From Planctomycetota bacterium (GTDB lineage: Bacteria; Planctomycetota; Planctomycetia; Pirellulales; UBA1268), in the NCBI GenBank assembly GCA_016872555.1, contig VGZO01000012.1, positions 1-64,000 on the forward strand: DNA of 64,000 nt, in the 5' to 3' direction. Position numbers and translations under genes: made by a program. A model generated the notes under the pieces. That model ran no database searches, was not told where the DNA came from, and was given only the letters and a program-made list of their open reading frames with translations. Each line of letters begins with the position of its first letter. Within the stretch, counting starts at the first letter, position 1. This document shows positions 1-64,000 of the stretch, in pieces.

Positions 1-888
1 GATCGTCTCGCCGCGCGCGGCGGCGAGGTCGAACGCTTCAAGCGCCACGCCGTATTCGTCGCGGATCGCGAGCGCCGGCCTCGGCCCGGCCGGGGCGGGT
101 GCCGGGGCGGGGAGCGGCGCGGCGGCCACGGGCCCCGGCGGCGTGACAGGCGCGGGGAGCGCGCCCGGGGGGCCGGCAGCGACCACGACGGTGAAAAACG
201 GCTGCCGGTCGCGCGGGCCGTCGCGGCTGGTGAAGAACCGGTTCGGGAACGGTCGCGCGACGAAGCGCTCGCCGTCGCGCTCGTATTCGCTCCCCACGTC
301 GTCGACGACGAGAAAGCCCCGGCCGCGACCCGCGGCGCGGGCCTCGATCACGGCCGGCGCCACCGGGATCACCTGCCACCCGTCGGCATCGGGGGGCGTG
401 GCGTCGCCGAACCCCCACACGCTGCCGCGCCGGCCCAGCGACACGGCCGTCACGTCGGGCCCGTCGCCCCCCCACCGGGCCGTGCCCGTCCGCGCCCAGG
501 CGAACGAGGCCGCCCCGTCGGCGCGCGCGTAGCCGGTGCCGGTGCCCTCGGCCCACTCGTCGACGACCGTCGACACCGTGACGCGCGACAGCGGCGTCGG
601 CGTCTGGAGGTGGAGGTGGAGCGTCGCCGCGACGACGCGCTTGCCGACGAGCCGCGCCGGGTCGACGTCGAGGAGCGTCACCTCCTGGACCCCCTTGAGT
701 TTGAGCTTCGGGGCGGCGCCGTTGTTTCCCTCGACCTCGGTTGGATAGGCCGACAGCCAGGTGTCGCGGACGACCGGGAGCCGCAGCGCCTCGTCCGCGG
801 TCGCGCGCGGCCCGGGAAGCAGGAGTGCGAGCAGCACCATGGCGATGCGCGGCAGCGGGGGGCGTTCGGACTGCCCGGTCGGTTCCAT
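1..888 (-). CDS. Secreted DNRLRE-like protein, partial (C-terminus beyond left edge)
   Basis: The reading frame is open from an ATG at 886-888 to base 1 with no stop (296 codons), so the C-terminus is missing. Residues about 12-32 form a signal peptide (hydrophobic run [13 protein letters not shown]). The following ~170 residues ([11 protein letters not shown], then [12 protein letters not shown] and AATLHLHLQ) look like a DNRLRE/disaggregatase-related beta-sandwich, a module of exported planctomycete proteins that is thought to bind carbohydrate or act as a structural domain. A Pro/Ala-rich linker follows at about residues 245-275, and then a new domain starts ([14 protein letters not shown]). 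It is divergent from the YeiH-type transporter gene with about 90 bp between them. The domain call is from recognition of pattern only; the catalytic role, if any, must lie outside the window. Confidence 0.7.
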
Positions 889-978
889 GCGATCCTCCCT
901 CCGCCGGGTTCCGCGCGGTCGCACGGCGGCCACGGACTTGTGTACCCTCTGGTCTCTGCCCCGCCGAGTGCCACCCCG

Positions 979-2400
979 ATGAGCGCCACCGTTTCCGCCG
1001 TTTCCCCGCCGCCCGGTCGCCGCGGCTGGCACGAGGATTCGGCCGCGATCCTCGTCGGCGCGGCACTCGTCGGCCTGGCGCTGGCGGTCGGCTGGGCGTT
1101 TCGGCCGACGGCCGACGCGGGAAGCCGGGAGCGATACCCCAAAGGCTGGCCGAGCGCGCTAGCGAGCACGATCAACAAGCCCCAAACCTGGAACGCATCC
1201 CCGGCCGAGGCGCTCGCCGATCGCAAGGGGAAGCCGGTCGGCGCCGCGATCCTCCTCGGCCTGGGATGGGTGGTGGCGGTGAGCGCCGCCGGGGCGGTGC
1301 TCCGCGGGCACACCGTGGCGCGCGTGATTCCCGGTGCGGCGGTGCTGGGGCTCCTCGGAGCACTGGCCTACCTGCTGGCCGCGCAGAAGGTGATCCATTA
1401 CTACAACCTCGAGTATCCGCTCTGGGCACTGGTGGTGGGGCTCGTCATCGGCAACACCGTCGGCGTGCCGGCGTGGCTCGCGCCGGCGCTGCAGGGGGAA
1501 TACCTGATCAAGACGGGCCTGGTCCTGTTCGGCGCCGAGGTGCTGTGCAGCCGGCTCCTCGAGCTCGGCCTTCCCGGCCTGCTCACCAGCTGGGTCGTGA
1601 CGCCGATCGTGCTGGTGGCCACCTACCTGTTCGGCGTCCACGCCCTGCGGATCCCGTCGCGGTCGCTGTGCATGGTGATCTCCGCCGACATGTCGGTGTG
1701 CGGCGTGTCGGCGGCGATCGCCACCGGGGCCGCCTGCCGCGCCAAGAAGGAGGAGCTGTCGCTGGCGATCGGCCTGTCGCTGGCGTTCACCGCCGTGATG
1801 ATGGTGGCGATGCCACCGTTCATCCGTCTGGCGGGGATCGACCCGATCGTCGGCGGCGCCTGGCTGGGGGGGACGATCGACGCCACCGGCGCCGTCGCCG
1901 CCGCCGGCGAGATCCTCGGCCGCGACCTCGGCGACAAGCGCCCCGCCGAGGTGGCGACGACGGTGAAGATGATCCAGAACTCGATGATCGGCCTGATCGC
2001 CTTCGCCGTCGCCGTCTACTGGTCGGGCTGGGTCGAGCGCGGGACGGCACCGGTGGAGCGGTCGCTGGCCGCCGAGGCCTGGCTGCGGTTCCCGAAGTTC
2101 ATCCTCGGATTCGTCGGGACGTCGATCCTCTGCTCCGCGCTGTTCACCACGTCGCCGGAGACGGCGCTGCTCGTCGACGGGGCGATCGCCGGGTTCACCG
2201 GCCCGCTGCGCGGATGGCTGTTCTGCGTGGGCTTCGTCTGCATGGGGTTGCAGACGGTGTTCCGCGAGTTGGCGCCGGTGTTGGTCAGCGGCCGGCCGCT
2301 CCTCCTCTACGTCCTCGGGCAGGGGCTCAATCTCGCCCTCTCGCTTTCGATGGCGACGCTGACGTTCGGCTGGCTGTTCCGTCAGGGGGCGGGGCCATGA
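979..2400 (+). CDS. YeiH/UPF0324-family putative anion (sulfate) exporter
   Basis: This is a 473-residue polytopic membrane protein. The C-terminal ~330 residues match the YeiH (PSE, conserved hypothetical 698) family: [12 protein letters not shown], the [17 protein letters not shown] loop, the [15 protein letters not shown] segment and [12 protein letters not shown] are typical family blocks. Family members are usually about 330-350 residues. The extra ~110 N-terminal residues here include one more transmembrane segment and a hydrophilic loop. I chose the ATG at 979 because the frame upstream lacks membrane-protein character and overlaps the divergent gene. The stop overlaps the start of the next gene (ATGA), which suggests translational coupling. 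Substrate is not known; sulfate export is the family label, not proven here. Confidence 0.85.
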
Positions 2401-2651
2401 CGCCACGGCTCGGCGGAACCCTGCGGCTGGCCACGGCGGCGCTGGCGGTGGCGGCGATCTGGCTCGGCCTTCTTCCGGCGGTCGGAAGGTGGCCGCCGGT
2501 GGCCCGGCACGTGCGCCGGATGGAGGAGGGGGGCGTCAACCCGGCGGCGATGGTGTACAGCGAGCTCGACCGACTGCCGCTGCGGCCCCGGTGGGCCGCC
2601 GAGGAGCTCACCCTGTGGCGCGTGGCACGGGACGGCGGGGAGAACCGCTAG
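2397..2651 (+). CDS. Small single-span membrane protein
   Basis: This 84-residue protein has one hydrophobic segment (about residues 8-28, [18 protein letters not shown]) and then a basic/amphipathic tail. Its ATG overlaps the YeiH-type gene stop (ATGA), and its TAG is one base before the ATG of the prenyltransferase gene, so it sits in the middle of a very compact operon. Third-position GC is high as in its neighbours, which supports it being coding. I recognise no family. The position suggests an accessory subunit of the transporter or of the prenyltransferase, but that is only inference. Confidence 0.7.
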
Positions 2652-2652
2652 C

Positions 2653-3585
2653 ATGGGCACGCTCCTGGCCTGGATCCGGCTGCTGCGCCTGCCCAACCAC
2701 GCCACGGCCGTCGCCGACGTGCTCGCCGGCTGGCTCGTCGTCGCCCGCCCGAGGGAGCTCGGGTGGCCGCCCGTGGCCGCCTGGATGGCGATCGGGGCCG
2801 GGCTGTGCCTGTACGCCGCCGGGATGGTCCTCAACGACGTCTGCGACGTCGATCTGGATCGCCGTGAGCGCCCCGAGCGGCCGCTCCCGTCGGGGCGGAT
2901 CGCGGTCGGCACCGCGGCGCTGGTCGGGCAGGGATTGCTCGCGCTGGGCGGCCTCCTCGGTGCCGCCACCGCCTGGGTCACCGGTCATCCCGCCGTGGTC
3001 CTGGTCACCGCAACGCTGACCGCGGCGGTTTGGCTCTACGACCGCCACGCGAAGGCGACGCCGTGGGGGCCGACGGCGATGGGACTGTGCCGGTCGCTCG
3101 CCTGGCTCGTCGGCATGACCGTGGCCGGCGGGCCGACGGAGGCCTCCCAGTGGCTGATCCCGGCGGGGATGGGGCTGTACGTCGGCGGCATCACCCTCTA
3201 CGCCCGCGACGAGGCGGGACGCAGCCGGGCCCCCACGCTGCTGGCAGGCGCGGTGGCGATGGCGGCGGGGCTGGCGCTCGTCGCTGCCCAATCGGTGTGG
3301 ACGGTCCGTTCCGGGGAGGCCGCGCCATTCCTCGCGGCCCGCGCGCCGGGGAACTGGGCCGCCGTGTGGGCGGTGCTGATCACGCTGCTCAGCGTGCGCA
3401 ACGTGCTGCCATTGATCGATCCGTCGCCCGGTCGCGTCCAGGCGACCGTCGGCAATTGCATCATGGCGATCATCACGATCGACGCGATCGTCGCGATGAC
3501 GACGTGTGGCGAATCGTGGGGGATCGCGGTGCTGATGCTGCTGGTGCCGTTCCTCGTCGGCCGTGCCCTGGTGCCCCCCAGTTGA
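2653..3585 (+). CDS. UbiA-family prenyltransferase (EboC-like)
   Basis: A 310-residue membrane protein with about eight or nine hydrophobic segments. The first aspartate motif of UbiA enzymes is clear (NDVCDVDLDRRERPERPLPS, about residues 72-91) and is followed by a second polar loop (YDRHAKATPWGPTAMG). UbiA enzymes transfer isoprenoid chains to an acceptor in the membrane and bind Mg-diphosphate at these Asp residues. The next two genes encode a TIM-barrel isomerase-like and an AlkP/NPP-like protein, the gene combination seen in ebo clusters (EboC, EboE, EboF). The acceptor is therefore unlikely to be 4-hydroxybenzoate. Heme A or menaquinone synthesis are alternatives, but no partner genes for them are nearby. 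Confidence 0.87.
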   Translation: MGTLLAWIRLLRLPNHATAVADVLAGWLVVARPRELGWPPVAAWMAIGAGLCLYAAGMVLNDVCDVDLDRRERPERPLPSGRIAVGTAALVGQGLLALGGLLGAATAWVTGHPAVVLVTATLTAAVWLYDRHAKATPWGPTAMGLCRSLAWLVGMTVAGGPTEASQWLIPAGMGLYVGGITLYARDEAGRSRAPTLLAGAVAMAAGLALVAAQSVWTVRSGEAAPFLAARAPGNWAAVWAVLITLLSVRNVLPLIDPSPGRVQATVGNCIMAIITIDAIVAMTTCGESWGIAVLMLLVPFLVGRALVPPS

Positions 3586-3591
3586 CGCGCC

Positions 3592-4422
3592 ATGGTTCCC
3601 GGCTACGGCACCAACTCGATCGGCGACATCCCCGCGCTCGCGGCCGTGCCGATGCTCCGTGACCTCGGCTACCGGTCGCTGGCGATCACGCTCGACCATG
3701 GCTGCCTCGATCCGTTCGCGGATGACCTGGCGGCCGAGGTCGAGCGCTGGCGCGGCGTGCTCCGCGCGGCGGGGATGGCCTGCGTCGTCGAGACCGGAGC
3801 CCGCCATCTCCTCGACCCCACGGTCAAGCACGAGCCGACGCTCGTTTCGGCCGACCCGGCCGCCCGCGCGCGGCGCGTCGACTTCCTCCACCGTGCGATC
3901 GACGTCGCCGCGGCGCTCGGCGCCGGTTGCGTGTCGGGTTGGGCCGGCGTCGTCCGCGACGCCGCCCCCGGGGCGGTCGTCTGGGATCGCCTCGTCGCGG
4001 CGCTCGGCGGCGTCCTCGACCATGCCGCCAGGCGCGGGGTCGCCTTCGCCTTCGAACCGGAGCCGGGGATGTTCGTCGACACGCTCGACCGCTACGGCGA
4101 ATTGCTCGACCGGCTCGGCAGCCCCGCGGGGCTGCGCCTGTGCCTCGACACCGGGCATCTGGAATGCCTCGGGGAATGGCCGACGGCCGACCGGGTCGCC
4201 CCGTGGGTCGGGCGCGTCGCCACCGTCCACGTCGACGATTCGCTGCCGTGCATCCACGAGCATCTCCCGCTCGGCTCGGGAACGGTCGACTTCACGGCGC
4301 TGTTCGGCTGCCTCGCGGCCGGCGGCTATGGCGGGGGATTGCACGTCGAGTTGCCGCGCCAGCGCCACCGCTGGGTCGAGGAGGCCCGGCGCACGGCGGC
4401 ATTTCTCGCCCCGTGGTCGTGA
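3592..4422 (+). CDS. Sugar phosphate isomerase/epimerase-like TIM barrel
   Basis: A 276-residue protein of the xylose-isomerase-like/AP-endonuclease-2 TIM-barrel superfamily. Strand-end metal-site residues are visible: FEPEPGMFVD (Glu), LCLDTGHLE (Asp/His), VATVHVDD (His/Asp) and HVELPRQRH (Glu) near the C-terminus. It starts 6 bp after the UbiA-type gene and is followed after 54 bp by the AlkP/NPP-like gene, so all three are probably co-transcribed. It occupies the place of EboE in ebo clusters, but as far as I recall annotated EboE proteins are longer (about 390 residues) and start differently. I therefore call only the superfamily. Confidence 0.82.
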   Translation: MVPGYGTNSIGDIPALAAVPMLRDLGYRSLAITLDHGCLDPFADDLAAEVERWRGVLRAAGMACVVETGARHLLDPTVKHEPTLVSADPAARARRVDFLHRAIDVAAALGAGCVSGWAGVVRDAAPGAVVWDRLVAALGGVLDHAARRGVAFAFEPEPGMFVDTLDRYGELLDRLGSPAGLRLCLDTGHLECLGEWPTADRVAPWVGRVATVHVDDSLPCIHEHLPLGSGTVDFTALFGCLAAGGYGGGLHVELPRQRHRWVEEARRTAAFLAPWS

Positions 4423-4476
4423 GCGGCACCGGCAGCGCGTAGACTGCGTTGCTCCCCCGGAGGCCAGCCCGTCGCC

Positions 4477-5868
4477 ATGTCCGCCGCCCCCCACGTCCTC
4501 GTCCTCTCCGTACCCGGCCTCCGCCCCGAGGACCTGCCGCGGATGCCGGCGCTGGCAACGCTCGGCGCCTCGGGCTCGATCGCGCCGCTCGCCCCCGGTT
4601 TTCCGGCCGTCACCTGCCCGGTGCAGGCGACGCTGACCACCGGGGTCGGACCGGTCGGGCACGGAATCGTCGCCAACGGTCTGTGGGACCGGAGCCGGCG
4701 CCATCTCGAGATGTGGATCAGCCCCGATTCTGTCCACCGATCGCCGCGGATCTGGGACCGGCTCGCGCAGGCGCGCCCCGGAGTCCGGACCGCCGCCTGG
4801 TTCCTCCTCCAGAGCAAGCACGCCACGGCCGACCTCGTCTGCCTGCCGGCGCCGCGCCACAACGCCGACGGCACCGAGACGATGTGGTGCCACACCAATC
4901 CCGCCGATCTCTACGCGTCGCTCCGCGAAACGCTCGGCGACTTTCCGCTCCACCGCTTCTGGGGGCCGCTGGCCGGCATCGACTCGACGCGGTGGATCGT
5001 CGATTCCTTCCTCCGTGCCGCCGCCGGGGCGCCGCCCCATCTCGCGGTCGTCTACCTGCCCCACCTCGACTACGCCGCGCAGCGTTCCGGTCCCGACAGC
5101 CCGCCGGCGCTGGCGGCCTGCGCCGAGCTCGACGCCGAGATCGCCCGGCTCGTCGAGGGGTTCGCCGCCCTGGTCGATCCGACGCCCCCCACGGTGCTCG
5201 TCGCCGGCGAGTACCGGATCCGTCCGGTGAGCCGGGCCGTCTGCCCCAATCGCATCCTCCGCGAGGCGGGTCTGCTGGCCGTCGCGGCGACTCCCCATGG
5301 GGAGTTGATCGACTTCGAGCGCAGCGCCGCCTGGTGCCTCGCCGACCACCAGATCGGCCACGTCTACCTCCAGCTCGGGCTGCCGCGCGAGAAACGCGAC
5401 GCGCTGGTCGGCCGGATCGGCGAGCTGTTTTCCGGGCGGCCGGGGATCGGCCGCGTGATCACCGGCCGCGGGCTCGTCGAGGCCGGGCTGTCGGCGACAC
5501 CGGTGCCGGCGCTGGCCAGCCGGTGCGGCGACGTCGTCCTCGAATCGTCGCTCGACGCCTGGCTCGCCTATCCCTGGTGGTCCGACGACGCGCGGGCGCC
5601 GTCGTTTGCCCGCTCGATCGACATCCACCGCAAGCCGGGGTACGACCCGCTCGAGCTGTTCGTCGACCGCTCGTCGCCTCCGCCGCCGGGACTGCCGTTC
5701 GCGATCCCTCTCGACACCCGGCTGCTCGCCGGCTCGCACGGCGCGGTCGATCCCGCAGCGCCCCACGAGACGATCGTCGTCTGCTCGCAGCCGGGGGTCG
5801 TCGGCGCGGAACCGTTGGCGGCGACCGACCTGGCGACGGTGGTCCTGAAGCTGTTCGGCGCCGGCTGA
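4477..5868 (+). CDS. AlkP-superfamily nucleotide pyrophosphatase/phosphodiesterase-like protein
   Basis: 463 residues. The nucleophile block is intact (FPAVTCPVQATLTTGVGPVG, followed by HGIVANG), as in type I phosphodiesterases/NPPs. Several metal ligands differ from classical NPPs. The first strand reads LVLSVPGLRP instead of a strand ending in Asp-Gly, the later pair reads HLDYAAQRSGPD (Gln where His is expected), and the usual SDHG element reads VAGEYRI. A late GSHG with His remains. From memory the same substitutions recur in a bacterial subfamily annotated only as alkaline phosphatase family protein, so this may be a family trait. It is the last gene of the probable transporter-prenyltransferase operon and converges on the ferredoxin gene 13 bp downstream. 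Confidence 0.83.
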   Translation: MSAAPHVLVLSVPGLRPEDLPRMPALATLGASGSIAPLAPGFPAVTCPVQATLTTGVGPVGHGIVANGLWDRSRRHLEMWISPDSVHRSPRIWDRLAQARPGVRTAAWFLLQSKHATADLVCLPAPRHNADGTETMWCHTNPADLYASLRETLGDFPLHRFWGPLAGIDSTRWIVDSFLRAAAGAPPHLAVVYLPHLDYAAQRSGPDSPPALAACAELDAEIARLVEGFAALVDPTPPTVLVAGEYRIRPVSRAVCPNRILREAGLLAVAATPHGELIDFERSAAWCLADHQIGHVYLQLGLPREKRDALVGRIGELFSGRPGIGRVITGRGLVEAGLSATPVPALASRCGDVVLESSLDAWLAYPWWSDDARAPSFARSIDIHRKPGYDPLELFVDRSSPPPPGLPFAIPLDTRLLAGSHGAVDPAAPHETIVVCSQPGVVGAEPLAATDLATVVLKLFGAG

Positions 5869-5881
5869 GCGACCGGGCGGC

Positions 5882-6241
5882 TCAGGTCCAATCCGGCGGC
5901 GGCTCGACGGCGTCGGCGCTGCGCCTGCCGGCATCGGTCCGTCCCGAGCCGGCCAGCCGGCTGGTCGCCTGCACGGTCAGGTCGCCGTCGCAGGTGATCT
6001 GGCAGGAAAGCCTCAGGCCCGGCGTGCCGGCGAGCCCCTTGGCGGCGAGCACGTCGCGTTCCGCCTTCGTCATCCGGGCCGGTTCACCCGCCGTGAACGT
6101 CACCCGGCAGGTGGTGCAGCGGGCGATGCCGCCGCAGGCGTGAAGCTGGTCGATCGCGCACTCGTCCTCCAGCGCGTTGACCAGCCGCTTCCCCTCCGGC
6201 ACCGTGAACGTGCCCACCCCCTCGACCGTCAGCCGTGGCAT
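5882..6241 (-). CDS. 2Fe-2S plant-type ferredoxin
   Basis: A 119-residue protein with the beta-grasp ferredoxin pattern. The cluster ligands are ACGGIARCTTCRV (three Cys, about residues 36-46) and a fourth Cys in LRLSCQITCDGD (about residue 79). Spacing fits the adrenodoxin/2Fe-2S binding domain with a polar C-terminal tail of about 30 residues (RLAGSGRTDAGRRSAD). It would act as a soluble one-electron carrier. It is encoded alone, convergent with the AlkP/NPP-like gene and 65 bp downstream of the DUF1080-ThuA gene on the same strand. No partner reductase or oxygenase is adjacent. Confidence 0.9.
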   Translation of the reverse strand: MPRLTVEGVGTFTVPEGKRLVNALEDECAIDQLHACGGIARCTTCRVTFTAGEPARMTKAERDVLAAKGLAGTPGLRLSCQITCDGDLTVQATSRLAGSGRTDAGRRSADAVEPPPDWT

Positions 6242-6305
6242 CGTCGTGCTCCGCGTGGGGGCGCCCGGTGACGCCGATCCGATCCGATTCCCGCCCGGCG
6301 CGGCG

Positions 6306-7844
6306 CTACTTGCGCGGCGCCTTGTCGTCGAGATGCGCGGCCAGGTCGTCGGCCGACACCGTGCTCGGCACGCCGTCGAGCGGCACGTCGAGGCCGGCCG
6401 TCCACACCAGCGCGTTGAGCATCAGGCGGCGGAAGTCGTCGTCGGCCCAGTTGCGGTGGAAGTGGGCACCGGTGCAGCCGAACCCACGGCCACCGCCGGG
6501 GCGGTCGTAGGCCCAGGCGAGGACCTCGCGCGATCCTTTGCCGGCGCGGACGACGGGGTTGTTGCTGTGGGGCCCGTCGGGGCGCTCCCGCGTCGCGTCA
6601 GGGGGCACGGCGGAGAGGATCGGCACGAGCCCGTCGGCCGGTTCCTTGAAGCGCATGTGGTAGTACCACTCGTCGTTGGTCGTGAACGGCTTGACGCCGC
6701 GGGTGATCGGATGGTCCTTGGCCAATTCGGTCGCCGCCAGCGTCCAGTGCGGATTGACCGACCAGTGGGGTTCGAAGTAGCCCCCCATCCAGTTGAGGAA
6801 CTCCGGGCCCCCCTTCTCCTTGGGCACCTCGACGGCATAGTGGAGGCAGGCGACCCCGACGCCGCGCTTCGCCAGGGCGTCGATCTGACCGAGGTGGTTG
6901 CTCTGCAGCACCGGATGGCCACCGCCGCCGTCGGCGAAGAACAAGATCGCGTCGGCGTTGTCGAACGCGGTCGGGTCGGTCGGCCAGCCGTCGGTGTGGG
7001 TCACCGTCACCAGCCGCTGCCCCGAGGCATCGAGGCACTTCTCGAGGAGCCGGGTGCCGGCGCGGAACTCGTGCTCCCCGGGGCCATGGCTGGCGCGGCC
7101 GGCGACCAGGACGATCTTCTTGCGGCCGTCGGCGAGCCGCGTGCGCTTGAGGTGGATGTCCTTGAACTCGACCTTCATCGGCGGCCCCGCATGGAGCTGG
7201 AGGGCGAGGATCCCCTCGGTCGCGCGTTTGTCGGTCTGCTCGTCGATCGTCTCCGACATCAGCGTGTCGTTGATGAAGTGGGAGAGCTTCGCGCCCTGGG
7301 CGACGATCCGGTAGTCGTTCCAGTCCCCCTGCTTGATGACCTTCTGGAGCTCCTCCTTGGAGCCGATCGACTCGGTTTTCTTCGTGCCGTCGGCGGCGAT
7401 CGTGACGCGCTGGCCGCGCTCGGCGAGGATCCCCCGGCCACGTTCCTCGTAGAGGATGCCGGAATAGTTCGTACCGGCCTCGATGTCTCCCTGGTAGCCG
7501 CCGACGACCGAGTCGCCGAGATCCTTGCTGCGGTACTGGATGCCGCTGTTGCCACCGGTGAGCCGGTACCGGAGCCGGAGCTCGAAATCGTCGAGCGTTC
7601 CCTGCCTCCAGATCAGGAACGTGTTGCCCTTGGTCGGCTTCTCGGCGGTCGTCTGGCCGACGATCGCGCCGTCGGCGACCGACCAAAACTCCCCCTTGCC
7701 CTCCCAGCCGTCGAGCGACGTGCCGTTGAAGATCGGCACGAAGCCGTCGGCTTCGGCGGCGCCCGCCACGGAGCCGTGGCCTGCGACCGGGCCGTAGGCG
7801 AGAAGCGCGACCAACCAGACCAATCGACGACGGGCTGTCACCAC
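6306..7844 (-). CDS. Exported DUF1080 (3-keto-disaccharide hydrolase-type) plus ThuA-like fusion
   Basis: About 512 residues. I chose a GTG at 7842-7844 because GGAGG lies 8 nt upstream; a second in-frame GTG follows directly. After a signal peptide (LVWLVALLAYGPVAG) comes a DUF1080 lectin-like beta domain at about residues 35-220 (FVPIFNGTSLDGWEGKGEFW, NSGIQYRSKD, DWNDYRIVAQG). A trehalose-utilisation ThuA-like glutamine-amidotransferase-fold domain follows at about 235-500 (KKIVLVAGRASHGPGEHEF, ADAILFFADGGGGHP, GVGVACLHYAVE, RGFGCTGAHFHRNW). Such fusions are common in planctomycetes and are linked to sugar modification outside the cytoplasm. The Cys of the amidotransferase triad lies in ACLHYA. 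Confidence 0.88.
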   Translation of the reverse strand: MVTARRRLVWLVALLAYGPVAGHGSVAGAAEADGFVPIFNGTSLDGWEGKGEFWSVADGAIVGQTTAEKPTKGNTFLIWRQGTLDDFELRLRYRLTGGNSGIQYRSKDLGDSVVGGYQGDIEAGTNYSGILYEERGRGILAERGQRVTIAADGTKKTESIGSKEELQKVIKQGDWNDYRIVAQGAKLSHFINDTLMSETIDEQTDKRATEGILALQLHAGPPMKVEFKDIHLKRTRLADGRKKIVLVAGRASHGPGEHEFRAGTRLLEKCLDASGQRLVTVTHTDGWPTDPTAFDNADAILFFADGGGGHPVLQSNHLGQIDALAKRGVGVACLHYAVEVPKEKGGPEFLNWMGGYFEPHWSVNPHWTLAATELAKDHPITRGVKPFTTNDEWYYHMRFKEPADGLVPILSAVPPDATRERPDGPHSNNPVVRAGKGSREVLAWAYDRPGGGRGFGCTGAHFHRNWADDDFRRLMLNALVWTAGLDVPLDGVPSTVSADDLAAHLDDKAPRK

Positions 7845-7978
7845 GGCACACGCCTCCGCGCGGAAGGATCGCGGGGGGATCGACCGTCGCCGCCCCCGCG
7901 GCCGGAGTATGACACGCGGTGCCGCCGGGATTCCAGACGCGGCCCGGTGGGCGTGGCGGCGGCGACGCGACGGCGCGA

Positions 7979-9439
7979 TCAGCGGCCGCCGGGGCCGGCG
8001 AGGCTCGTGGCGTCGAACGACTCGCGGTCGAGGCCCATCATGTCGAGGAACCGATCGAGGCCGACGACCCTGATCCCCAGCCGCCGGGCTTCGGCGAGCT
8101 GCTTTTCGCGCCGCTTCTCGTCGGCCGCGCGCCACCCCGAGGCCTTGTCGAGCCCCGCCGCCGCGATCCGCGGCAGGCCGCCGTCGACCACCATGTCGGT
8201 GGCCGGGCTCACCACAGGCTCGACGGTGCCGCCGTTGCGTTGCACAAGCCGCGTGAGCGTGTCCTGATCCTGGCCGGCGTCGGCGTCGACCTGCATGAAG
8301 CCGACGAACACCGTCTCCAGGGCCCGCCCCGGCGCCCACAGGCTGGTGGCGATGCCGTCACCGGCGAGGAGCGGATCGCGCGTCGCCTGCTTGCGGATCC
8401 GCGCCCGGGCGAGCGACGGTCCCTCGATGTCGATCACCTCGATCACCCCTTTGCGGGATCCGATCGGGGGCTGCGGATCGGAGGGATCGAAGACGTTCAT
8501 CACCAGCCCCCGGGGCAGCGAAGCCGTCGAACCGACGTCGATCAGCACCGAGCGGTCGAACTCGTTGACGGAGACGATCCGGCCGTCGAAGCCGTCGATC
8601 CGGTCGTCTTTCGGCGTCGCGGCGAGGACCTGGTCCTGGAGGGCCCGGTCGGCGACGCGGAGGTCGGCGAGGACCTCGTTCTGCCGGGCCAGCGACCGCT
8701 CCCGGTCGCGCAGCTCCTCGAACACCGTCGTCATCCGCTCCTCGGGCGGCTGGGCCTGGAATCGCGTCTGCCGCTCCGGCGCGAGGTAGTCGCGGGCTTT
8801 GGCGATCTCCTCGACGACGAGGTTGAAGCGGTCGGCGGCGGCGTTGGCCTTTTTGAGGTCGTCCTCGAGGCGCTTGACGAGCTGCTCGTACTCGGCGCGG
8901 TTGTCGTTGAACGCTTTCCGCTCCGCCTCGGCGTCGGCCTGCTGCTTGGCGAGAAGCCGCTCGAGCTCGTCCTGCCGGTTCCGCGAGTCGGTGAGGGCCT
9001 TGTCCTTGCCCTGCTCCATCGACGCCTTCTCGGCGTTGAGGTTCTTGAGCGCCTCGTCCTTGCTCTTCACCGCGGTCATCAGCCAGTCGGTGAGGCGCGT
9101 GTAGGCCTTGGCGTCGTCGCGGTAGTCGCCGAAGCGCTTCTCGAACGCCTCGGTGGTCTCGGTCTCGATGTCGGCCACCGCCTTGTCGTCCGGGTAGCCG
9201 AGGATCTGCAGCAGTTTCGAGCGGTCGTCGACCGCCTTGCGCATCTCGGTCTGTGCCTTCGCGGCGTCGGCCTGCGCCGTCTGTGCGGCGTTGGAGGCGT
9301 CGGTGCCGCGGCGGTAGAGGAGGTAGGAGGTGATCGCGAGCACGAACGTGAGCATCACGAACGTGATCAGCGCGATCGTCAGCGACTGCGAGACCGAATT
9401 GCGGTTGGCGGCCATCTCGGACGGATCCCCCGTTGCCAT
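7979..9439 (-). CDS. Membrane-anchored coiled-coil protein with C-terminal BRCT-like module
   Basis: 486 residues. A short cytoplasmic N-terminus leads into one transmembrane helix (LTIALITFVMLTFVLAITSY, residues about 20-40). A long charged coiled coil spans about 50-270, rich in Glu/Lys/Ala heptads (AEAERKAFNDNRAEYEQLVK). A beta-rich domain follows at about 280-375 (DGFDGRIVSVNEFDRSVLID, GSRKGVIEVIDIEG). The C-terminal ~100 residues (TLTRLVQRNGGTVEPVVSPA, then TDMVVDGG, ARRLGIRVVGLDRFLDMMG) have the order and key Gly-Gly of a BRCT fold. No enzyme motif is visible. The protein is alone on its strand between the DUF1080-ThuA and Gfo/Idh genes. Function unknown; the BRCT reading is by pattern only. 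Confidence 0.72.
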   Translation of the reverse strand: MATGDPSEMAANRNSVSQSLTIALITFVMLTFVLAITSYLLYRRGTDASNAAQTAQADAAKAQTEMRKAVDDRSKLLQILGYPDDKAVADIETETTEAFEKRFGDYRDDAKAYTRLTDWLMTAVKSKDEALKNLNAEKASMEQGKDKALTDSRNRQDELERLLAKQQADAEAERKAFNDNRAEYEQLVKRLEDDLKKANAAADRFNLVVEEIAKARDYLAPERQTRFQAQPPEERMTTVFEELRDRERSLARQNEVLADLRVADRALQDQVLAATPKDDRIDGFDGRIVSVNEFDRSVLIDVGSTASLPRGLVMNVFDPSDPQPPIGSRKGVIEVIDIEGPSLARARIRKQATRDPLLAGDGIATSLWAPGRALETVFVGFMQVDADAGQDQDTLTRLVQRNGGTVEPVVSPATDMVVDGGLPRIAAAGLDKASGWRAADEKRREKQLAEARRLGIRVVGLDRFLDMMGLDRESFDATSLAGPGGR

Positions 9440-9535
9440 GCGTCCCTGCAGGCCGGCGCCTCCCGCACGGGGTGGCCGGGCCGGTTCCCGACCCGCCGGG
9501 CCGGGGAACCACCGGGAGGTCCATCGTCGGCCGCG

Positions 9536-10846
9536 TCAGGTGATGTTTACAGCCTGACTGATCGTGACGGCTGTGTCGAACGGGCGGTTCGTGCCGTCCG
9601 CCGGGAGGCCGGCGTCGGCCCATCCGACCGTGGTCCCCGCGTGGGCAGCGGTGCGCCCCAGGAGCGCGACCGCCGTGGCCCGGACGAGCCCGGGCCCCTC
9701 GTGGAGCGGCACACCGGACCGGATCGCCCCGACGAGCGTGCCGATCGACGCCCGGTAGCGGCTGCCGTCGCTGCCGCACGGGCCGAACGACAGCGTCGCT
9801 CCGCGGGACGGGTGCCGGGTGACGACGCCGGCCCGCAGGTCGGCCGTGCCGCCGCTGCCGTGGACGGTCTCCTCGGCGAGGCCTTCCCCGGTTCCGTTCC
9901 GGAGGCAGAGGACATGGAGCCCGACTCCCGAGGCGAAGTGGTAGCGGATCGACAAGCCGTCGGTGACGTCGCCGATCGACCGGCGGTCGCGGCGCCCAGG
10001 AAGGACGCGGCCGGTCGCGGAAACGGGGACTGCATCGCCGAGGGCCCACAGCGCCTTGTCGATCGCGTGCACCTGCCGCTCGAGGAGCGGCCCGCCGCCG
10101 AGATCGGCGAACGAAATCCAGTTGCGCTGCCGCCATTCGGCGCCGCTCATTCCCGGCCGGTGCGGCACCCGCCACGGCAGGCCGGCCTCCGTCGCCATGA
10201 GCAGCGCGCGCGGCCGGCCGATCGCTCCGGCCCGGATCTGGCCGATCACCGCCGCCGTCGCGTCGTCGTGGCGGAAGGCGAGCCCGGAGCCGACCGCCAG
10301 CCGGCGGTGCCGCGCCACTGCCAGGGCGCGGGCCGCGCGGAGGCAGCCGCCGGCATCGATCGCCAGCGGGGCTTCGCAGAAGACATGGCAACCGGCCGCC
10401 ACCGCGGCTTCGAGTTCGCCCGGCCGCCCGGCGGGAGGAGTGGCGAGAATCACCAGATCGGCACCGGCGGCGAGCACGCCGGCGCAGGCCTCGGCGCCGA
10501 CGAACCGCAGGGGAGCGGGGTGAGGGCCCCCGGGCCGGTCCGCCGTCGCGCGGCCGACGGCCTCGACCGCCGCGGCCGCCTGGTCGGCAAACAGGTCCCC
10601 GACGGCCACGATCCTCACCGACGGGTCGGCATCCAGCGCGAGAACGGTCGCGCCGATCCCGCGGCCACCGCACCCCACGAGCCCGACTCGGAGCGTGGCA
10701 TCGCCGGTGGGAAACCATCCCCCGCGGGGCGCGGCCGCGGCGGGAGCCGCGCCGGCAGCGAGCGGGCCGACCGTGGCACCCGAGACGATGCCGCCACCGA
10801 CGTGGATGAACCGGCGACGCGACGATGAGCGGGGCAGGGGGGGCAT
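9536..10846 (-). CDS. Tat-exported Gfo/Idh/MocA-family oxidoreductase
   Basis: 436 residues. The N-terminus carries a twin-arginine signal (SSRRRFIHVGGGIVSGATVG), so the enzyme is probably exported folded with its cofactor. The Rossmann motif is VGLVGCGGRGIGATVLALD, followed by VAVGDLF, LVILATPPAG and the cofactor-region CHVFCEAPLA in place of the usual EKP motif. The C-terminal alpha/beta domain includes GGGPLLERQVHAIDKALWAL and a late GTLVGAIRSG segment. Planctomycetes encode many such secreted NAD(P)-dependent sugar oxidoreductases; substrates are rarely known. The missing Lys of the EKP motif (here EAP) is unusual and may mean altered chemistry. Confidence 0.87.
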   Translation of the reverse strand: MPPLPRSSSRRRFIHVGGGIVSGATVGPLAAGAAPAAAAPRGGWFPTGDATLRVGLVGCGGRGIGATVLALDADPSVRIVAVGDLFADQAAAAVEAVGRATADRPGGPHPAPLRFVGAEACAGVLAAGADLVILATPPAGRPGELEAAVAAGCHVFCEAPLAIDAGGCLRAARALAVARHRRLAVGSGLAFRHDDATAAVIGQIRAGAIGRPRALLMATEAGLPWRVPHRPGMSGAEWRQRNWISFADLGGGPLLERQVHAIDKALWALGDAVPVSATGRVLPGRRDRRSIGDVTDGLSIRYHFASGVGLHVLCLRNGTGEGLAEETVHGSGGTADLRAGVVTRHPSRGATLSFGPCGSDGSRYRASIGTLVGAIRSGVPLHEGPGLVRATAVALLGRTAAHAGTTVGWADAGLPADGTNRPFDTAVTISQAVNIT

Positions 10847-10924
10847 GGGGTGGCTCCTCGGGTTTTTCGGCCGCCGCCGGCCGACAGCGGCACTGTACCA
10901 GCCCTCCGGCGACCGCGCCGCCGC

Positions 10925-12082
10925 TCACCGCCAGCGGGCGGCGAATCTCGCGAGCGGTTCCTCGAGCGCCTCGGGAGTGGCTCCGAAGGCGGCCTCGAAG
11001 TCGGCGCGCCGTTGCCCGGGGGAGTCGTCGGCCAGCGGTGGTTTCGCGGCGAGGATCCCGATATAGCGCACGAATTCCGCCTTGCGCGTCTGCACGAGCA
11101 TCGCCGTCAGCGCCCAGCTGGCGGCGTAGGCGTCGAGCGCCGTGTCGGGGTCGCGAAACGGCGCGTCGTCGGCGATCAGCGCCCCGAGCCGCGGCGCGCG
11201 CCCGGCGGCGACGATCCGGTCGGCGCGCGGGCGGTTGACGCCACCGATGCCGCGCCAGCCGCGCCCCGAGGCGAGGTCGGGGGTTTCGAAGTAGGTGGCG
11301 ATCCCCTCGCTGACCCACAGCGGGACCGGCGCCAGCCGGCGGTGGAGACCGGCGTTGAAGGCCATCTGGTGGGTGGCCTCGTGGACGAGCGTGCTCACCA
11401 GGCCGCCGGCCTCGGGGCTGGCGAGGATCTCGAGCCCCGCGCGGCCGGGGCTGCCCCCACGCCCCCCCGGACCGTCGCGGCCGGTGAGGTCGTAGGTCGT
11501 GACGCGGTTGGAGAGCAGGTTGTAGTAGCCCACGACGCGGTCGGCGGCGGCGCCGAGATCGCCGGCGGCGAACGCCTCGTAGCGCTCGCGGTCGGCGAAC
11601 ACCACGACCACCAGCGGACGCTCGGTACCGGGCAGGTCGAGCCCGGCGTGGCGCCAGAAGTTGACGAACGCCTCGTGGAGCCGCTCGAACAGGCCGGCAC
11701 ACCACTGCGCGTACCCGCGCGAGGTGTCGTAGCAGACGACGTAGTGCTTCGTGATCACGACGTCGAACCCTGCCGGCAACTCGGCGAGAACGCGCCGGGC
11801 GACGTCGCGGGCCGCCAGGGGAGGTTCGGCCGCGAGATCCTCGCGGGCGACGATCGTCACCGGGTCGAGCAACTCGAGGCGACCATCGGCCGACTCGACG
11901 AGTGCGCCCCCGTCGAGCGCCTCACGGACGACGAGCCCTTCGACGACCCGCGATCCCGCCGTGCCGCTGACCGTGAACCGCCGTGTCACGGCGACGACCG
12001 GTTCTCCCGACGCCGGCGCGCCATCCTCCGCATGGCAGGCGGTCGCGCATCCAGCGGCGACCACGGCCATCACCAGCCGCAC
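10925..12082 (-). CDS. DUF1570-type putative gluzincin metallopeptidase, exported
   Basis: About 385 residues with the start taken at an in-frame GTG (12080-12082); an ATG at 12068-12070 is the other candidate, and a longer version to 12283 is open. A hydrophobic N-terminus (VRLVMAVVAAGCATA) suggests export. The zinc-binding motif is VHEATHQMAFNAG, with a Glu downstream in LWVSEGIATYFETP, as in gluzincins. DUF1570 proteins are abundant in planctomycetes. Upstream blocks such as ITKHYVVCYDTSRGYAQWC and VVVVFADRERYEAFA fit that family. It is divergent from the HEAT lipoprotein gene, with about 230 bp between starts. Proteolytic activity is inferred from the motif only. Confidence 0.82.
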   Translation of the reverse strand: MRLVMAVVAAGCATACHAEDGAPASGEPVVAVTRRFTVSGTAGSRVVEGLVVREALDGGALVESADGRLELLDPVTIVAREDLAAEPPLAARDVARRVLAELPAGFDVVITKHYVVCYDTSRGYAQWCAGLFERLHEAFVNFWRHAGLDLPGTERPLVVVVFADRERYEAFAAGDLGAAADRVVGYYNLLSNRVTTYDLTGRDGPGGRGGSPGRAGLEILASPEAGGLVSTLVHEATHQMAFNAGLHRRLAPVPLWVSEGIATYFETPDLASGRGWRGIGGVNRPRADRIVAAGRAPRLGALIADDAPFRDPDTALDAYAASWALTAMLVQTRKAEFVRYIGILAAKPPLADDSPGQRRADFEAAFGATPEALEEPLARFAARWR

Positions 12083-12311
12083 CAGCCGGCGAAGGTTCCC
12101 CAAGTCGCCGGACCGCTCAGCCTGACCAAGGTGCCCCCCGCTGACGCGGCGGATCGGTCGGGGTGGGCAGGAGGGGGACTGATCTGGTTCCACGCACCGG
12201 TCCACTGTAGGGTTCCCGCGCTTCACGGTCGGGCATGGTCGCTCCCGCTGCCGAAGTGCGGGTGCGACCGGCTCCCGCGCCATCGTGTTCCATCGGTGTC
12301 ATTGTTCGCCC

Positions 12312-13058
12312 ATGACGACTCCACCGCCAACCGACCGCACCGTCCCCCGCGCCCCCCCCGCCGCGCGCCGGTGGGCGCTGGTGCTCGGTTTCGTGGCCGT
12401 TTTCGCTTCCGCGGTCGGCTGCTCCGGCAACCGCTCGGGGGGGCCGTCGTGGCCCTGGCGCGACCGCGAGAAGGAACGCCGTCTCGCCGAGAAATACGGC
12501 ACGACCGCCAAGCAGCGGATCGAGACGCTCCATGCCGACGCGAAACAGGCCCAGGCCGCCGGGGCGGAACGGCAGATCGCCTTCACCGAGTCGCTGGCAC
12601 GGCGGATCCTCGAGGAGCACGACCCGCGCGTCCGCTGCGAGATCGTGGCGACCGCCGGTTCGTTCGACACCCCGGCGGCGGCGGCCATCTGCCGCGGGGC
12701 GCTGCAGGACCCCGAGCCGCGGGTGCGGAGCCAGGCCTGCGACACCTGGCGGGAGCGCGGCGGGCCTGATGCGGTGGCGCTGCTCACCGCCCGCTACCGC
12801 GCCGACACCGATCTCGACGTCCGGCTCCGCGCGCTGCGGATGCTCGGTGAACTGAAGGACAAGGGGGCGATCCCGACGCTTGCCGAGGCCCTCGAGAATC
12901 CCGATCCTGCCGTCCAGTACCGGGCCGTCGCCGCCCTCAAGCAGGTCAGCGGCCGCGACCTCGGCAACGACGTGAACGCCTGGCGCGAGTGGGCCACCGA
13001 CCCGGAAGCCCAGCGATCCGAGGTCACACTCGCCGAACGGCTGCGCGTGCTTTTCTGA
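12312..13058 (+). CDS. HEAT-repeat lipoprotein
   Basis: 248 residues from the ATG at 12312 (a longer ORF begins 27 bases earlier). The N-terminus is a basic region followed by a hydrophobic core and a lipobox-like FASAVGC, so the mature protein is probably lipid-anchored. After a charged linker (WPWRDREKERRLAEKYG) come HEAT-type helical repeats from about residue 75 to 235 (EEHDPRVRCEIVATAGSFD, QDPEPRVRSQACDTWRERGG, DTDLDVRLRALRMLGELKDK, ENPDPAVQYRAVAALKQVSG). HEAT solenoids mediate protein-protein contacts. The structured repeat element begins 4 bases after its stop codon. Confidence 0.8.
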   Translation: MTTPPPTDRTVPRAPPAARRWALVLGFVAVFASAVGCSGNRSGGPSWPWRDREKERRLAEKYGTTAKQRIETLHADAKQAQAAGAERQIAFTESLARRILEEHDPRVRCEIVATAGSFDTPAAAAICRGALQDPEPRVRSQACDTWRERGGPDAVALLTARYRADTDLDVRLRALRMLGELKDKGAIPTLAEALENPDPAVQYRAVAALKQVSGRDLGNDVNAWREWATDPEAQRSEVTLAERLRVLF

Positions 13059-13062
13059 ATAT

Positions 13063-13183
13063 CGCGCCCGCGGGGCCATCCATGGCCCCCGCGGGCTTAC
13101 GCAGGCGGAGGGAACGCCAAGGGTTCCCTCGCCTGCGGCGGTCGCACCTCCGGGCGACCGTGGCCGCCGCCAGTGGCGGCGGC
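13063..13183 (+). repeat. Structured intergenic repeat, copy 1 (multi-hairpin)
   Basis: This ~121 bp element is repeated at 26222-26336. It folds on paper into four consecutive hairpins: a GCCCGCGG-type stem closed over CC (about 13066-13096), a variable stem at 13101-13136 (GCAGGC(G)GAGGGAAC pairing with GTTCCCTCGCCTGC, one bulged G), a CGGTCGC/GCGACCG stem (about 13139-13160), and GCCGCCGCC-AGT-GGCGGCGGC (13163-13183). It starts exactly 4 bases after the stop codon of the upstream plus-strand gene, as does copy 2. It lacks a U-run, so it is not a textbook terminator. It may act in transcript end formation or mRNA stability. Confidence 0.85.
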
Positions 13184-13590
13184 GGGGGCGCGCTGGGTGA
13201 ACAACGACCGGCGTGGAGGGGCTGCCCATGCCCCGGGAGCCGGCGTTCAGGCGACGAGCGGAGCCATGGATGGCGAAGCGAAGTCGTCTGCGAGCGAGCG
13301 GAGGCATTGCCGAGGGAGCCAGGCTTCGCCTGGCGACCGCAAGCCTGAGCCGACGCCGGGACGGCGGCGACGGCTCTTCAGTTGATTCCCTCGAGCCCGC
13401 AGGGGCAGTGCTTGCGGACGACTGACCGCGACCGGAATCGCCTGCCGAGCCGTCTGTGCGCGGTTGGCAAGCTGGCGAAGCTGAGTCGAGAACCGGCTTC
13501 CTGACAACGATCCATGACAGCGGCGGGCCGATATCGCCAGCACCGAATCATCCGTCCCTGGGCCACGTGGCCGGAAACCCCGAGACACTC
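13184..13590. other. Intergenic region downstream of repeat copy 1
   Basis: About 400 bp with no convincing gene. It contains a perfect 7 bp hairpin (GCCAGGC-TTC-GCCTGGC, 13318-13334) inside a purine-rich GCGAGCGAGCGGAGGC context that reads like degenerate repeat filler. The frame of the next gene is open leftward to a GTG at 13456, but the predicted sequence there lacks a signal-peptide or domain character. No clear -35/-10 pair was found. Confidence 0.5.
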
Positions 13591-15174
13591 GTGTCGCGCT
13601 GCCGTCGTTTCCCTCGCCACCCGGTTTTCGCCGCGGTCGGTTGTCGTCTCCAGCGGTCGCTCCGCCGACACTGGCTGTTCGTGGCGCTGGCAATGGCCCT
13701 GGTGGTGATCACCAGCGCCTGGGCCGCGCCCCCCGGCAGTCGCGGAGCCGGCCGCCGGCTGTTCGAGGCGTTTGCCCGAAAGCCGGAAGACACGCCCCCG
13801 CAGCGCTTCATTCCCGCTCCGACCCCGCCGCCCCTCCCGGCCGATGTCAGCCCTGCCGCCTCGCGCCCGTCGCAGCCCCCGCCGCCCCCTCCGGTACCGC
13901 CGCTGCCGACCACCTGGGACGAGGCGCGGACGCTGCTGACGGGTCTCCAGGAGTCGGCGCTGCGGGTGGCGATCGCCGCCGTCGATCCCGACGCCGCCGC
14001 TGCCCGTCCGACGGTCGTCGCCAAGCCCTTCGCGCCCGCGGCGCGGCCTCCAACTCCCCCGGGCTCGTCGTCCGCCGCCGCCCCGCGCTTCAACCCCGCC
14101 GGCACCGCCGCCGCGCCTCCGGCCACGCAGCGGATGGCACGGCTCCGTGGCCGGATCGCCGAGACGCTCGCCACCTACCAACGCCGCCCGCTCAACACCG
14201 CGGTCCACACGCCATGGGAGGTGATGCACGGCTTCATCGCCTTCGGGATCCCGACGAAGGTCCGGGTCGGTGGCCCCGGGGGCGATCTGGTCAACGCCAT
14301 CGGCTGGATGAACATGGGGGGCAGATGCCGCGGCCAGGTGATGCTCGGCACCGACGGTGAGCGCCTCGTGGCGATGCGCGGCATCGGCGTCCAGGGGCAC
14401 GCCGCGCAGTACCTCGCGATCCTCGCCCAGTGTCGCGTCGCCCTCAATTCGCCGATCAACCTCCAGACGCGCTCGTTCACCGTCGCCGACCTGGTCGCCG
14501 AGGAGCAGCAGGCGTGTCGGTCGGGCACGGAGCTCACCTTCACGCTCATCGGGCTGGCCCACTACCTCCCCAGCGATGCGACATGGGTGGCGCGCGACGG
14601 CAGCGAGTGGTCGCTCGAACGGCTCGTCGCCGAGGAGATCGAGCAGCCGATCCGCGGCGCCCCCTGCGGTGGCACGCACCGGCTGTTCGGCCTGTCGTAC
14701 GCCTGCCAGCGACGGCTGCGCGCCGCCGGCACGCTCGACGGCCACTACCGCCGCGCCGACCGGTTCGTCCGCGACTACCAGGACTTCACGCTCGGCAAAC
14801 TGCAGAACCGCGACGGGTCGTTCAGCACCGAGTGGTTCAAGTACCCGGCCGACCGCGAGGACGACATCGATCGCAAGGTGCAGACGACCGGCCACATCCT
14901 CGAGTGGCTCGTCGGTTCGGTCGACCAGGAGCGGCTCTACGAACCGCGGATCGTGGCCGCCACCGAGTTTCTCGCCACCGCCCTCCTGCGCGAACCGTCC
15001 CGGGACTGGAAGATCGGACCGCTCGGCCACGCCCTCCACGCGCTGACGATCTACCAGGAGCGGGCGTGGGGCACGGTCCTGCCCGGGGGCATCGCCGCCT
15101 ACCACGGCGCGATGAAGGCGACCGAGCCGGCTGCCACCGCGGCCGACCCCGCCCGCCGGCCGACCGTCCGCTGA
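13591..15174 (+). CDS. Exported protein of unknown function with Pro-rich linker
   Basis: About 527 residues from a GTG at 13591; the frame is also open to a GTG at 13456. A signal/anchor segment (LFVALAMALVVITSAWA) precedes a Pro/Ala-rich linker (about residues 60-190, including PSQPPPPPPVPPLPTTW). A conserved-looking ~320-residue C-terminal domain has many Trp/His/Tyr: NTAVHTPWEVMHGFIAFGIP, MNMGGRCRGQVMLG, IGLAHYLPSDATWV, CGGTHRLFGLSYACQRRL, DGSFSTEWFKYP, TTGHILEWLVGSV. The tempo of short helices with GSFS-type turns recalls alpha/alpha-barrel (squalene-cyclase-like or six-hairpin) folds. I do not recognise a named family. It is followed by the diadenylate cyclase gene 93 bp downstream. Confidence 0.72.
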   Translation: MSRCRRFPRHPVFAAVGCRLQRSLRRHWLFVALAMALVVITSAWAAPPGSRGAGRRLFEAFARKPEDTPPQRFIPAPTPPPLPADVSPAASRPSQPPPPPPVPPLPTTWDEARTLLTGLQESALRVAIAAVDPDAAAARPTVVAKPFAPAARPPTPPGSSSAAAPRFNPAGTAAAPPATQRMARLRGRIAETLATYQRRPLNTAVHTPWEVMHGFIAFGIPTKVRVGGPGGDLVNAIGWMNMGGRCRGQVMLGTDGERLVAMRGIGVQGHAAQYLAILAQCRVALNSPINLQTRSFTVADLVAEEQQACRSGTELTFTLIGLAHYLPSDATWVARDGSEWSLERLVAEEIEQPIRGAPCGGTHRLFGLSYACQRRLRAAGTLDGHYRRADRFVRDYQDFTLGKLQNRDGSFSTEWFKYPADREDDIDRKVQTTGHILEWLVGSVDQERLYEPRIVAATEFLATALLREPSRDWKIGPLGHALHALTIYQERAWGTVLPGGIAAYHGAMKATEPAATAADPARRPTVR

Positions 15175-15267
15175 GCGTCCGCTGAGCGTCGCTTGAACGG
15201 CGGCGGCATGCTCCGTAGGCTTCCCCAGCGGTTCCGCATGGAGCGGCAGCCGCGGGAAGGCCGCGCC

Positions 15268-16200
15268 ATGGTGCCCGCAGCCCGCACTCCCCAATGGGAG
15301 CAGTTCCTCGAGCAGGCGGTGCGCCTCTGCGCCTCGTCGGGATCCGACGCGGTTCTCGTGCTCGCCGAGGAGCGGCTCGACTGGCAGGAGATGCGCGACA
15401 TCGCCTCCGGGACGGCGATCCTCGTCGCCGCGGACAACGAAGCCCATCTCGCCGGTGCGGCCGAGGGGGGGCTGGCGAAGGTCCTCCTCGACGTCGCCGG
15501 CCTGCCCGTCCAGGAGCGGCTCGCGCAGGCGTTGCTCGAATGTGTCGCCGCCGAGTTGATCCCGCCGCAGGCCCAGGTGGTGGCGATCTACAGCGGCTTC
15601 GAGGCGGGCACGATCGATTCGGTGAGCGTCCTCAAGCTCGAGGAGCACCTCGGCCAGCTCACCAGCCGTGACCTGCGGAACCTCGAGACCAAGGTGCCCC
15701 TGGAGACGCTCAAGCTCGTCGTCGACCTGGCCGTCGAGATCGGCCGCGAGGGGCGCGAGGGGAAGCCGGTCGGCACGCTGTTCGTGGTCGGCGACACGCG
15801 CAAGGTGCTCCAGACCAGCCATGCCACCGGCTTCGATCCCGTCCGCGGCTACGCGCGCGGGGAGCGCAACCTCTCCGATCCGCGCGTCCGTGAGGGGCTC
15901 AAGGAGATCGCCCAGCTCGACGGCGCCTTCGTCGTCGGCCCCGACGGCACGGTCGAGGCGGCGGCGCGCTACATCGACGCGTCCGCGGAGAACGTCTCGG
16001 TCGCCAAGGGGCTCGGCGCCCGCCACTGGGCGGCGGCGGCGATCACGCGGCGCACGCGCTCGGTGGCGGTCGCGGTCAGCGAGACCAACGGCACCGTGCG
16101 GCTGTTCCACAACGGCGAGGTCGTCCTCCGCATCGAGCCCTTCCGCCGGGCGATGAAGTGGAAGGACTTCGAGTACGAGCCCCCGGCGACGCCCGACTGA
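15268..16200 (+). CDS. DacZ-like diadenylate cyclase (c-di-AMP synthase)
   Basis: 310 residues from the ATG at 15268, chosen because GGAAGG lies 7 nt upstream; longer in-frame starts exist. The N-terminal ~195 residues form an alpha/beta domain (GSDAVLVLAEERLDW, QAQVVAIYSGFEAGTIDSV, KPVGTLFVVGD). The C-terminal part is a DisA_N/DAC domain with the catalytic DGA (residues 218-220, AQLDGAFVVGPDG) and GARHWAAAAITRRTRSVAVA (RH at 252-253). This two-domain plan and size fit DacZ-type enzymes, known mainly from archaea, rather than the membrane CdaA or the HhH-bearing DisA. It condenses two ATP into c-di-AMP. The RHR motif of bacterial DACs reads RHW here. Confidence 0.82.
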   Translation: MVPAARTPQWEQFLEQAVRLCASSGSDAVLVLAEERLDWQEMRDIASGTAILVAADNEAHLAGAAEGGLAKVLLDVAGLPVQERLAQALLECVAAELIPPQAQVVAIYSGFEAGTIDSVSVLKLEEHLGQLTSRDLRNLETKVPLETLKLVVDLAVEIGREGREGKPVGTLFVVGDTRKVLQTSHATGFDPVRGYARGERNLSDPRVREGLKEIAQLDGAFVVGPDGTVEAAARYIDASAENVSVAKGLGARHWAAAAITRRTRSVAVAVSETNGTVRLFHNGEVVLRIEPFRRAMKWKDFEYEPPATPD

Positions 16201-16216
16201 GTCCGGGCGTAACTTT

Positions 16217-17332
16217 TCAGTCGGCGAGCCTGACCTCCGCGCCGCCGCGCTCCGCCGATTCGACGCAGGCCATCATCACCCGCTGGATCGCCAGTGACAT
16301 CGCCGGCCAGCGGGGGTCGGGGATGCCGCCGAGGACGAGGCTCGAGAAGGTGCGGAACAGGTTCGTCTCCTGCGCCGCGGGGTGGGAGCTGGCGTACTCG
16401 GCGACCGCGACCCGGCGGTCGTGGCGCTCCATGTCGAAGCGGCAGACGTCGTTCACGAACGCCGGCTGCGAGACGGTGAACTCCAGCTCGTTGCCGACGT
16501 GCGGAAGGACGAAGTCGTCGAGCCGGACGCTTCCCCGCGACCCGCCGACCGACACGAGCTGCTGGTTGGCCATCCGGAACGACGTGAAAAACGACGCCGA
16601 CACCCCGGCGTTGTCGTCGAACAGCAGTTCGCCGGAGAACTCCACCGGCACCGGCGCCCCGCCACGGGCCGCGCTCCCCGACCGGAGCATCCGCCCGGTG
16701 ACCCGGGTGGGGAGACGGTGGTGCATCACCCAGAGGATCATCCCGATCGTGTACCAGCCGAGGTCGCCAAGGCAGCCGAGCGGCTCCAGTTCGGCGTCCA
16801 TGCGGATGTTGGCCGCCGCGAAATCGTCCGGGGCGTTGAAGGTGAATTGGCTGACGATCCGGCGGATCTCGCCGACGGTCGTCGGATCGTCGAGGATCGC
16901 GCGCAGCGGCTCGAGGCGCTTGCTGTGCATCCACATCACCCCGTCCATGAATTGGACGTCGGCGGCGGCACAGGCGGCGATGATGCTCTCGAGCTCCGCG
17001 ACGCTCGCCGCACACGGCTTCTCGCAGACGACGTGCTTGCCCGCCTTCGCGGCCTCGACCGCCCACTGCCAGCGCAGTCCGGTCGGGAGCGGGATGTAGA
17101 TCGCGTCGACGTCCTCGCAGGCGAGCAGCTCCTCGTAGGACCCCAGGGCGCGGGGGGCGGGGTCGAGCGGCACGTCGGCCTGGCAGCCGGCGATGAATGC
17201 CCGGGAGCGGTCGCGGTCGCGACTGGCGACGGCGACGAGGCGCGAGTTGCCGGCGTTGCGGATCGCCAGCCAGTTCTTCCGGGCGATCCCCGCGGTTCCC
17301 ATGATGCCGTAGCGGCAGACGGTCGGTGGCAT
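16217..17332 (-). CDS. Gfo/Idh/MocA-family oxidoreductase (cytoplasmic)
   Basis: 371 residues with an N-terminal Rossmann motif GIMGTAGIARKNWLAIRNAG and no signal peptide. The EKP cofactor/active-site motif is intact (KHVVCEKPCAASVAELE). Later blocks VQFMDGVMWMHSKRLEPL and GGPW-like GCLGDLGWYTIGMILWVM are typical of the dehydrogenase subfamily acting on sugars or trans-dihydrodiols. It faces polA divergently; the 85 bp between them contains a 6 bp inverted repeat. It converges on the diadenylate cyclase gene with 16 bp between stops. The substrate cannot be told from sequence. Confidence 0.88.
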   Translation of the reverse strand: MPPTVCRYGIMGTAGIARKNWLAIRNAGNSRLVAVASRDRDRSRAFIAGCQADVPLDPAPRALGSYEELLACEDVDAIYIPLPTGLRWQWAVEAAKAGKHVVCEKPCAASVAELESIIAACAAADVQFMDGVMWMHSKRLEPLRAILDDPTTVGEIRRIVSQFTFNAPDDFAAANIRMDAELEPLGCLGDLGWYTIGMILWVMHHRLPTRVTGRMLRSGSAARGGAPVPVEFSGELLFDDNAGVSASFFTSFRMANQQLVSVGGSRGSVRLDDFVLPHVGNELEFTVSQPAFVNDVCRFDMERHDRRVAVAEYASSHPAAQETNLFRTFSSLVLGGIPDPRWPAMSLAIQRVMMACVESAERGGAEVRLAD

Positions 17333-17347
17333 GAGGCATGGCTCCTA

Positions 17348-17371
17348 GTGTGGCGCGGGGTTGTACCACAC
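17348..17371. promoter_or_regulatory. Inverted repeat between divergent Gfo/Idh and polA genes
   Basis: GTGTGG and CCACAC flank a 12 bp spacer in the only non-coding DNA between two divergent genes. It could be an operator or half of a promoter region. The arms are short, so chance is possible. Confidence 0.3.
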
Positions 17372-17417
17372 CCGCCGCGCCGGCGCAGAGGGGCGCACGG
17401 CGGCTATCATCGCGGGC

Positions 17418-20213
17418 ATGGCCGTCACCGCCGCCACCACCGACCCCGATCTGACCGGCCGCACGGTGTGGGTGGTCGACACGCTGTCGCGCGTCTACCA
17501 GCGGTTCCACGCGGTGCCGGAGATGACCAGCCCCTCCGGGATGCCGGTCAACGCCGTCCACGGCTTCGCCGAGGACCTGCTCGGGATCCTCCGCAAGCGA
17601 CAGCCCGACTATTTGCTCTGCGCACTCGACGCCCCCGGGCCGACGTTTCGCCACGAGAAGCATGCCGACTACAAGGGGACACGCGCCGAGATGCCGGCCG
17701 ATCTCGTTCCCCAGATCGCGTTGGTCCGGCAGCTGTGCGCGACGATGGGTATTCCCTGCCTCGAGGTTCCCGGCTTCGAGGCCGACGACATCCTCGCCAC
17801 CCTCGCCGCCCGGGTCACCGCGCGCGGCGGCAGCGTCGTCCTCGCCACGTCGGACAAGGACGCGCGGCAGCTGCTCTCCGACCGGGTCCGCCTCCTCAAC
17901 CTCCGCACCGACACGTTGATGGGGCCCGCGGAGTTGCAGGCGGAGTGGGGCGTGCGTCCCGATCAGGTGGTCGACTGGCTGTCGCTTGTCGGCGACACCG
18001 CCGACAACGTTCCCGGCGTCCCGCTGATCGGTCCGAAGGCGGCGACCGAACTGCTCTCCACGTTCGGCGATCTCGACACGCTCCTGGCGCGGCACGGCGA
18101 GGTCAAGGGAGCGAAGAAGCAGGAGAGCCTGCGGACCCACGGCGACACGGCCCGGGCCGCGCGCGAGCTGATCCGCCTCCATGCCGACGTGCCCGTGGAG
18201 ATCCCCTGGGACGACGCCCGCGCGCACCCACCCGACTCGGCCCGGCTCGGCGAGTTCTTCGAGTCGCTCGGCTTCCGCCGGTTGCTCGCCAGCCTCCGGG
18301 CCCAGACGCCGCGCGAGCAGCGCCCTGCGCCGCGGGCGGGTTCGGCCGCCCTCCGGCGCGACCGGCAGGGGGAGCTGTTCGCCGCCGACGGCGATGCCGG
18401 CGATGACGCCGTCGCGGCCGAGATCCCCGGCGGCGATGCGGCGCTGGCCGCGCTCGTGCCGCGGTTGCGGCGCGGGGGCGACCTGGCGCTGGCCGCGGCG
18501 CTGCCTCTAGGGGCTGGCCGGATGGCGGCACCGCTGGGACTGGCGGTCGCCGTCGCGGGCGCGGCGGGCGTTGTCGCCTGGATCGACGGGCCGCTGCTGG
18601 CCGGCACGGGGCCCGGGCGCGGGGCCCTGGCCGACCTGCTCGCCGATCCCGCCGTCGCCAAGCAGGCCCACGATGCGAAGCGGCTGACGGTGGCCCTCGA
18701 CGCGGTCGGGCTGCGGCTGGCGGGGGTCCGCTTCGACACGATGCTCGCCGGCTACCTGCTCCACGCAGGGCGCCGTGACTTCCCGCTCGAGTGGCTCGCG
18801 CGGGTGTCCGCCGGCGTCGAGGAACCGGGCGCCGAGCCGGACGCCGAGGCGGGGGTGGCGGCCGGTGCCGAGCAGCCGACCACTGCGGAGGCGGCGCTGG
18901 CGGCCTGCCGGGCGGTGCGGACGCTCGCCCCACGGTTGGCGGCGCGGCTCGACGAGGCGGAGGTGCGTCGGCTCCACGACGACGTCGAGCTCCCGCTGGC
19001 GGCGGTCCTCGCGGCGATGGAGCTCCACGGCGTGCGGATCGACACCGCGGCGCTCGACAAGCTCTCGCAACGCTACACCGCCACGCTCGCCGACCTGGAG
19101 CGACAGATCCATGCCGCCGCCGGCCGGTCGTTCGCGATCGCCTCGCCGCTCCAGGTCCGCGCGGTCCTGTTCGACGAGCTTCACCTCCCGGTGGTGAAGC
19201 GCACCAAGACCGGAGCCAGCACCGATGCCGAGGTCCTCGAGGAACTGGCCCCGCTCCATCCGCTGCCCCGATTGCTCCTCGAGCACCGCCGCTTCGCCAA
19301 GCTGAAAAGCACCTACGTCGACGCCCTGCCGCACCTGGTCGACCCGGCGACCGGCTGCGTGCACACGTCGTTCAACCAGACGATCGCCGCCACCGGGCGG
19401 TTGTCATCGAGCGACCCCAACCTGCAGAACATCCCGGTTCGGACCGTCGAGGGTCAGCAGATCCGCGCCGCTTTCCTCCCCCGTGTGCCGGGGCGGCGGT
19501 TCGTGGCCGCCGACTATTCGCAGATCGAGCTGCGGATCCTCGCCCACCTCTCCGCCGACGCGGCGATGCGTGAGGCCTTCGCGTCGGGCGACGACATCCA
19601 CGCACGGACCGCCGCCGCGGTGTTCGGCGTCGCCCCCGGCGCGGTGACCGCCGAGCAGCGCCGTGCGGCCAAGGCGGTGAATTTCGGGATCCTCTACGGC
19701 CAAAGCCCGTTCGGCCTCGCCAAGTCGTTGGGGATTTCCCAGGCCGACGCCGCGACGTTCATCGCTGCCTACTTCTGCACGTTCGCCGGCGCGGCGACGT
19801 TCATCGACGACGTCCTCGACCGCTGCCGCGCCGAGGGGCGGGTGGCGACGATCCTCGGCCGCCACCGCGCCATCGCCGGCGTCCGGGAGCGGAGCCGACG
19901 GCGGACGGCCAGCGGCGCGCCGAGCCTGACGCTTCCCGAGCGGACGGCGGTCAACACCGTCGTCCAGGGCTCGGCCGCCGACCTCATCAAGGTGGCGATG
20001 CTCCGCGTCGTCCGCCGGCTCGAGACGGAGCGGCTCGAGGCGCGGCTCGTCCTCCAGATCCACGACGAGTTGCTCGTCGAGACACCCGGCGCCGAGGTGG
20101 CAGGCGTGTCGGCGCTCCTCGCCGAGGAGATGCGCGGCGCGATGACGCTCTCGGTCCCGCTGGCAGTGTCGGTGCACTCCGGCTCGACCTGGGCGGAGTG
20201 CGAGAAGGGCTGA
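17418..20213 (+). CDS. polA: DNA polymerase I, proofreading domain degenerate
   Basis: 931 residues from the ATG at 17418. The 5'-nuclease (FEN) domain spans about 1-300 with GFEADDILATLAARV, TSDKDARQL and LVGDTADNVPGVPLIGPK intact. The middle 3'-5' exonuclease-like domain (about 345-560) has lost its catalytic acidic motifs: exoI reads GDLALAAALPLG, exoII reads AKQAHDAKRLTVAL, and the exoIII Tyr/Asp is absent, so proofreading is probably lost as in Taq polymerase. The polymerase domain is intact: motif A VAADYSQIELRILAHLS, the O-helix RRAAKAVNFGILYGQ, and motif C LQIHDELLVE. It is the first gene of a run with coaE and rho. Role: Okazaki fragment processing and repair synthesis. Confidence 0.96.
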   Translation: MAVTAATTDPDLTGRTVWVVDTLSRVYQRFHAVPEMTSPSGMPVNAVHGFAEDLLGILRKRQPDYLLCALDAPGPTFRHEKHADYKGTRAEMPADLVPQIALVRQLCATMGIPCLEVPGFEADDILATLAARVTARGGSVVLATSDKDARQLLSDRVRLLNLRTDTLMGPAELQAEWGVRPDQVVDWLSLVGDTADNVPGVPLIGPKAATELLSTFGDLDTLLARHGEVKGAKKQESLRTHGDTARAARELIRLHADVPVEIPWDDARAHPPDSARLGEFFESLGFRRLLASLRAQTPREQRPAPRAGSAALRRDRQGELFAADGDAGDDAVAAEIPGGDAALAALVPRLRRGGDLALAAALPLGAGRMAAPLGLAVAVAGAAGVVAWIDGPLLAGTGPGRGALADLLADPAVAKQAHDAKRLTVALDAVGLRLAGVRFDTMLAGYLLHAGRRDFPLEWLARVSAGVEEPGAEPDAEAGVAAGAEQPTTAEAALAACRAVRTLAPRLAARLDEAEVRRLHDDVELPLAAVLAAMELHGVRIDTAALDKLSQRYTATLADLERQIHAAAGRSFAIASPLQVRAVLFDELHLPVVKRTKTGASTDAEVLEELAPLHPLPRLLLEHRRFAKLKSTYVDALPHLVDPATGCVHTSFNQTIAATGRLSSSDPNLQNIPVRTVEGQQIRAAFLPRVPGRRFVAADYSQIELRILAHLSADAAMREAFASGDDIHARTAAAVFGVAPGAVTAEQRRAAKAVNFGILYGQSPFGLAKSLGISQADAATFIAAYFCTFAGAATFIDDVLDRCRAEGRVATILGRHRAIAGVRERSRRRTASGAPSLTLPERTAVNTVVQGSAADLIKVAMLRVVRRLETERLEARLVLQIHDELLVETPGAEVAGVSALLAEEMRGAMTLSVPLAVSVHSGSTWAECEKG

Positions 20214-20230
20214 CGGGGAAGGAGGGGGCG

Positions 20231-20917
20231 ATGGCGGTGGTGGGCCTGACGGGCCGGATCGGTGCCGGCAAGTCGACCGTGGCCGCGATCTTCGCCCGGC
20301 ACGGTGCCGTGGTGATCGACGCCGACGTCCACGCCCACGCCGTCCTCGACGAACCGGAGGTCCGGCGAGCGCTGGCGACGAGGTTCGGCCCCGCCGTGAT
20401 CAACGCCGACGGCAGCGTGCACCGGGCGGCCCTCGCGCGGTGCGTGTTCGGCCCCGGACCGGACCACGCCCGGGCTCTGGCGGACCTCGAGGCGCTGGTT
20501 CATCCGCGGGTGCGGAAGCGGATGGCGGCGGCGCTCGCCGCGGCCCTCGGCGGCGGCGACGCCGGATCGCCCCCGGTGGTGGTCCTCGACGTGCCGCTGC
20601 TGGCCGGCTCGGGGCTGGAGGCACGGTGCGATCTGGTGGTGGTCGTGGAGTGCGACAGCGCGGTCCGCCGGCGGCGGCTGATCGACAGGGGCCTGACCTC
20701 CTCCCAGATCACCGCCCGCGATGCGGCCGGGGAGCGGTCGGCGCGCCGAGCCGGCGAAGCGCCCTGGCCGTTGGAACGGACGCGGGTCGTGGATACCTCC
20801 GGCGAACTGCCTTATACTGCGGATCAAGTCGAGCGCATCTGGGGGGACTTGCACCGCACGGCTGCACGTCCCCCGTGCCGAGATGGCCCGTCGCCGGATA
20901 CGGCTCCGTCGCCGTGA
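20231..20917 (+). CDS. coaE: Dephospho-CoA kinase
   Basis: 228 residues from the ATG at 20231, with GGAGG 5 nt upstream and 17 bp after the polA stop. The P-loop is VGLTGRIGAGKSTVAAIFA. DADVHAHAVLDEPEV is the CoaE-specific Asp motif, VVLDVPLLAGSGLEARCD matches the family LLFE block, and RRLIDRGLTSSQITARDA is the lid region. It catalyses the last step of coenzyme A synthesis (phosphorylation of the 3'-OH of dephospho-CoA). The last ~20 residues (ARPPCRDGPSPDTAPSP) are low-complexity. Gene order polA-coaE-rho is as I would expect in planctomycetes. Confidence 0.94.
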   Translation: MAVVGLTGRIGAGKSTVAAIFARHGAVVIDADVHAHAVLDEPEVRRALATRFGPAVINADGSVHRAALARCVFGPGPDHARALADLEALVHPRVRKRMAAALAAALGGGDAGSPPVVVLDVPLLAGSGLEARCDLVVVVECDSAVRRRRLIDRGLTSSQITARDAAGERSARRAGEAPWPLERTRVVDTSGELPYTADQVERIWGDLHRTAARPPCRDGPSPDTAPSP

Positions 20918-20950
20918 TCCCGGTGCAGCGCCGCTCCCCGGCGTGCGCGG

Positions 20951-21017
20951 CCCCCCTCCTCGTCCCCGTTCCTCACCGGCACCCCACGCCGGCGTTCCAT
21001 CCCCTCTCTCCCCTTTC
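20951..21017 (+). promoter_or_regulatory. C-rich, G-poor leader upstream of rho (candidate rut site)
   Basis: Between coaE and rho the plus strand becomes strongly C-skewed: by count this 67-base stretch has about 40 C and 8 G, in a genome where C and G are otherwise balanced. Pyrimidine runs such as CCCCTCTCTCCCCTTTC occur just before the rho start. That is the composition of a Rho utilisation site. Since rho is autoregulated by attenuation in its leader in some bacteria, this is a reasonable candidate for the same control. Inference only. Confidence 0.5.
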
Positions 21018-21076
21018 GGCTGCGGACGCCGTCCGCTCCGGGATCAGGGTCCCGCCGCCCCGTTCCGAGGTGCCCC

Positions 21077-22486
<1,410 letters not shown>

Positions 22487-22517
22487 CGTATCGCGCATCG
22501 ACGACGGAGGTGACCCC

Positions 22518-23060
22518 ATGACCACCCGTCGGGAGCCGGCGACGGCGGTGGAACGGCCCGTGCTGCCGGCCGGCGCGGCGTGCCTCGAGGGAGGCGATCG
22601 GCTCCCTGCCGGCGCGCGGATCGCCGTCGTCGTGTCGCGTTACAACGACGCCGTCACCCACGGGCTCCTCGCTGGCGCCGTCTCCACGTTGGGGAAGGCG
22701 GGGCTCGCCCCCGACCGCCTCACCGTCGCCTGGGTGCCGGGGGCGTTCGAGCTGCCGCTGGCCGCCGATCGGCTCGCCGCCACCGGCCGCTTCGCCGCGG
22801 TCATCTGCCTGGGTGCGATCATCCGTGGCGAGACCTCTCACGACCAGCACATCGCATCCGCCGTGGCCCGTGGCATCGAAGAGGCGGCACGGGCGCGGGG
22901 GGTGCCGATCGTGTTCGGCGTCCTGACCTGCAACGACCTCGATCAGGCGTTCGCCCGCGCCGGCGCGGGGAATGGCGGGGGCAACAAGGGCACCGAGGCG
23001 GCCGTCGCGGCGGTGGAGATGGTCGCGCTCCTGGCCCGGTTCGATTCCCGGGAGGGCTGA
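22518..23060 (+). CDS. ribH: 6,7-dimethyl-8-ribityllumazine synthase
   Basis: 180 residues. The family pattern is clear: [18 protein letters not shown] (substrate-binding Phe position is Tyr-Asn here), [36 protein letters not shown] with the catalytic His, and [16 protein letters not shown]. It makes the lumazine precursor of riboflavin from a pyrimidine and dihydroxybutanone phosphate, and family members assemble as pentamers or 60-mers. It has an N-terminal extension of about 20 residues compared with short homologues. It is followed by nusB after one base, the classic ribH-nusB pairing. Confidence 0.95.
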
Positions 23061-23061
23061 G

Positions 23062-23487
23062 ATGGCGTCGCCGAACCGCCGCCGGGCCCGCGAAGTCGCC
23101 CTCCAGGCGCTGTACCTGCGCGACCTCAATCCCGAGCAGGAGCCGGAGCTGGTGGCCGGCTTCCTCCGTGGCAGGCTCCGCGCCCCCGGGCTGGTGGATT
23201 TCGCGCAGCGGCTCGTCGACGGCGTCACCGCGCGGCGCGACGAGATCGACCGAACGCTCGAGGCCGCTGCCGAGCGCTGGCGCGTGGCGCGGATGGCGGC
23301 CACCGATCGCGCGATCCTCCGCATCGCCGTCCATGAAATGCTCCACAGCGACATCCCCGGGCCGGTGGCGGTCGACGAGGCGATCGAACTGGCCCGGCGT
23401 TACGGGTCGGTCGATTCGCCCCGGTTCGTGGCCGGGGTCCTGGGGCGCGTGCTCGCCGACCGCAGTGGCGCGCCGGCACCCGCCTGA
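23062..23487 (+). CDS. nusB: Transcription antitermination factor NusB
   Basis: 141 residues from the ATG at 23062, one base after the ribH stop. The family blocks are NRRRAREVALQALYLRDLNP at the N-terminus, FAQRLVDGVTARRDEIDRTL, RMAATDRAILRIAVHEMLH and AVDEAIELARRYGSVDSPRF followed by VAGVLGRV at the C-terminus. It is an all-helical protein that binds boxA RNA with NusE/S10 to support rRNA transcription. Tight spacing to ribH suggests translational coupling. Confidence 0.95.
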   Translation: MASPNRRRAREVALQALYLRDLNPEQEPELVAGFLRGRLRAPGLVDFAQRLVDGVTARRDEIDRTLEAAAERWRVARMAATDRAILRIAVHEMLHSDIPGPVAVDEAIELARRYGSVDSPRFVAGVLGRVLADRSGAPAPA

Positions 23488-23551
23488 GCCGTGCACGCCG
23501 CCGGCCGCCTTGCCCGTGGCGTGATCCGGGTCCTTCCGTCGGAGTCCGTCG

Positions 23552-24544
23552 ATGGCGATATTCGGGTTCGGTCGTGGCAAGGAGCAGCCGGAGGGAGAGC
23601 CCGCGCCGCGGGGAGGGATCCTCGACCGGCTCCGGGCCGGGTTGGCGAAGACGAAACAGATCCTCGCCACCGACGTCCGCGACCTCTTCAAGCGCGAGGG
23701 GCGGCTCGTCGACGACGAGTTTCTCGAGGAGCTGCGCGGGGCGCTGGTCAAGACCGACATGGGGCCGGCGGCCGCGGCGGCGATCGTCGCCGACGTCCGT
23801 GAGCGGCAGAAGGCGCGGGTCGTCGATCCCGACGCGGTCGTCGACTCGATCCGTCGCCAGCTCCTCGGGCGCCTCCACGCCACCGCGGCGCCGCTGGCCA
23901 CGGCGGCCACCGGCCCGACGGTGATCCTCGTCACCGGCGTCAACGGCTCGGGCAAGACGACGTCGATCGCCAAGCTCACGCGGCTCTTCACGCGCGACGG
24001 CCGGAAGGTCGTGCTCGGTGCGGGGGACACGTTCCGGGCGGCTGCCGTCGAGCAGCTCGCGACCTGGGCCGGGCGGCTCGGCGCCGAAATCGTCCGCGGC
24101 CCGGCGGGCAGCGATCCGGCGAGCGTTGCCCACCGGGCGGTGGCGCGCACCCTGGAGAGCGCGGCGGATGTCTGCATCATCGACACTGCCGGCCGGCTCC
24201 AGACGCAGTCGCACCTGATGCAGGAGCTGACCAAGATCCGCCGCGTCGTCACCAAGCTCGTCCCTGACGCGCCGCACGAGGTGCTCCTGGTGATCGACGC
24301 CACCGCCGGGCAGAACGCACTCTCGCAGGCCAAGGGGTTCCGGGAGGCGGCGGGCTGCACCGGGATCGTCCTCTCCAAGCTCGACGGGTCGGCCCGCGGC
24401 GGAGTGATCGTGCCGGTCACGGAGCAGTTCGGGCTCCCTGTGAAACTGGTGGGTTTGGGGGAGGGGGCCGACGACCTCGAACCGTTCGACCCGGAGCGGT
24501 TCGTGACGGCGCTGCTCGAAGGGACGCTCGCTGATCGCGCCTGA
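23552..24544 (+). CDS. ftsY: Signal recognition particle receptor FtsY
   Basis: 330 residues. A short N-terminal region (GRGKEQPEGEPAPRGG) replaces the long acidic A-domain of some bacteria. The N domain (about 25-110) and the SRP GTPase G domain follow: GVNGSGKTTSIAKLTRLF (G1), GAGDTFRAAAVEQLATWAGR (insertion box), CIIDTAGRLQTQSHLMQEL (G3), GIVLSKLDGSARGGVI (G4) and LVGLGEGADDLEPFDPERFV at the end. It docks the SRP-ribosome complex at the membrane for co-translational insertion. It closes the housekeeping run. Confidence 0.96.
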   Translation: MAIFGFGRGKEQPEGEPAPRGGILDRLRAGLAKTKQILATDVRDLFKREGRLVDDEFLEELRGALVKTDMGPAAAAAIVADVRERQKARVVDPDAVVDSIRRQLLGRLHATAAPLATAATGPTVILVTGVNGSGKTTSIAKLTRLFTRDGRKVVLGAGDTFRAAAVEQLATWAGRLGAEIVRGPAGSDPASVAHRAVARTLESAADVCIIDTAGRLQTQSHLMQELTKIRRVVTKLVPDAPHEVLLVIDATAGQNALSQAKGFREAAGCTGIVLSKLDGSARGGVIVPVTEQFGLPVKLVGLGEGADDLEPFDPERFVTALLEGTLADRA

Positions 24545-24801
24545 CTCGGCGTGACCGGCACAGGTTCGCGCGCCGCCTTCCGGTCAGGGAAACCCTGCCG
24601 TGGCATCCGTGATTGCCGGTCTTTCCTCCGGTGATCGTCCGATCGATTGCAGTGGGGAGTCGCCACAGGCGGCGGACCGGGGCCAGGCGGCCCGGTTCTC
24701 GGCGACGGCCCGAGCAGGTCGGCCCGACGGCCGTCCTGCCGTGGTTCCGCAGTGGACGCGGAGCCTGGATTCACTTCTTCAGGGATGGAGCCTGTCTACC
24801 C

Positions 24802-26217
24802 ATGCGATGCCAAGTGTTCCGTCTGCCGCGTCTGGTCGCGGCGGGCATCCTCTCGGCCGGCCTGGCCGCCGGCGTGGCACCCGGCCAGGGGGTCGTGCCG
24901 GTCGTCCCCAACGTGCCCCAGGAGGAGGCCTACGAGCTCCGCGGCCTGCCGCCGCAGGAGGCCGCCCAGGAAGCGGGCGAGGAGGGGCCCAACCGGTACC
25001 TCGAGTTCGAGCCGCTCGCGAGCCGTGGCCTGAAGACATACGGCTGGATCGACGCCGGGATCGGCGCCAACAACTGGGGCGCCCCCTGGAACGGGCCGAT
25101 CACGTTCAACGACCGCAATTGGCAGGGCCAGGTCAACCAGCTGTACCTCGTCAACGAGAAGCTCCTCGATCTCGAAGACGGCGGCTTCGACTGGGGTGGG
25201 CGCGTCGATCTGCTGTACGGCACCGACTACATCTACACCACCGCCCGTGGCCTCGACGCCAACCTGCTCAACCAGCCGATCGCGGCCTCGCCGTCGTGGG
25301 GCAACCGCTATTACGGCCTCGCCCTGCCGCAGATGTACGGTGAGCTCGGCTACGGCAACAACGCCGTCAAGTTCGGGCACTTCTACACGATCATCGGGTA
25401 CGAGGTCGTCCCGGCGATCGGCAACTTCTTCTACACGCACGCCTACACGATGCAGTACGGCGAGCCGTTCACCCACACCGGCATCCTCGACACCTGGACG
25501 CCCAACGACCAGACGACGGTCTATGCCGGTATCACCAACGGCTGGGACAATTACAGCGACCCGATCAACATCGTCGGGATCGCCAACCCGGGCTATCCGG
25601 GCGCCAACAGCAACGCGGCGTTCCTCGGCGGCGTGTCGTTCAAGGATCCCGACGAGACCCAGACGCTGACGATTACCACATCGAGCGGCAACGAGCCCGC
25701 ATCGCTGCTCTCACCCGCGCCGATCGGCAATCGCTCGATCCTCAGCACGGTCTACGTCAACGAATTGTCGGACAAGGTGACGTACGTGTTCCAGAACGAC
25801 AACGGCTGGCAGTTCAGCGCCGTCGGCGTGCCGTCGGTGCTCGGGCAGCAGGCCAATCTGGCGCAGTGGTACGGCATCAACCAGTACCTGTTCTACAACA
25901 TCAGCGACACCCTCGTGGCCGGCACCAGGCTCGAGTGGTTCCGCGACAACAACGGCTACCGTGTCGTGTCGGGGCTCCGCAACGCCCTGTTCGGGGTGCC
26001 GCAGGGTCCGGGCAACTGGAACGGCGGATTCCAGGGCAACTTCTGGCAGGCCACCTTCGGGCTCAACTGGAAGCCGAACCGCAACTTCATCATGCGGCCG
26101 GAGCTGCGCTACGACTGGTACTCGCCTGACCACGGCAAGGGCCCGCTTCCCTTCGGACGCAACTTCAACGAGTACGGCCAGCTCTACGGCGGCTGTGACG
26201 CGATCTGGCAGTTTTGA
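24802..26217 (+). CDS. Outer-membrane beta-barrel protein (BBP2/OmpL-like porin)
   Basis: About 471 residues from the ATG at 24802, with GGATGGAG upstream and a signal peptide (LPRLVAAGILSAGLAAGVA). The frame is open further left but without signal character. After a short Pro/Gln/Glu-rich stretch (VVPNVPQEEAYELRGLPPQE) the protein is a run of alternating aromatic/polar strands with many Gly, Asn and Tyr: GWIDAGIGANNWGAPW, DWGGRVDLLYGTDYIYT, FGHFYTIIGYEVVPA, VYAGITNGWDNYSDPI, GTRLEWFRDNNGYRV, PELRYDWYSPD. The C-terminal residue is Phe, as required by the outer-membrane insertion signal. This fits putative beta-barrel porin-2 proteins common in planctomycetes. Repeat copy 2 starts 4 bases after the stop. 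Confidence 0.85.
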   Translation: MRCQVFRLPRLVAAGILSAGLAAGVAPGQGVVPVVPNVPQEEAYELRGLPPQEAAQEAGEEGPNRYLEFEPLASRGLKTYGWIDAGIGANNWGAPWNGPITFNDRNWQGQVNQLYLVNEKLLDLEDGGFDWGGRVDLLYGTDYIYTTARGLDANLLNQPIAASPSWGNRYYGLALPQMYGELGYGNNAVKFGHFYTIIGYEVVPAIGNFFYTHAYTMQYGEPFTHTGILDTWTPNDQTTVYAGITNGWDNYSDPINIVGIANPGYPGANSNAAFLGGVSFKDPDETQTLTITTSSGNEPASLLSPAPIGNRSILSTVYVNELSDKVTYVFQNDNGWQFSAVGVPSVLGQQANLAQWYGINQYLFYNISDTLVAGTRLEWFRDNNGYRVVSGLRNALFGVPQGPGNWNGGFQGNFWQATFGLNWKPNRNFIMRPELRYDWYSPDHGKGPLPFGRNFNEYGQLYGGCDAIWQF

Positions 26218-26221
26218 CTTT

Positions 26222-26336
26222 CGCGCCCGCCATCCATGGCCCCCGCGGGCTTACGCAGGCCAGGGACACGGGAAGTGTCCCTGGCCTGCGGCGGTCGCAC
26301 CTCCGGGCGACCGTGGCCGCCGCCAGTGGCGGCGGC
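26222..26336 (+). repeat. Structured intergenic repeat, copy 2 (multi-hairpin)
   Basis: Same orientation and same 4-base offset from the upstream stop codon as copy 1. The first hairpin is truncated on its left arm. The variable hairpin is a perfect 15 bp stem with loop GGGAA (26255-26269 pairing with 26275-26289). Relative to copy 1 both arms differ in sequence but still pair, i.e. compensatory change. The CGGTCGC/GCGACCG and GCCGCCGCC-AGT-GGCGGCGGC hairpins are identical to copy 1. Confidence 0.87.
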
Positions 26337-26419
26337 CACGGCGCGACGGACAGCGCGTGGTCAGCCGCGGCAGTACGATGCTGCCCGCGGTTGACCCACA
26401 CGGTGCCGGAGGCCATGCC

Positions 26420-28807
26420 ATGATCGGTCGGAGGCGGTTTCGTCCGGTGGCGTGGTTGGCGCTGCTGGTGGGGATCGTGGGTGGTGGATCAGGTGTCGCC
26501 CGTGGCGCGCCATTGCCCGGCACCACGCCGCTCGATCTCCCCGGACCGCTCGACGAGGTGATGGTCGCCGGGATCGACCGGTTTCTCCTCGATCGCACCG
26601 TGGCAGAGAAGGGGGCCAGACGGGCCGCATGGGAGCGGGCGCTCGCCGATGCCGCAGGGCGCGACGCCTTCCGCGCCGATGCCCGCGCCCGGCTGCGGGC
26701 GATCCTCGGCGTCGTCGACCAGCGCGTGCACGACACGGGGGTGTTCCTCCACGACGCCCCGGGCCCGCGGGTCGAACTCGCCGCGACCGGCGAGTGGACG
26801 GCGCTCGCCGTGTCGTTCCCGGCGCTCGAGGGGGTGCAGGCCGAAGGGATCGCCCTCGTGCCCGGAGGCGCGCCGCCACGGGCCTGGGTCGTCGCGGTGC
26901 CTGACTGCGATTGGACCCCCGAGGCGTTCGCCGGGCTCGTCGCCGACGACGGGTCCGCCGGTGCGGCGAGCCGGTTGCCGAGGGCCCTCGTCGCCGCCGG
27001 GTGCGGTGTGTTCATTCCGGCGATCCTCGACCGCACGGCGGAGTTCTCCGGGAACCAGCGCGTGCGTTTCACGAACCAACCGCATCGTGAATACGCTTAT
27101 CGCCCCGCGTTCGAGCTCGGCCGCCACCCGCTCGGCTACGAGATCCAAAAGATCCTCGCCGCCGTCGACCGGATCGAGGCGGCCGCAGCGCCGGGGAAGC
27201 CGGCGCCGGTCGGTGTCTGCGGCGTGGGGGAGGGGGGACGGCTCGCGCTGCTGGCGGCGGCGTGCGACGAGCGGATCGACGCGGCGCTCGTCTGCGGGGC
27301 GTTCGGCCCGCGCGAGACGACCTGGCGGGAGCCGATCGATCGCAACGTGTGGCGCCTGCTCACCACCGCTTCCGACGCCGAGGCCGCGGCGCTCGTGCTG
27401 CCGCGGGCGCTGGTCATCGAGGCTGCCGTCGCCGACGCGTTCGCCGGCCCGGTGCCCCCCACGCCGGGCCGCGGCGGCGGCGCGGCACCGGGAACGATCG
27501 CGCCGGTCCCGTCAGGCGATTTCGCCGACGAGGCCGGCCAGGCGCGTGCTTACGCCGCGCGCCAAGGTGCGGAGCGTCGCCTCACCGTCGTCGGTGATCC
27601 GGTGGCTCCGGGACCGGCCGGTGATCCCGCCGGGCTGCGGGCGTTTCTCGCCGGCGTGGGGATCGACGCCGGGGGATCGGCGCTGGCAACTCCCGCGGCG
27701 TTGCTCGACGCCGGCGCGGTGGCGGCTGCCGCCCGGCAGCGCCAACGCCGCCAGCTCGACGAGATCTCGCGCCACACCCAGCGGCTCCTCGAATGGTCAG
27801 CCGCGGCCCGGGCCCGCGACTGGCAGGAGGTGATCGCCGCGGCGCAGCGGAAGGACCGTGCCGCGGCCGAGGCGGCACTCGGGCCGCAGCGCGAGCGGAT
27901 CCGTGCCGAGCTGATCGGGCGGCTCGCCGATCCCTCGATGCCGCTCGGTGTGCGCTCGCGACAGGTGCTCGACGACCCGGCGTTCACCGGCTGGGAGGTG
28001 ACGGTCGACGTTTTTCCCGACGTGATCGCCGGGGGGATCCTCCTCGTGCCCAAGGGCATCCCGGCGGGCGAGCGCCGGCCGGCGGTGGTCTGCCAGCACG
28101 GCCTCGAGGGGGTACCGATGGACACGATCACCGGCGCGGGCAACGCCCATGCGGTCTACAAGGGGTTTGCCGCCGAGCTCGCCCGGCGCGGCTACGTGAC
28201 GTTCGCCCCGCAGAACCCGTACCGCGGCGGCGACCGGTTCCGCACGCTGCAGCGCAAGTCCAATCCGCTCGGCCTGACGCTGTTCTCGTTCATCATTCCG
28301 CAGCACGGGAGGATCCTCGACTTCCTCGGAACGCTTCCCGAGGTCGATCCGGCGCGGATCGGTTTCTACGGGCTCTCCTACGGCGGCAAGACGGCGATGC
28401 GCGTGCCTCCGTTCGAGCCCCGCTACCGGCTCTCGATCTGCTCGGCCGACTACGACGAATGGGTGCGGAAGATCGCGGTCGACCACGCGCCCTACAGCTA
28501 CGTGTTCACCGGCGAGTACGAGATCTTCGAGTGGAACATGGGGCATCTGGCCAACTACGCGGAGCTGTCGTGGCTGATCTGGCCGCGGCCGTTCATGGTC
28601 GAGCGCGGCCACGACGACGGTGTGGCGCCCGACGAATGGGTGGCGTGGGAATACGCGAAGACGCGGCGCCTCTGGGTGAAGCTCGGGAATGCCGACGACT
28701 GCGCGATCGAGTGGTTCGACGGCCCGCACGCGATCAACGGTGCGGGGACCTACGAATTCCTCGACCGCCACCTCGATCCCGGTGGCAGGCTGCCGCGCGG
28801 GAAGTGA
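26420..28807 (+). CDS. Exported two-module alpha/beta hydrolase (esterase-like)
   Basis: 795 residues from the ATG at 26420, with a signal peptide (FRPVAWLALLVGIVGGGSGV). The first half (about 100-440) has an alpha/beta-hydrolase layout but its nucleophile elbow reads GVCGVGEGGRLAL, with Glu where Ser is expected, so it is probably inactive. The second half (about 520-790) keeps an active elbow GFYGLSYGGKTAM and a preceding VVCQHGLEGVPMD strand; the acid and His candidates lie in the last 100 residues (ERGHDDGV, FDGPHAINGAG). It resembles the acetyl-xylan-esterase/dienelactone hydrolase-like proteins of planctomycetes. Substrate unknown; polysaccharide de-esterification is plausible. Converges on the heme protein gene. 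Confidence 0.8.
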   Translation: MIGRRRFRPVAWLALLVGIVGGGSGVARGAPLPGTTPLDLPGPLDEVMVAGIDRFLLDRTVAEKGARRAAWERALADAAGRDAFRADARARLRAILGVVDQRVHDTGVFLHDAPGPRVELAATGEWTALAVSFPALEGVQAEGIALVPGGAPPRAWVVAVPDCDWTPEAFAGLVADDGSAGAASRLPRALVAAGCGVFIPAILDRTAEFSGNQRVRFTNQPHREYAYRPAFELGRHPLGYEIQKILAAVDRIEAAAAPGKPAPVGVCGVGEGGRLALLAAACDERIDAALVCGAFGPRETTWREPIDRNVWRLLTTASDAEAAALVLPRALVIEAAVADAFAGPVPPTPGRGGGAAPGTIAPVPSGDFADEAGQARAYAARQGAERRLTVVGDPVAPGPAGDPAGLRAFLAGVGIDAGGSALATPAALLDAGAVAAAARQRQRRQLDEISRHTQRLLEWSAAARARDWQEVIAAAQRKDRAAAEAALGPQRERIRAELIGRLADPSMPLGVRSRQVLDDPAFTGWEVTVDVFPDVIAGGILLVPKGIPAGERRPAVVCQHGLEGVPMDTITGAGNAHAVYKGFAAELARRGYVTFAPQNPYRGGDRFRTLQRKSNPLGLTLFSFIIPQHGRILDFLGTLPEVDPARIGFYGLSYGGKTAMRVPPFEPRYRLSICSADYDEWVRKIAVDHAPYSYVFTGEYEIFEWNMGHLANYAELSWLIWPRPFMVERGHDDGVAPDEWVAWEYAKTRRLWVKLGNADDCAIEWFDGPHAINGAGTYEFLDRHLDPGGRLPRGK

Positions 28808-28828
28808 GGTCGCCCGGTCGGGAAGCGC

Positions 28829-31800
28829 TCAGCGCCCGGGCACCGGCTGGGTGGCGCGGAGGTAGGCGAACAGGTCGCGAACCTGCTGCGGGGAATAGTC
28901 GGCGAGCAACCCCGTCGGCATGATCGACTCGGGGCTGCGTTGCAGGTCCTCGATTACCTCACGCGGCAGGCTCTCGGTGCGGCCGTCGGCGAGGCGGAGG
29001 ACGACGATCCCCGGATCCTCCTCGACGACGAACCCCGACAGCACACGGCCGTCGCCGGTGACGATCACGGTCGTCTCGTAGCCCTCGCGGATCGTCGCGC
29101 TCGGCTGGACGACGTGCACGAGCAAGGCCCGTGGATCGCCGCGGTCGTGGGAGGTGAGATCGGGGCCGATCTGGCCCCCCGTGCCGAACAGCCGGTGGCA
29201 CGTGCCGCAGCTCTTGGCGAACAGGTCGCGCCCCTCCACGGGGCTTCCCGAGCCGGCGGCGAGGATCGCGCCGAGCCGGTCGACCTCGGTAGTGGTCGCC
29301 GCGGTGATCCGCGCGGTGTCGCCCGGCGCACCGAACAGGCGGGCGGCGCGCGCGTCGACGCCGCCGCGGTGGAGCCTGAGGCGGTCGAGCGCTGCCTTGG
29401 GGAAGGCAGCGCGGTCGATCGCCCCCGATTCGACCGTGTCGAGGAGCCGGTTCGCCCAGCCGGCGCGTGACGCCAGCGTCGCGAGCACGGCTGCCGCCAC
29501 CTCCGGCGGCGCCGCGGGCAGGATGTCGAGCAGCTGCCCGGCGATCCCGGGATCGTCCCATCCCTCGAGGGCCGCGATCGCCGTCGCCCGCAGCGCGGGC
29601 TCGGCGCTGCCGGTGGCCAGATCGAGCAGGGCCGCGCGGGCCGCCGCCGGGCGGGTCTCGGCGAGCATCGCGACGTCGGCCGCGCGCTCGGTGGCGGGTG
29701 CGGTGTCGTCGCCGATCCGCGCCACGGCCTCGGCGACCGTCGCGGCGTCGCCGAGGCGCAGCCGCAGGGCGCGAGAGCCGCCACCGGCGCGGCGGATCGC
29801 GGCCAGCAATTCGTCGGGGAGGGCGGCGGGGGGGCGCCCCGCGAAGGCCTCGTCGATCCCCGCCAGCAGCCGGGTCCTGGCGTCTCCGTCGGAGGCGGCG
29901 TCGAGCAGCGGGGCCAGCGCCACCCGGTCGCCTCGCGCGCCGGCGGCGAGCCGGCGCGCGACGCGCTGCTGGAGCACTCCGCGGCCGAGCCTGGTTTCCC
30001 ACAGTGGCCGCGCCGCGGGGCCGTGGTCGAGTGCGGCGAGCGTCGCGTCGCGGTCGAGGGAGATCAGGCGCTCGACGGCCCACCAGACCGACAGCGGCAC
30101 GTGGATGTCGTCGGCATCGACGGCACTGTCGGCGGCGAGAATCGCCAGCACGACGCGCAGCGAGTCGCCCACCGGCAACCGGCGGGCGGTGGCGGCCAAT
30201 TGGCTGCGGACGGCGGCGTCGGTCTCGCGCGTCGCCAGATCGCACAGCCCGGCGAGTGTCGCCGGCGACACTCTCCCGGCGTCGCCGGTGAGACGGATCG
30301 TCCACTGGCGCACCACGGGGGCGGCGTGGCCGAGCCAGGCAGCCCGTTCGGCGTCGGTCGGGGGAGCGAGCCTCCAGGCTGCACAGAGGTGTTCGAGGAG
30401 TCCGGTTGATGGAGGGACAGCGGCCGCGAGCCGACGGACGATTTCGGGGCGTTGCCCCGCGGCGCCGCGGGCCACCAATTCCTCGAGCGCGGCGCGGCGG
30501 ATCCAACGGACCGGGTCGCCGAGCCGCTCGACGAGGACGTCGTCGGCGAGGGACGCGAGGTCGGGAAGGGCGTGGGGGGCATCGTCACGGGCCGCCACAC
30601 GCCAGACGCGGCCGCGCTCGCGGTCGATCCGCCCCTGGTAGTGGCTGGCGTGGTCGATCCGCTGCTCGTAGAAGTCGGCGACGTAGACGGCGCCGTCGGG
30701 GCCGAGCTGGATGTCGACCGGACGGAACCAAGGATCGCCGCAGGACAGCGGGATGCCGATGTCCTGCGTGGCGAGCGACGAGCGGTCGGGGCGGATCGCG
30801 GCGTGGACGACTTGCCCTTGGAGCGGGGCCACGCCCAACAGCCCGCCGGCGTAGGTGGGGCCGAGCGCGGGCGAGTCGACGACGACCAACGCGTGGGTGA
30901 AGCGCGGGGCCGAGTGGTGGGCGATCGGCTCGAAGAATCCGAAGGCGAAGGGGTTGGAGAGCTCGCCGTGTTTCTCGAACCCCTTCCGTGAGTAGCCCCC
31001 CTGGATGTAGTGGAACCCCCGGGTGTCGCCGCCATTGTGGCCGGAGAGGAGCCGGCCGTCGGCGTCGAACTCGACGCCGAACGCATTGCCCCCGCCCTCG
31101 GCGAAGATCTCGTAGTGCCCCGTGGGGGGGTGGTAGCGCCAGATGCACTGTCCGGTCGAGACCACCGGGGGGGCGTCGCTGCCGGGACGGCGAACCCGGG
31201 CGGTGACCGTGCTTCCCTGGGCGGCATACAGCCAACCGTCGGGACCGCGGCGGAGGTTGTTGGTGACCGAGTGGCTGTCCTCGATGCCGAAACCCTCGAG
31301 ATGGACGACCGGAGCGCCGTCGGGGCGGTCGTCGTGGTCGGCATCGGGGTAGAAGAGCAGGTACGGCGGGTTGAGGACCCACACCCCGGCGGGGTCGAAC
31401 TCGCAGCTCGTCGCCAGGCTGAGGCCGTCGACGAACACCCGATGGTGGTCGGGGATCCCGTCACCGTCGGTGTCTTCGTGAACGGTGATCCGGTCGCGAC
31501 CGGGATGATGGTGGGGTGGGGGGGCCGGGACCCGGTCGTACACCGAACGGAGGAAGGCATCGCGGCTGACCATCGTCAGGCCGGCCGGCTCCGGATATTG
31601 GATGTACTGGCAGACCCAGAGCCGGCCGCGGGAATCCCACTTGAGCGACAGCGGCTGGCTGATGAGCGGATCGGCGAGGATCGGGTCGACCCGCAGGCCA
31701 TCCGCCACGCGAAACCGTCCCGCCTGGTCGCGGCTGGGGAGGGGGCCGTCGTCATCGAGCCGCCGGAGCCGGGCCCTGAGGTCGGAGGCCGGGGTGACGG

Positions 31801-32377
31801 TGGCAAAGGCGGACAGTTCTGCAGGGTCGGGAATGGTTCCGGTGGGTTCTGCGGTGGCGGCGTACTGCCAGGGCCCCCCCAGCCCGATTCCCTCGTCGCC
31901 GGCCAACAGGGCGGGAATCGCGACGTTGAACCCCGTGCGGCCCCCCCTGGAGCAGACGACCACCTCGACCAGGTTGTTGTCACCCGGGCGGAGCAGGTCG
32001 GCGGTCAAGTCGATTTCGTCGGCAGTGCCCAGGCCGCTGCGGTAATCGGGGGGAAAACTGCCGCTGCGGCCGGCGAACCGGCCATTGATGCGGTATTCGA
32101 GAGCCGCGTCGAACGGCTCGAAAAACAGCCGAACCGACCGGCCCCGCCACTGCTCCGGCACGTGGACCACGCAGCGGAGTGTCATCCAGCCGTCGGACCC
32201 CACCGGGGGCTGCCTGAGTGCGGCCGGAACGTCGATCGTTTTCCAGGGGGGGGCCGCGATGGCGACCGTGGGAGCGACGACGAGCACGCCGAGCCACAAG
32301 GCGACGGCCAAGCGGGCGGAGAACGCATGCCGGCCACAGCGCATCGGTGCAGGCGTGCTTGGGGGGCGCGAAGTCAT
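28829..32377 (-). CDS. PVC-type heme-binding membrane-bound dehydrogenase / HEAT / CxxCH protein
   Basis: 1182 residues with a signal peptide (LAVALWLGVLVVAPTVAIA). An N-terminal beta-sandwich (about 40-190; AALEYRINGRFAGRSGS) precedes a PQQ-dehydrogenase-like beta-propeller (about 225-610; LSLKWDSRGRLWVCQYIQYP, DTDGDGIPDHHRVFVDGL, AQGSTVTARVRRPG, LGPDGAVYVADFYEQRIDH). HEAT-type helices follow (about 630-1000), then a cytochrome c domain with CGTCHRLFGTGGQIGPDL (Cys at about 1057) and a late Met candidate in ESIMPTGLL. This architecture is a hallmark of Planctomycetes/Verrucomicrobia. It is thought to oxidise sugars or alcohols outside the cytoplasm. A 7 bp inverted repeat lies just upstream. 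Confidence 0.93.
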   Translation of the reverse strand: MTSRPPSTPAPMRCGRHAFSARLAVALWLGVLVVAPTVAIAAPPWKTIDVPAALRQPPVGSDGWMTLRCVVHVPEQWRGRSVRLFFEPFDAALEYRINGRFAGRSGSFPPDYRSGLGTADEIDLTADLLRPGDNNLVEVVVCSRGGRTGFNVAIPALLAGDEGIGLGGPWQYAATAEPTGTIPDPAELSAFATVTPASDLRARLRRLDDDGPLPSRDQAGRFRVADGLRVDPILADPLISQPLSLKWDSRGRLWVCQYIQYPEPAGLTMVSRDAFLRSVYDRVPAPPPHHHPGRDRITVHEDTDGDGIPDHHRVFVDGLSLATSCEFDPAGVWVLNPPYLLFYPDADHDDRPDGAPVVHLEGFGIEDSHSVTNNLRRGPDGWLYAAQGSTVTARVRRPGSDAPPVVSTGQCIWRYHPPTGHYEIFAEGGGNAFGVEFDADGRLLSGHNGGDTRGFHYIQGGYSRKGFEKHGELSNPFAFGFFEPIAHHSAPRFTHALVVVDSPALGPTYAGGLLGVAPLQGQVVHAAIRPDRSSLATQDIGIPLSCGDPWFRPVDIQLGPDGAVYVADFYEQRIDHASHYQGRIDRERGRVWRVAARDDAPHALPDLASLADDVLVERLGDPVRWIRRAALEELVARGAAGQRPEIVRRLAAAVPPSTGLLEHLCAAWRLAPPTDAERAAWLGHAAPVVRQWTIRLTGDAGRVSPATLAGLCDLATRETDAAVRSQLAATARRLPVGDSLRVVLAILAADSAVDADDIHVPLSVWWAVERLISLDRDATLAALDHGPAARPLWETRLGRGVLQQRVARRLAAGARGDRVALAPLLDAASDGDARTRLLAGIDEAFAGRPPAALPDELLAAIRRAGGGSRALRLRLGDAATVAEAVARIGDDTAPATERAADVAMLAETRPAAARAALLDLATGSAEPALRATAIAALEGWDDPGIAGQLLDILPAAPPEVAAAVLATLASRAGWANRLLDTVESGAIDRAAFPKAALDRLRLHRGGVDARAARLFGAPGDTARITAATTTEVDRLGAILAAGSGSPVEGRDLFAKSCGTCHRLFGTGGQIGPDLTSHDRGDPRALLVHVVQPSATIREGYETTVIVTGDGRVLSGFVVEEDPGIVVLRLADGRTESLPREVIEDLQRSPESIMPTGLLADYSPQQVRDLFAYLRATQPVPGR

Positions 32378-32734
32378 CGGGTCCTCCGTGTCGGTCGACG
32401 TCGATCGACCGGGCGCGAGTCTGCATTCAACGGCGGGCAGAATGAAGTGCGGAAGGGTGGTCGCCGGAAAGGCGCGGCGTTGTCTTCCACCGCCCCACGG
32501 CGAGACCGGCCAAGGAAAAACCGCTGGAATCCAACGGTTCGATCAGTCGTAAGTCGAAAAAAAACCAACCGGATGGAGAGCCCTGGATGGATGGGATGTC
32601 TGGGGGTTTTGGGAAGATTTACATGCCGGCGCCGAGTGTCTAGCCTGCCCTGTCGGTTTTGCCGGTTGGAACTCGTGGATCGTACCGCGTTCGCCCGATG
32701 AAAAACGGGAAGCGGGGTCAAGGAGGATCGCCCG
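32378..32734. promoter_or_regulatory. Divergent intergenic region with inverted repeat
   Basis: 357 bp between the divergent heme-protein and thioredoxin-like genes. CGGTCGA-CGTCGA-TCGACCG (32392-32411) is a 7 bp inverted repeat 15 bases before the heme-protein start, placed like an operator or leader hairpin. The middle is unusually A-rich for this genome (an A-run at about 32549-32557), consistent with promoter DNA, but I could not assign a confident -35/-10 pair. AGGAGG at 32721-32726 is the ribosome binding site of the thioredoxin-like gene. Confidence 0.45.
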
Positions 32735-33613
32735 ATGTACGCGTCTGCCCGGATCGACGTCTTGCCAGCCGGCCGCCGACGGATTTTTCCGGTGGCGCTC
32801 TTCGCCGCCCTCTCCCCCCTGGCGGTCATCCAGGCTGCCGAAGGCTGGTTCACCCGGTATGAAGACGCCATGGCGGTCGCCGACCGGACCGGCAAGCCCG
32901 TCCTGACGGTGTTCACTGGCAGCGACTGGTGCCCCCACTGCACGACGCTCGAGGAAAAAGTCCTCCGCAGCGAGACGTTCCGGGCCTGGGCCGAGGGGCG
33001 GGTGGTCCTGCTCTCGATCGATCTGCCGCAAGCCGGCATTTCCCAGGCCGTCCGTCGGGAACGCTCGCTCCTCTGCAAGCGTTATGGCGTCAACACCTTC
33101 CCGAGCGTCGTCCTGCTCGCCCCGGATGGCGAAAAGATCACGTCCCAGGTGGGCTACACCAGCCAGCCGGCAACCGATTGGGTCGCTCACTTCGCCGCCC
33201 ACACCGACTCCAGCGGCGTCTGCAAGTCGCTCGACGAGGCGGTCGTCCGGGCGCGGGGGGCGAAACGGCCGATTCTCCTGGTCGTCTCGCGGGCCGGTGA
33301 TTCGGCCGCCCGCACGAGCACCGCGTCGCTGATCAACGACCCCGAGTTCGAGGCCCTCGCGAGCAACCACTTCGTCGTCGCCAGCGTCACGTCCGAAGCG
33401 GGTGGGGCGACGGAAGCGGCCCAGTCGATGGAAAACCTTCTCGGCGGCGTCGAACTCCCCCCCGAGGCGGTCGAGGTGATCGTCACGGATGACGGCCAGA
33501 CCCCGCTGTTCAGCCAGTCGGGTTCCCAGTCCCCCTCGCGAGTGGTGATGGGATTGCGGCGCTTTCTCGCCGCCCGTCAGGCGGCGCGGTCGGATGAATC
33601 GAGCCGGCGCTGA
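32735..33613 (+). CDS. Exported thioredoxin-fold protein
   Basis: 292 residues; AGGAGG lies 8 nt before the ATG. After a signal peptide (VALFAALSPLAVIQA) the thioredoxin domain spans about 45-160 with active site GSDWCPHCTTLEEKV (Cys66 and Cys69) and the cis-Pro element GVNTFPSVVLLAPDG. A second, Cys-poor module (about 165-280; GAKRPILLVVSRAGDSA) looks like a degenerate second thioredoxin-like domain lacking CxxC. It is likely a periplasmic thiol reductase/oxidase or cytochrome c maturation helper. It converges on the chemoreceptor gene 28 bp downstream. Confidence 0.87.
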   Translation: MYASARIDVLPAGRRRIFPVALFAALSPLAVIQAAEGWFTRYEDAMAVADRTGKPVLTVFTGSDWCPHCTTLEEKVLRSETFRAWAEGRVVLLSIDLPQAGISQAVRRERSLLCKRYGVNTFPSVVLLAPDGEKITSQVGYTSQPATDWVAHFAAHTDSSGVCKSLDEAVVRARGAKRPILLVVSRAGDSAARTSTASLINDPEFEALASNHFVVASVTSEAGGATEAAQSMENLLGGVELPPEAVEVIVTDDGQTPLFSQSGSQSPSRVVMGLRRFLAARQAARSDESSRR

Positions 33614-33640
33614 GCCGGCGCGGGGTCCCGTGAAGCCTCG

Positions 33641-35677
33641 TCAGGAGGCCACGCCACCCGGTTTCCCGACGGCGATCGCCGGAACCGAGGCCACGTCGGC
33701 CTTGCGGATCAGGAACCGCGATGCCTCGGCGTTTATCTCCCCGATCGACCGCCGTAATTCGCCGAGCGATCGGGCGAAGACCTCGGTGGACGCCGCCGAG
33801 TCCTCCGCCCCGACGCGCAGTTTTTCCATCGCGTCGCGGATCTGGCGAACTCCCTGGGCCTGCGTCCGCATGCCGTCGTGAACGGTGTCGAGCGACTGGG
33901 TCACCGACTTCACCGGCTCGATGATCTGCCCGAGTTGCTCGCTGACCTGCGAGACCTCGGTGATCCGGGCGCTGACCTCGTTGCGGAAGCGGTCCATTTC
34001 CATCGTGCCGCTGGCGACGGCCGCCTGCATGTCGCGGACCATCCGCTCGATGTCCTTCGTGGCCAGCGCCGTCTGGTCGGCGAGCCGGCGGATCTCCTGG
34101 GCCACGATCCGGAACCCGCGCCCCGCTTCGCCGGCCTTCTCGGCTTCGATCGTCGCGTTGACGCTGAGGAGATTGGTCTGATCGGCGACCTTGGCGATCG
34201 TCGTGACGACGGTGGTGATGCCCGCGGCCCGCTGGCTGATCGTCGCCAGCTTCCGGGTGAAGGCGTTCATCGCCTCGTCGAGGTGCTGCATCGAGGTCGA
34301 CATCCCGAGCAGTCCGTCGCGCCCCAGGTCGGCCACTCGCGCCGCTTCGCGGGCGACGTCGGTGACGGCGCTGGTCGTGCTGAGGAGCTGCTCCCCCGTG
34401 GTCGCGATTTCGGTGACCGCCGCCGAGATGTCGGCCGCGGATCCACGGAAGCCGTGGATCGAGCGCTCCTGGCGCGCCAGGGCGATCGCGGCGTCCGATT
34501 CGGTCGACGACAGCCGCAGTCCGGCGTCCTGGATCCGGCCGACGAGGCCGCGGAGCGAGTCCGACATCTCGCCGAAGGCCGCCAGCAACCGCCCGACCTC
34601 GTCGTCGCCCCCCTCCGGCACCGGCAGCGTGAGATCGCCGGCGGCGATCGATTCGGCGGCCATCATCGAGCGCCGCACCGGTTCGGCGATCGACCGCGCC
34701 AGCCACAGGCCGCCGAGCACGCCCGGCAGCCCGACGAGCAGGCCGCTGGCCAGCGCCGCGACCGCCTGCCAGGCGAGCGATTCGCGGCTGGCACGGGTGG
34801 CGATCCGCACCAGGACCGCCCCCGCGGTCGCACCGTCGTTGCGGCGGACGGGTGCTGCCACGACAAACCCGTCGTCGTCGAAGCGCCCCTCCGGGCGACC
34901 GGCCGCCGCGCCGGCGGCGATCAGCGCCGAGTCGGCGGCGTCGACAGGGCGGTCGGCGTCGGTGACGATGCCCCCGGTGTCGACGCGCCGGGAAACGAGC
35001 GGCATCTGGCGCTCGTCGAGGATCCGCACCTCGACGACGTCGCCGGCGACGAGGTCGTGGACCAAGCGCCGCAGGCCGAGGTTGCGGTCGATGCGGTCGA
35101 AGAACGTCGCCTCGATACCGACCTGGATGATCCGTGGGCCGTCGACGCCGCCGACACCGGCGTATTTGAAGATCTTGTCGTCGATCTCGCGCTGCCGCGA
35201 TTCCTGCACCAGCCCCGGGATCCCCCCGTCGAGCAGCCGGTGGAAGACGTGGGCCTGAGGTTGCACCGTCGGGTCCGGGGAAAAGGTCCAGCCTTCCCCC
35301 TTGTCGTCGGTGTCGATGATCACGGTGCCGTGCTCGTCGGTGGCGAGAAACTCGACGTTTCCCTGCGCGGCGATGCCGCGGAGCCGGGCGGTGATCTCGC
35401 CGGGGGCGAGCCCGGCCTTGACCCCCAGCGCCACCACTTCGGCCAGCAGCCGGGACTCGGTGAGCATCTGTTCGCCGATCTCCGCTTCGACGGCTCGCGG
35501 CACGTCGGCGGCGAGCGCCGCGGACCGGGCGAGCACCTCGGCGAGACGGTCGCCACCGCTGCGGACTTCGTCGAGGACGGCCCGGCGCGCGGCCCAGGTC
35601 TGCAACAGGCTGGTGACGACGATCGACGCCAACAGGAGCAGGCCGGCGATCAGGGCGATCCGTGAGCGGAGTGACAT
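33641..35677 (-). CDS. Methyl-accepting chemotaxis protein, WspA-like tip
   Basis: 678 residues from the ATG at 35675-35677. TM1 is [20 protein letters not shown]; a periplasmic sensor domain of about 260 residues follows ([20 protein letters not shown]); TM2 lies near 320 ([20 protein letters not shown]). HAMP follows ([20 protein letters not shown]), then a long cytoplasmic coiled coil with hairpin tip [20 protein letters not shown] and [20 protein letters not shown]. The EAEKAGE...EIRRLAD wording is that of WspA-type receptors, which signal to c-di-GMP output rather than flagella in pseudomonads. No che or wsp partner genes are in the window, so the pathway is not known. Confidence 0.9.
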
Positions 35678-35776
35678 CAAGCGCGCTCCGGGAGGGACGG
35701 ACGATGCTCCGCCACGGTAGTCCCATCCGGTCCGTGATGCCACTGCCGCGCCGTCGGGGCCGACGGCGCGGTCGGC

Positions 35777-36016
35777 TCACGGGCGATCGAAGGTCACGAG
35801 CGTCACGCCCGCGCCGGCCGCTGGAGCGGTGGGCATCGGCCGTGCCGCGGCGCGGCGCAGCCGCTCGCCGACCCCACAGCCGCCGATCGGGAGAGCGAAA
35901 AACAGCGGTGCTGCCAGCCATGGCAGCCAGACGACCGCGGCCTCGTGCCAACGGGTTGCCGGCGGGGCGGCGGCGGGGCGTGCACGGAGGATGCGGGAGC
36001 GCGGGTCGGGTGGCAT
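35777..36016 (-). CDS. Small hypothetical membrane protein
   Basis: 79 residues with one hydrophobic stretch (VVWLPWLAAPLFFALPIGG) between a basic Pro-rich N-terminus and an Arg/Ala-rich tail. Codon third positions are almost all G/C, as in the neighbours, which supports coding. It lies 99 bp upstream of the chemoreceptor gene on the same strand, so the two may be co-transcribed. I recognise no family, and a chance ORF cannot be excluded. Confidence 0.4.
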   Translation of the reverse strand: MPPDPRSRILRARPAAAPPATRWHEAAVVWLPWLAAPLFFALPIGGCGVGERLRRAAARPMPTAPAAGAGVTLVTFDRP

Positions 36017-36185
36017 GGGAGCGTCCGGTATCCGCCCGCGCGAGCGCGCCAGGCGGGGGGTGGGAAATAGCGGTCCGGCGCCAGGGGATCAAGGCGAACC
36101 GCGTTCCCCGGGGCCACCCGCGTTCCCGTCAGCCCGCGGACAAAGTGATCGGCAGCCGGATGCGGCCGACGGCGACCCGGGGATT

Positions 36186-36270
36186 GGCCGAGGCGGGGAT
36201 CGAACCCGCACGGAGATCACTCTCCACGGGATTTTAAGTCCCGTGCGTCTGCCAGTTTCGCCACTCGGCC
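36186..36270 (-). tRNA. tRNA-Leu (anticodon UAA)
   Basis: Read on the minus strand, the 7 bp acceptor stem GGCCGAG/CTCGGCC is perfect. The D-arm (GTGGCGAAACTGGCAGACGC) is followed by anticodon stem CGGGA/TCCCG with loop CTTAAAA, giving anticodon TAA. A long variable arm (TGGAGAGTGATCTCCG) marks a class II tRNA, and the T-arm GCGGGTTCGATCCCCGC is canonical. CCA is not encoded. Length 85. Confidence 0.97.
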
Positions 36271-36368
36271 CGTTCGTCGACGGCGGATCGTACCAACCAA
36301 TCGGGCGCCGGGCCCGTCTGCCGCGGCTGCTACACTCTCGCTCGGAACCGCCTCCCGGAATCTCCCGC

Positions 36369-36875
36369 GTGCCACCTCCCCCGCCGGCTGCCCTGCCGTT
36401 TCCCGGGATCGATGGGTTCCTCGGCACCCGGGCCTCGCTGGGGATGGATGTCGTCCTCGTCGGCCTGCTGGCGATCCTGCCGTTGCTGGCCTGGAGCGTG
36501 CAGCTTGTCCGGGGCGGACGGTATGCCGCCCACAAGCGGATGCAGTTGGCGATCTTCGGCGTGCTGGTCGCGGCGATCGTCGTGTTCGAGATTGACATTC
36601 GCCTGGTGAGCGACTGGAAGCCGCGCGCCCGGCCGAGCCCCCACTGGCCGGGCGGGGTGCTCGCGGCGCTGGCCGTTCATCTCGTGTTCGCCGTCTCGAC
36701 GCTCGGGTTGCTCGTGTGGGTGGTCGTCGAGGCGCTGCGCAGGTTTCCCGTGCCGCCATCTCCGGGGACCCACGGGCCGCGCCACCGCCGGTTCGCCCGC
36801 TTGGCGACGGTCGATCTGGTGCTCACGGCGGTCACCGGCAGCGTGTTCTACTGGCTCGCGTTCGTCAGTCGCTGA
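36369..36875 (+). CDS. DUF420-family membrane protein
   Basis: 168 residues from a GTG at 36369. Four hydrophobic segments are visible: MDVVLVGLLAILPLLAWSV, MQLAIFGVLVAAIVVFEIDI, VLAALAVHLVFAVSTLGLLV and VLTAVTGSVFYWLAFV. His in AAHKRMQ, AVHLVF and GPRHRRF fits the DUF420 pattern, which in other bacteria (CtaM/YozB) is linked to assembly of heme-copper oxidases. No oxidase gene is adjacent here, although coxB lies 26 kb away. The 3' end overlaps the convergent tatC gene by 11 bp. Confidence 0.75.
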   Translation: MPPPPPAALPFPGIDGFLGTRASLGMDVVLVGLLAILPLLAWSVQLVRGGRYAAHKRMQLAIFGVLVAAIVVFEIDIRLVSDWKPRARPSPHWPGGVLAALAVHLVFAVSTLGLLVWVVVEALRRFPVPPSPGTHGPRHRRFARLATVDLVLTAVTGSVFYWLAFVSR

Positions 36876-37905
36876 CCGGCTCGCCGCCGTCTCCCCGGGG
36901 AAACGCCCGGCAGAGGAGGACGCCGCCGAAGTACAGCAGGCACAGCGGGATGGCGAGGAACAGCAGGCTGTATGGGTCGGCCGGGGTGAGGATCGCCGAG
37001 ACGACGAAGATCACCACCACTGCCAGTCGCCACTGGGCGACGTACGCGGCGACGTCGACGATCCCGATCCGTTCCAGGAAGAACATCACCAGCGGGAGTT
37101 GGAACCCGATCCCGAAGCCGATCGGAAGGATGAGCACGAAGCTCATCCACTCGCTGATCCGCGGATCCGGATCGAGCCCGAGCCAGGCGTTGAACTGCAG
37201 GAGGTAGTCGAGGACGAAGTCGAACACGAAGAAGAACGCCAGCGACACCCCGGCGAGGAACAACCCCGTGCTGACAGGCAGGAACAGATGGATGAGCCGC
37301 TTCTCGTGCGGGTACAGGCCCGCGGCGACGAACGACCACAGCTGGTAGAAGATCCACGGGCTGGCCAACACGATGCCCACCAGCAGCGCCGCCTTGATGT
37401 AGATCCCGAACGCCTCCTGGGCGCTGAGCGTCGTGATGCTCACGCGCGGGTCGCGGGCCAGCGGCTGCCAGAGGAGCATCGGCACCAGCGCGTCGGCACG
37501 AAACCCCGGCGCGGCGGCTTCCTCCCCGGTCGGCGGCCGCGGGGGAGTGCCGAGCGCCGCGGCGAGCCGGTCGGGGTGGACCTCACGGAGGTCGAACGAC
37601 AGGCCGAGCCGCTCGACTGCCTCGACGATCTCCTCGCGGGAGTAGGGGAGGGGAGCGTTGCCGGGCGCTCGCGGCTGCCAGCGATCGAAGGTCCGCAGCG
37701 ACTGGGTGGTGTAGTACTTGCCGAGGGCCCGCTTGAGCGGTTGCTCGACGAGATGGACGACCGGTTGGGCGACGAAAAACCCGAGGGCCACCGCCGCGGC
37801 GAGGCCGAGGCTGGCGCGGACGAGGCACCCCCGGAGCTCCTCCAGGTGCTCGCCGAAGGTCATCGTCGAGCTCTGGAACAGGTCCTCGTCGTCGAGTCGC
37901 GCCAT
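36865..37905 (-). CDS. tatC: Sec-independent protein translocase TatC with large insertion
   Basis: 346 residues from the ATG at 37903-37905; typical TatC has about 250. The N-terminal signature MTFGEHLEELRGCLVRASLG is conserved, and after the insert come ALLVGIVLASPWIFYQLWSF, GLYPHEKRLIHLFLPVS (essential Glu), FVLILPIGFGIGFQLPLVMF and AILTPADPYSLLFLAIPLC, so the six-helix core is intact. About 90 extra residues sit between TM1 and TM2, on the periplasmic side (about 60-150; RWQPRAPGNAPLPYSREEIV and LAAALGTPPRPPTGEEAAA). It forms the twin-arginine receptor; the Tat signal of the 9.5-10.8 kb oxidoreductase is a plausible client. Confidence 0.95.
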   Translation of the reverse strand: MARLDDEDLFQSSTMTFGEHLEELRGCLVRASLGLAAAVALGFFVAQPVVHLVEQPLKRALGKYYTTQSLRTFDRWQPRAPGNAPLPYSREEIVEAVERLGLSFDLREVHPDRLAAALGTPPRPPTGEEAAAPGFRADALVPMLLWQPLARDPRVSITTLSAQEAFGIYIKAALLVGIVLASPWIFYQLWSFVAAGLYPHEKRLIHLFLPVSTGLFLAGVSLAFFFVFDFVLDYLLQFNAWLGLDPDPRISEWMSFVLILPIGFGIGFQLPLVMFFLERIGIVDVAAYVAQWRLAVVVIFVVSAILTPADPYSLLFLAIPLCLLYFGGVLLCRAFPRGDGGEPVSD

Positions 37906-37975
37906 GGGGAGCTGCCGTGCCGTTGGGTGGAGGGCCGAGCCGGCCACCCACCGACTTATACCCGACCGCGCCGCC

Positions 37976-39181
37976 TCATGCCCCGAACTTGCCGAGACGG
38001 CCGGCGTGGGCCATCGCCAACAGCATCAGATGCTTGGCGGGGAACTGGCCGAGGCCGCCGCGGAGGCATTCCCGCTCGGCGAACTTCGTCAACCCGTCGG
38101 GACGGCAGGTGTCGGCCGCCAGGAGCGTCGGCACCGGGTGCCAGGAATGGCTCCGCAGCCGGCTCGGGGTGGAATGATCGCCGGTGACGACGAGGACGTC
38201 GGGACGCAGCGATTCGATCCGCGGGATCGCGGCGTCGAGATCCTCGATCCGCCGCACCTTCTCGGCAAACGCGCCATCCTCGCCGGTCGAGTCGGTGTAC
38301 TTGTAATGGAGGAAGAAGAAGTCGTGGTCGTTCCAGCAGCCGGCCAGGGCGTCGAGCTGCTCGTCGAGCGTCGTCGCCTCGCCGACGAGCGTCATCCCCG
38401 CCAGCCGCGCCAGCCCCTTGTACATCGGGTAGACGGCAATCGCCGCGGCGCGGAGGCCGTACAGCTCGAGAAACGACGGCAGTGCCGGCCGGCCGGCGAA
38501 CCCGCGGAGCACCAGTCCATTGGCCTTCGGTTCGCCCGCCAGCAGGGCCCGCGCCTGGCGGACGAACTCCGCGGCCACCCGCGCCGTCCGCTCCGCCGCC
38601 GGGGTGGCCGCCGCCGGTGCCAGCGGCTCGACGCCGACGGCCTGCGGATCGGTGTCGGCGACACCGCCATCGAGCCCCGGACCGCGGAACACGACGACGA
38701 AGCGGTGTTCCTTGACCGGCTTGACGAACGTCTCGACACCGTCGATCCGCACTGCCTGGAGCTTGTCGACGACGGCGAAACTCTCCGCCGACGGGATCCG
38801 GCCGGCGCGGCGATCGGTGATCCGCCCGGCCGCGTCGAGCGTGCAGAAGTTGCCGCGGACGGCGACGTCGGCGGGGCCGAGTTCGAAGCCGATGCCCGTC
38901 GCCTCGAGCGCGCCGCGCCCGATCCGGTACTCGAGCGGGTCGTAGCCGAACAGGCCGAGGTGGCCGGGCCCGGAGCCGGGGGTGATGCCGGGCAGGACCG
39001 GGACGCTCGAACCGCTCGTGCCCCGCGCCGCGAGCCGATCGAGGTTGGGCGTGGCGGCGGTCTCGAGCTCCGTCCGGCCGCCCGGCTCGAGCGGCAGGCC
39101 ACCGAGACCGTCGGCGACCAGCAGCACGATCTTGGTGGTGTTCTTCTCGGCCAACTCGCGCAGCAGCTGTTGCTCGATCAC
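37976..39181 (-). CDS. apgM: 2,3-bisphosphoglycerate-independent phosphoglycerate mutase (archaeal-type)
   Basis: 401 residues, GTG start. Family blocks: KIVLLVADGLGGLPLEPGG (metal Asp), [35 protein letters not shown] (phospho-Ser region), GRGALEATGIGFEL, DFFFLHYKYTDSTGEDGAF and VLVVTGDHSTPSRLRSHSWH (metal Asp/His). It interconverts 3- and 2-phosphoglycerate in glycolysis. The ApgM type is found in archaea and a number of bacteria including planctomycetes. It lies divergent from the PGI-like gene with about 200 bp between them, so two sugar-phosphate-related genes share a control region. Confidence 0.94.
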   Translation of the reverse strand: MIEQQLLRELAEKNTTKIVLLVADGLGGLPLEPGGRTELETAATPNLDRLAARGTSGSSVPVLPGITPGSGPGHLGLFGYDPLEYRIGRGALEATGIGFELGPADVAVRGNFCTLDAAGRITDRRAGRIPSAESFAVVDKLQAVRIDGVETFVKPVKEHRFVVVFRGPGLDGGVADTDPQAVGVEPLAPAAATPAAERTARVAAEFVRQARALLAGEPKANGLVLRGFAGRPALPSFLELYGLRAAAIAVYPMYKGLARLAGMTLVGEATTLDEQLDALAGCWNDHDFFFLHYKYTDSTGEDGAFAEKVRRIEDLDAAIPRIESLRPDVLVVTGDHSTPSRLRSHSWHPVPTLLAADTCRPDGLTKFAERECLRGGLGQFPAKHLMLLAMAHAGRLGKFGA

Positions 39182-39384
39182 GGGGCGACTCCCGGGGGCG
39201 GAGGGGGAAACGGTCGATCGCGGACGGCACCGCAGTTTCCGGAGATCGGCGGCGGCGGATCAAGCCCAGCGCGCGGAGCAGCGGCGCGGCCCTCCCGATC
39301 TGCACCCGGGCCGCGTCCGGCTCGCCGGCGCGGGGCGGCAGTGGCATAGTGGCGCCGTCGCCACCGGTCCACGGGTTCAGTTCC

Positions 39385-40554
39385 ATGAGCGTGCTCCGTC
39401 CCCGACCTCCCGAGGAGCCGCTCGAGATCGAGGGGGTGTCGCCCGCCGCGGCGGCGGAGGCCGGGCATGCCGAGCGGATCGCCGCCGCGCTCGCCGCGGT
39501 CGTGGATGCGCCCGACGACCCAGCGACGCGGGCGCTGCTGGCGGTCGACACGCTCCTGGCCGACTACGGGATCACGCGCTCGACGGCGACGCGCCGCGAC
39601 AGCCGGCTGTTCGCGCTGCTCGGCGCGGCGCGCGAGGTCGCCGCCGCCGCCGACCGGATCGTCGTCATCGGACCGGCGGTCGATCTGGCGGGTCTGCGGC
39701 TGGTGCTCGCGGCCTGCGCCCATCCCTGGCACGACCATCTCGGCCGCGGCGAGCGCGGCGGGCGGCCCCGCCTCGCGTTCCTCCCGGCCGATCCGGCGCC
39801 CGACCCCGACGCGCTCGCGGGACTCGTCGACCTCCTCGGCGGCCCCGCCACGCCGGCGGGTGGCGGTCGCGACCTCCTCGACCGCGCGGCGCTGGTGGTG
39901 ATCGGCCGGGGGGGGGACGCGGCGCTGCGCGATGCGGTCGCAGTCCTCGGCCCGGCCGTCGAGCACCGGGTGACCTGGGTCGCCGACGGCGCCGATGGCG
40001 GAGCGGCGGCCGGCGCTGGGGCGCCGCTGGCGCCGGCCGGGCTGCTCGCCGGCGCGCTGGCGGGAATCGACGTCGTCCGGCTCCTCGTCGGGGCGGTGGC
40101 GCTCGTCGCCCTGTGCCGTGGCGAAACGGCCACGAGCCCGGTGGCGATGCTCGTGCGGGCGCTGGCTGGACCGGCATCGCCCCGGAGCATCGGCGTCGAC
40201 GCGTCGGCCCTCGGGCCGCTCGCCGAGTGGTACGGCCACCTGCTGCACACCGCCGGCGTGCCTGCGGCCCTGGTCACCCATGGCGATCCGTCGGGCGCCG
40301 CCGTCCGGATCCTCGTGCGCGGGGGAAGGCCGCGCCGTACTCCGGTGGCCGGCGCCCCCCCACGCCCGGCCGTGGCGGTGCCGCCGCCGGCAGCGCCCGG
40401 TCGAAGCGTCGTCGTACGCCTGCCGCGGGTCGACGAGCACTCGCTCGGCCAGCTCGTGGCGCTGCTGATCCTGACCACGGCCGTCGAGCGCCGGTTGACG
40501 GGAGCGGACGGCTCCCGCGGCGAGCGGTGCGGAGGGGCGGCCAGGCGGCTATAG
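39385..40554 (+). CDS. Degenerate phosphoglucose-isomerase-like (SIS) protein
   Basis: 389 residues from the ATG at 39385. The overall order matches glucose-6-phosphate isomerase. AADRIVVIGPAVDLAGLRLV sits where PGI has its IGIGGS strand, CAHPWHDHLGRGERGGRPRL where planctomycete PGI has a HxxL segment, RAALVVIGRGGDAALRD where the SKSGGT loop belongs, and EHSLGQLVALLILTTAVERR replaces the EHTLGQL...VEGRL end block. The catalytic loops (GGS, SGGT) and the C-terminal active Lys block are altered or absent, and the protein is shorter than PGI (about 450-550). I read it as a non-catalytic paralogue or a gene in decay without frameshifts. It is divergent from apgM. Confidence 0.6.
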   Translation: MSVLRPRPPEEPLEIEGVSPAAAAEAGHAERIAAALAAVVDAPDDPATRALLAVDTLLADYGITRSTATRRDSRLFALLGAAREVAAAADRIVVIGPAVDLAGLRLVLAACAHPWHDHLGRGERGGRPRLAFLPADPAPDPDALAGLVDLLGGPATPAGGGRDLLDRAALVVIGRGGDAALRDAVAVLGPAVEHRVTWVADGADGGAAAGAGAPLAPAGLLAGALAGIDVVRLLVGAVALVALCRGETATSPVAMLVRALAGPASPRSIGVDASALGPLAEWYGHLLHTAGVPAALVTHGDPSGAAVRILVRGGRPRRTPVAGAPPRPAVAVPPPAAPGRSVVVRLPRVDEHSLGQLVALLILTTAVERRLTGADGSRGERCGGAARRL

Positions 40555-40597
40555 TCCCGGCGGCTCGAGTCCTGGACTGCCAACCCCGGAGGCCCGG

Positions 40598-41305
40598 ATG
40601 TCCATCACGCTGACCTGGACGGGACACGCCACCTGGTTGATCGACACCGGGGCCGGTGTGATCCTCGTCGATCCGTTTCTCGACGAGTGCCCGACGGCGA
40701 GCGTCGCCGCGGCCGCAATCGACTGCCAGGCGATCCTCGTCACCCACGGCCACTTCGACCACGTCGCCGACCTGGTACCGATCGCCAAGCGGACCGGGGC
40801 CACGGTGGTGTGCAACTGGGAGATCGCCCAGTGGCTCGGCAAGCAGGGGGTGACGGCGGTCCAGCCGATGAATCTCGGCGGCCGCGCGGCGGTGCCGGGA
40901 GGCACGGCGAAGATGGAGCTCGCCTGGCACTCGTCGAGCCTCCCCGACGGCAGCTACGGCGGCAGTCCCTCCGGATGGGTGCTCGAGGTGGCGGGGGTGA
41001 GCGTCTACCTCGCCGGCGACACGGCGCTGTTTTCCGACATGGCCCGGATCGGGGCGGCCGTGAAAGGGGGGCTCGACGTCGCCATCCTCCCGATCGGCGA
41101 CGTGTTCACGATGGGGCCGGCGGATTCGATCGAGGCGGTGCGGCTGCTCGCGCCGCGGATCGTCCTCCCCAGCCACCACGGCACCTGGCCGCCGATCACC
41201 CAGGACACCGCCGCCTGGGCACGGCGCGTCGCCGCCGAGACGTCAGCCGAGCCGCGAGTCCTCGTCCCCGGCGAACGGGTGCTCGTGGAGGTGGTGCGCG
41301 ACTGA
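40598..41305 (+). CDS. UPF0173-type metal-dependent hydrolase (MBL fold)
   Basis: 235 residues with the metallo-beta-lactamase motif THGHFDHVADLVPIAKR (HxHxDH), a preceding LTWTGHATWLIDTG strand, the downstream Asp in VYLAGDTALFSDM and the final His in VLPSHHGTWPPI. Length and wording fit the UPF0173/YtkL family, whose substrate is unknown. It begins 43 bp after the PGI-like gene on the same strand and ends 29 bp before the convergent Rieske ferredoxin gene. Confidence 0.9.
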   Translation: MSITLTWTGHATWLIDTGAGVILVDPFLDECPTASVAAAAIDCQAILVTHGHFDHVADLVPIAKRTGATVVCNWEIAQWLGKQGVTAVQPMNLGGRAAVPGGTAKMELAWHSSSLPDGSYGGSPSGWVLEVAGVSVYLAGDTALFSDMARIGAAVKGGLDVAILPIGDVFTMGPADSIEAVRLLAPRIVLPSHHGTWPPITQDTAAWARRVAAETSAEPRVLVPGERVLVEVVRD

Positions 41306-41334
41306 CCGGCGGCCGCGGCGCCAGACGCACCGCT

Positions 41335-41682
41335 TCACGTCGCGTCGGCGGCCGGCCCGTCGCGCGGCACGACAGCGACCTCGATGGCGCCGTCGACCAC
41401 GCGCACCGGGAACACGTCGGCACGGAGACGCGGATCGTCGCACCAGGCGCCGTCGTCGAGGCGGAACCGCCAGGCATGCCACGGGCAGGTGACAACGCCG
41501 TCGCGGCATGGCCCCGACGACAGCGACGCACCCATGTGGGGGCACAGGTCGTCGATCGCCGAGTAGGCGGCGCCGTCGAAGAACACCGCCACGAGGCGGC
41601 CCGCGACCTCGTAGCAGCGGCCCTCGCCGACGGGAATGTCGCCTTCGCGGGCGACGGCGGTGAAGGAGGGGGGCGGAGCCAT
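41335..41682 (-). CDS. Rieske 2Fe-2S ferredoxin
   Basis: 115 residues from the ATG at 41680-41682. Cluster ligands are CPHMGASLSSG (Cys, His) and CPWHAWRF (Cys, His), as in the nitrite reductase small subunit/dioxygenase ferredoxin group. There is no membrane anchor, in contrast to the respiratory Rieske protein at 51.8 kb. It would serve as an electron carrier for an oxygenase or reductase, but no such partner is adjacent. It is divergent from the HAD phosphatase gene with only 21 bp between starts, so the promoters must overlap the coding starts or transcripts are leaderless. Confidence 0.9.
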   Translation of the reverse strand: MAPPPSFTAVAREGDIPVGEGRCYEVAGRLVAVFFDGAAYSAIDDLCPHMGASLSSGPCRDGVVTCPWHAWRFRLDDGAWCDDPRLRADVFPVRVVDGAIEVAVVPRDGPAADAT

Positions 41683-41703
41683 CGTCCAGTACGATACCCG
41701 ATC

Positions 41704-42639
41704 ATGATCCCCGCCGGACCCTCGTCGCCCGTGTCCAAAGCTCCGGTCCCGCCGCGCCCGATCCGCCTCCTCGTCCTTGACGTCGACGGCACGCTCACCG
41801 ACAGCAACCACGAGGTGCCCGCCGCTGCCCGGGACGCGGTCGGCCGGATCCGGGCCGCCGGGATCGCCGTCGCGATCGCCACGGGGCGCCGGTACCGCGA
41901 CGTCCTCCCGGTGGCGACCGGACTGGGGATCGACCTGCCGCTGGTGACGGCGTCCGGGGGGCTCGTCAAGCGACCGGCCGACCATGCCACGCTGTTCGCC
42001 GCCCGGTTCGGCCGCGGCGTCCTCGAGCGGGTGCTCGCGCGGGTCGCCGGCCGTGGGCTCGAACCGGTCGTCTACACCGACAGCTACGCCGCCGGCCACG
42101 ACTTCCTCTGCCGGCGTCTGCCCCCCGCCGATGCCCGCGATCCCACCGGGATCGACTCCTATCTCGTGCGCAATCGCCACCTGGGGCGCGAACAGGGCGA
42201 CCTGGTCGCCACGCCACCGGCCGATGCCTTCGCCGGCTTCGCGATGGGCGCCCACGACGCCATGCTCGCGCTCGAGGCCGATCTTTCCGCCGCCTGCCCC
42301 GGCCAGCTTTCCCTGCACGTGATCCGCAGCCCACGGTACCGCGACTGGATGTGCGAGTTCGCGCCGGCAGCGGTGACGAAGTGGAGTGGGACGCTGCGGA
42401 TCGCCTCCGACCTCGGGATCGAACCGGCGGCGGTCTGCGCCGTCGGCGACGACGTCAACGACCTGCCGATGATCCGCAGTGCCGGCCTCGGGATCGCGAT
42501 GGGCACCGCCCCCGAGGCGGTCCGCGCGGTGGCGGACCGTGTCGTCGCCTCGAGCGACGACGGCGGCCTCGCCGAGGTGGCCGACATCCTCCTCGCCGAC
42601 CGGGCCACTGACCGATCCTGCCCAGGCTGCCCGGATTGA
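41704..42639 (+). CDS. HAD-family (Cof-type) phosphatase
   Basis: 311 residues. HAD motif I is LLVLDVDGTLTDSNHEV; the IATGRRYRDVLPVA element gives motif II Thr; motif III/IV are AAVTKWSGTLRI (Lys) and AVGDDVNDLPMIRSAGLGIA (Asp pair). The large C2 cap between about 95 and 215 and the AMGTAPEAVRAVADRVV ending place it in the Cof/IIB subfamily, which dephosphorylates sugar phosphates and related metabolites. It ends with AEVADILLAD and a short tail. Divergent from the Rieske ferredoxin gene. Confidence 0.9.
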   Translation: MIPAGPSSPVSKAPVPPRPIRLLVLDVDGTLTDSNHEVPAAARDAVGRIRAAGIAVAIATGRRYRDVLPVATGLGIDLPLVTASGGLVKRPADHATLFAARFGRGVLERVLARVAGRGLEPVVYTDSYAAGHDFLCRRLPPADARDPTGIDSYLVRNRHLGREQGDLVATPPADAFAGFAMGAHDAMLALEADLSAACPGQLSLHVIRSPRYRDWMCEFAPAAVTKWSGTLRIASDLGIEPAAVCAVGDDVNDLPMIRSAGLGIAMGTAPEAVRAVADRVVASSDDGGLAEVADILLADRATDRSCPGCPD

Positions 42640-42722
42640 CCGGTGCGAGCCGGTCGACGTGACTTGTGCCGGGTGCGCCGCGCGGCGTATATCCTCCACC
42701 CCCTCCGGCAGGATCGGCGCGC

Positions 42723-43208
42723 ATGGACATCCGCATCGAACGCCCCCACGGCGCCTGCGCGCAGACCGGCCGGCCGTTCGTGGCCGGTGAGGGCGTCTAC
42801 TCGGCACTGGTCCGCGACGGCGCGGCGCTGAAGCGCGTCGACACCGCAGCCGACGCCTGGACCGGGCCCCCGCCGAACTGCCTGGCGTGGTGGCGCGGCG
42901 TCCATTCCCCGGCGCCAACGCGCGACCCGGTGGCTCCCGTCGACGTCCTCCTCGACCTCCTCGAAGGGCTCGAATCGCGCGACGACGACGCTCCCCTCCG
43001 TTACCTCCTGGCGCTGGCGCTGGTGCGGCGCCGCGTGCTCCGCTGCGTCGACGCGCCGGCGGCTGCGGAGCGCGGCGTCGCCGAGTTCGCCTGCCGGCGC
43101 CGCGACACGACCTACCGTGTCGTCGCCGTACCCGCCGACCGGCTCGGCGACCACGAGCTCGAGGCGCGGCTGGCCGCCCTGCTCTGGCCGACGGAGGCCG
43201 CCGCGTGA
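42723..43208 (+). CDS. Conserved-looking hypothetical protein
   Basis: 161 residues, no signal peptide. The start MDIRIERPHGACAQTGRPF with Cys and later GPPPNCLAWWRGVHSP suggests a small zinc-binding or treble-clef-like N-terminus. A central helix DVLLDLLEGLESRDDDAPLR and a C-terminal FACRRRDTTYRVVAVPAD strand pair follow. This layout is familiar from planctomycete proteins of unknown function, but I cannot name the family. Its stop overlaps the GTG start of the next gene (GTGA), so the two are probably translated together. Confidence 0.75.
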   Translation: MDIRIERPHGACAQTGRPFVAGEGVYSALVRDGAALKRVDTAADAWTGPPPNCLAWWRGVHSPAPTRDPVAPVDVLLDLLEGLESRDDDAPLRYLLALALVRRRVLRCVDAPAAAERGVAEFACRRRDTTYRVVAVPADRLGDHELEARLAALLWPTEAAA

Positions 43209-44107
43209 CCATCATCGATCGCCGGCCGTCGCCGTCTCGGGTCGCCGCCCTGCTTCTCGTGGTCGCGGCCGTCGCCTCGACCGGCGCCTCCTGCCCGCAG
43301 GTGATCCGCGGGTATCAGGTCGGCACGATGCCGCTGCCGCGGATGCTGCCCCCGCAGCCCTCGCTCGAGCAGGTGATGGCCACCGTCCACGACAACACCC
43401 AGCGCGTCCGCAGCCTGATGGTCCCGCAAGCGGTGCTTTCGGTGCCCGGGGTGCCGCGGCTCTCGGCGCAGGTCGCCTGCGAACCGCCGCGCCGCTTCCG
43501 GCTCCGCGCCCAGACCGCCGTCACCGGCGGCGAGCTCGATCTCGGCAGCAACGACGACCTGTTCTGGCTGTGGATCCGTCGCCACGAGCCGCCGGTGATG
43601 CTGTTCTGCCGGCACGACGCGTTCGAGCGATCGGCGGCCCGGACCCTCGTGCCCCTCGAGGCGGAGTGGATGCCGGAGCTGTTGGGGCTGGTCACGTTCC
43701 GCCCCGAGGACCGCCACGAGGGGCCGGTGGCGCTCGCCGACGGCCGCCTCGAGGTCCGGACCCGGATCGCCGGAGCCGATGGCGAGCGGCTCAAGTCGAC
43801 GATCGTCGACGGCACCACCGGTCTGGTCGTCGAGCAGCACCTGTTCACGGCCAAGGGGGAGCGGCTGGCCAGCGTCCGCACCTCCCGGCACCGGGTCGAT
43901 CCCGCCTCGGGGGCGGCGCTGCCCCATCTGGTCGAGGTTTCGTGGCCGACTTCGCAGCTCGACTTCCAGCTCGAGCTGTCGAGCGTGACCACCAACCTGC
44001 CGGTCGCCGATCCCGGGCAACTGTGGCAGATGCCCGCCTACTCCGGGTACCAGCCGGTCGATCTCTCCGATCCCGGCGTCGTCATCGCCCCGCCACCGGG
44101 CCGCTGA
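43205..44107 (+). CDS. Exported LolA-like putative lipoprotein
   Basis: 300 residues from a GTG that overlaps the previous stop. The N-terminus is a signal with a Cys just after it (LLLVVAAVASTGASC), which may be a lipidation site though the lipobox is imperfect. The rest is a beta-rich domain (VLSVPGVPRLSAQVACEPPR, RFRLRAQTAVTGGELDLGSN, WLWIRRHEPPVMLFCRHDAF, DGTTGLVVEQHLFTAKGERL) resembling LolA/LolB-type outer-membrane lipoprotein carriers. Function is inferred from this likeness only. It precedes the S9 peptidase gene by 102 bp. Confidence 0.72.
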   Translation: MTIIDRRPSPSRVAALLLVVAAVASTGASCPQVIRGYQVGTMPLPRMLPPQPSLEQVMATVHDNTQRVRSLMVPQAVLSVPGVPRLSAQVACEPPRRFRLRAQTAVTGGELDLGSNDDLFWLWIRRHEPPVMLFCRHDAFERSAARTLVPLEAEWMPELLGLVTFRPEDRHEGPVALADGRLEVRTRIAGADGERLKSTIVDGTTGLVVEQHLFTAKGERLASVRTSRHRVDPASGAALPHLVEVSWPTSQLDFQLELSSVTTNLPVADPGQLWQMPAYSGYQPVDLSDPGVVIAPPPGR

Positions 44108-44209
44108 CCGCCCCACCCTTCCCGCCGGGGCGTCGGCATGCCACGCTCTCGGGGCCGGTGGCGTGCGCCTGCCGGCCTCCGCCGCCCCGAGCCGTGCCGA
44201 GGTGCTCCC

Positions 44210-46165
44210 GTGCGTCCGCTCCATCCCGCCGCCCGTGCTGCCCTCGTCTGCCTCACGCTCGCCGCGCCGCTGGCCGTGGCCGACGAGCCGACCATCACGC
44301 CCCCCGAGGCGATCCGCGTCGAGGGGCTGCCGCCGCTCCCGCGGCGCATTTCGGCGCGGGCCCGACGGTTCACCGAGTTCCGGACGGCGGCGTTCCAGGA
44401 TTGGCATCCGACCGAGCGGCGGATGCTCGTCACGACGCGCTTCGCCGACACGGCGCAGGTCCACCGCGTCAACGCCCCCGGTGCGGCGCGGACGCAGCTC
44501 ACCTTCGGCACCGAGCCGGTGGCGGCCGCGACCTACGATCCGCGCGGCGGGCGGTTCGTCGTCTTCACCCGCGACACCGGCGGTAACGAGTTCACGCAGT
44601 TGGAGCGGCTCGACCTCGCCACCGGTGCCGTCGAGCTGCTCACCGACGGCGGTCGATCGCAGAACGGCGGCGTCGTCTGGAGCCGCTCGGGGGAGCGCTT
44701 CGCCTACGCCTCGACGCGCCGCAACGGCGCCGACCGCGACGTCTGGGTGATGGACCCGGGCGACCGCACGAGCGATAGGCTCGTGGCCGAACTTCCCGGG
44801 GGCGGGTGGTCGGTGGAGGATTGGGCGCCCGACGACGGCGCGCTGCTGCTCCGCGAATACCTGTCCATCAACCGCTCCCATCTCCACCTCCTCGACCTCG
44901 CCACCGGCACGCGCCTCCGGCTCACGCCCGATGCCGGCGACGTGGCCCATGGACGGGCCCGGTTCACCGCCGACGGGACGGGAGTGCTGACGACGTCGGA
45001 CCGCGACGGCGAGTTCCTCCGCCTCGTCCGCATCGACCGTGCCGACGGCGCGCAGCGCACGCTGGTCGACGACATTCCCTGGGACGTCGAGGAGTTCGAA
45101 CCGTCGCCCGACGGTGCCGCGGTCGCGTTCGTCGTCAACGAGGCGGGAGCCGGCCGGCTCCGGCTCTGGGATGCGGCCTCCGGCCGACACCGGTCGATCG
45201 ACGGCCTGCCGCCGGGGGTGATCCGCCTCGGGACGTGGCGCCCGGCCGGCGGCGAGTTCGCCGTTACCGTCGAGTCGGCGCGGAGCCCGGCCGATGCCTG
45301 GTCGGTGGACGTCGTCGCCGGGACCGTGAGCCGCTGGACCGAGAGCGAGACCGGCGGGATGGTCGCCACCGCCCTGCCCGAGGCGGAGGCGGTCCGCTGG
45401 CCATCGTTCGACGGGCGCGAGATCAGCGGCTTCCTCTACCGGCCGCCGGCGCGGTTCGCCGGGCCGCGGCCGGTCGTGATCGTGATCCACGGGGGGCCGG
45501 AGGGGCAGTCGCGGCCGGTGTTCCTCGGCCGCAACAACTTTCTCCTCGACGAGCTCGGGGTCGCGCTGGTGTATCCCAACGTCCGTGGCTCGAGCGGTTT
45601 CGGGAAGACGTTCCTCAAGCTCGACAACGGCCGGGAGCGGATGGCGAGCGTCCGCGACATCTCCGCGCTGCTCGACTGGATCGCCGGCCGGCCCGACCTC
45701 GACGCCGGCCGGGTGATGGTGATGGGGGGGAGTTACGGTGGCTTCATGACGCTCGCCGTGTCCGTCGAGGAAGCGGCGCGGATCCGCTGCAGCCTCGACA
45801 TCGTCGGCATCTCCCACTTCGGGACGTTCCTCAAAAACACCGAGAGCTACCGGCGCGACCTGCGGCGCGTCGAGTACGGCGACGAGCGTGATCCCGAGAT
45901 GGCGGCGTTCTTCGAGCGGATCGCGCCGTTGGCCAACGCCGGCCGGATCAAACGCCCGCTGTTCGTCGTCCAGGGCGCCAACGATCCGCGCGTGCCGCTC
46001 AGCGAGGCCGACCAGATCGTGGCCCAGGTCCGTGGCAACGGCACGCCGCTGTGGTACCTCGTCGCCGGCGACGAGGGGCACGGATTCCGCAAGAAGGCCA
46101 ACGCTGATTTCCAGTTCTGGGCGACGGTGGCGTTCGTCGAGCGCTACCTGCTCGGGGCCGACTGA
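44210..46165 (+). CDS. S9-family (prolyl oligopeptidase-type) peptidase, exported
   Basis: 651 residues from a GTG at 44210 with a signal peptide (AARAALVCLTLAAPLAVA). The N-terminal ~350 residues form a WD/TolB-like propeller (DWHPTERRMLVTTRF, TRDTGGNEFTQLERLDLATG, FEPSPDGAAVAFVVNEAG). The C-terminal alpha/beta-hydrolase domain has the oxyanion element VVIVIHGGPEGQSRP, nucleophile MVMGGSYGGFMTLAV, Asp in VVQGANDPRVPLSEA and His in GDEGHGFRKKAN, a complete catalytic triad. It would cleave peptides in the periplasm. Convergent with the sigma factor gene. Confidence 0.93.
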   Translation: MRPLHPAARAALVCLTLAAPLAVADEPTITPPEAIRVEGLPPLPRRISARARRFTEFRTAAFQDWHPTERRMLVTTRFADTAQVHRVNAPGAARTQLTFGTEPVAAATYDPRGGRFVVFTRDTGGNEFTQLERLDLATGAVELLTDGGRSQNGGVVWSRSGERFAYASTRRNGADRDVWVMDPGDRTSDRLVAELPGGGWSVEDWAPDDGALLLREYLSINRSHLHLLDLATGTRLRLTPDAGDVAHGRARFTADGTGVLTTSDRDGEFLRLVRIDRADGAQRTLVDDIPWDVEEFEPSPDGAAVAFVVNEAGAGRLRLWDAASGRHRSIDGLPPGVIRLGTWRPAGGEFAVTVESARSPADAWSVDVVAGTVSRWTESETGGMVATALPEAEAVRWPSFDGREISGFLYRPPARFAGPRPVVIVIHGGPEGQSRPVFLGRNNFLLDELGVALVYPNVRGSSGFGKTFLKLDNGRERMASVRDISALLDWIAGRPDLDAGRVMVMGGSYGGFMTLAVSVEEAARIRCSLDIVGISHFGTFLKNTESYRRDLRRVEYGDERDPEMAAFFERIAPLANAGRIKRPLFVVQGANDPRVPLSEADQIVAQVRGNGTPLWYLVAGDEGHGFRKKANADFQFWATVAFVERYLLGAD

Positions 46166-46184
46166 CGGGGGCGGGGGAGGTCGC

Positions 46185-46781
46185 TCACCGTTGGGCGGCG
46201 GCACGCATCTTGTCGCGGGCCTTCGACAGCGCCGGGCCGATCGAGCCGAGCGGCAACCCGGTGGCGCGACTGATCTCGCCGTAGCTGCGCCCTTCGAGAT
46301 GGTGGAGACGGACGAGCCGGGCCTCGTCCTCGTCGAGACTGCCGAGGAGCGCTTCGACCTCGTCCCGGTCGCGGACGGCGGGGCGCGGATCGTGGGACGG
46401 ATCGGAACCGGCGGGCTGGCCGCCGGCGGCGGCGGCCAGCAGATGGCGGATGGTCACCCGCCGGGTGATCACCGTGAGGTAGGTGGCGAGGCTCGAACGC
46501 CCGGCGAACGCCCGCAGTGCGGCGGCGTCACCGCGGAGCAATTCGAGGAGCACCGCGGCGACGGCGTCGTCACGATCTGCCGCGCCGAGCGTCGTCCCGC
46601 GCTGCCGGGCGGTCCGGTCGGCGACGTGGAACAACAGCCCTCCGAACCGGTCGACGAACGCATCCCAGGCTCCGGGGGCGCCGGCGATGCAGGCGGCGAC
46701 GAGATCGGCGTCGGTCGGAGGAACTGCCTCCCCTCGGGGTACCCCGTGCGGCCGAACCGCGCGCTTGCCTGCTCCATCCAT
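46185..46781 (-). CDS. Sigma-70 family (ECF-like) RNA polymerase sigma factor
   Basis: 198 residues from an ATG with GGGAGG 4 nt upstream. Region 2 is DADLVAACIAGAPGAWDAFV to FAGRSSLATYLTVITRRVTI, with the conserved tryptophan-rich part partly replaced. Region 4 is LVRLHHLEGRSYGEISRATG and LPLGSIGPALSKARDKMRA, a clear helix-turn-helix. An acidic/His-containing linker lies between (AGSDPSHDPRPAVRDRDEVE). No anti-sigma gene is adjacent, so control is unknown. It is divergent from the ferredoxin gene. Confidence 0.87.
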   Translation of the reverse strand: MDGAGKRAVRPHGVPRGEAVPPTDADLVAACIAGAPGAWDAFVDRFGGLLFHVADRTARQRGTTLGAADRDDAVAAVLLELLRGDAAALRAFAGRSSLATYLTVITRRVTIRHLLAAAAGGQPAGSDPSHDPRPAVRDRDEVEALLGSLDEDEARLVRLHHLEGRSYGEISRATGLPLGSIGPALSKARDKMRAAAQR

Positions 46782-47016
46782 GGGGCCTCCCGCGGTCGCC
46801 CCTGGCCGACCGCTCCGGTACGTGCGCCAACCCGATTGAATCGTAGCAATGCGTTCCGCCACCGTGCAGCCCGCCCACCGGTGGTGCGCCTCCGCGGCTT
46901 GCAGCCGAGATCAGCAGTCAGCGGGACTTCGCCGTGATCCCCAGACGCCGCTCGTCGCCGGACGGCGCGGTAGCCGACTCACGGAAACGGGGCGAAAAAG
47001 CCGATGGCTGGAATCG
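46782..47016. other. Intergenic region between sigma factor and ferredoxin genes (upstream part)
   Basis: This is the main part of a 312 bp divergent region. No gene is convincing here. The ferredoxin promoter follows at 47017-47045. I see no clear promoter for the sigma factor gene; TACGAT on the minus strand near 46845 is a weak -10 candidate without a good -35. Confidence 0.4.
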
Positions 47017-47045
47017 TTGACATGCGGGGAGTCCCCACCTACGAT
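47017..47045 (+). promoter_or_regulatory. Sigma-70-type promoter of the 7Fe ferredoxin gene
   Basis: A consensus -35 TTGACA (47017-47022), a 17 bp spacer and -10 TACGAT (47040-47045) lie about 50 bp upstream of the ferredoxin ATG. The spacer contains the palindrome GGGGA-G-TCCCC (about 47025-47035), which could be an operator between the two boxes. This is one of the two best promoters in the window. Confidence 0.75.
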
Positions 47046-47093
47046 TCCGCGCATTCAACGAATTTTGCCTTTCTCGCCCGGAGTGTCGCGGAC

Positions 47094-47366
47094 ATGACCC
47101 ACGTCGTCGCCGAGCCCTGTTTCGCCTGCAAGTACACCGATTGCGTGGTGGTCTGCCCGGTCGAGTGCTTCTACGAGGGGGAGAAGATGGTCTACATCCA
47201 CCCCGACGAGTGCATCGACTGCGAGGCATGCGTACCGGAGTGCCCCGTGGAGGCGATTTTCCACGAGGACAACCTTCCGGCTGAGTGGAAGGATTTCAAG
47301 CCGCTCAACGCCGAACTCGCGCCGCAGTCCCCGGTGATCACGGAGAAGAAAGAACCGCTCTGCTGA
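47094..47366 (+). CDS. fdxA: 7Fe ferredoxin (3Fe-4S plus 4Fe-4S)
   Basis: 90 residues from the ATG at 47094. Cluster motifs are [18 protein letters not shown] and [20 protein letters not shown], the arrangement of bacterial FdxA-type ferredoxins; the first set has an extra spacing typical of a 3Fe-4S site. The C-terminal extension ([18 protein letters not shown]) is also family-like. It is a soluble low-potential electron carrier. It is transcribed from a strong promoter about 50 bp upstream, and lies tail-to-tail with the HNH gene across a tandem repeat. Confidence 0.93.
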
Positions 47367-47431
47367 CGGTATCGGCTCGGAATGGTTGAACACAAACGAT
47401 CCACCGGGAGCAGGCGTCGGCACGTTTTCCA

Positions 47432-47514
47432 CCGCAGGTCGACAAGCCGGCTACCGCAGGTCGACAAGCCGGCTACCGCAGGTCGACAAGCCGGCTACCG
47501 CAGGTCGACAAGCC
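47432..47514. repeat. 22 bp tandem repeat at the 3' end of the HNH gene
   Basis: Three perfect units of CCGCAGGTCGACAAGCCGGCTA (47432-47453, 47454-47475, 47476-47497) are followed by a 17-base partial unit. On the minus strand each unit spells the last codons and TAG stop of the HNH gene, so the array looks like a repeated duplication of that gene's 3' end. No spacers separate the units, so it is not CRISPR. Confidence 0.9.
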
Positions 47515-48166
47515 AGTAGGCGCTGTCGACGAAGCTCTTCCAACTGGCGTACTTGGGGTTTCCGAGCTTCAGTGACAACAGCGGGCTGCGCTTCGGCTTG
47601 ACGGGTTGCCGGACGAGTTGCATCCGCGCCTCGTGGGGAGTCCGGCCCCCTTTGTGCACGTTGCATGCGACGCACGCGCAAACGATGTTCTCCCAGCTGG
47701 TGATGCCGCCCCGGCTGCGGGGCACGACATGATCGAGCGACAGTTCGCTGGTGGGGAACGACCGACCGCAGTACTGGCACTGGTTCCCATCGCGGGCGAA
47801 CACGTTGCGGCGGTTGAAGCGGATGCCGGGCCGGGGTCCGCGGTCGCACGACACCAGGCGGATCACCCGCGGGGCCTGGAGCTCGTAGCCCACTGCCTGG
47901 ATCCAATCCTGGTCGGCCGTCCGCAATGCTGCCTGCATCGCCGACAGTTCGCGCCATGATTCGAGCGAGTGAGCAGCGAACTGCCCCTCCTCGATGTGGA
48001 CGACTTCCGCCAGGCGTCGGAACAGCAGCGTCACCGCGCGGCGGACGTTGGTGACGTGAACGGCGACGAACGACCGGTTGAGCACGAGGACGCTGAGGCC
48101 CAGTGGGCTGTGCAGCATCCCCGGGATCGTCCGTGCCGATCCACCGGCCGCGGCGCTCGCGTTCAT
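47495..48166 (-). CDS. HNH endonuclease
   Basis: 223 residues from the ATG at 48164-48166. The N-terminal ~100 residues (GLSVLVLNRSFVAVHVTNVR and RAVTLLFRRLAEVVHIEEG) are typical of the stand-alone HNH proteins found widely in planctomycetes and cyanobacteria. The HNH core is CQYCGRSFPTSELSLDHVVP followed by RSRGGITSWENIVCACVACN, with two Zn CxxC pairs and the His-Asn-His residues. The role of this family is not settled; it is not obviously a homing or restriction enzyme. The last codons and the stop lie in a tandem repeat. Divergent from a small Cys-rich gene. Confidence 0.88.
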   Translation of the reverse strand: MNASAAAGGSARTIPGMLHSPLGLSVLVLNRSFVAVHVTNVRRAVTLLFRRLAEVVHIEEGQFAAHSLESWRELSAMQAALRTADQDWIQAVGYELQAPRVIRLVSCDRGPRPGIRFNRRNVFARDGNQCQYCGRSFPTSELSLDHVVPRSRGGITSWENIVCACVACNVHKGGRTPHEARMQLVRQPVKPKRSPLLSLKLGNPKYASWKSFVDSAYWLVDLR

Positions 48167-48563
48167 GGCACCACCCCGATCGCCGCGACACGTGCGCCAC
48201 GCGCGCAACGGTCAGCCGCGACTCCTTTCACGATTCCGATCGCGCCGGCAACCTCGGCTCGCCGGCCGCCTCTCCGTGATGCCGACATGATTTCCGACGG
48301 ACGACCGACATGGCCCCGGAAAAGGCAGGAACCAACCTGAGCGGCATCGCACGGGTCCCTCCGAGGAGGAGTGTAGTCTGACGTCGTGATCGCTGCCACA
48401 AGCGCGGAGCCCCCTGAGGCTTGCCTTCCCCATGACTCACGGGCAGACTTTGTGTTTTCGACGTCGGGACCGTCACCCGGCTCCGCTCCCGTCGGCGAAG
48501 CGGTTCGTTCGCGTTGCCGATCCAGCGAATCTCCCAGGGATCTTCAACCGCCAGGGAATCGTC
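48167..48563. other. Divergent intergenic region, no feature found
   Basis: 397 bp between the HNH gene and a small Cys-rich gene. An open frame extends leftward from the small gene to 48432, but its predicted residues look random and no ribosome site supports it. I see no clear promoter, hairpin or repeat. Confidence 0.4.
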
Positions 48564-48884
48564 ATGGTCCACTATTCCTGCGACGCGTGCAGACGACCGA
48601 TCCACCCGCAAGCCGACATCCATCACGTGGTGCGAATCGAGGTGTTTCCCGCCGCCGATGACCCGTGTGGGCCGACGGCGCAGGCCGAAACTGACCACGA
48701 TCTCGATCATCTCGGGGCAGTGCAATCGTTGCTCGAGTTGGCGGCCGACTCCGGCGACGTCGACATCGACGACGGGGGGCGGCGGGCGTTTCGCTTCGAT
48801 CTGTGCGACGCCTGCCGGGAGCGGTTCCTGAGAAACCCGCTCGGGCTCGCGGTCGGCAAACAACTCGACTTCAGCGCCAATTGA
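48564..48884 (+). CDS. Small Cys-pair (zinc-ribbon-like) protein
   Basis: 106 residues from the ATG at 48564 (frame open to 48432). VHYSCDACRRPIHPQADIHH at the N-terminus and FRFDLCDACRERFLRNPLGL at the C-terminus supply two CxxC pairs that could bind one zinc; an acidic helix lies between (TDHDLDHLGAVQSLLELAAD). The layout is similar to small planctomycete proteins of unknown function. It sits alone between divergent and convergent neighbours. Confidence 0.7.
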   Translation: MVHYSCDACRRPIHPQADIHHVVRIEVFPAADDPCGPTAQAETDHDLDHLGAVQSLLELAADSGDVDIDDGGRRAFRFDLCDACRERFLRNPLGLAVGKQLDFSAN

Positions 48885-48936
48885 CACGGTCCGGGAGGCA
48901 TCGACGGCCGCATCGTGCGTGAGAACCTCGCGGCTC

Positions 48937-49953
48937 TCACAACGGCTCGCCGATCGACACGCGGCGCCCCTCGCGGGCGCTGGTTTCCGCCGCGGCCACG
49001 ATCCGCATCGCCTCCAGGGCGTCGTCGAGGCCGCTGACGCGCCGCACCAAGCTCGTCACCGTACGGTGGAATTGGAGCAGCATCTGCTCTCCGACCGGCC
49101 GGTCGGAATCGAGCGCTTCCTGGTGCCGGCCGGCGACGTCGAACCACACCAGGCTCGCCGGCAGGTCGATGAACGCGATCCCCTGCTCGCAGACGACCTG
49201 GAGCGCCGGTGGCGGCCGGAATCCGACCGCCTCCTCCCAGCAGCGCGGCATGTAGTAGCCGCAGCTGATCTGGGCGATCGTCCCGTCTCCCGGTGAACCC
49301 GACGGCGTGAAGTCGAGGCTCATCATCCGGTAGTCGTCGAGCTCGCCACCCGGCCGCTCGGCGTGACGCACGGCGACGACGCTCGTCGGGGCCTGGCCGG
49401 CGACGTACCGGCACCAGTCGACCAGCTCCATCAGGTCGCGGATGTCGTCCGCCGGCTCACGGCGACCGGCCTGTGCGATCGCCGACAACGGCACGCGCCG
49501 GTGGCAGAACAGCATCCGCGGCGGCCCGAGGCGGGTGGCGATCAGTTCCTTGAGCCGCACCGTCGCCGGCGCGTGACGCCGTGGCAGCTCGGCCATGAAG
49601 GCAACGCCCGACCGCTCGATCCGCCCGCGCAGCGCCTCCGCTTCCGCCGGATCGACGGGAAGGCCGATCGCCGCGTACACCGCCTTCCCCGCTGCGCAGG
49701 CCGCCTCGACGGGGGCGGTGCCATACCACTGGTCGCCGAGAAACAGGACGGCGTCGATGTCGGTGCGGGCGGCGAGGACACGGAAGCCGTCGACCGCGAC
49801 GGCTCCCAACTCTCCCGCCACCCGTCGGGCGCGATGGGCCACCTGTTCGCAGACCGCACGGACCTCGAACCGGTCGGCGAGGGACCGGAGCGCCGGCAGG
49901 TGGCGCGATTCCCACTGGCTCCCCAGTCCGACGATTCCGGCCCGGACCTTCAT
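48937..49953 (-). CDS. Gfo/Idh/MocA-family oxidoreductase, active motif altered
   Basis: 338 residues. The Rossmann motif VRAGIVGLGSQWESRHLPAL is present, and FEVRAVCEQVAHRARRVAGE follows. The usual EKP motif reads KAVYAAIGLPVDPAEAEALR, i.e. no Glu-Lys-Pro, which is rare and suggests changed chemistry or a binding role. The C-terminal domain (RDLMELVDWCRYVAG, GTIAQISCGYYMPRCWEEAV) keeps the fold pattern. Its ATG overlaps the purD stop (ATGA), so it is translationally coupled to purine synthesis, an unexpected pairing. Confidence 0.82.
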   Translation of the reverse strand: MKVRAGIVGLGSQWESRHLPALRSLADRFEVRAVCEQVAHRARRVAGELGAVAVDGFRVLAARTDIDAVLFLGDQWYGTAPVEAACAAGKAVYAAIGLPVDPAEAEALRGRIERSGVAFMAELPRRHAPATVRLKELIATRLGPPRMLFCHRRVPLSAIAQAGRREPADDIRDLMELVDWCRYVAGQAPTSVVAVRHAERPGGELDDYRMMSLDFTPSGSPGDGTIAQISCGYYMPRCWEEAVGFRPPPALQVVCEQGIAFIDLPASLVWFDVAGRHQEALDSDRPVGEQMLLQFHRTVTSLVRRVSGLDDALEAMRIVAAAETSAREGRRVSIGEPL

Positions 49954-51269
49954 GCGCCTTCCCCGTCGGCCGCTGCGGCCCGGCGGTGCTCCTCGAGCAG
50001 GCCCTTCTCGGCGATGTCCTTGCGGCACCACGCCCCCTGCCAGCGGATCTCGCGGACGGCGGTGTAGGCCTGCAGCTTGGCGCGGGCGAGTGTATCGCCG
50101 GTCGCGGTCACCGCGATGGCGCGTCCGCCGTCGGCGACCACGCGGCCGCCGTCGCTGCGGGTGGCCCCGTGGAACACCTGCACGCTCGGCAGCGCTGCGG
50201 CGGCCTCGAGGCCGCGGATCGGCAGCCCCCGCTGCACCGCTGCGGGATAGCCCTCCGAAGCGATCACCACCGTGACCGCCGCCGCCCGCTTCCAGACCGG
50301 GGTTTCCACCTCCTCGAGCCGACGTGCAGCCGTGGCGGCGAGGAGCGGACCGAGCCCGGACTCGAGCAGGCAGAGGAGCGTCTGGCACTCCGGGTCGCCG
50401 AACCGGGCGTTGAACTCGAGCAGCTTCGGGCCCTGGGGGGTGAGCATCAACCCGGCGAACAGCACCCCCTGGAACGGCACCTTCCCGCGCCGCAGGGCAT
50501 GGACGGTGGGCACGAGGATCCGCGCCTCGATGTCGGCCAGCAGCGCCGCGTCGACGAACGGAGTCGGCGCGTAGGCGCCCATCCCGCCGGTGTTGGGGCC
50601 GGTGTCGCCGTCGAAGGCGGCCTTGTGGTCCTGGACGGGGGGGAGCGTGACGATCGTCCGACCGTCGGTGATCGCCATCACGCTGACCTCGACACCGTCG
50701 AACCGCTCCTCGATGAGGATCCCGCCGCGGGACAGCACGGGATCGGCCGCGAGCGCGTCGATCGCCGCCAGCGCGGCTCCCCGATCGGCGCACACGAACA
50801 CTCCCTTCCCCGCGGCCAGGCCGTCCGCCTTGACGACCACGGGCATGTCCTCGCGGGCCTCGATCCACTCGCGTGCCCGGGCCGGCCCGGTGAAAGCTTC
50901 GAACAATCCGGTGGGGACGTCGCCGCGGCGGAGGATCTGTTTGCAGAACAGCTTGCTCCCCTCGATCCGCGCCGCCGCGCGGCTCGGTCCAAAGATCGGC
51001 AGGCTGGCCGCGGTGAAGGTGTCGGTGATGCCAGCCACCAGCGGTGCCTCCGGCCCGACGACGGTCAGGTCGACGGCGTGCTCCCGGGCCAGTTCGACCA
51101 ACCGCGGGATGTCGGTGGCGGCGGCGTCGAGGTTGGTGCCGATCTGGCCGGTGCCGGCATTGCCGGGGGCCGCGAAGATCTCCACGCCTTCGGTCGCGAG
51201 CTTCCAGGCCAGCGCGTGTTCGCGCGCTCCAGCCCCGACGATGAGCACGCGACGAGGGGCTGGGACCAC
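49950..51269 (-). CDS. purD: Phosphoribosylamine-glycine ligase (GAR synthetase)
   Basis: 439 residues, GTG start. ATP-grasp blocks are all present: VLIVGAGAREHALAWKLA, FAAPGNAGTGQIGTNLD, VVGPEAPLVAGITDTF, MPVVVKADGLAAGKGVFVCA, VEVSVMAITDGRTIVTLPPV, QDHKAAFDGDTGPNTGGMGA and LLEFNARFGDPECQTLL. It ligates glycine to phosphoribosylamine in the second step of purine synthesis. It has a downstream, overlapping Gfo/Idh gene and about 570 bp of upstream non-coding DNA shared with the divergent respiratory locus. Confidence 0.97.
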   Translation of the reverse strand: MVPAPRRVLIVGAGAREHALAWKLATEGVEIFAAPGNAGTGQIGTNLDAAATDIPRLVELAREHAVDLTVVGPEAPLVAGITDTFTAASLPIFGPSRAAARIEGSKLFCKQILRRGDVPTGLFEAFTGPARAREWIEAREDMPVVVKADGLAAGKGVFVCADRGAALAAIDALAADPVLSRGGILIEERFDGVEVSVMAITDGRTIVTLPPVQDHKAAFDGDTGPNTGGMGAYAPTPFVDAALLADIEARILVPTVHALRRGKVPFQGVLFAGLMLTPQGPKLLEFNARFGDPECQTLLCLLESGLGPLLAATAARRLEEVETPVWKRAAAVTVVIASEGYPAAVQRGLPIRGLEAAAALPSVQVFHGATRSDGGRVVADGGRAIAVTATGDTLARAKLQAYTAVREIRWQGAWCRKDIAEKGLLEEHRRAAAADGEGA

Positions 51270-51540
51270 GAAAAATCGCCTCGTCAGGGGTTCGGCCGTG
51301 GGGTGGCGGGCGGTCGATCGGCTCGGGATGGCGCTTGCGGCCTGGCTTTCATGCGACCGCCGGGATTGTGAGGAAGGCCCGGCAACCGGTTCAAGCGACA
51401 GGCTCCCGGCCCGACGATTGGGCCGGTGGGTGCCAATCCGGCGTCATCCACGCACGAGCAGCTCATGAAAAAAGTCGTCGGCCGCCGGACGCGGCCGATG
51501 GCGACCCGGGAAACCCCCGGCGTTTCCCGCGGTCGCCTGA

Positions 51541-51571
51541 GTGGACAAAGGCCACGGAGGGCTTTGTCCAC
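51541..51571. other. 10 bp inverted repeat upstream of respiratory locus
   Basis: GTGGACAAAG (51541-51550) and CTTTGTCCAC (51562-51571) are perfect complements with an 11-base loop. It lies in the 567 bp region between purD and the Rieske gene, upstream of the predicted promoter. It may be an operator or a transcript hairpin. The rest of 51270-51540 shows no gene I can support. Confidence 0.55.
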
Positions 51572-51598
51572 GGACAGCCAGGATCCCCGGGGAAAACA

Positions 51599-51626
51599 TT
51601 GACAGAAACCACCCGACCGATACAGT
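51599..51626 (+). promoter_or_regulatory. Sigma-70-type promoter of the respiratory locus
   Basis: TTGACA (51599-51604), a 16 bp spacer and TACAGT (51621-51626) give a good -35/-10 pair. The predicted start near 51633 leaves a leader of about 200 nt before the Rieske ATG. Confidence 0.65.
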
Positions 51627-51632
51627 GAATAA

Positions 51633-51654
51633 GTTCGTGAAAAAAATCACGAAC
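51633..51654 (+). promoter_or_regulatory. Perfect inverted repeat at the predicted transcription start
   Basis: GTTCGTGA and TCACGAAC flank an A6 loop. It begins about 7 bases after the -10 box, so it would be a repressor operator in DNA or a 5' stem-loop in RNA. The A-run is rare in this GC-rich genome. The remaining leader to 51836 encodes no supported protein. Confidence 0.6.
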
Positions 51655-51836
51655 CCATGTCTTCCTCGACGATTTCTCGATTTTCGACGATGGCTGGGGT
51701 GAGGTGTCGGGGTTTGTGCAACTGCCGTCGCTCCGCGTCAGCGTAGCGTCGTCGCGACGCATGGTCGGGGATGAGGCCAATGCGACGCCGAGGATAGCGG
51801 CGGACCGTCACTCGTCGGCGGAAATGGAAGGGCCCG

Positions 51837-53072
51837 ATGGCTGAGCGCAAGAAAATGACGGTGGCGGAGATCCTTGCAGCCGCCCGCGCCGGGAAGGGGG
51901 GCGACACGCCGGGTGGTCCCGGCCCGACGGAGCCACAGCCACCGGTTTCTCCGGCGGCCGAGACGGCTGATCTATCGACGGAAGGCGAAGCCGCAGCGTT
52001 AAAAGCGAAACCTGCCCCGAAGCCAGCCGCCAAGGCTGCTGCAGGGGGGCGGCCCAGTGTCGCCGACATTCTGGCGATGGCTCGGGCGAAGCAGGGCGCA
52101 CCAGGCCAAGCGGTACCAGGCCAAGCGGTACCAGGCCAAGCGGTACCAGGCCAAGCGGTACCAGGCCAAGCGGTACCAGGCGAAGCGGCTGCAGCACCGG
52201 CAGCCAAGCCGGCGCCCAAGCCCGCTGCGGCGGCCAAGCCCGCGGCAAAGCCGGCCGGCGGAAAAACCGGGCCCAGCGTCACCGCCAAGCCCGCCGCACG
52301 GGACACCGCCAGCATCCTCGCCGCAGCCCGTGCCGGGTCAAAGCCCGGCCCTGTATCGAAGGCCGACGCTCCTGCCGGAGTCAAGGCAGCGCTCTCGGAA
52401 GCGGGTCGTCAGGCACGCGCCGATGCCGCCGGCCCGCGGCGCGACGGTCCGAAGCCGGAAGCTGCCAAGACCGGCCACGACGCGCCCTCACGCACGGCCG
52501 CGCTGAAGACCGCGCCGCCGATGCCGTCGCGTCCGCCGAAGGCGGCCAAGGTCGAGGAGGAGACGGGACGCCGTGGCTTCCTCTCGTTGGCGGTCGGCTC
52601 GTTCATGGCCCTCGGGTTCACCTCACTGGCGGTGACCGGAGGGCTGTTTTCGCTCGGTCTGGCCCGGTTCCTGTTCCCCAACGTGCTCGCCGAGCCGCCG
52701 AGCAGCTTCAAGGTCGGCTTCAAGGAAGGCTTCCCCGCCGGCAAGGTGGAGACGAAGTTCGTCGCGCAGTACGGCGTGTGGGTCGTCAACAGCGACGTCG
52801 GTGGCCAGCAGCAGATCTACGCGTTGAAGACGGTCTGCACCCATCTCGGGTGCACGCCCAACTGGCTCGAGGCCGAGCAGAAGTTCAAGTGCCCGTGCCA
52901 CGGGAGCGGGTTCTACAAGGACGGTGTCAACTTCGAGGGCCCGGCGCCGCGACCGCTCGAACGCTACGCGATCAAGATCGCCGACGACGGTCAGTTGGAG
53001 GTCGACAAGAGCAAGGCTTTCCAAGAGGAGCTCGGTCAGTGGAACGACCCTTCGTCGTACGTTCCGGTGTGA
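51837..53072 (+). CDS. Respiratory Rieske iron-sulfur protein with long repetitive N-terminal arm
   Basis: 411 residues, about twice the usual length. The first ~245 residues are an Ala/Pro/Lys-rich arm with three copies of an ILAxARA motif (VAEILAAARAGK at about 9-20, VADILAMARAKQ at about 75-86, ASILAAARAGS at about 158-168) and five tandem GQAVP units (90-114). One transmembrane helix follows (AVGSFMALGFTSLAVTGGLF). The Rieske domain then has CTHLGCTPNW (Cys334, Cys339) and CPCHGSGFYKDG (Cys352, Cys354, His355), with the disulfide Cys pair conserved. It transfers electrons from quinol in the cytochrome bc-type complex encoded next. Confidence 0.93.
   Translation: MAERKKMTVAEILAAARAGKGGDTPGGPGPTEPQPPVSPAAETADLSTEGEAAALKAKPAPKPAAKAAAGGRPSVADILAMARAKQGAPGQAVPGQAVPGQAVPGQAVPGQAVPGEAAAAPAAKPAPKPAAAAKPAAKPAGGKTGPSVTAKPAARDTASILAAARAGSKPGPVSKADAPAGVKAALSEAGRQARADAAGPRRDGPKPEAAKTGHDAPSRTAALKTAPPMPSRPPKAAKVEEETGRRGFLSLAVGSFMALGFTSLAVTGGLFSLGLARFLFPNVLAEPPSSFKVGFKEGFPAGKVETKFVAQYGVWVVNSDVGGQQQIYALKTVCTHLGCTPNWLEAEQKFKCPCHGSGFYKDGVNFEGPAPRPLERYAIKIADDGQLEVDKSKAFQEELGQWNDPSSYVPV
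52101..52190. repeat. 15 bp tandem repeat inside the Rieske gene
   Basis: Five identical units of CCAGGCCAAGCGGTA (52101-52175) and one degenerate sixth unit (52176-52190) encode the GQAVP array. Perfect identity at the DNA level points to recent slippage and probable length variation between strains. Confidence 0.92.
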
Positions 53073-53203
53073 GCGCTTCCGGTCGTTCCGCACGGAACGA
53101 CCGGCGGGCCGGTGGCGGCGACCGGCGGCAGTGACCCGACCTGCGGACATCCGATTCCCGCAGCACGTGACAGTTCAACCCGATCAGCGAGACCACCCGA
53201 TCC

Positions 53204-53977
53204 ATGGCCATCGGCGAGACGATCCGCAACTCCCAGATTTGGAAGAGCATCTTCCGCCACCCGATGCCGCTCGACCGGCGGAATCGGATCGTGGTCATGC
53301 TCACCAACTTTTTCCTCCACCTCCACCCGGTGTCGATCAAGAAGCAGGGGATCGCCCTGTCGTTCACATGGTGCATGGGTGGGGTGACGTTCTTCCTGTT
53401 CCTCGTCGAGACGGTCACCGGCGTGCTGCTGATGTTCTATTACCGGCCCACGCTCGAATGGGCCTACAACGACATCCTCGCCCTCCGCGACGTGACCAGC
53501 CTCGGCATCCTCCGCGAGCTCCATCGCTGGGGGGCGCACGCGATGGTGATCACCACCTGGCTCCACATGTACCGGGTATTCCTCACCGGCAGCTACAAGC
53601 CGCCGCGTGAGTTCAACTGGGTGATCGGGGTGATCCTGCTGTTGCTCACGCTCCTGTTGTCGTTCACCGGTTACCTGCTCCCCTGGGATCAGCTGGCGAT
53701 CTGGGCGATCACCGTCGGGTCCAACATGGCCCGTGCGACGCCGTTCCTCGGCTACGAGGGCCCCGGGCAGCAACTCCTGACCGTCGGCGGGATCGACATG
53801 ATCACCGACGGCTCCGATGCCCGGTTCGGCCTCCTCGGCGCCCGATTCGTCGGCGAGGAGACGCTCAACCGGTTCTACGTCCTGCACTGCATCGCGATCC
53901 CGCTGGCGGTGGCGCTGCTGCTGGCGATCCACTTTTGGCGCGTACGAAAGGACGGCGGGATCAGCGGACCGCTGTGA
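53204..53977 (+). CDS. Cytochrome b, N-terminal (b6-type) subunit
   Basis: 257 residues with four transmembrane helices, the size and plan of cytochrome b6. Heme-b His pairs lie in [20 protein letters not shown] (helix B) and in [20 protein letters not shown] (helix D). [20 protein letters not shown] forms the Qo-side cd region. It binds two b hemes and carries electrons across the membrane. Gap of 131 bp after the Rieske gene and 12 bp before the second cytochrome b gene. Confidence 0.94.
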
Positions 53978-53989
53978 ACCCCGACAGTC

Positions 53990-55315
53990 ATGCATTCAAA
54001 CGGCCAATTTCTCAAAGACGTCGCCGGCTTCCTCGGGTCGTACTACACCAGCCTGGCGTTGATGAACGCCGTGGCGGCGTACCTGCTGTGGCGGCGGTCG
54101 AAGCAACCGGCGTTGGCGCTGGCGTGGACGGTGTTCTCGGCGGCGATGATGATCCTCGCCGGCCTCGCGCTGTCGGGGGAGGAACGCCTCGTCCCGAAGC
54201 TGCCGAGTGCGGTCACGTCGCTGGTCAACCAGCTTTCCGGGCCGGTGCTCTACACGCTCGGCACGACCGCGCTGCTGACGGTGCTGTTCGTGTTCCGGAG
54301 GTTCTTCGTCAAGCCGATGGTGGCATGGACGATCCTCAACGGCATGCTGCTGCTGATGGGCCTGTCGATGGCCGACGCGAACTTCGCCTCGATCGTCATG
54401 AAGCCCGACAACGTTCCGATCGTCGGGCTGGTGTTCCTGCTCGCGTTCTTCACCTGGGTGGCGACCAAGCAGGCCGTGGTCAATGACGATCGCATCGCCC
54501 AGGGCCTGCCGCCGTTGGAGAAACTCGACGACGAAAAGGTTCTCGTGTGGCCCGATCTGGTCTACACCGAACTGATCTGCATGGTCGCCGTGTCGGCGTT
54601 CCTGTTGGTGTGGGCGATCTTCCTCCCCGCGCCTCTGGAAGAGCCGGCCTCGAGCGTCAAGACGCCCAATCCCTCGAAGGCGCCGTGGTACTTCCTCGGC
54701 CTCCAGGAGATGCTCGTCTATTTCGACCCATGGTACGCGGGGGTCGTGCTGCCGAGCCTGGTGATCTTCGGGCTGATGGCGATGCCGTATCTCGACTTCA
54801 ACAAGAAAGGCAACGGCTACTACTCGATCGCCGAGCGGAAGTTCAGCTACCTGACGTTCCAGTTCGGGTTTCTCGAGCTGTGGATCACGTTGATCATCCT
54901 CGGGACGTTCCTCCGCGGGCCGAATTGGAACTTCTTCGGGCCCTTCGAGTATTGGAGCCCGTACAAGGTCGAGGTCCTCAATAACGTCGACCTGCCGCAG
55001 ATGTTCTGGGTCAACCTGCTCGACCGGCCTCTGCCGCGGGCGCCGCAGGGCTCCGGGACGCTCGCTCAGATCGGCTACATCCTCCTCCGCGAGGCTCCGG
55101 GACTGCTCCTGCTGGGGGCCTATCTGGTGATCCTCCCGCCGCTGCTGGCTGTCACGGTGTTCCGCGGGTTCTTCGCCCAGATGGGTTTCATCCGCTACAT
55201 GGTGATGTCCAACTTGATGCTGCTGATGTTGTCGTTGCCCCTGAAGATGATTCTCCGCTGGACGTTGAACCTGAAATACCTGGTTTGCATTCCGGAGTTC
55301 TCGCTGAATTTTTAG
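53990..55315 (+). CDS. Cytochrome b C-terminal subunit (subunit IV-like) with extra membrane domain
   Basis: 441 residues; b6f subunit IV has about 160. The subunit IV-like part is roughly residues 185-340: VWPDLVYTELICMVAVSAFL, PNPSKAPWYFLGLQEMLVYF and GVVLPSLVIFGLMAMPYLDF. The quinol-site PEWY motif reads APWY, as I recall for several non-model bc complexes. The N-terminal ~185 residues add about four transmembrane segments (SLALMNAVAAYLLWRRSKQP, TVFSAAMMILAGLAL, LYTLGTTALLTVLFVF), and two or three more follow the core. The extra helices have no counterpart in textbook bc1 or b6f complexes. Confidence 0.87.
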   Translation: MHSNGQFLKDVAGFLGSYYTSLALMNAVAAYLLWRRSKQPALALAWTVFSAAMMILAGLALSGEERLVPKLPSAVTSLVNQLSGPVLYTLGTTALLTVLFVFRRFFVKPMVAWTILNGMLLLMGLSMADANFASIVMKPDNVPIVGLVFLLAFFTWVATKQAVVNDDRIAQGLPPLEKLDDEKVLVWPDLVYTELICMVAVSAFLLVWAIFLPAPLEEPASSVKTPNPSKAPWYFLGLQEMLVYFDPWYAGVVLPSLVIFGLMAMPYLDFNKKGNGYYSIAERKFSYLTFQFGFLELWITLIILGTFLRGPNWNFFGPFEYWSPYKVEVLNNVDLPQMFWVNLLDRPLPRAPQGSGTLAQIGYILLREAPGLLLLGAYLVILPPLLAVTVFRGFFAQMGFIRYMVMSNLMLLMLSLPLKMILRWTLNLKYLVCIPEFSLNF

Positions 55316-55387
55316 CGCCGGGCTTTTGCTTCGCGCCCGGTTTACGACCGACCGAAAGGCGATACAGCGCCGGGCTTGGCGCCCGGC
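55316..55387 (+). repeat. Two direct-repeat hairpins between cytochrome b and multiheme genes
   Basis: GCGCCGGGCTT occurs at 55315-55325 and 55367-55377. Each is followed by its complement (GCCCGG at 55335-55340; GCCCGGC at 55381-55387), giving two GC-rich stem-loops in a 111 bp gap. The first stem begins at the stop codon. They could protect the upstream mRNA end or cause partial termination, setting a ratio between cytochrome b and the giant cytochrome. There is a short TTTA after the first hairpin but no strong U-run. Confidence 0.65.
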
Positions 55388-55426
55388 TGACCGTCAATCA
55401 CCCCTTGGGCACCTGCGCCTCAAACC

Positions 55427-58400
55427 ATGCCTGCCACAGAACAGACCTGGCGCGACTTGAAGGTTCTGCACGTGGTCTTCGGGCTCACCGCCCTCGGACT
55501 GCTGGCTTCGACCGTGGCGATGCTGGTCGCCGACCACAACCGGCCATGGAAGAAGTACCAGCGCGAATTCCGCGCGCTGGAGACATGGTCGGCCCAGGCG
55601 CGGGTGGTCGAGCAGGGATCGCAGGAGTATGCCGACGAGTCGGAAAAACTGGCGTCTGTCCTTGCCGAGGCGCGCCAGGCCCCGATCGACCAGACCCTCG
55701 TCGAGCGGTTCGTCGCCCGCGCCCGCGAGGTCGACGAAGACCGCGAGGCTGCCGACCGGGTCCAACTCGACGTCGACGGGCTGGCGCGGCAGAGCGATGC
55801 CGGGCAGCGCCTCGCGCTGCGTGGCGACTTGCTCACTCGGATGCGCGATATCGCCAAGCGGGCCCGTTTCCGTGAGGACCAGGCCGCAGGCCAGCTGAAG
55901 CTGCGAAAGGCGGAGCTCGACAAGAACCGCGCCGACTACGAGCTCGCCGTCGCCGACGGCGCCGAGCAAGCACGGCTCGATTCTTTGCTGGCCCGGGCGG
56001 ACAAGAAGCGCGAGGAGGTGGGCGCGGCGACGCTCGCCAGCCAGGCTTCCAACACGCACCGCAAGGAGCTCGAGGCGCTCGTCCGCGAGATGACCCGCGA
56101 CGAGGATGCCGCCGCGAAGGCGTTGGCCGATCACCGTTCGCAGCTGGAGCAGCTTTCGAAGACCGTCAAGGAACGGGCGCCCAACTACGGCAAGACGCTT
56201 CTCGAGATGCCGGTGCTCGACGCCTTCAACGGGCCGTTGCGCGTCGACCAGATCTGGCTGCCGCAGCTGACTCTCAACAACAATTTCCGCGATGTGGCCC
56301 GGTTCGACCGCTGCACGACCTGCCACAAGGGGATCGAGAAGTCGGCGCCTGGTTCGTCGCACGATCCCGCCTACCCGCACGCCGAAACTGTCGCGCTCAC
56401 GCTGGCGACTCCGTCGTCGGCCGACTCGGCCGGCGGAGGCGGGGATGCCGCAGCCCGGCTCGAGGCCGTCTACGGTTTCGGCCTCGCTGACCGCGGGCTG
56501 TTTGAAGCCGATGACGCGACCGTGAATTTCGTCCGCCGCGAGTCCCCCGCGGCCATGGCCGGGCTGCAGACCGGCGACGTCATCGAAGCGATCGCCGGTG
56601 GCCGGATGCTCGGCGACGGGATGGTCGCCGCGGCGCTTCTCGAGTCACCGGTCTGGGGCAAACCCGTGACGCTGACCGTGCGCCGCGGCGTGCCGCAGCC
56701 GTATGCGAGCCATCCGCGTCTCGACCTGTTCGTCGGCTCGACCAGCCCCCATCCGATGCAGCCGTTCGGCTGCACGATCTGCCACCAGGGGCAGGGGAGC
56801 GCAACGAGTTTCAAGTGGGCCTCGCACACCCCCGACTCGCCGAAGGAAGCGCGGGCCTGGCACGACGACCATGGCTGGTTCAACAACCACCACTGGATTC
56901 TGCCGATGCTCCCGGAGCGGTTCGAGGAGTCGAGCTGCCTGAAATGCCATCACCAGGTCGTCGACCTGGAGCCGTCGGAGCGTTTTCCGGAGCCCCCGGC
57001 TCCCAAGCTCGTCGAGGGCTACCACCTCGTCAGGCAGTACGGCTGCTACGGCTGCCACGAGATCAACGGCTGGGCCGGACCCGACAAGCGGATCGGCCCC
57101 GACATGCGGCTGGCACCGAATTATCACGAGGTCGCCGCGGCGATCGCCGCCGATCCGACGCTCGACCGGTCCGATGACGGGGCGCAGCTGAAGCGCTGGG
57201 CCGAGGAGGTCGAGCGCAGTCCGGACGGCCGGCAGGCCCGCGATCGGCTCCGGCAGGCGATCGAGCGCGACGCCCTCGCCGGCGGGGACTCGGTCCTCTC
57301 CGACCGCACCCACCAACTCGCGGCCCTGCTCAAGGACCCCGAAACTCCGGGAACGTTTGCCAAGGTCGGGCCGAGCCTGCGGCATGTTTCCTCGAAGGTC
57401 GGTTTCGACTGGCTCTACTCCTGGTTGCGAAACCCGCAGGATTTCCGGCCGTCGACCAAGATGCCGCGATTCTTCGGGCTCTGGGATCACCTGTCGGGCA
57501 AGGGCCTGGCCGAGTCAGAGCGCTACGAGCCGATCGAAATTCGGTCGATGATCGCCTACCTGTCCAGCGTCAGCCAACCGTTCGACTACGTCGAGCCCCC
57601 GGCGGGGATCACGGCGCCGGCTGATCCGGAACGCGGGCGCAAGGTCGTCGAGGTCCGCGGCTGCCTCGCCTGCCATCAGCACGCCGAGTTCCCCGGAGCG
57701 AGGAGCACCCACGGCCCGAACCTGTCGCGGATCGGCGCCAAGGCCGCGTCGCATCCCGACGGCGCCAAGTGGCTCTACTCGTGGCTCCGCGAGCCGGCCC
57801 GGTATCACCCGCGGACGATCATGCCGAACGTCCTTCTCGAGCCGGTGACGCTCGCCGACGGCACGGTCAGCGATCCGGCCGCCGATGCGACAGCCTGGCT
57901 GCTCGGCTCGACGGAGGGTTGGACGCCGTCCGACATCCCCGCCGCCGGTTCGCTCACCGATGAACAGCGCGCTGCCACCAACGAACTGGCGCTGATGTAT
58001 CTGAAGGACCGGTTCCCGGCGGCCCGTGCCGAGCGCGTTCTGGCCGAGGGTATCCCCGCCGATCAGGCAGTCATCCAGGGTGACGAGCGGATGCTCGTCG
58101 GGATGACGGGCGCCGACCGAGAGGCCCGGCTCCTCGAGTACGTCGGCAAGAAGACGATCGCCAAGCTCGCCTGCTCGGCGTGCCACGACATCCCCGGGTT
58201 CGAGGATGCGAAAGCCGCCGGCGCGGCACTGGCTGACTGGGGGCGCAAGGAATCGTCGAAGATCGCCTTCGAGCAGGTCGCCCACTACGTGATGCACCAA
58301 CTCGAGCACGGCGGCGGGCACGGCCACGGCTCGCCCGGCGGCATGCATCACGGCCATGACGCCCATGGCGACGGCGCGGGTTCGCGGGCGTCGGCCGAGG

Positions 58401-59959
58401 GCGCTGCCGGTGCCACCGGGGTGTCGGGCGTAGGCCTCGGTGACGACGGCCCATTGGCACCGGACCTCGCCTATGCGGCACCCCCGGAGCGGCACGTCGA
58501 CCCGGAGTCGCTCGACCCCGACACCGGGTTTTTCCTCGAGAAGCTTCTCGCCCACGAGCGCGAGGGGTTCCTCTGGCAGAAGCTGCGTGCCCCGCGGAGC
58601 TACGACTACAAGAAAGCCGAGAACAAGTCGTACAACGAACGCTACCGGATGCCGCAGTTCCCGTTCGACGCCAAGCAGCGCGAAGCAGTGATGACGTTCG
58701 TCCTCGGACTGGTTTCGGAGCCTCCGGCTGCACAGTACGTCCATCGCCCGGATCCGCGCGAGCAGGCCCGGCTCGACGGCCTCGTGGCGGCCGAGAAATA
58801 CAACTGCAGCGGGTGCCACATCCTCCAGATGGACCGCTGGGACCTGCGCTACGCCCCGGAATCGCTCGGTAGCGTCGAGCTACCGGCGGACTACCCGTTC
58901 CTCTCCCCCCACTTCACCCCCGACGAGGTGTCGCGGTCGCTCGCCGTCGACCGTCGCGGGCGACGCCAGGCGCGGATCACCGGCATGCCGGTGCTCGATC
59001 CGGCGACGGGGAAGACGCAGTATGTGGACGAGGACGGGGTCGCGATCGAGGAGGGTGACACCGAGTCGGTCCCCCACCTGCCGATCATGCTCTGGAAAGA
59101 CGTGCTCGTCGACGGCGAGCCGCGGATCGTCGGCGGCCAAAGCCTCTCGGTGCCGGTGGCGGCACTGCGTGAAGGGAAGCACTATCCGGCGAACGGCGGC
59201 GATCTGGCTCGGTTGCTCTACCCGACCGTGATCGCCGACGAGAAGCAGATCAACCCCAACGTCAAGGCCGAGGATGCCTGGGGCTGGTTGCCGCCCCCGC
59301 TGGTCGGAGAGGGTCGGAAGGTGCAGTCGGACTGGCTCCACCGATTCCTGCTCAACCCGGGGATGATCCGGCCGTCCGCCGTGTTGCGGATGCCGAAGTT
59401 CAACTTCCACGCCTCGGAGGCGACGGCGCTGGTCAACTACTTCGCCGCCGTCGACGGAGCCGACTATCCGTACGTCTACGATCCGCGGCTCGACGACTCG
59501 TCGCTCGCCGCCAAGGAGCAGGGGTATCCGGGGCACCTCGACGGTGCGATGAAGATCGTCACCAACACCAACTACTGCGTGAAGTGCCACCTTGTCGGTG
59601 GGTACACGCCGCCGGGAAATCCCAAGGCTCTCGCCCCGCAACTCGCCGACGTCCACAAGCGGCTCCGTCCCGGCTACGTGCACGACTGGATCGCCAATCC
59701 GAAGCGGTTCCTGCCCTACACGGGAATGCCGGTGAACATCCCGTTCGACAAGCCGGTGAGTCAGGATCTCTACAAGGGCACGAGCGACCAGCAGGTCGAC
59801 GCGCTCACCGATCTGCTCATGCACTTCGACGCCTTCGCCAAGCAGGGATTGTCGCTGGAGGCCTACCTGCGCCAGCAACCACCCGCGACCGACGCGGCGC
59901 CGGCGGCGAAGACGCAGTCCCCCGATCGGACCGCTCCCACGGGAGTGAACGGCGGCTAG
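55427..59959 (+). CDS. Giant eight-CxxCH multiheme cytochrome c with coiled coil and PDZ-like insert
   Basis: 1510 residues. An N-terminal transmembrane anchor (VLHVVFGLTALGLLASTVAM) is followed by a ~200-residue charged coiled coil (about 45-255). Eight heme c motifs follow: CTTCH (about 296), CTICH (449), CLKCH (504), CYGCH (540), CLACH (746), CSACH (916), CSGCH (1127) and CVKCH (1384). Between the first and second is a PDZ-like segment (VNFVRRESPAAMAGLQTGDV, about 365-425). A His/Met-rich stretch lies near 961-985 (HGGGHGHGSPGGMHHGHDAH). It probably replaces cytochrome c1 as the electron acceptor of the bc-type complex and wires it to downstream carriers. I know of no standard family with this full architecture outside planctomycetes. 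Confidence 0.88.
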   Translation: MPATEQTWRDLKVLHVVFGLTALGLLASTVAMLVADHNRPWKKYQREFRALETWSAQARVVEQGSQEYADESEKLASVLAEARQAPIDQTLVERFVARAREVDEDREAADRVQLDVDGLARQSDAGQRLALRGDLLTRMRDIAKRARFREDQAAGQLKLRKAELDKNRADYELAVADGAEQARLDSLLARADKKREEVGAATLASQASNTHRKELEALVREMTRDEDAAAKALADHRSQLEQLSKTVKERAPNYGKTLLEMPVLDAFNGPLRVDQIWLPQLTLNNNFRDVARFDRCTTCHKGIEKSAPGSSHDPAYPHAETVALTLATPSSADSAGGGGDAAARLEAVYGFGLADRGLFEADDATVNFVRRESPAAMAGLQTGDVIEAIAGGRMLGDGMVAAALLESPVWGKPVTLTVRRGVPQPYASHPRLDLFVGSTSPHPMQPFGCTICHQGQGSATSFKWASHTPDSPKEARAWHDDHGWFNNHHWILPMLPERFEESSCLKCHHQVVDLEPSERFPEPPAPKLVEGYHLVRQYGCYGCHEINGWAGPDKRIGPDMRLAPNYHEVAAAIAADPTLDRSDDGAQLKRWAEEVERSPDGRQARDRLRQAIERDALAGGDSVLSDRTHQLAALLKDPETPGTFAKVGPSLRHVSSKVGFDWLYSWLRNPQDFRPSTKMPRFFGLWDHLSGKGLAESERYEPIEIRSMIAYLSSVSQPFDYVEPPAGITAPADPERGRKVVEVRGCLACHQHAEFPGARSTHGPNLSRIGAKAASHPDGAKWLYSWLREPARYHPRTIMPNVLLEPVTLADGTVSDPAADATAWLLGSTEGWTPSDIPAAGSLTDEQRAATNELALMYLKDRFPAARAERVLAEGIPADQAVIQGDERMLVGMTGADREARLLEYVGKKTIAKLACSACHDIPGFEDAKAAGAALADWGRKESSKIAFEQVAHYVMHQLEHGGGHGHGSPGGMHHGHDAHGDGAGSRASAEGAAGATGVSGVGLGDDGPLAPDLAYAAPPERHVDPESLDPDTGFFLEKLLAHEREGFLWQKLRAPRSYDYKKAENKSYNERYRMPQFPFDAKQREAVMTFVLGLVSEPPAAQYVHRPDPREQARLDGLVAAEKYNCSGCHILQMDRWDLRYAPESLGSVELPADYPFLSPHFTPDEVSRSLAVDRRGRRQARITGMPVLDPATGKTQYVDEDGVAIEEGDTESVPHLPIMLWKDVLVDGEPRIVGGQSLSVPVAALREGKHYPANGGDLARLLYPTVIADEKQINPNVKAEDAWGWLPPPLVGEGRKVQSDWLHRFLLNPGMIRPSAVLRMPKFNFHASEATALVNYFAAVDGADYPYVYDPRLDDSSLAAKEQGYPGHLDGAMKIVTNTNYCVKCHLVGGYTPPGNPKALAPQLADVHKRLRPGYVHDWIANPKRFLPYTGMPVNIPFDKPVSQDLYKGTSDQQVDALTDLLMHFDAFAKQGLSLEAYLRQQPPATDAAPAAKTQSPDRTAPTGVNGG

Positions 59960-60075
59960 AGTTCCCTGGTGGGATTCCACCGGCAGGAGTTCACGAGATG
60001 GTCGTGGCACCTCGAGCGCCGTTCCCGCGATCCCCGTCCATGACCAATCGCGATCCGCACTTCCGGAGATTCGCC

Positions 60076-60846
60076 ATGAACCGTCGACTCGTCACCAGTC
60101 TCGCCCTGGTCCTGTTCACCGGAGTCGGTTCCGTCCGCGCCGACGACTGGGGCACGATCAGCGGCCGGTTCGTGTTCGGCGGTGCCAAGCCGACCGCCTC
60201 CGACATCAAGGCCGACAAGGATGTCGAGGTATGCGGCAAGCACAAGCTCCTCAACGAAGAGCTCGTCGTCGGTGCCGATGGCGGCGTCGCGAACGTGGTC
60301 GTCTTCGTCCGCGACAAAGACATCAAGATCCATCCTGACCTCGCGGCCACGAAGAACACCCCGGTCACGCTCGACAACAAGGACTGCCGGTTCGAGCCGC
60401 ACGTGGCCGTCGTCCAGACGGGTCAGCCGCTGGTCCTGAAGAACTCCGACACCATCGGCCACAACAGCAACGTCGCGACGATCAAGAACAGCCCCTCCAA
60501 CAGCCTGATTCCGGCCGGTGGCGATTCGAAGGTCACTTTCAACGCCGAGGAGGCGATCCCCGCCCAAGTGACCTGCAACATCCACCCGTGGATGAAGGCC
60601 TGGCTCGTGGTCCGGCCGAATCCCTATGCCGCCGTCTCCAAGCCGGACGGCTCGTTCGAGATCAAGGGCCTGCCGGCCGGTGAGGTTGAGCTGCAGCTGT
60701 GGCACGAGAAGGCCGGCTACATCGGCGAGATCAAGGTCGGTGGCAAGTCGGATAAGACAGCGAAGGGCCGGAAGAAGGTCACCGTCAAGGCCGGTGAAAA
60801 CGCCATGGGAGACATCACGCTCGATGCGAGCCTGTTCAAGAAGTGA
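60076..60846 (+). CDS. Exported cupredoxin-like copper protein, paralogue 1
   Basis: 256 residues from the ATG at 60076 with GGAG upstream and a signal peptide (LVTSLALVLFTGVGSVRA). A beta-sandwich contains candidate type 1 copper ligands: His in SDTIGHNSNVATI and Cys, His and Met in VTCNIHPWMKAWL. After it, PDGSFEIKGLPAGEVELQLW and HEKAGYIGEI resemble a carboxypeptidase-regulatory-like beta domain. It is probably a periplasmic electron carrier or copper donor near the oxidase. Its paralogue starts inside its last 23 bases. Confidence 0.83.
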   Translation: MNRRLVTSLALVLFTGVGSVRADDWGTISGRFVFGGAKPTASDIKADKDVEVCGKHKLLNEELVVGADGGVANVVVFVRDKDIKIHPDLAATKNTPVTLDNKDCRFEPHVAVVQTGQPLVLKNSDTIGHNSNVATIKNSPSNSLIPAGGDSKVTFNAEEAIPAQVTCNIHPWMKAWLVVRPNPYAAVSKPDGSFEIKGLPAGEVELQLWHEKAGYIGEIKVGGKSDKTAKGRKKVTVKAGENAMGDITLDASLFKK

Positions 60847-61738
60847 TCGCCGCTCGACCGGCGGCTGCATCGCGTCGTGGTGCGCGGCCGTGCTCGTGCC
60901 GCTGGCGAGCGGTTGCGGCTCCGATCGGGTCGCCGCCCCATCGGCCGATGCCGGCCTTGCCGCCGAGCTGCGCTCGCGGTTGGCCTCGGCGTCGCCCGCC
61001 GCGGCAGCCGCTGACGCGGCCCCGGTCGGAACCGGCTGGGCGACGCTGAAAGGGCGGTTCGTCTTCGCCGGTGATCCGGGAACGCCCCGGGCGCTCGTGG
61101 CCGACAAAGACACCGAAGTGTGCTCCAAGGACGGCGTCAAGTTGCTCGATCGGTCGCTTCTCGTCGATCCGTCCGGCAAGGGGCTGGCGAACGTCGTCCT
61201 GTTCGTGCGAAAGGCGAGCCGGGTGAAGGAGGCGACGCCGTCTTCGACGCCGGTCGTCTTCGATCAGAAAAACTGCGAGTTCCTGGCCCCGGTGGTTGCG
61301 GCCCGTGTCGGTCAGCCGGTCGACGTCAAGAACAGCGATCCGATCGGCCACAACACCAACGTCGCCGGGTCGGACTTCAACCAGTTGATCCCCGCCGGCG
61401 GCAGCACCGCCTACGTGCCGAAGGCGGAAACGGGGCTGCCGACGATGGTGACCTGCAACGTCCACCCGTGGATGAAGGCGTACATGGTGTTCCGCAAGGA
61501 CGGCTATGTCGCCGTCTCGGCAGCCGACGGTTCGTTCACGATTCCCGACCTGCCGGCCGGGGAGTTGCTCGAGTTCCAGGTGTGGCACGAGCGGTCGACC
61601 GGTGCCAACGGCGCGCTGGGGCTCGACAAGCCCGATCTCAAGTGGACCCCCAAGGGGCGCTTCCAGATCAAGCTCGAGGAAAACGAAGTCAAGGATCTCG
61701 GCACGCTCGACGTTCCCGCATCAGCCATCGGAACCTGA
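60824..61738 (+). CDS. Cupredoxin-like lipoprotein, paralogue 2
   Basis: 304 residues if started at the ATG at 60824, which overlaps the previous gene by 23 bp; GGGAG lies 12 nt upstream. This start gives a lipoprotein-type signal (SWCAAVLVPLASGCGSDR). A GTG at 60890 is the other candidate. The body repeats paralogue 1: WATLKGRFVFAGDPGTPRA, the copper-ligand candidates SDPIGHNTNVAG and VTCNVHPWMKAYM, and DGSFTIPDLPAGELLEFQVW. It has an extra Ala-rich linker after the lipid anchor. The two genes are a tandem duplication that diverged into a soluble and a membrane-tethered form. Confidence 0.8.
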   Translation: MRACSRSDRRSTGGCIASWCAAVLVPLASGCGSDRVAAPSADAGLAAELRSRLASASPAAAAADAAPVGTGWATLKGRFVFAGDPGTPRALVADKDTEVCSKDGVKLLDRSLLVDPSGKGLANVVLFVRKASRVKEATPSSTPVVFDQKNCEFLAPVVAARVGQPVDVKNSDPIGHNTNVAGSDFNQLIPAGGSTAYVPKAETGLPTMVTCNVHPWMKAYMVFRKDGYVAVSAADGSFTIPDLPAGELLEFQVWHERSTGANGALGLDKPDLKWTPKGRFQIKLEENEVKDLGTLDVPASAIGT

Positions 61739-61751
61739 CGAATCTCCTCCC

Positions 61752-63092
61752 ATGATCCCTTCAACGCATCCTTCGTCCGTCGCCTCCCGTGGCATCGCCG
61801 CCGGCTCGCTCTCGGGCACGGCCCCGGCGGTGTCGCGTCCGCCCGCGATCGGCTTGTCGTGGCTCGCGGTCGGTGTCGTCGTCACCGTGGCGATCGCCAC
61901 GACGGGGTGCGGCGGCGCCCCGGCCGCTTCGTTCCGGGCGAATCTCGTCGAGTCGACGAAGCAGCGGCTGACCCCCCAGCAGGAGCGCCAGGTCGCGACG
62001 GTCATGCTGGCGCTGTTCGGCACGCCCGACGAGCCGGTGGCCCTCCCCGAGACGGGGCTCGACCAGGCCAAACTCACGCTCGCCGCAGGTCCGGTCCGCA
62101 GCGACATCGTCGGCCGCAAAAACGGCTTGTACCGCGAGCACTGTGCCCACTGCCACGGGATCACCGGCGACGGTCTTGGACCCACGGCGGCGTTTCTCAA
62201 TCCCTATCCGCGCGACTACCGCCCCGGAGTGTTCAAGTTCAAGAGCACCGAACGGGCCGACAAGCCGACCCGCGACGATCTGGTGCGCCTCCTTCACAAC
62301 GGCGTGCCGGGGACCTCGATGCCGTCGTTCGCCCTGCTCAGCGAGACTCAGGTCGACGCGCTTGTCGAGTACGTCAAGTACCTGTCGATCCGCGGCGAAA
62401 CCGAATTGGCTCTCGCCCGGGCGTTCTTCGAGCTCGATGACGAAGCCAAGGGGGAGCTGCAGCAGACGCGGGAATTCCTCGTCGACGAGATGCTCACGCC
62501 GGTCGCCGACAAGTGGCGGGCGGCGGATGAGGCGCGGATTCCGGTTCCCGAGATGCCGGCCGACATCGACATGGCCGCATCGATCGCCAAGGGCAAGGAG
62601 CTGTTCTACGGCGACAAGGCCAACTGCGTGAAATGCCACGGCGTCACCGGCCTCGGCGATGGCCAGGCCAACGACTACGACGATTGGAACAAGAACATCG
62701 TCGAGATCACCAAGGAGATCGACGGCACCGCCGAGCGGGCCCGCGAGGCCAAGACCTCCGGCATGACGGAGGAACAACGCGCCGAACACCGTGCCAACAT
62801 CGCCTGGGTGAACCGCTTCCACGGCGTTCTCGACGGCGACGCACTGCAGCCGCGCACGATCCCGCCGCGGAACCTGCGCCAGGGGATCTACCGGGGCGGG
62901 AGGCGGCCGCTCGATCTGTACTACCGGATCCACGCCGGGATCAACGGCGCGCCGATGCCGGCCGCGAAGGGGACGGTTCCGCCGGAGGACATCTGGCACA
63001 TCGTCAATTACGTGCGCTCGTTGCCCTACGGCTTCGATGGTGAGTTGGGTGCGGACCGGTCGACCACGTCGGTGCAGCGCGACCGGATGTGA
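61752..63092 (+). CDS. Membrane-anchored di-heme cytochrome c
   Basis: 446 residues from the ATG at 61752. A long N-terminus with a hydrophobic span ending in Cys (LAVGVVVTVAIATTGCGGAP) suggests a lipoprotein. Two cytochrome c domains follow, CAHCHGITGDGLGPTAAFLN (Cys131) and CVKCHGVTGLGDGQANDYDD (Cys292), each with Met candidates downstream (GVPGTSMPSFALLSE and NGAPMPAAKGTVPPEDI). A helical linker rich in Glu/Lys/Arg separates them. It is the probable electron donor to the oxidase whose subunit II is encoded next. Confidence 0.9.
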   Translation: MIPSTHPSSVASRGIAAGSLSGTAPAVSRPPAIGLSWLAVGVVVTVAIATTGCGGAPAASFRANLVESTKQRLTPQQERQVATVMLALFGTPDEPVALPETGLDQAKLTLAAGPVRSDIVGRKNGLYREHCAHCHGITGDGLGPTAAFLNPYPRDYRPGVFKFKSTERADKPTRDDLVRLLHNGVPGTSMPSFALLSETQVDALVEYVKYLSIRGETELALARAFFELDDEAKGELQQTREFLVDEMLTPVADKWRAADEARIPVPEMPADIDMAASIAKGKELFYGDKANCVKCHGVTGLGDGQANDYDDWNKNIVEITKEIDGTAERAREAKTSGMTEEQRAEHRANIAWVNRFHGVLDGDALQPRTIPPRNLRQGIYRGGRRPLDLYYRIHAGINGAPMPAAKGTVPPEDIWHIVNYVRSLPYGFDGELGADRSTTSVQRDRM

Positions 63093-63177
63093 CGGCGGGG
63101 GTGGGGTCTGGTGGATGCCGTCGCCCCGGAGCGCCGGTCGGCGGTGGTGACCAAGGCGGGAACCAGGAGCGACGACC

Positions 63178-63972
63178 GTGGGCAATCGTTTGGCCGGTAT
63201 TTTTTGGAGCCTGCTGTTCCTCGCCGTGCCGGTGCTCGGCGTGGCGACGTTCGTCGTCGGCCCGCTGTACGACATCTGGCTGCCGAAAGACGTCTCCGTC
63301 CACGGGCGGTCGATCGACTCGCTGTTCTACTTCATCCTCGTCCTCACCGGCGTCGTGTTCGTCGTCACCGAGGTGCTGCTGTTCTGGTTCCTGTGGAAGT
63401 ACGACGCCGCCCGCCCCAACCCGGTGGCGGCGTTCATCCATGGCAGCCATACGCTCGAGGTCGTGTGGACGATCATCCCGGCGGCGACGCTGCTGTTCCT
63501 CTCGATCTACCAGATGAACACCTGGGCCGACGTCAAGATGCGGCGGCCACGGATCCCCCCCACCGTCGAGGTCGTGGCGCGGCAGTTCGAGTGGCGTCTC
63601 CGTTACCCGGGGCGCGACGGCGAACTGGGCACGCCCGACGACTTGTTCCTCGTCAACGACCTGCACGTGCCGGTCGACGAGGAGGTGCTCGTACAGCTCA
63701 AGAGCATGGACGTGCTCCACAGCTTCTTCCTCCCCAACCTCCGCATCAAGCAGGACGCGGTCCCGGGAATGAAGACGCCGGTGTGGTTCAAGGCCACCGA
63801 GGTCGGGCAGTATGACATCGTCTGTGCCGAACTGTGCGGTTGGGGCCACTACAAGATGAAGGGGCGGATCACCGTCGACACCCGCGAGGATTACGAGCGC
63901 TGGCTCGAGGAGATCGAGGCCCGTCAGGAAGCCACACAGCCCGAGCCAGTCGCCGAGGTGGCCGGCCAGTGA
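63178..63972 (+). CDS. coxB: Cytochrome c oxidase subunit II
   Basis: 264 residues, GTG start with AGGAG 8 nt upstream. Two transmembrane helices (FWSLLFLAVPVLGVATFVVG and FYFILVLTGVVFVVTEVLLF) precede a cupredoxin domain with the full CuA site: His in MDVLHSFFLPNLRIKQD, CAELCGWGHYKMKG (Cys216, Cys220, His224, Met227). It has the aromatic EWRLRYPG region for electron entry. The window ends 28 bp later, where coxA would be expected. Confidence 0.96.
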   Translation: MGNRLAGIFWSLLFLAVPVLGVATFVVGPLYDIWLPKDVSVHGRSIDSLFYFILVLTGVVFVVTEVLLFWFLWKYDAARPNPVAAFIHGSHTLEVVWTIIPAATLLFLSIYQMNTWADVKMRRPRIPPTVEVVARQFEWRLRYPGRDGELGTPDDLFLVNDLHVPVDEEVLVQLKSMDVLHSFFLPNLRIKQDAVPGMKTPVWFKATEVGQYDIVCAELCGWGHYKMKGRITVDTREDYERWLEEIEARQEATQPEPVAEVAGQ

Positions 63973-64000
63973 TCGCCGCCGGCGGCCGAGGGCCCCTGGC

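Follow-up and report, generated by a model that had tools for sequence, protein, structure and literature searches.

Copy 1 of an intergenic multi-hairpin repeat in the window, as the whole 64,000-nt stretch of Planctomycetota DNA analysed here is called, probably belongs to a high-copy, lineage-restricted and non-coding family of structured, MITE-like mobile DNA elements, in which the hairpins are likely to serve as folded DNA. Two forms of the element are distinguished by their leaders: type B, the commoner one, carries a CTGTCC-like leader, and type A combines hairpins common with type B with a T-rich leader and often occurs in tandem arrays. This division is post hoc, made after the abutment of copies on stop codons had been noticed. 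Conservation of the paired structure among copies is strongly supported, and type B is mobile.

Copies in the window and conservation of the hairpins

The first-pass annotation had described the repeat as two copies, at 13063-13183 and 26222-26336. Both are present in the window with the second-stem arms that it quoted: GAGGGAAC/GTTCCCTC at 13108-13130 in copy 1 and the counterpart CAGGGACAC/GTGTCCCTG in copy 2. Both copies fold far better than their dinucleotide shuffles (z of -5.4 and -7.5; 0 of 200 shuffles in each case), and the third hairpin, which is common to them, has no further occurrence in the window (mean expected by chance 0.09). The limits given for copy 1 were too tight, as the copy starts directly 3' of the TGA of the upstream gene and may be closed near 13192 by an outer stem, CGCGCC/GGCGCG. 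Its fourth hairpin is found in the window copies and their nearest relatives and lies outside the general model of the element. Conservation of the other stems in sequence, also claimed, fails at stem 1: with 5 nt lost from its left arm, this stem pairs only incompletely in copy 2. Hairpin 2 of copy 2 is devoid of the bulged G and the GCC[AG]AGG loop of the repeat family, and copies 1 and 2 by themselves are therefore poorly suited to demonstrate covariation. Both are of type A; a third copy in the window, on the minus strand, is of type B (Table 1).

Table 1. Features of the element copies in the window
Feature	Positions	Strand	Details
TGA stop codon	13056-13058	+	end of the upstream gene (ORF 12285-13058), immediately before copy 1
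Copy 1, leader	13059-13065	+	type A, ATATCGC
Copy 1, hairpin 1	13066-13096	+	apex GCCATCCATGGC, unpaired C on 3' side
Copy 1, hairpin 2	13100-13137	+	bulged G, loop GCCAAGG
Copy 1, hairpin 3	13140-13159	+	
Copy 1, hairpin 4	13163-13183	+	extra hairpin
Copy 2	26215-26341	+	TGA 26215-26217, leader, hairpin 1, hairpin 2 (26254-26290), hairpin 3 (26293-26312), hairpin 4
Copy 3	51459-51577	-	type B, 119 nt, flanking 4-mers CTGG and CTCG, orthologous copy in sister species G001

A second dispersed repeat (CGTGGAGGGGCTGCCCATGCCCC ... GCCATGGATGGCGAAGCGAAG) adjoins copy 1 at 13207-13310; the apex GCCATCCATGGC recurs in it on the minus strand, and the repeat is found elsewhere in the genome both with and without the hairpin element.

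A covariance model of the three hairpins was built from 21 copies, and further copies were collected by model searches and from fetched stretches. Among 69 distinct copies, 95.7% of the stem cells pair, compared to at most 54% when the partners are slid, and 448 cells are changed on both sides versus approximately 110 after shuffling. As the alignment of the 69 copies was fitted to the model, it is biased toward structure; an unfitted alignment of 21 copies gives the same result, with 112 double-changed cells versus 31. Several features are near-constant: in hairpin 1, the apex GCC[AC]TCCATGGC and an unpaired C in the 3' arm; in hairpin 2, a bulged G in the 5' arm and the loop GCC[AG]AGG; and in hairpin 3, ATCC. 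The leaders CTGTCCG and TTTNNCG are conserved.

If a transcript of the element were selected, G-U should be tolerated above A-C. The counts of G-U and A-C in three alignments are 34/42, 28/26 and 46/89, and for type A of the first alignment, restricted to hairpins 1 and 2, 7 G-U are found against 13 A-C out of 1,060. Since G-U is no commoner than A-C, selection on element-strand RNA is not favoured. This result alone is no proof of folded DNA, because copying from arm to arm would avoid G-U as well. A tRNA baseline (G-U in 3 of 69 pairs, from only three tRNAs) was left out of the comparison.

Orthologous copies in the own genome of the window (G000) and in a sister species (G001) indicate how the structure fares after insertion. 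Eleven pairs were treated as type B, including one (on C78) with a type-A leader in G000 and a type-B leader in G001; they display 28 single-sided stem changes and four double paired ones, of which three fall in one rearranged hairpin 3. Three type-A pairs, a small sample, display one single and one double change, the latter a compensated exchange of G-C for C-G. The G001 alignment at C13:70251 was ambiguous and was excluded. As the changes in the type-B orthologues are mostly uncompensated, the structure seems to be kept in spreading copies and not at most type-B addresses. The first-pass annotation had taken the compensatory change between copies 1 and 2 as an argument for selection on RNA or cruciform structure: the structural part of this claim holds in the larger set of copies, whereas its RNA half is not favoured by the G-U counts and the mainly uncompensated type-B changes.

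Distribution and mobility of type B

In G000 the model has at least 128 matches at E<=0.1, with no more than 150 candidates scored, and the fetched loci of this genome contain 112 matches at E<=0.001, which sets a lower bound on the number of copies. The suggested covariance-model search of the genome and its relatives thus turned up at least 112 copies here; within the family it matched 23 of 24 genomes, and none of 15 genomes that represent other families of the order. Two findings had been named in advance as speaking against the first-pass reading, namely a total of two copies in the genome or arms that have lost their pairing; the copy number is far above two and the arms still pair. The sister species G001, the assembly of which is 69% complete, has over 90 copies. 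Among 199 genomes drawn from the phylum under stricter filters, the own genome is the sole match, and when GTDB, with each species represented by one genome, was scanned with an exact pattern, only Planctomycetota MAGs were matched. An exact-pattern scan of IMG/VR yielded no match, and neither did phages, plasmids and viral contigs yield a match to the element.

Several G000 contigs (C9, C15, C23, C52, C58, C70, C76, C81, C95) have element copies or tandem arrays at their ends. The element probably fragments the assembly, and since copies are located in tandem arrays and at contig ends, their true number is probably higher than counted. In two other genera (loci L294 and L300), PPDK has a similar leader, CTTCACG, behind its stop codon, together with sequence resembling hairpins that escapes the model; such elements may therefore form a broader group than the model recognises.

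The mobility of the repeat had escaped the first-pass annotation and is revealed, for type B, by target duplications. Among the 70 type-B copies whose 3' end could be recognised, 56 have exactly 119 nt between the flanking 4-mers. The 4-mers on both sides are identical in 20 of the 70 copies and non-identical in the remaining 50, some of the 70 being G000/G001 orthologues and hence not fully independent; the permutation mean is 5.8 and the maximum in 20,000 shuffles is 18, and the 4-bp target duplication is therefore real. The commonest duplicated 4-mer is CTAG, and TTAA, CCAG, GTAG and TCAC pairs match too. The terminal inverted repeats of type B, CTGTCCGTGG (5') and CCACGGGCTG (3'), are imperfect. 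Type B thus exhibits the features of a MITE, being short, non-coding and high-copy, with terminal inverted repeats and a target duplication of fixed length.

Comparisons of sites point in the same direction. One site is filled in G000 and element-less in G001, although it is not a clean reversal. The C-termini of PPDK and SOD vary little within the family and are followed by a stop codon, with the modelled element behind PPDK only in G000 and G001 and behind SOD only in G000. A related hairpin element disrupts an IS91-like Y2 transposase gene in three genera, each time at the same position (L345, L360 and L353 in G006, G016 and G012, respectively).

Several candidates for a mobilising enzyme were sought, and none of the transposase families covered could be assigned this part. 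RAYT (Y1_Tnp) has no match in G000-G003, which are all four genomes of the genus (G000 is 98% complete). DDE_Tnp_1 (PF01609) is absent from G000 and G001, and DDE_Tnp_1_2 (PF13586) from the whole family, G000 included; an IS4/IS5-type DDE partner was rejected on the grounds that both are absent from G000. Y2_Tnp (IS91-like) is present, with many fragments, in 17 of the family's 24 genomes, as against 2 of 15 genomes belonging to other families within the order; G001 has no Y2 match in its 69% complete assembly despite its many element copies. A search for a larger autonomous element by means of the 3'-end pattern gave 21 matches versus 17 for the control, that is, not above control.

Type A and stop codons

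In this genus, type A differs from type B in its position relative to genes. No 3' terminal inverted repeat was recognised in type A, and a target duplication was sought and none was found. Adjacency to stop codons is expected for about one third of the insertions, because the target is CT-rich and gene-breaking insertions are lost; in 428 kb of G000 and G001, 32% of the noncoding CTGA/CTAG/CTAA sites are real gene stops. By hand-made counts, 18 of 50 type-B copies (either end) and 25 of 35 type-A copies, or 22 of 35 under strict gene criteria, lie behind stops. Under a mechanical rule, which leaves out array-internal units and considers 5' ends only, the numbers in G000 are 27 of 33 for type A and 12 of 47 for type B. 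The same rule applied to G001 yields 7 of 9 and 14 of 41 (Fisher p=0.025), three type-A orthologues being shared with G000. In other genera, the two types do not differ (type A 12 of 23, type B 8 of 16), the null being calibrated on G000 and G001 only.

The type-A bias toward stop codons is thus solid in G000, weakly repeated in G001 and not found beyond. Targeting of stop codons by type B was rejected, as its adjacency equals chance given the 32% of stop sites. That copies always follow stop codons, a point suggested for checking, is accordingly false for type B and holds mostly, rather than always, for type A of this genus only. Type B occurs in both orientations; the type-A copies behind stops are in sense orientation in this genus. 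Among the genes upstream of the element are SOD, PII, PPDK and other conserved genes whose C-termini look natural, and the element therefore follows the gene end rather than supplying it.

Possible mechanisms and relation to known repeats

These observations are probably best accommodated in the following manner: Type B is a 119-nt MITE with three tandem hairpins between imperfect inverted repeats, inserted with a 4-bp, often CTAG, target duplication. It must be moved in trans by an enzyme, presumably a DDE transposase, as the target duplication suggests. Among spreading copies, the hairpins, apices and bulges are maintained by compensated changes, most likely because the folded element DNA takes part in mobilisation or replication; resident type-B copies drift after insertion, as seen in the orthologous pairs. 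Type A of this genus lies directly behind stops beyond what the target preference predicts, perhaps through a different mode of insertion or through retention as a 3'-UTR structure. A cut-and-paste MITE, however, needs no internal hairpins, and this step leaves their conservation unexplained. It is conceivable, if unlikely, that an undescribed transposition machinery recognises the internal hairpins in their folded DNA form and makes the 4-bp duplication, with type A directed to, or domesticated at, stop codons.

Selection at the level of RNA competes with the MITE-like reading: the element would act in cis within the 3' UTR, as a terminator of transcription or a shield for the 3' end of the upstream mRNA, and every copy would be under selection as RNA at its own site. 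The very stable folds, the covariation, the sense orientation of type A directly behind stop codons in this genus and the compensated change between orthologous type-A copies would all fit. Nevertheless, this explanation is unlikely, as G-U does not exceed A-C even in type A, type B lies behind stops at chance level and in either orientation, and the orthologous genes of most genera are element-less. Moreover, no Rfam family matches the element at its gathering score; two weak matches are far below, the best match to a copy being RsmW with 26 bits versus a gathering score of 52. An RNA gene or riboswitch was rejected on the grounds of the missing Rfam match above gathering score and of the missing G-U preference. 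Across the window, the only Rfam match above gathering score is to tRNA, an ordinary gene on the minus strand at 36185-36270 (RF00005, 57 bits). Alternatively, the arms might be kept alike by arm-to-arm copying, i.e., template switching or quasi-palindrome correction, with no selection for structure. Double changes indeed far exceed G-U intermediates, as expected if both arms change together; such copying should, however, erase bulges, yet hairpin 1 almost always retains its unpaired C and hairpin 2 its bulged G, the apices are nearly constant too, and uncompensated changes remain uncorrected in orthologous type-B copies, rendering this mechanism quite improbable.

Two known modes of spread have also been considered for the element in place of a MITE-like one. 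A REP/BIME moved by a RAYT (Y1) transposase could account for the high copy number, the bulged extragenic hairpins and the closeness to stop codons, and GTAG-tagged REPs, the ends of which often supply TAG stops, have been reported from the PVC superphylum (PMC3733652). The lack of Y1_Tnp in the four genomes of the genus, including the nearly complete G000, and the 4-bp target duplication of type B make this very improbable. Hardly any weight is given to an origin of the copies from IS91-like (Y2) rolling-circle elements, whether as their passengers or as their ends. The distribution of Y2_Tnp over the families would suit this origin, and rolling-circle transfer could yield tandem arrays, but the more complete Y2 loci have no model match, and where matches occur, they lie inserted in Y2 fragments or next to them. 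Type B also makes a target duplication, for which IS91-type elements are not known, and G001 has abundant copies and no Y2 match, though in an assembly of 69% completeness only.

Strong covariation is commonly taken to prove that an RNA is functional; the repeat that shows it here is mobile DNA and has no preference for G-U. Searches for RNA motifs thereby gain a warning and a simple test, namely the comparison of G-U with A-C. The copies furthermore provide a natural series of hairpins with fixed bulges for studying folded DNA in transposition, and the insertions behind stop codons are a test set for effects on mRNA 3' ends. No description of the repeat family was found in the open-access literature, most subscription papers being outside this coverage.

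Integron attC sites, which were also considered, appear to differ from the present element, where the apices are constant and the stems vary. Three groups of repeats are closer to it: (i) the MITEs RUP, Correia/NEMIS and ERIC are likewise approximately 100-200 bp long, non-coding and high-copy, with inverted repeats, a target duplication and strong folding, and RUP also inserts into IS genes, as does the relative of the element; bacterial MITEs are, however, mostly AT-rich with TA at their ends, these three among them (PMC2229807), whereas the present element is GC-rich, has a 4-bp CTAG-like target, contains three covarying hairpins whose bulges are fixed, and has no parent IS identified so far; (ii) REP/BIME are high-copy extragenic hairpins, clustered and often located beside coding regions and stop codons, but REPs measure 20-40 bp, carry a GTAG or CGTC tag and are associated with RAYT, in contrast to a 119-nt unit with a target duplication in a genus without RAYT (PMC3733652, PMC2817692); (iii) the Caulobacter CIR repeats are intergenic and partly MITE-like, and in them RNA-like stem-loops and an exposed loop motif are both conserved; as described, they consist of two arms with a GANTC loop motif and no stated target duplication, and their sequence differs from that of the present element (PMC2229807). 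The element appears to represent a new, apparently undescribed family of structured, MITE-like repeats restricted to one bacterial family, known in kind and unusual in its conserved internal hairpins.
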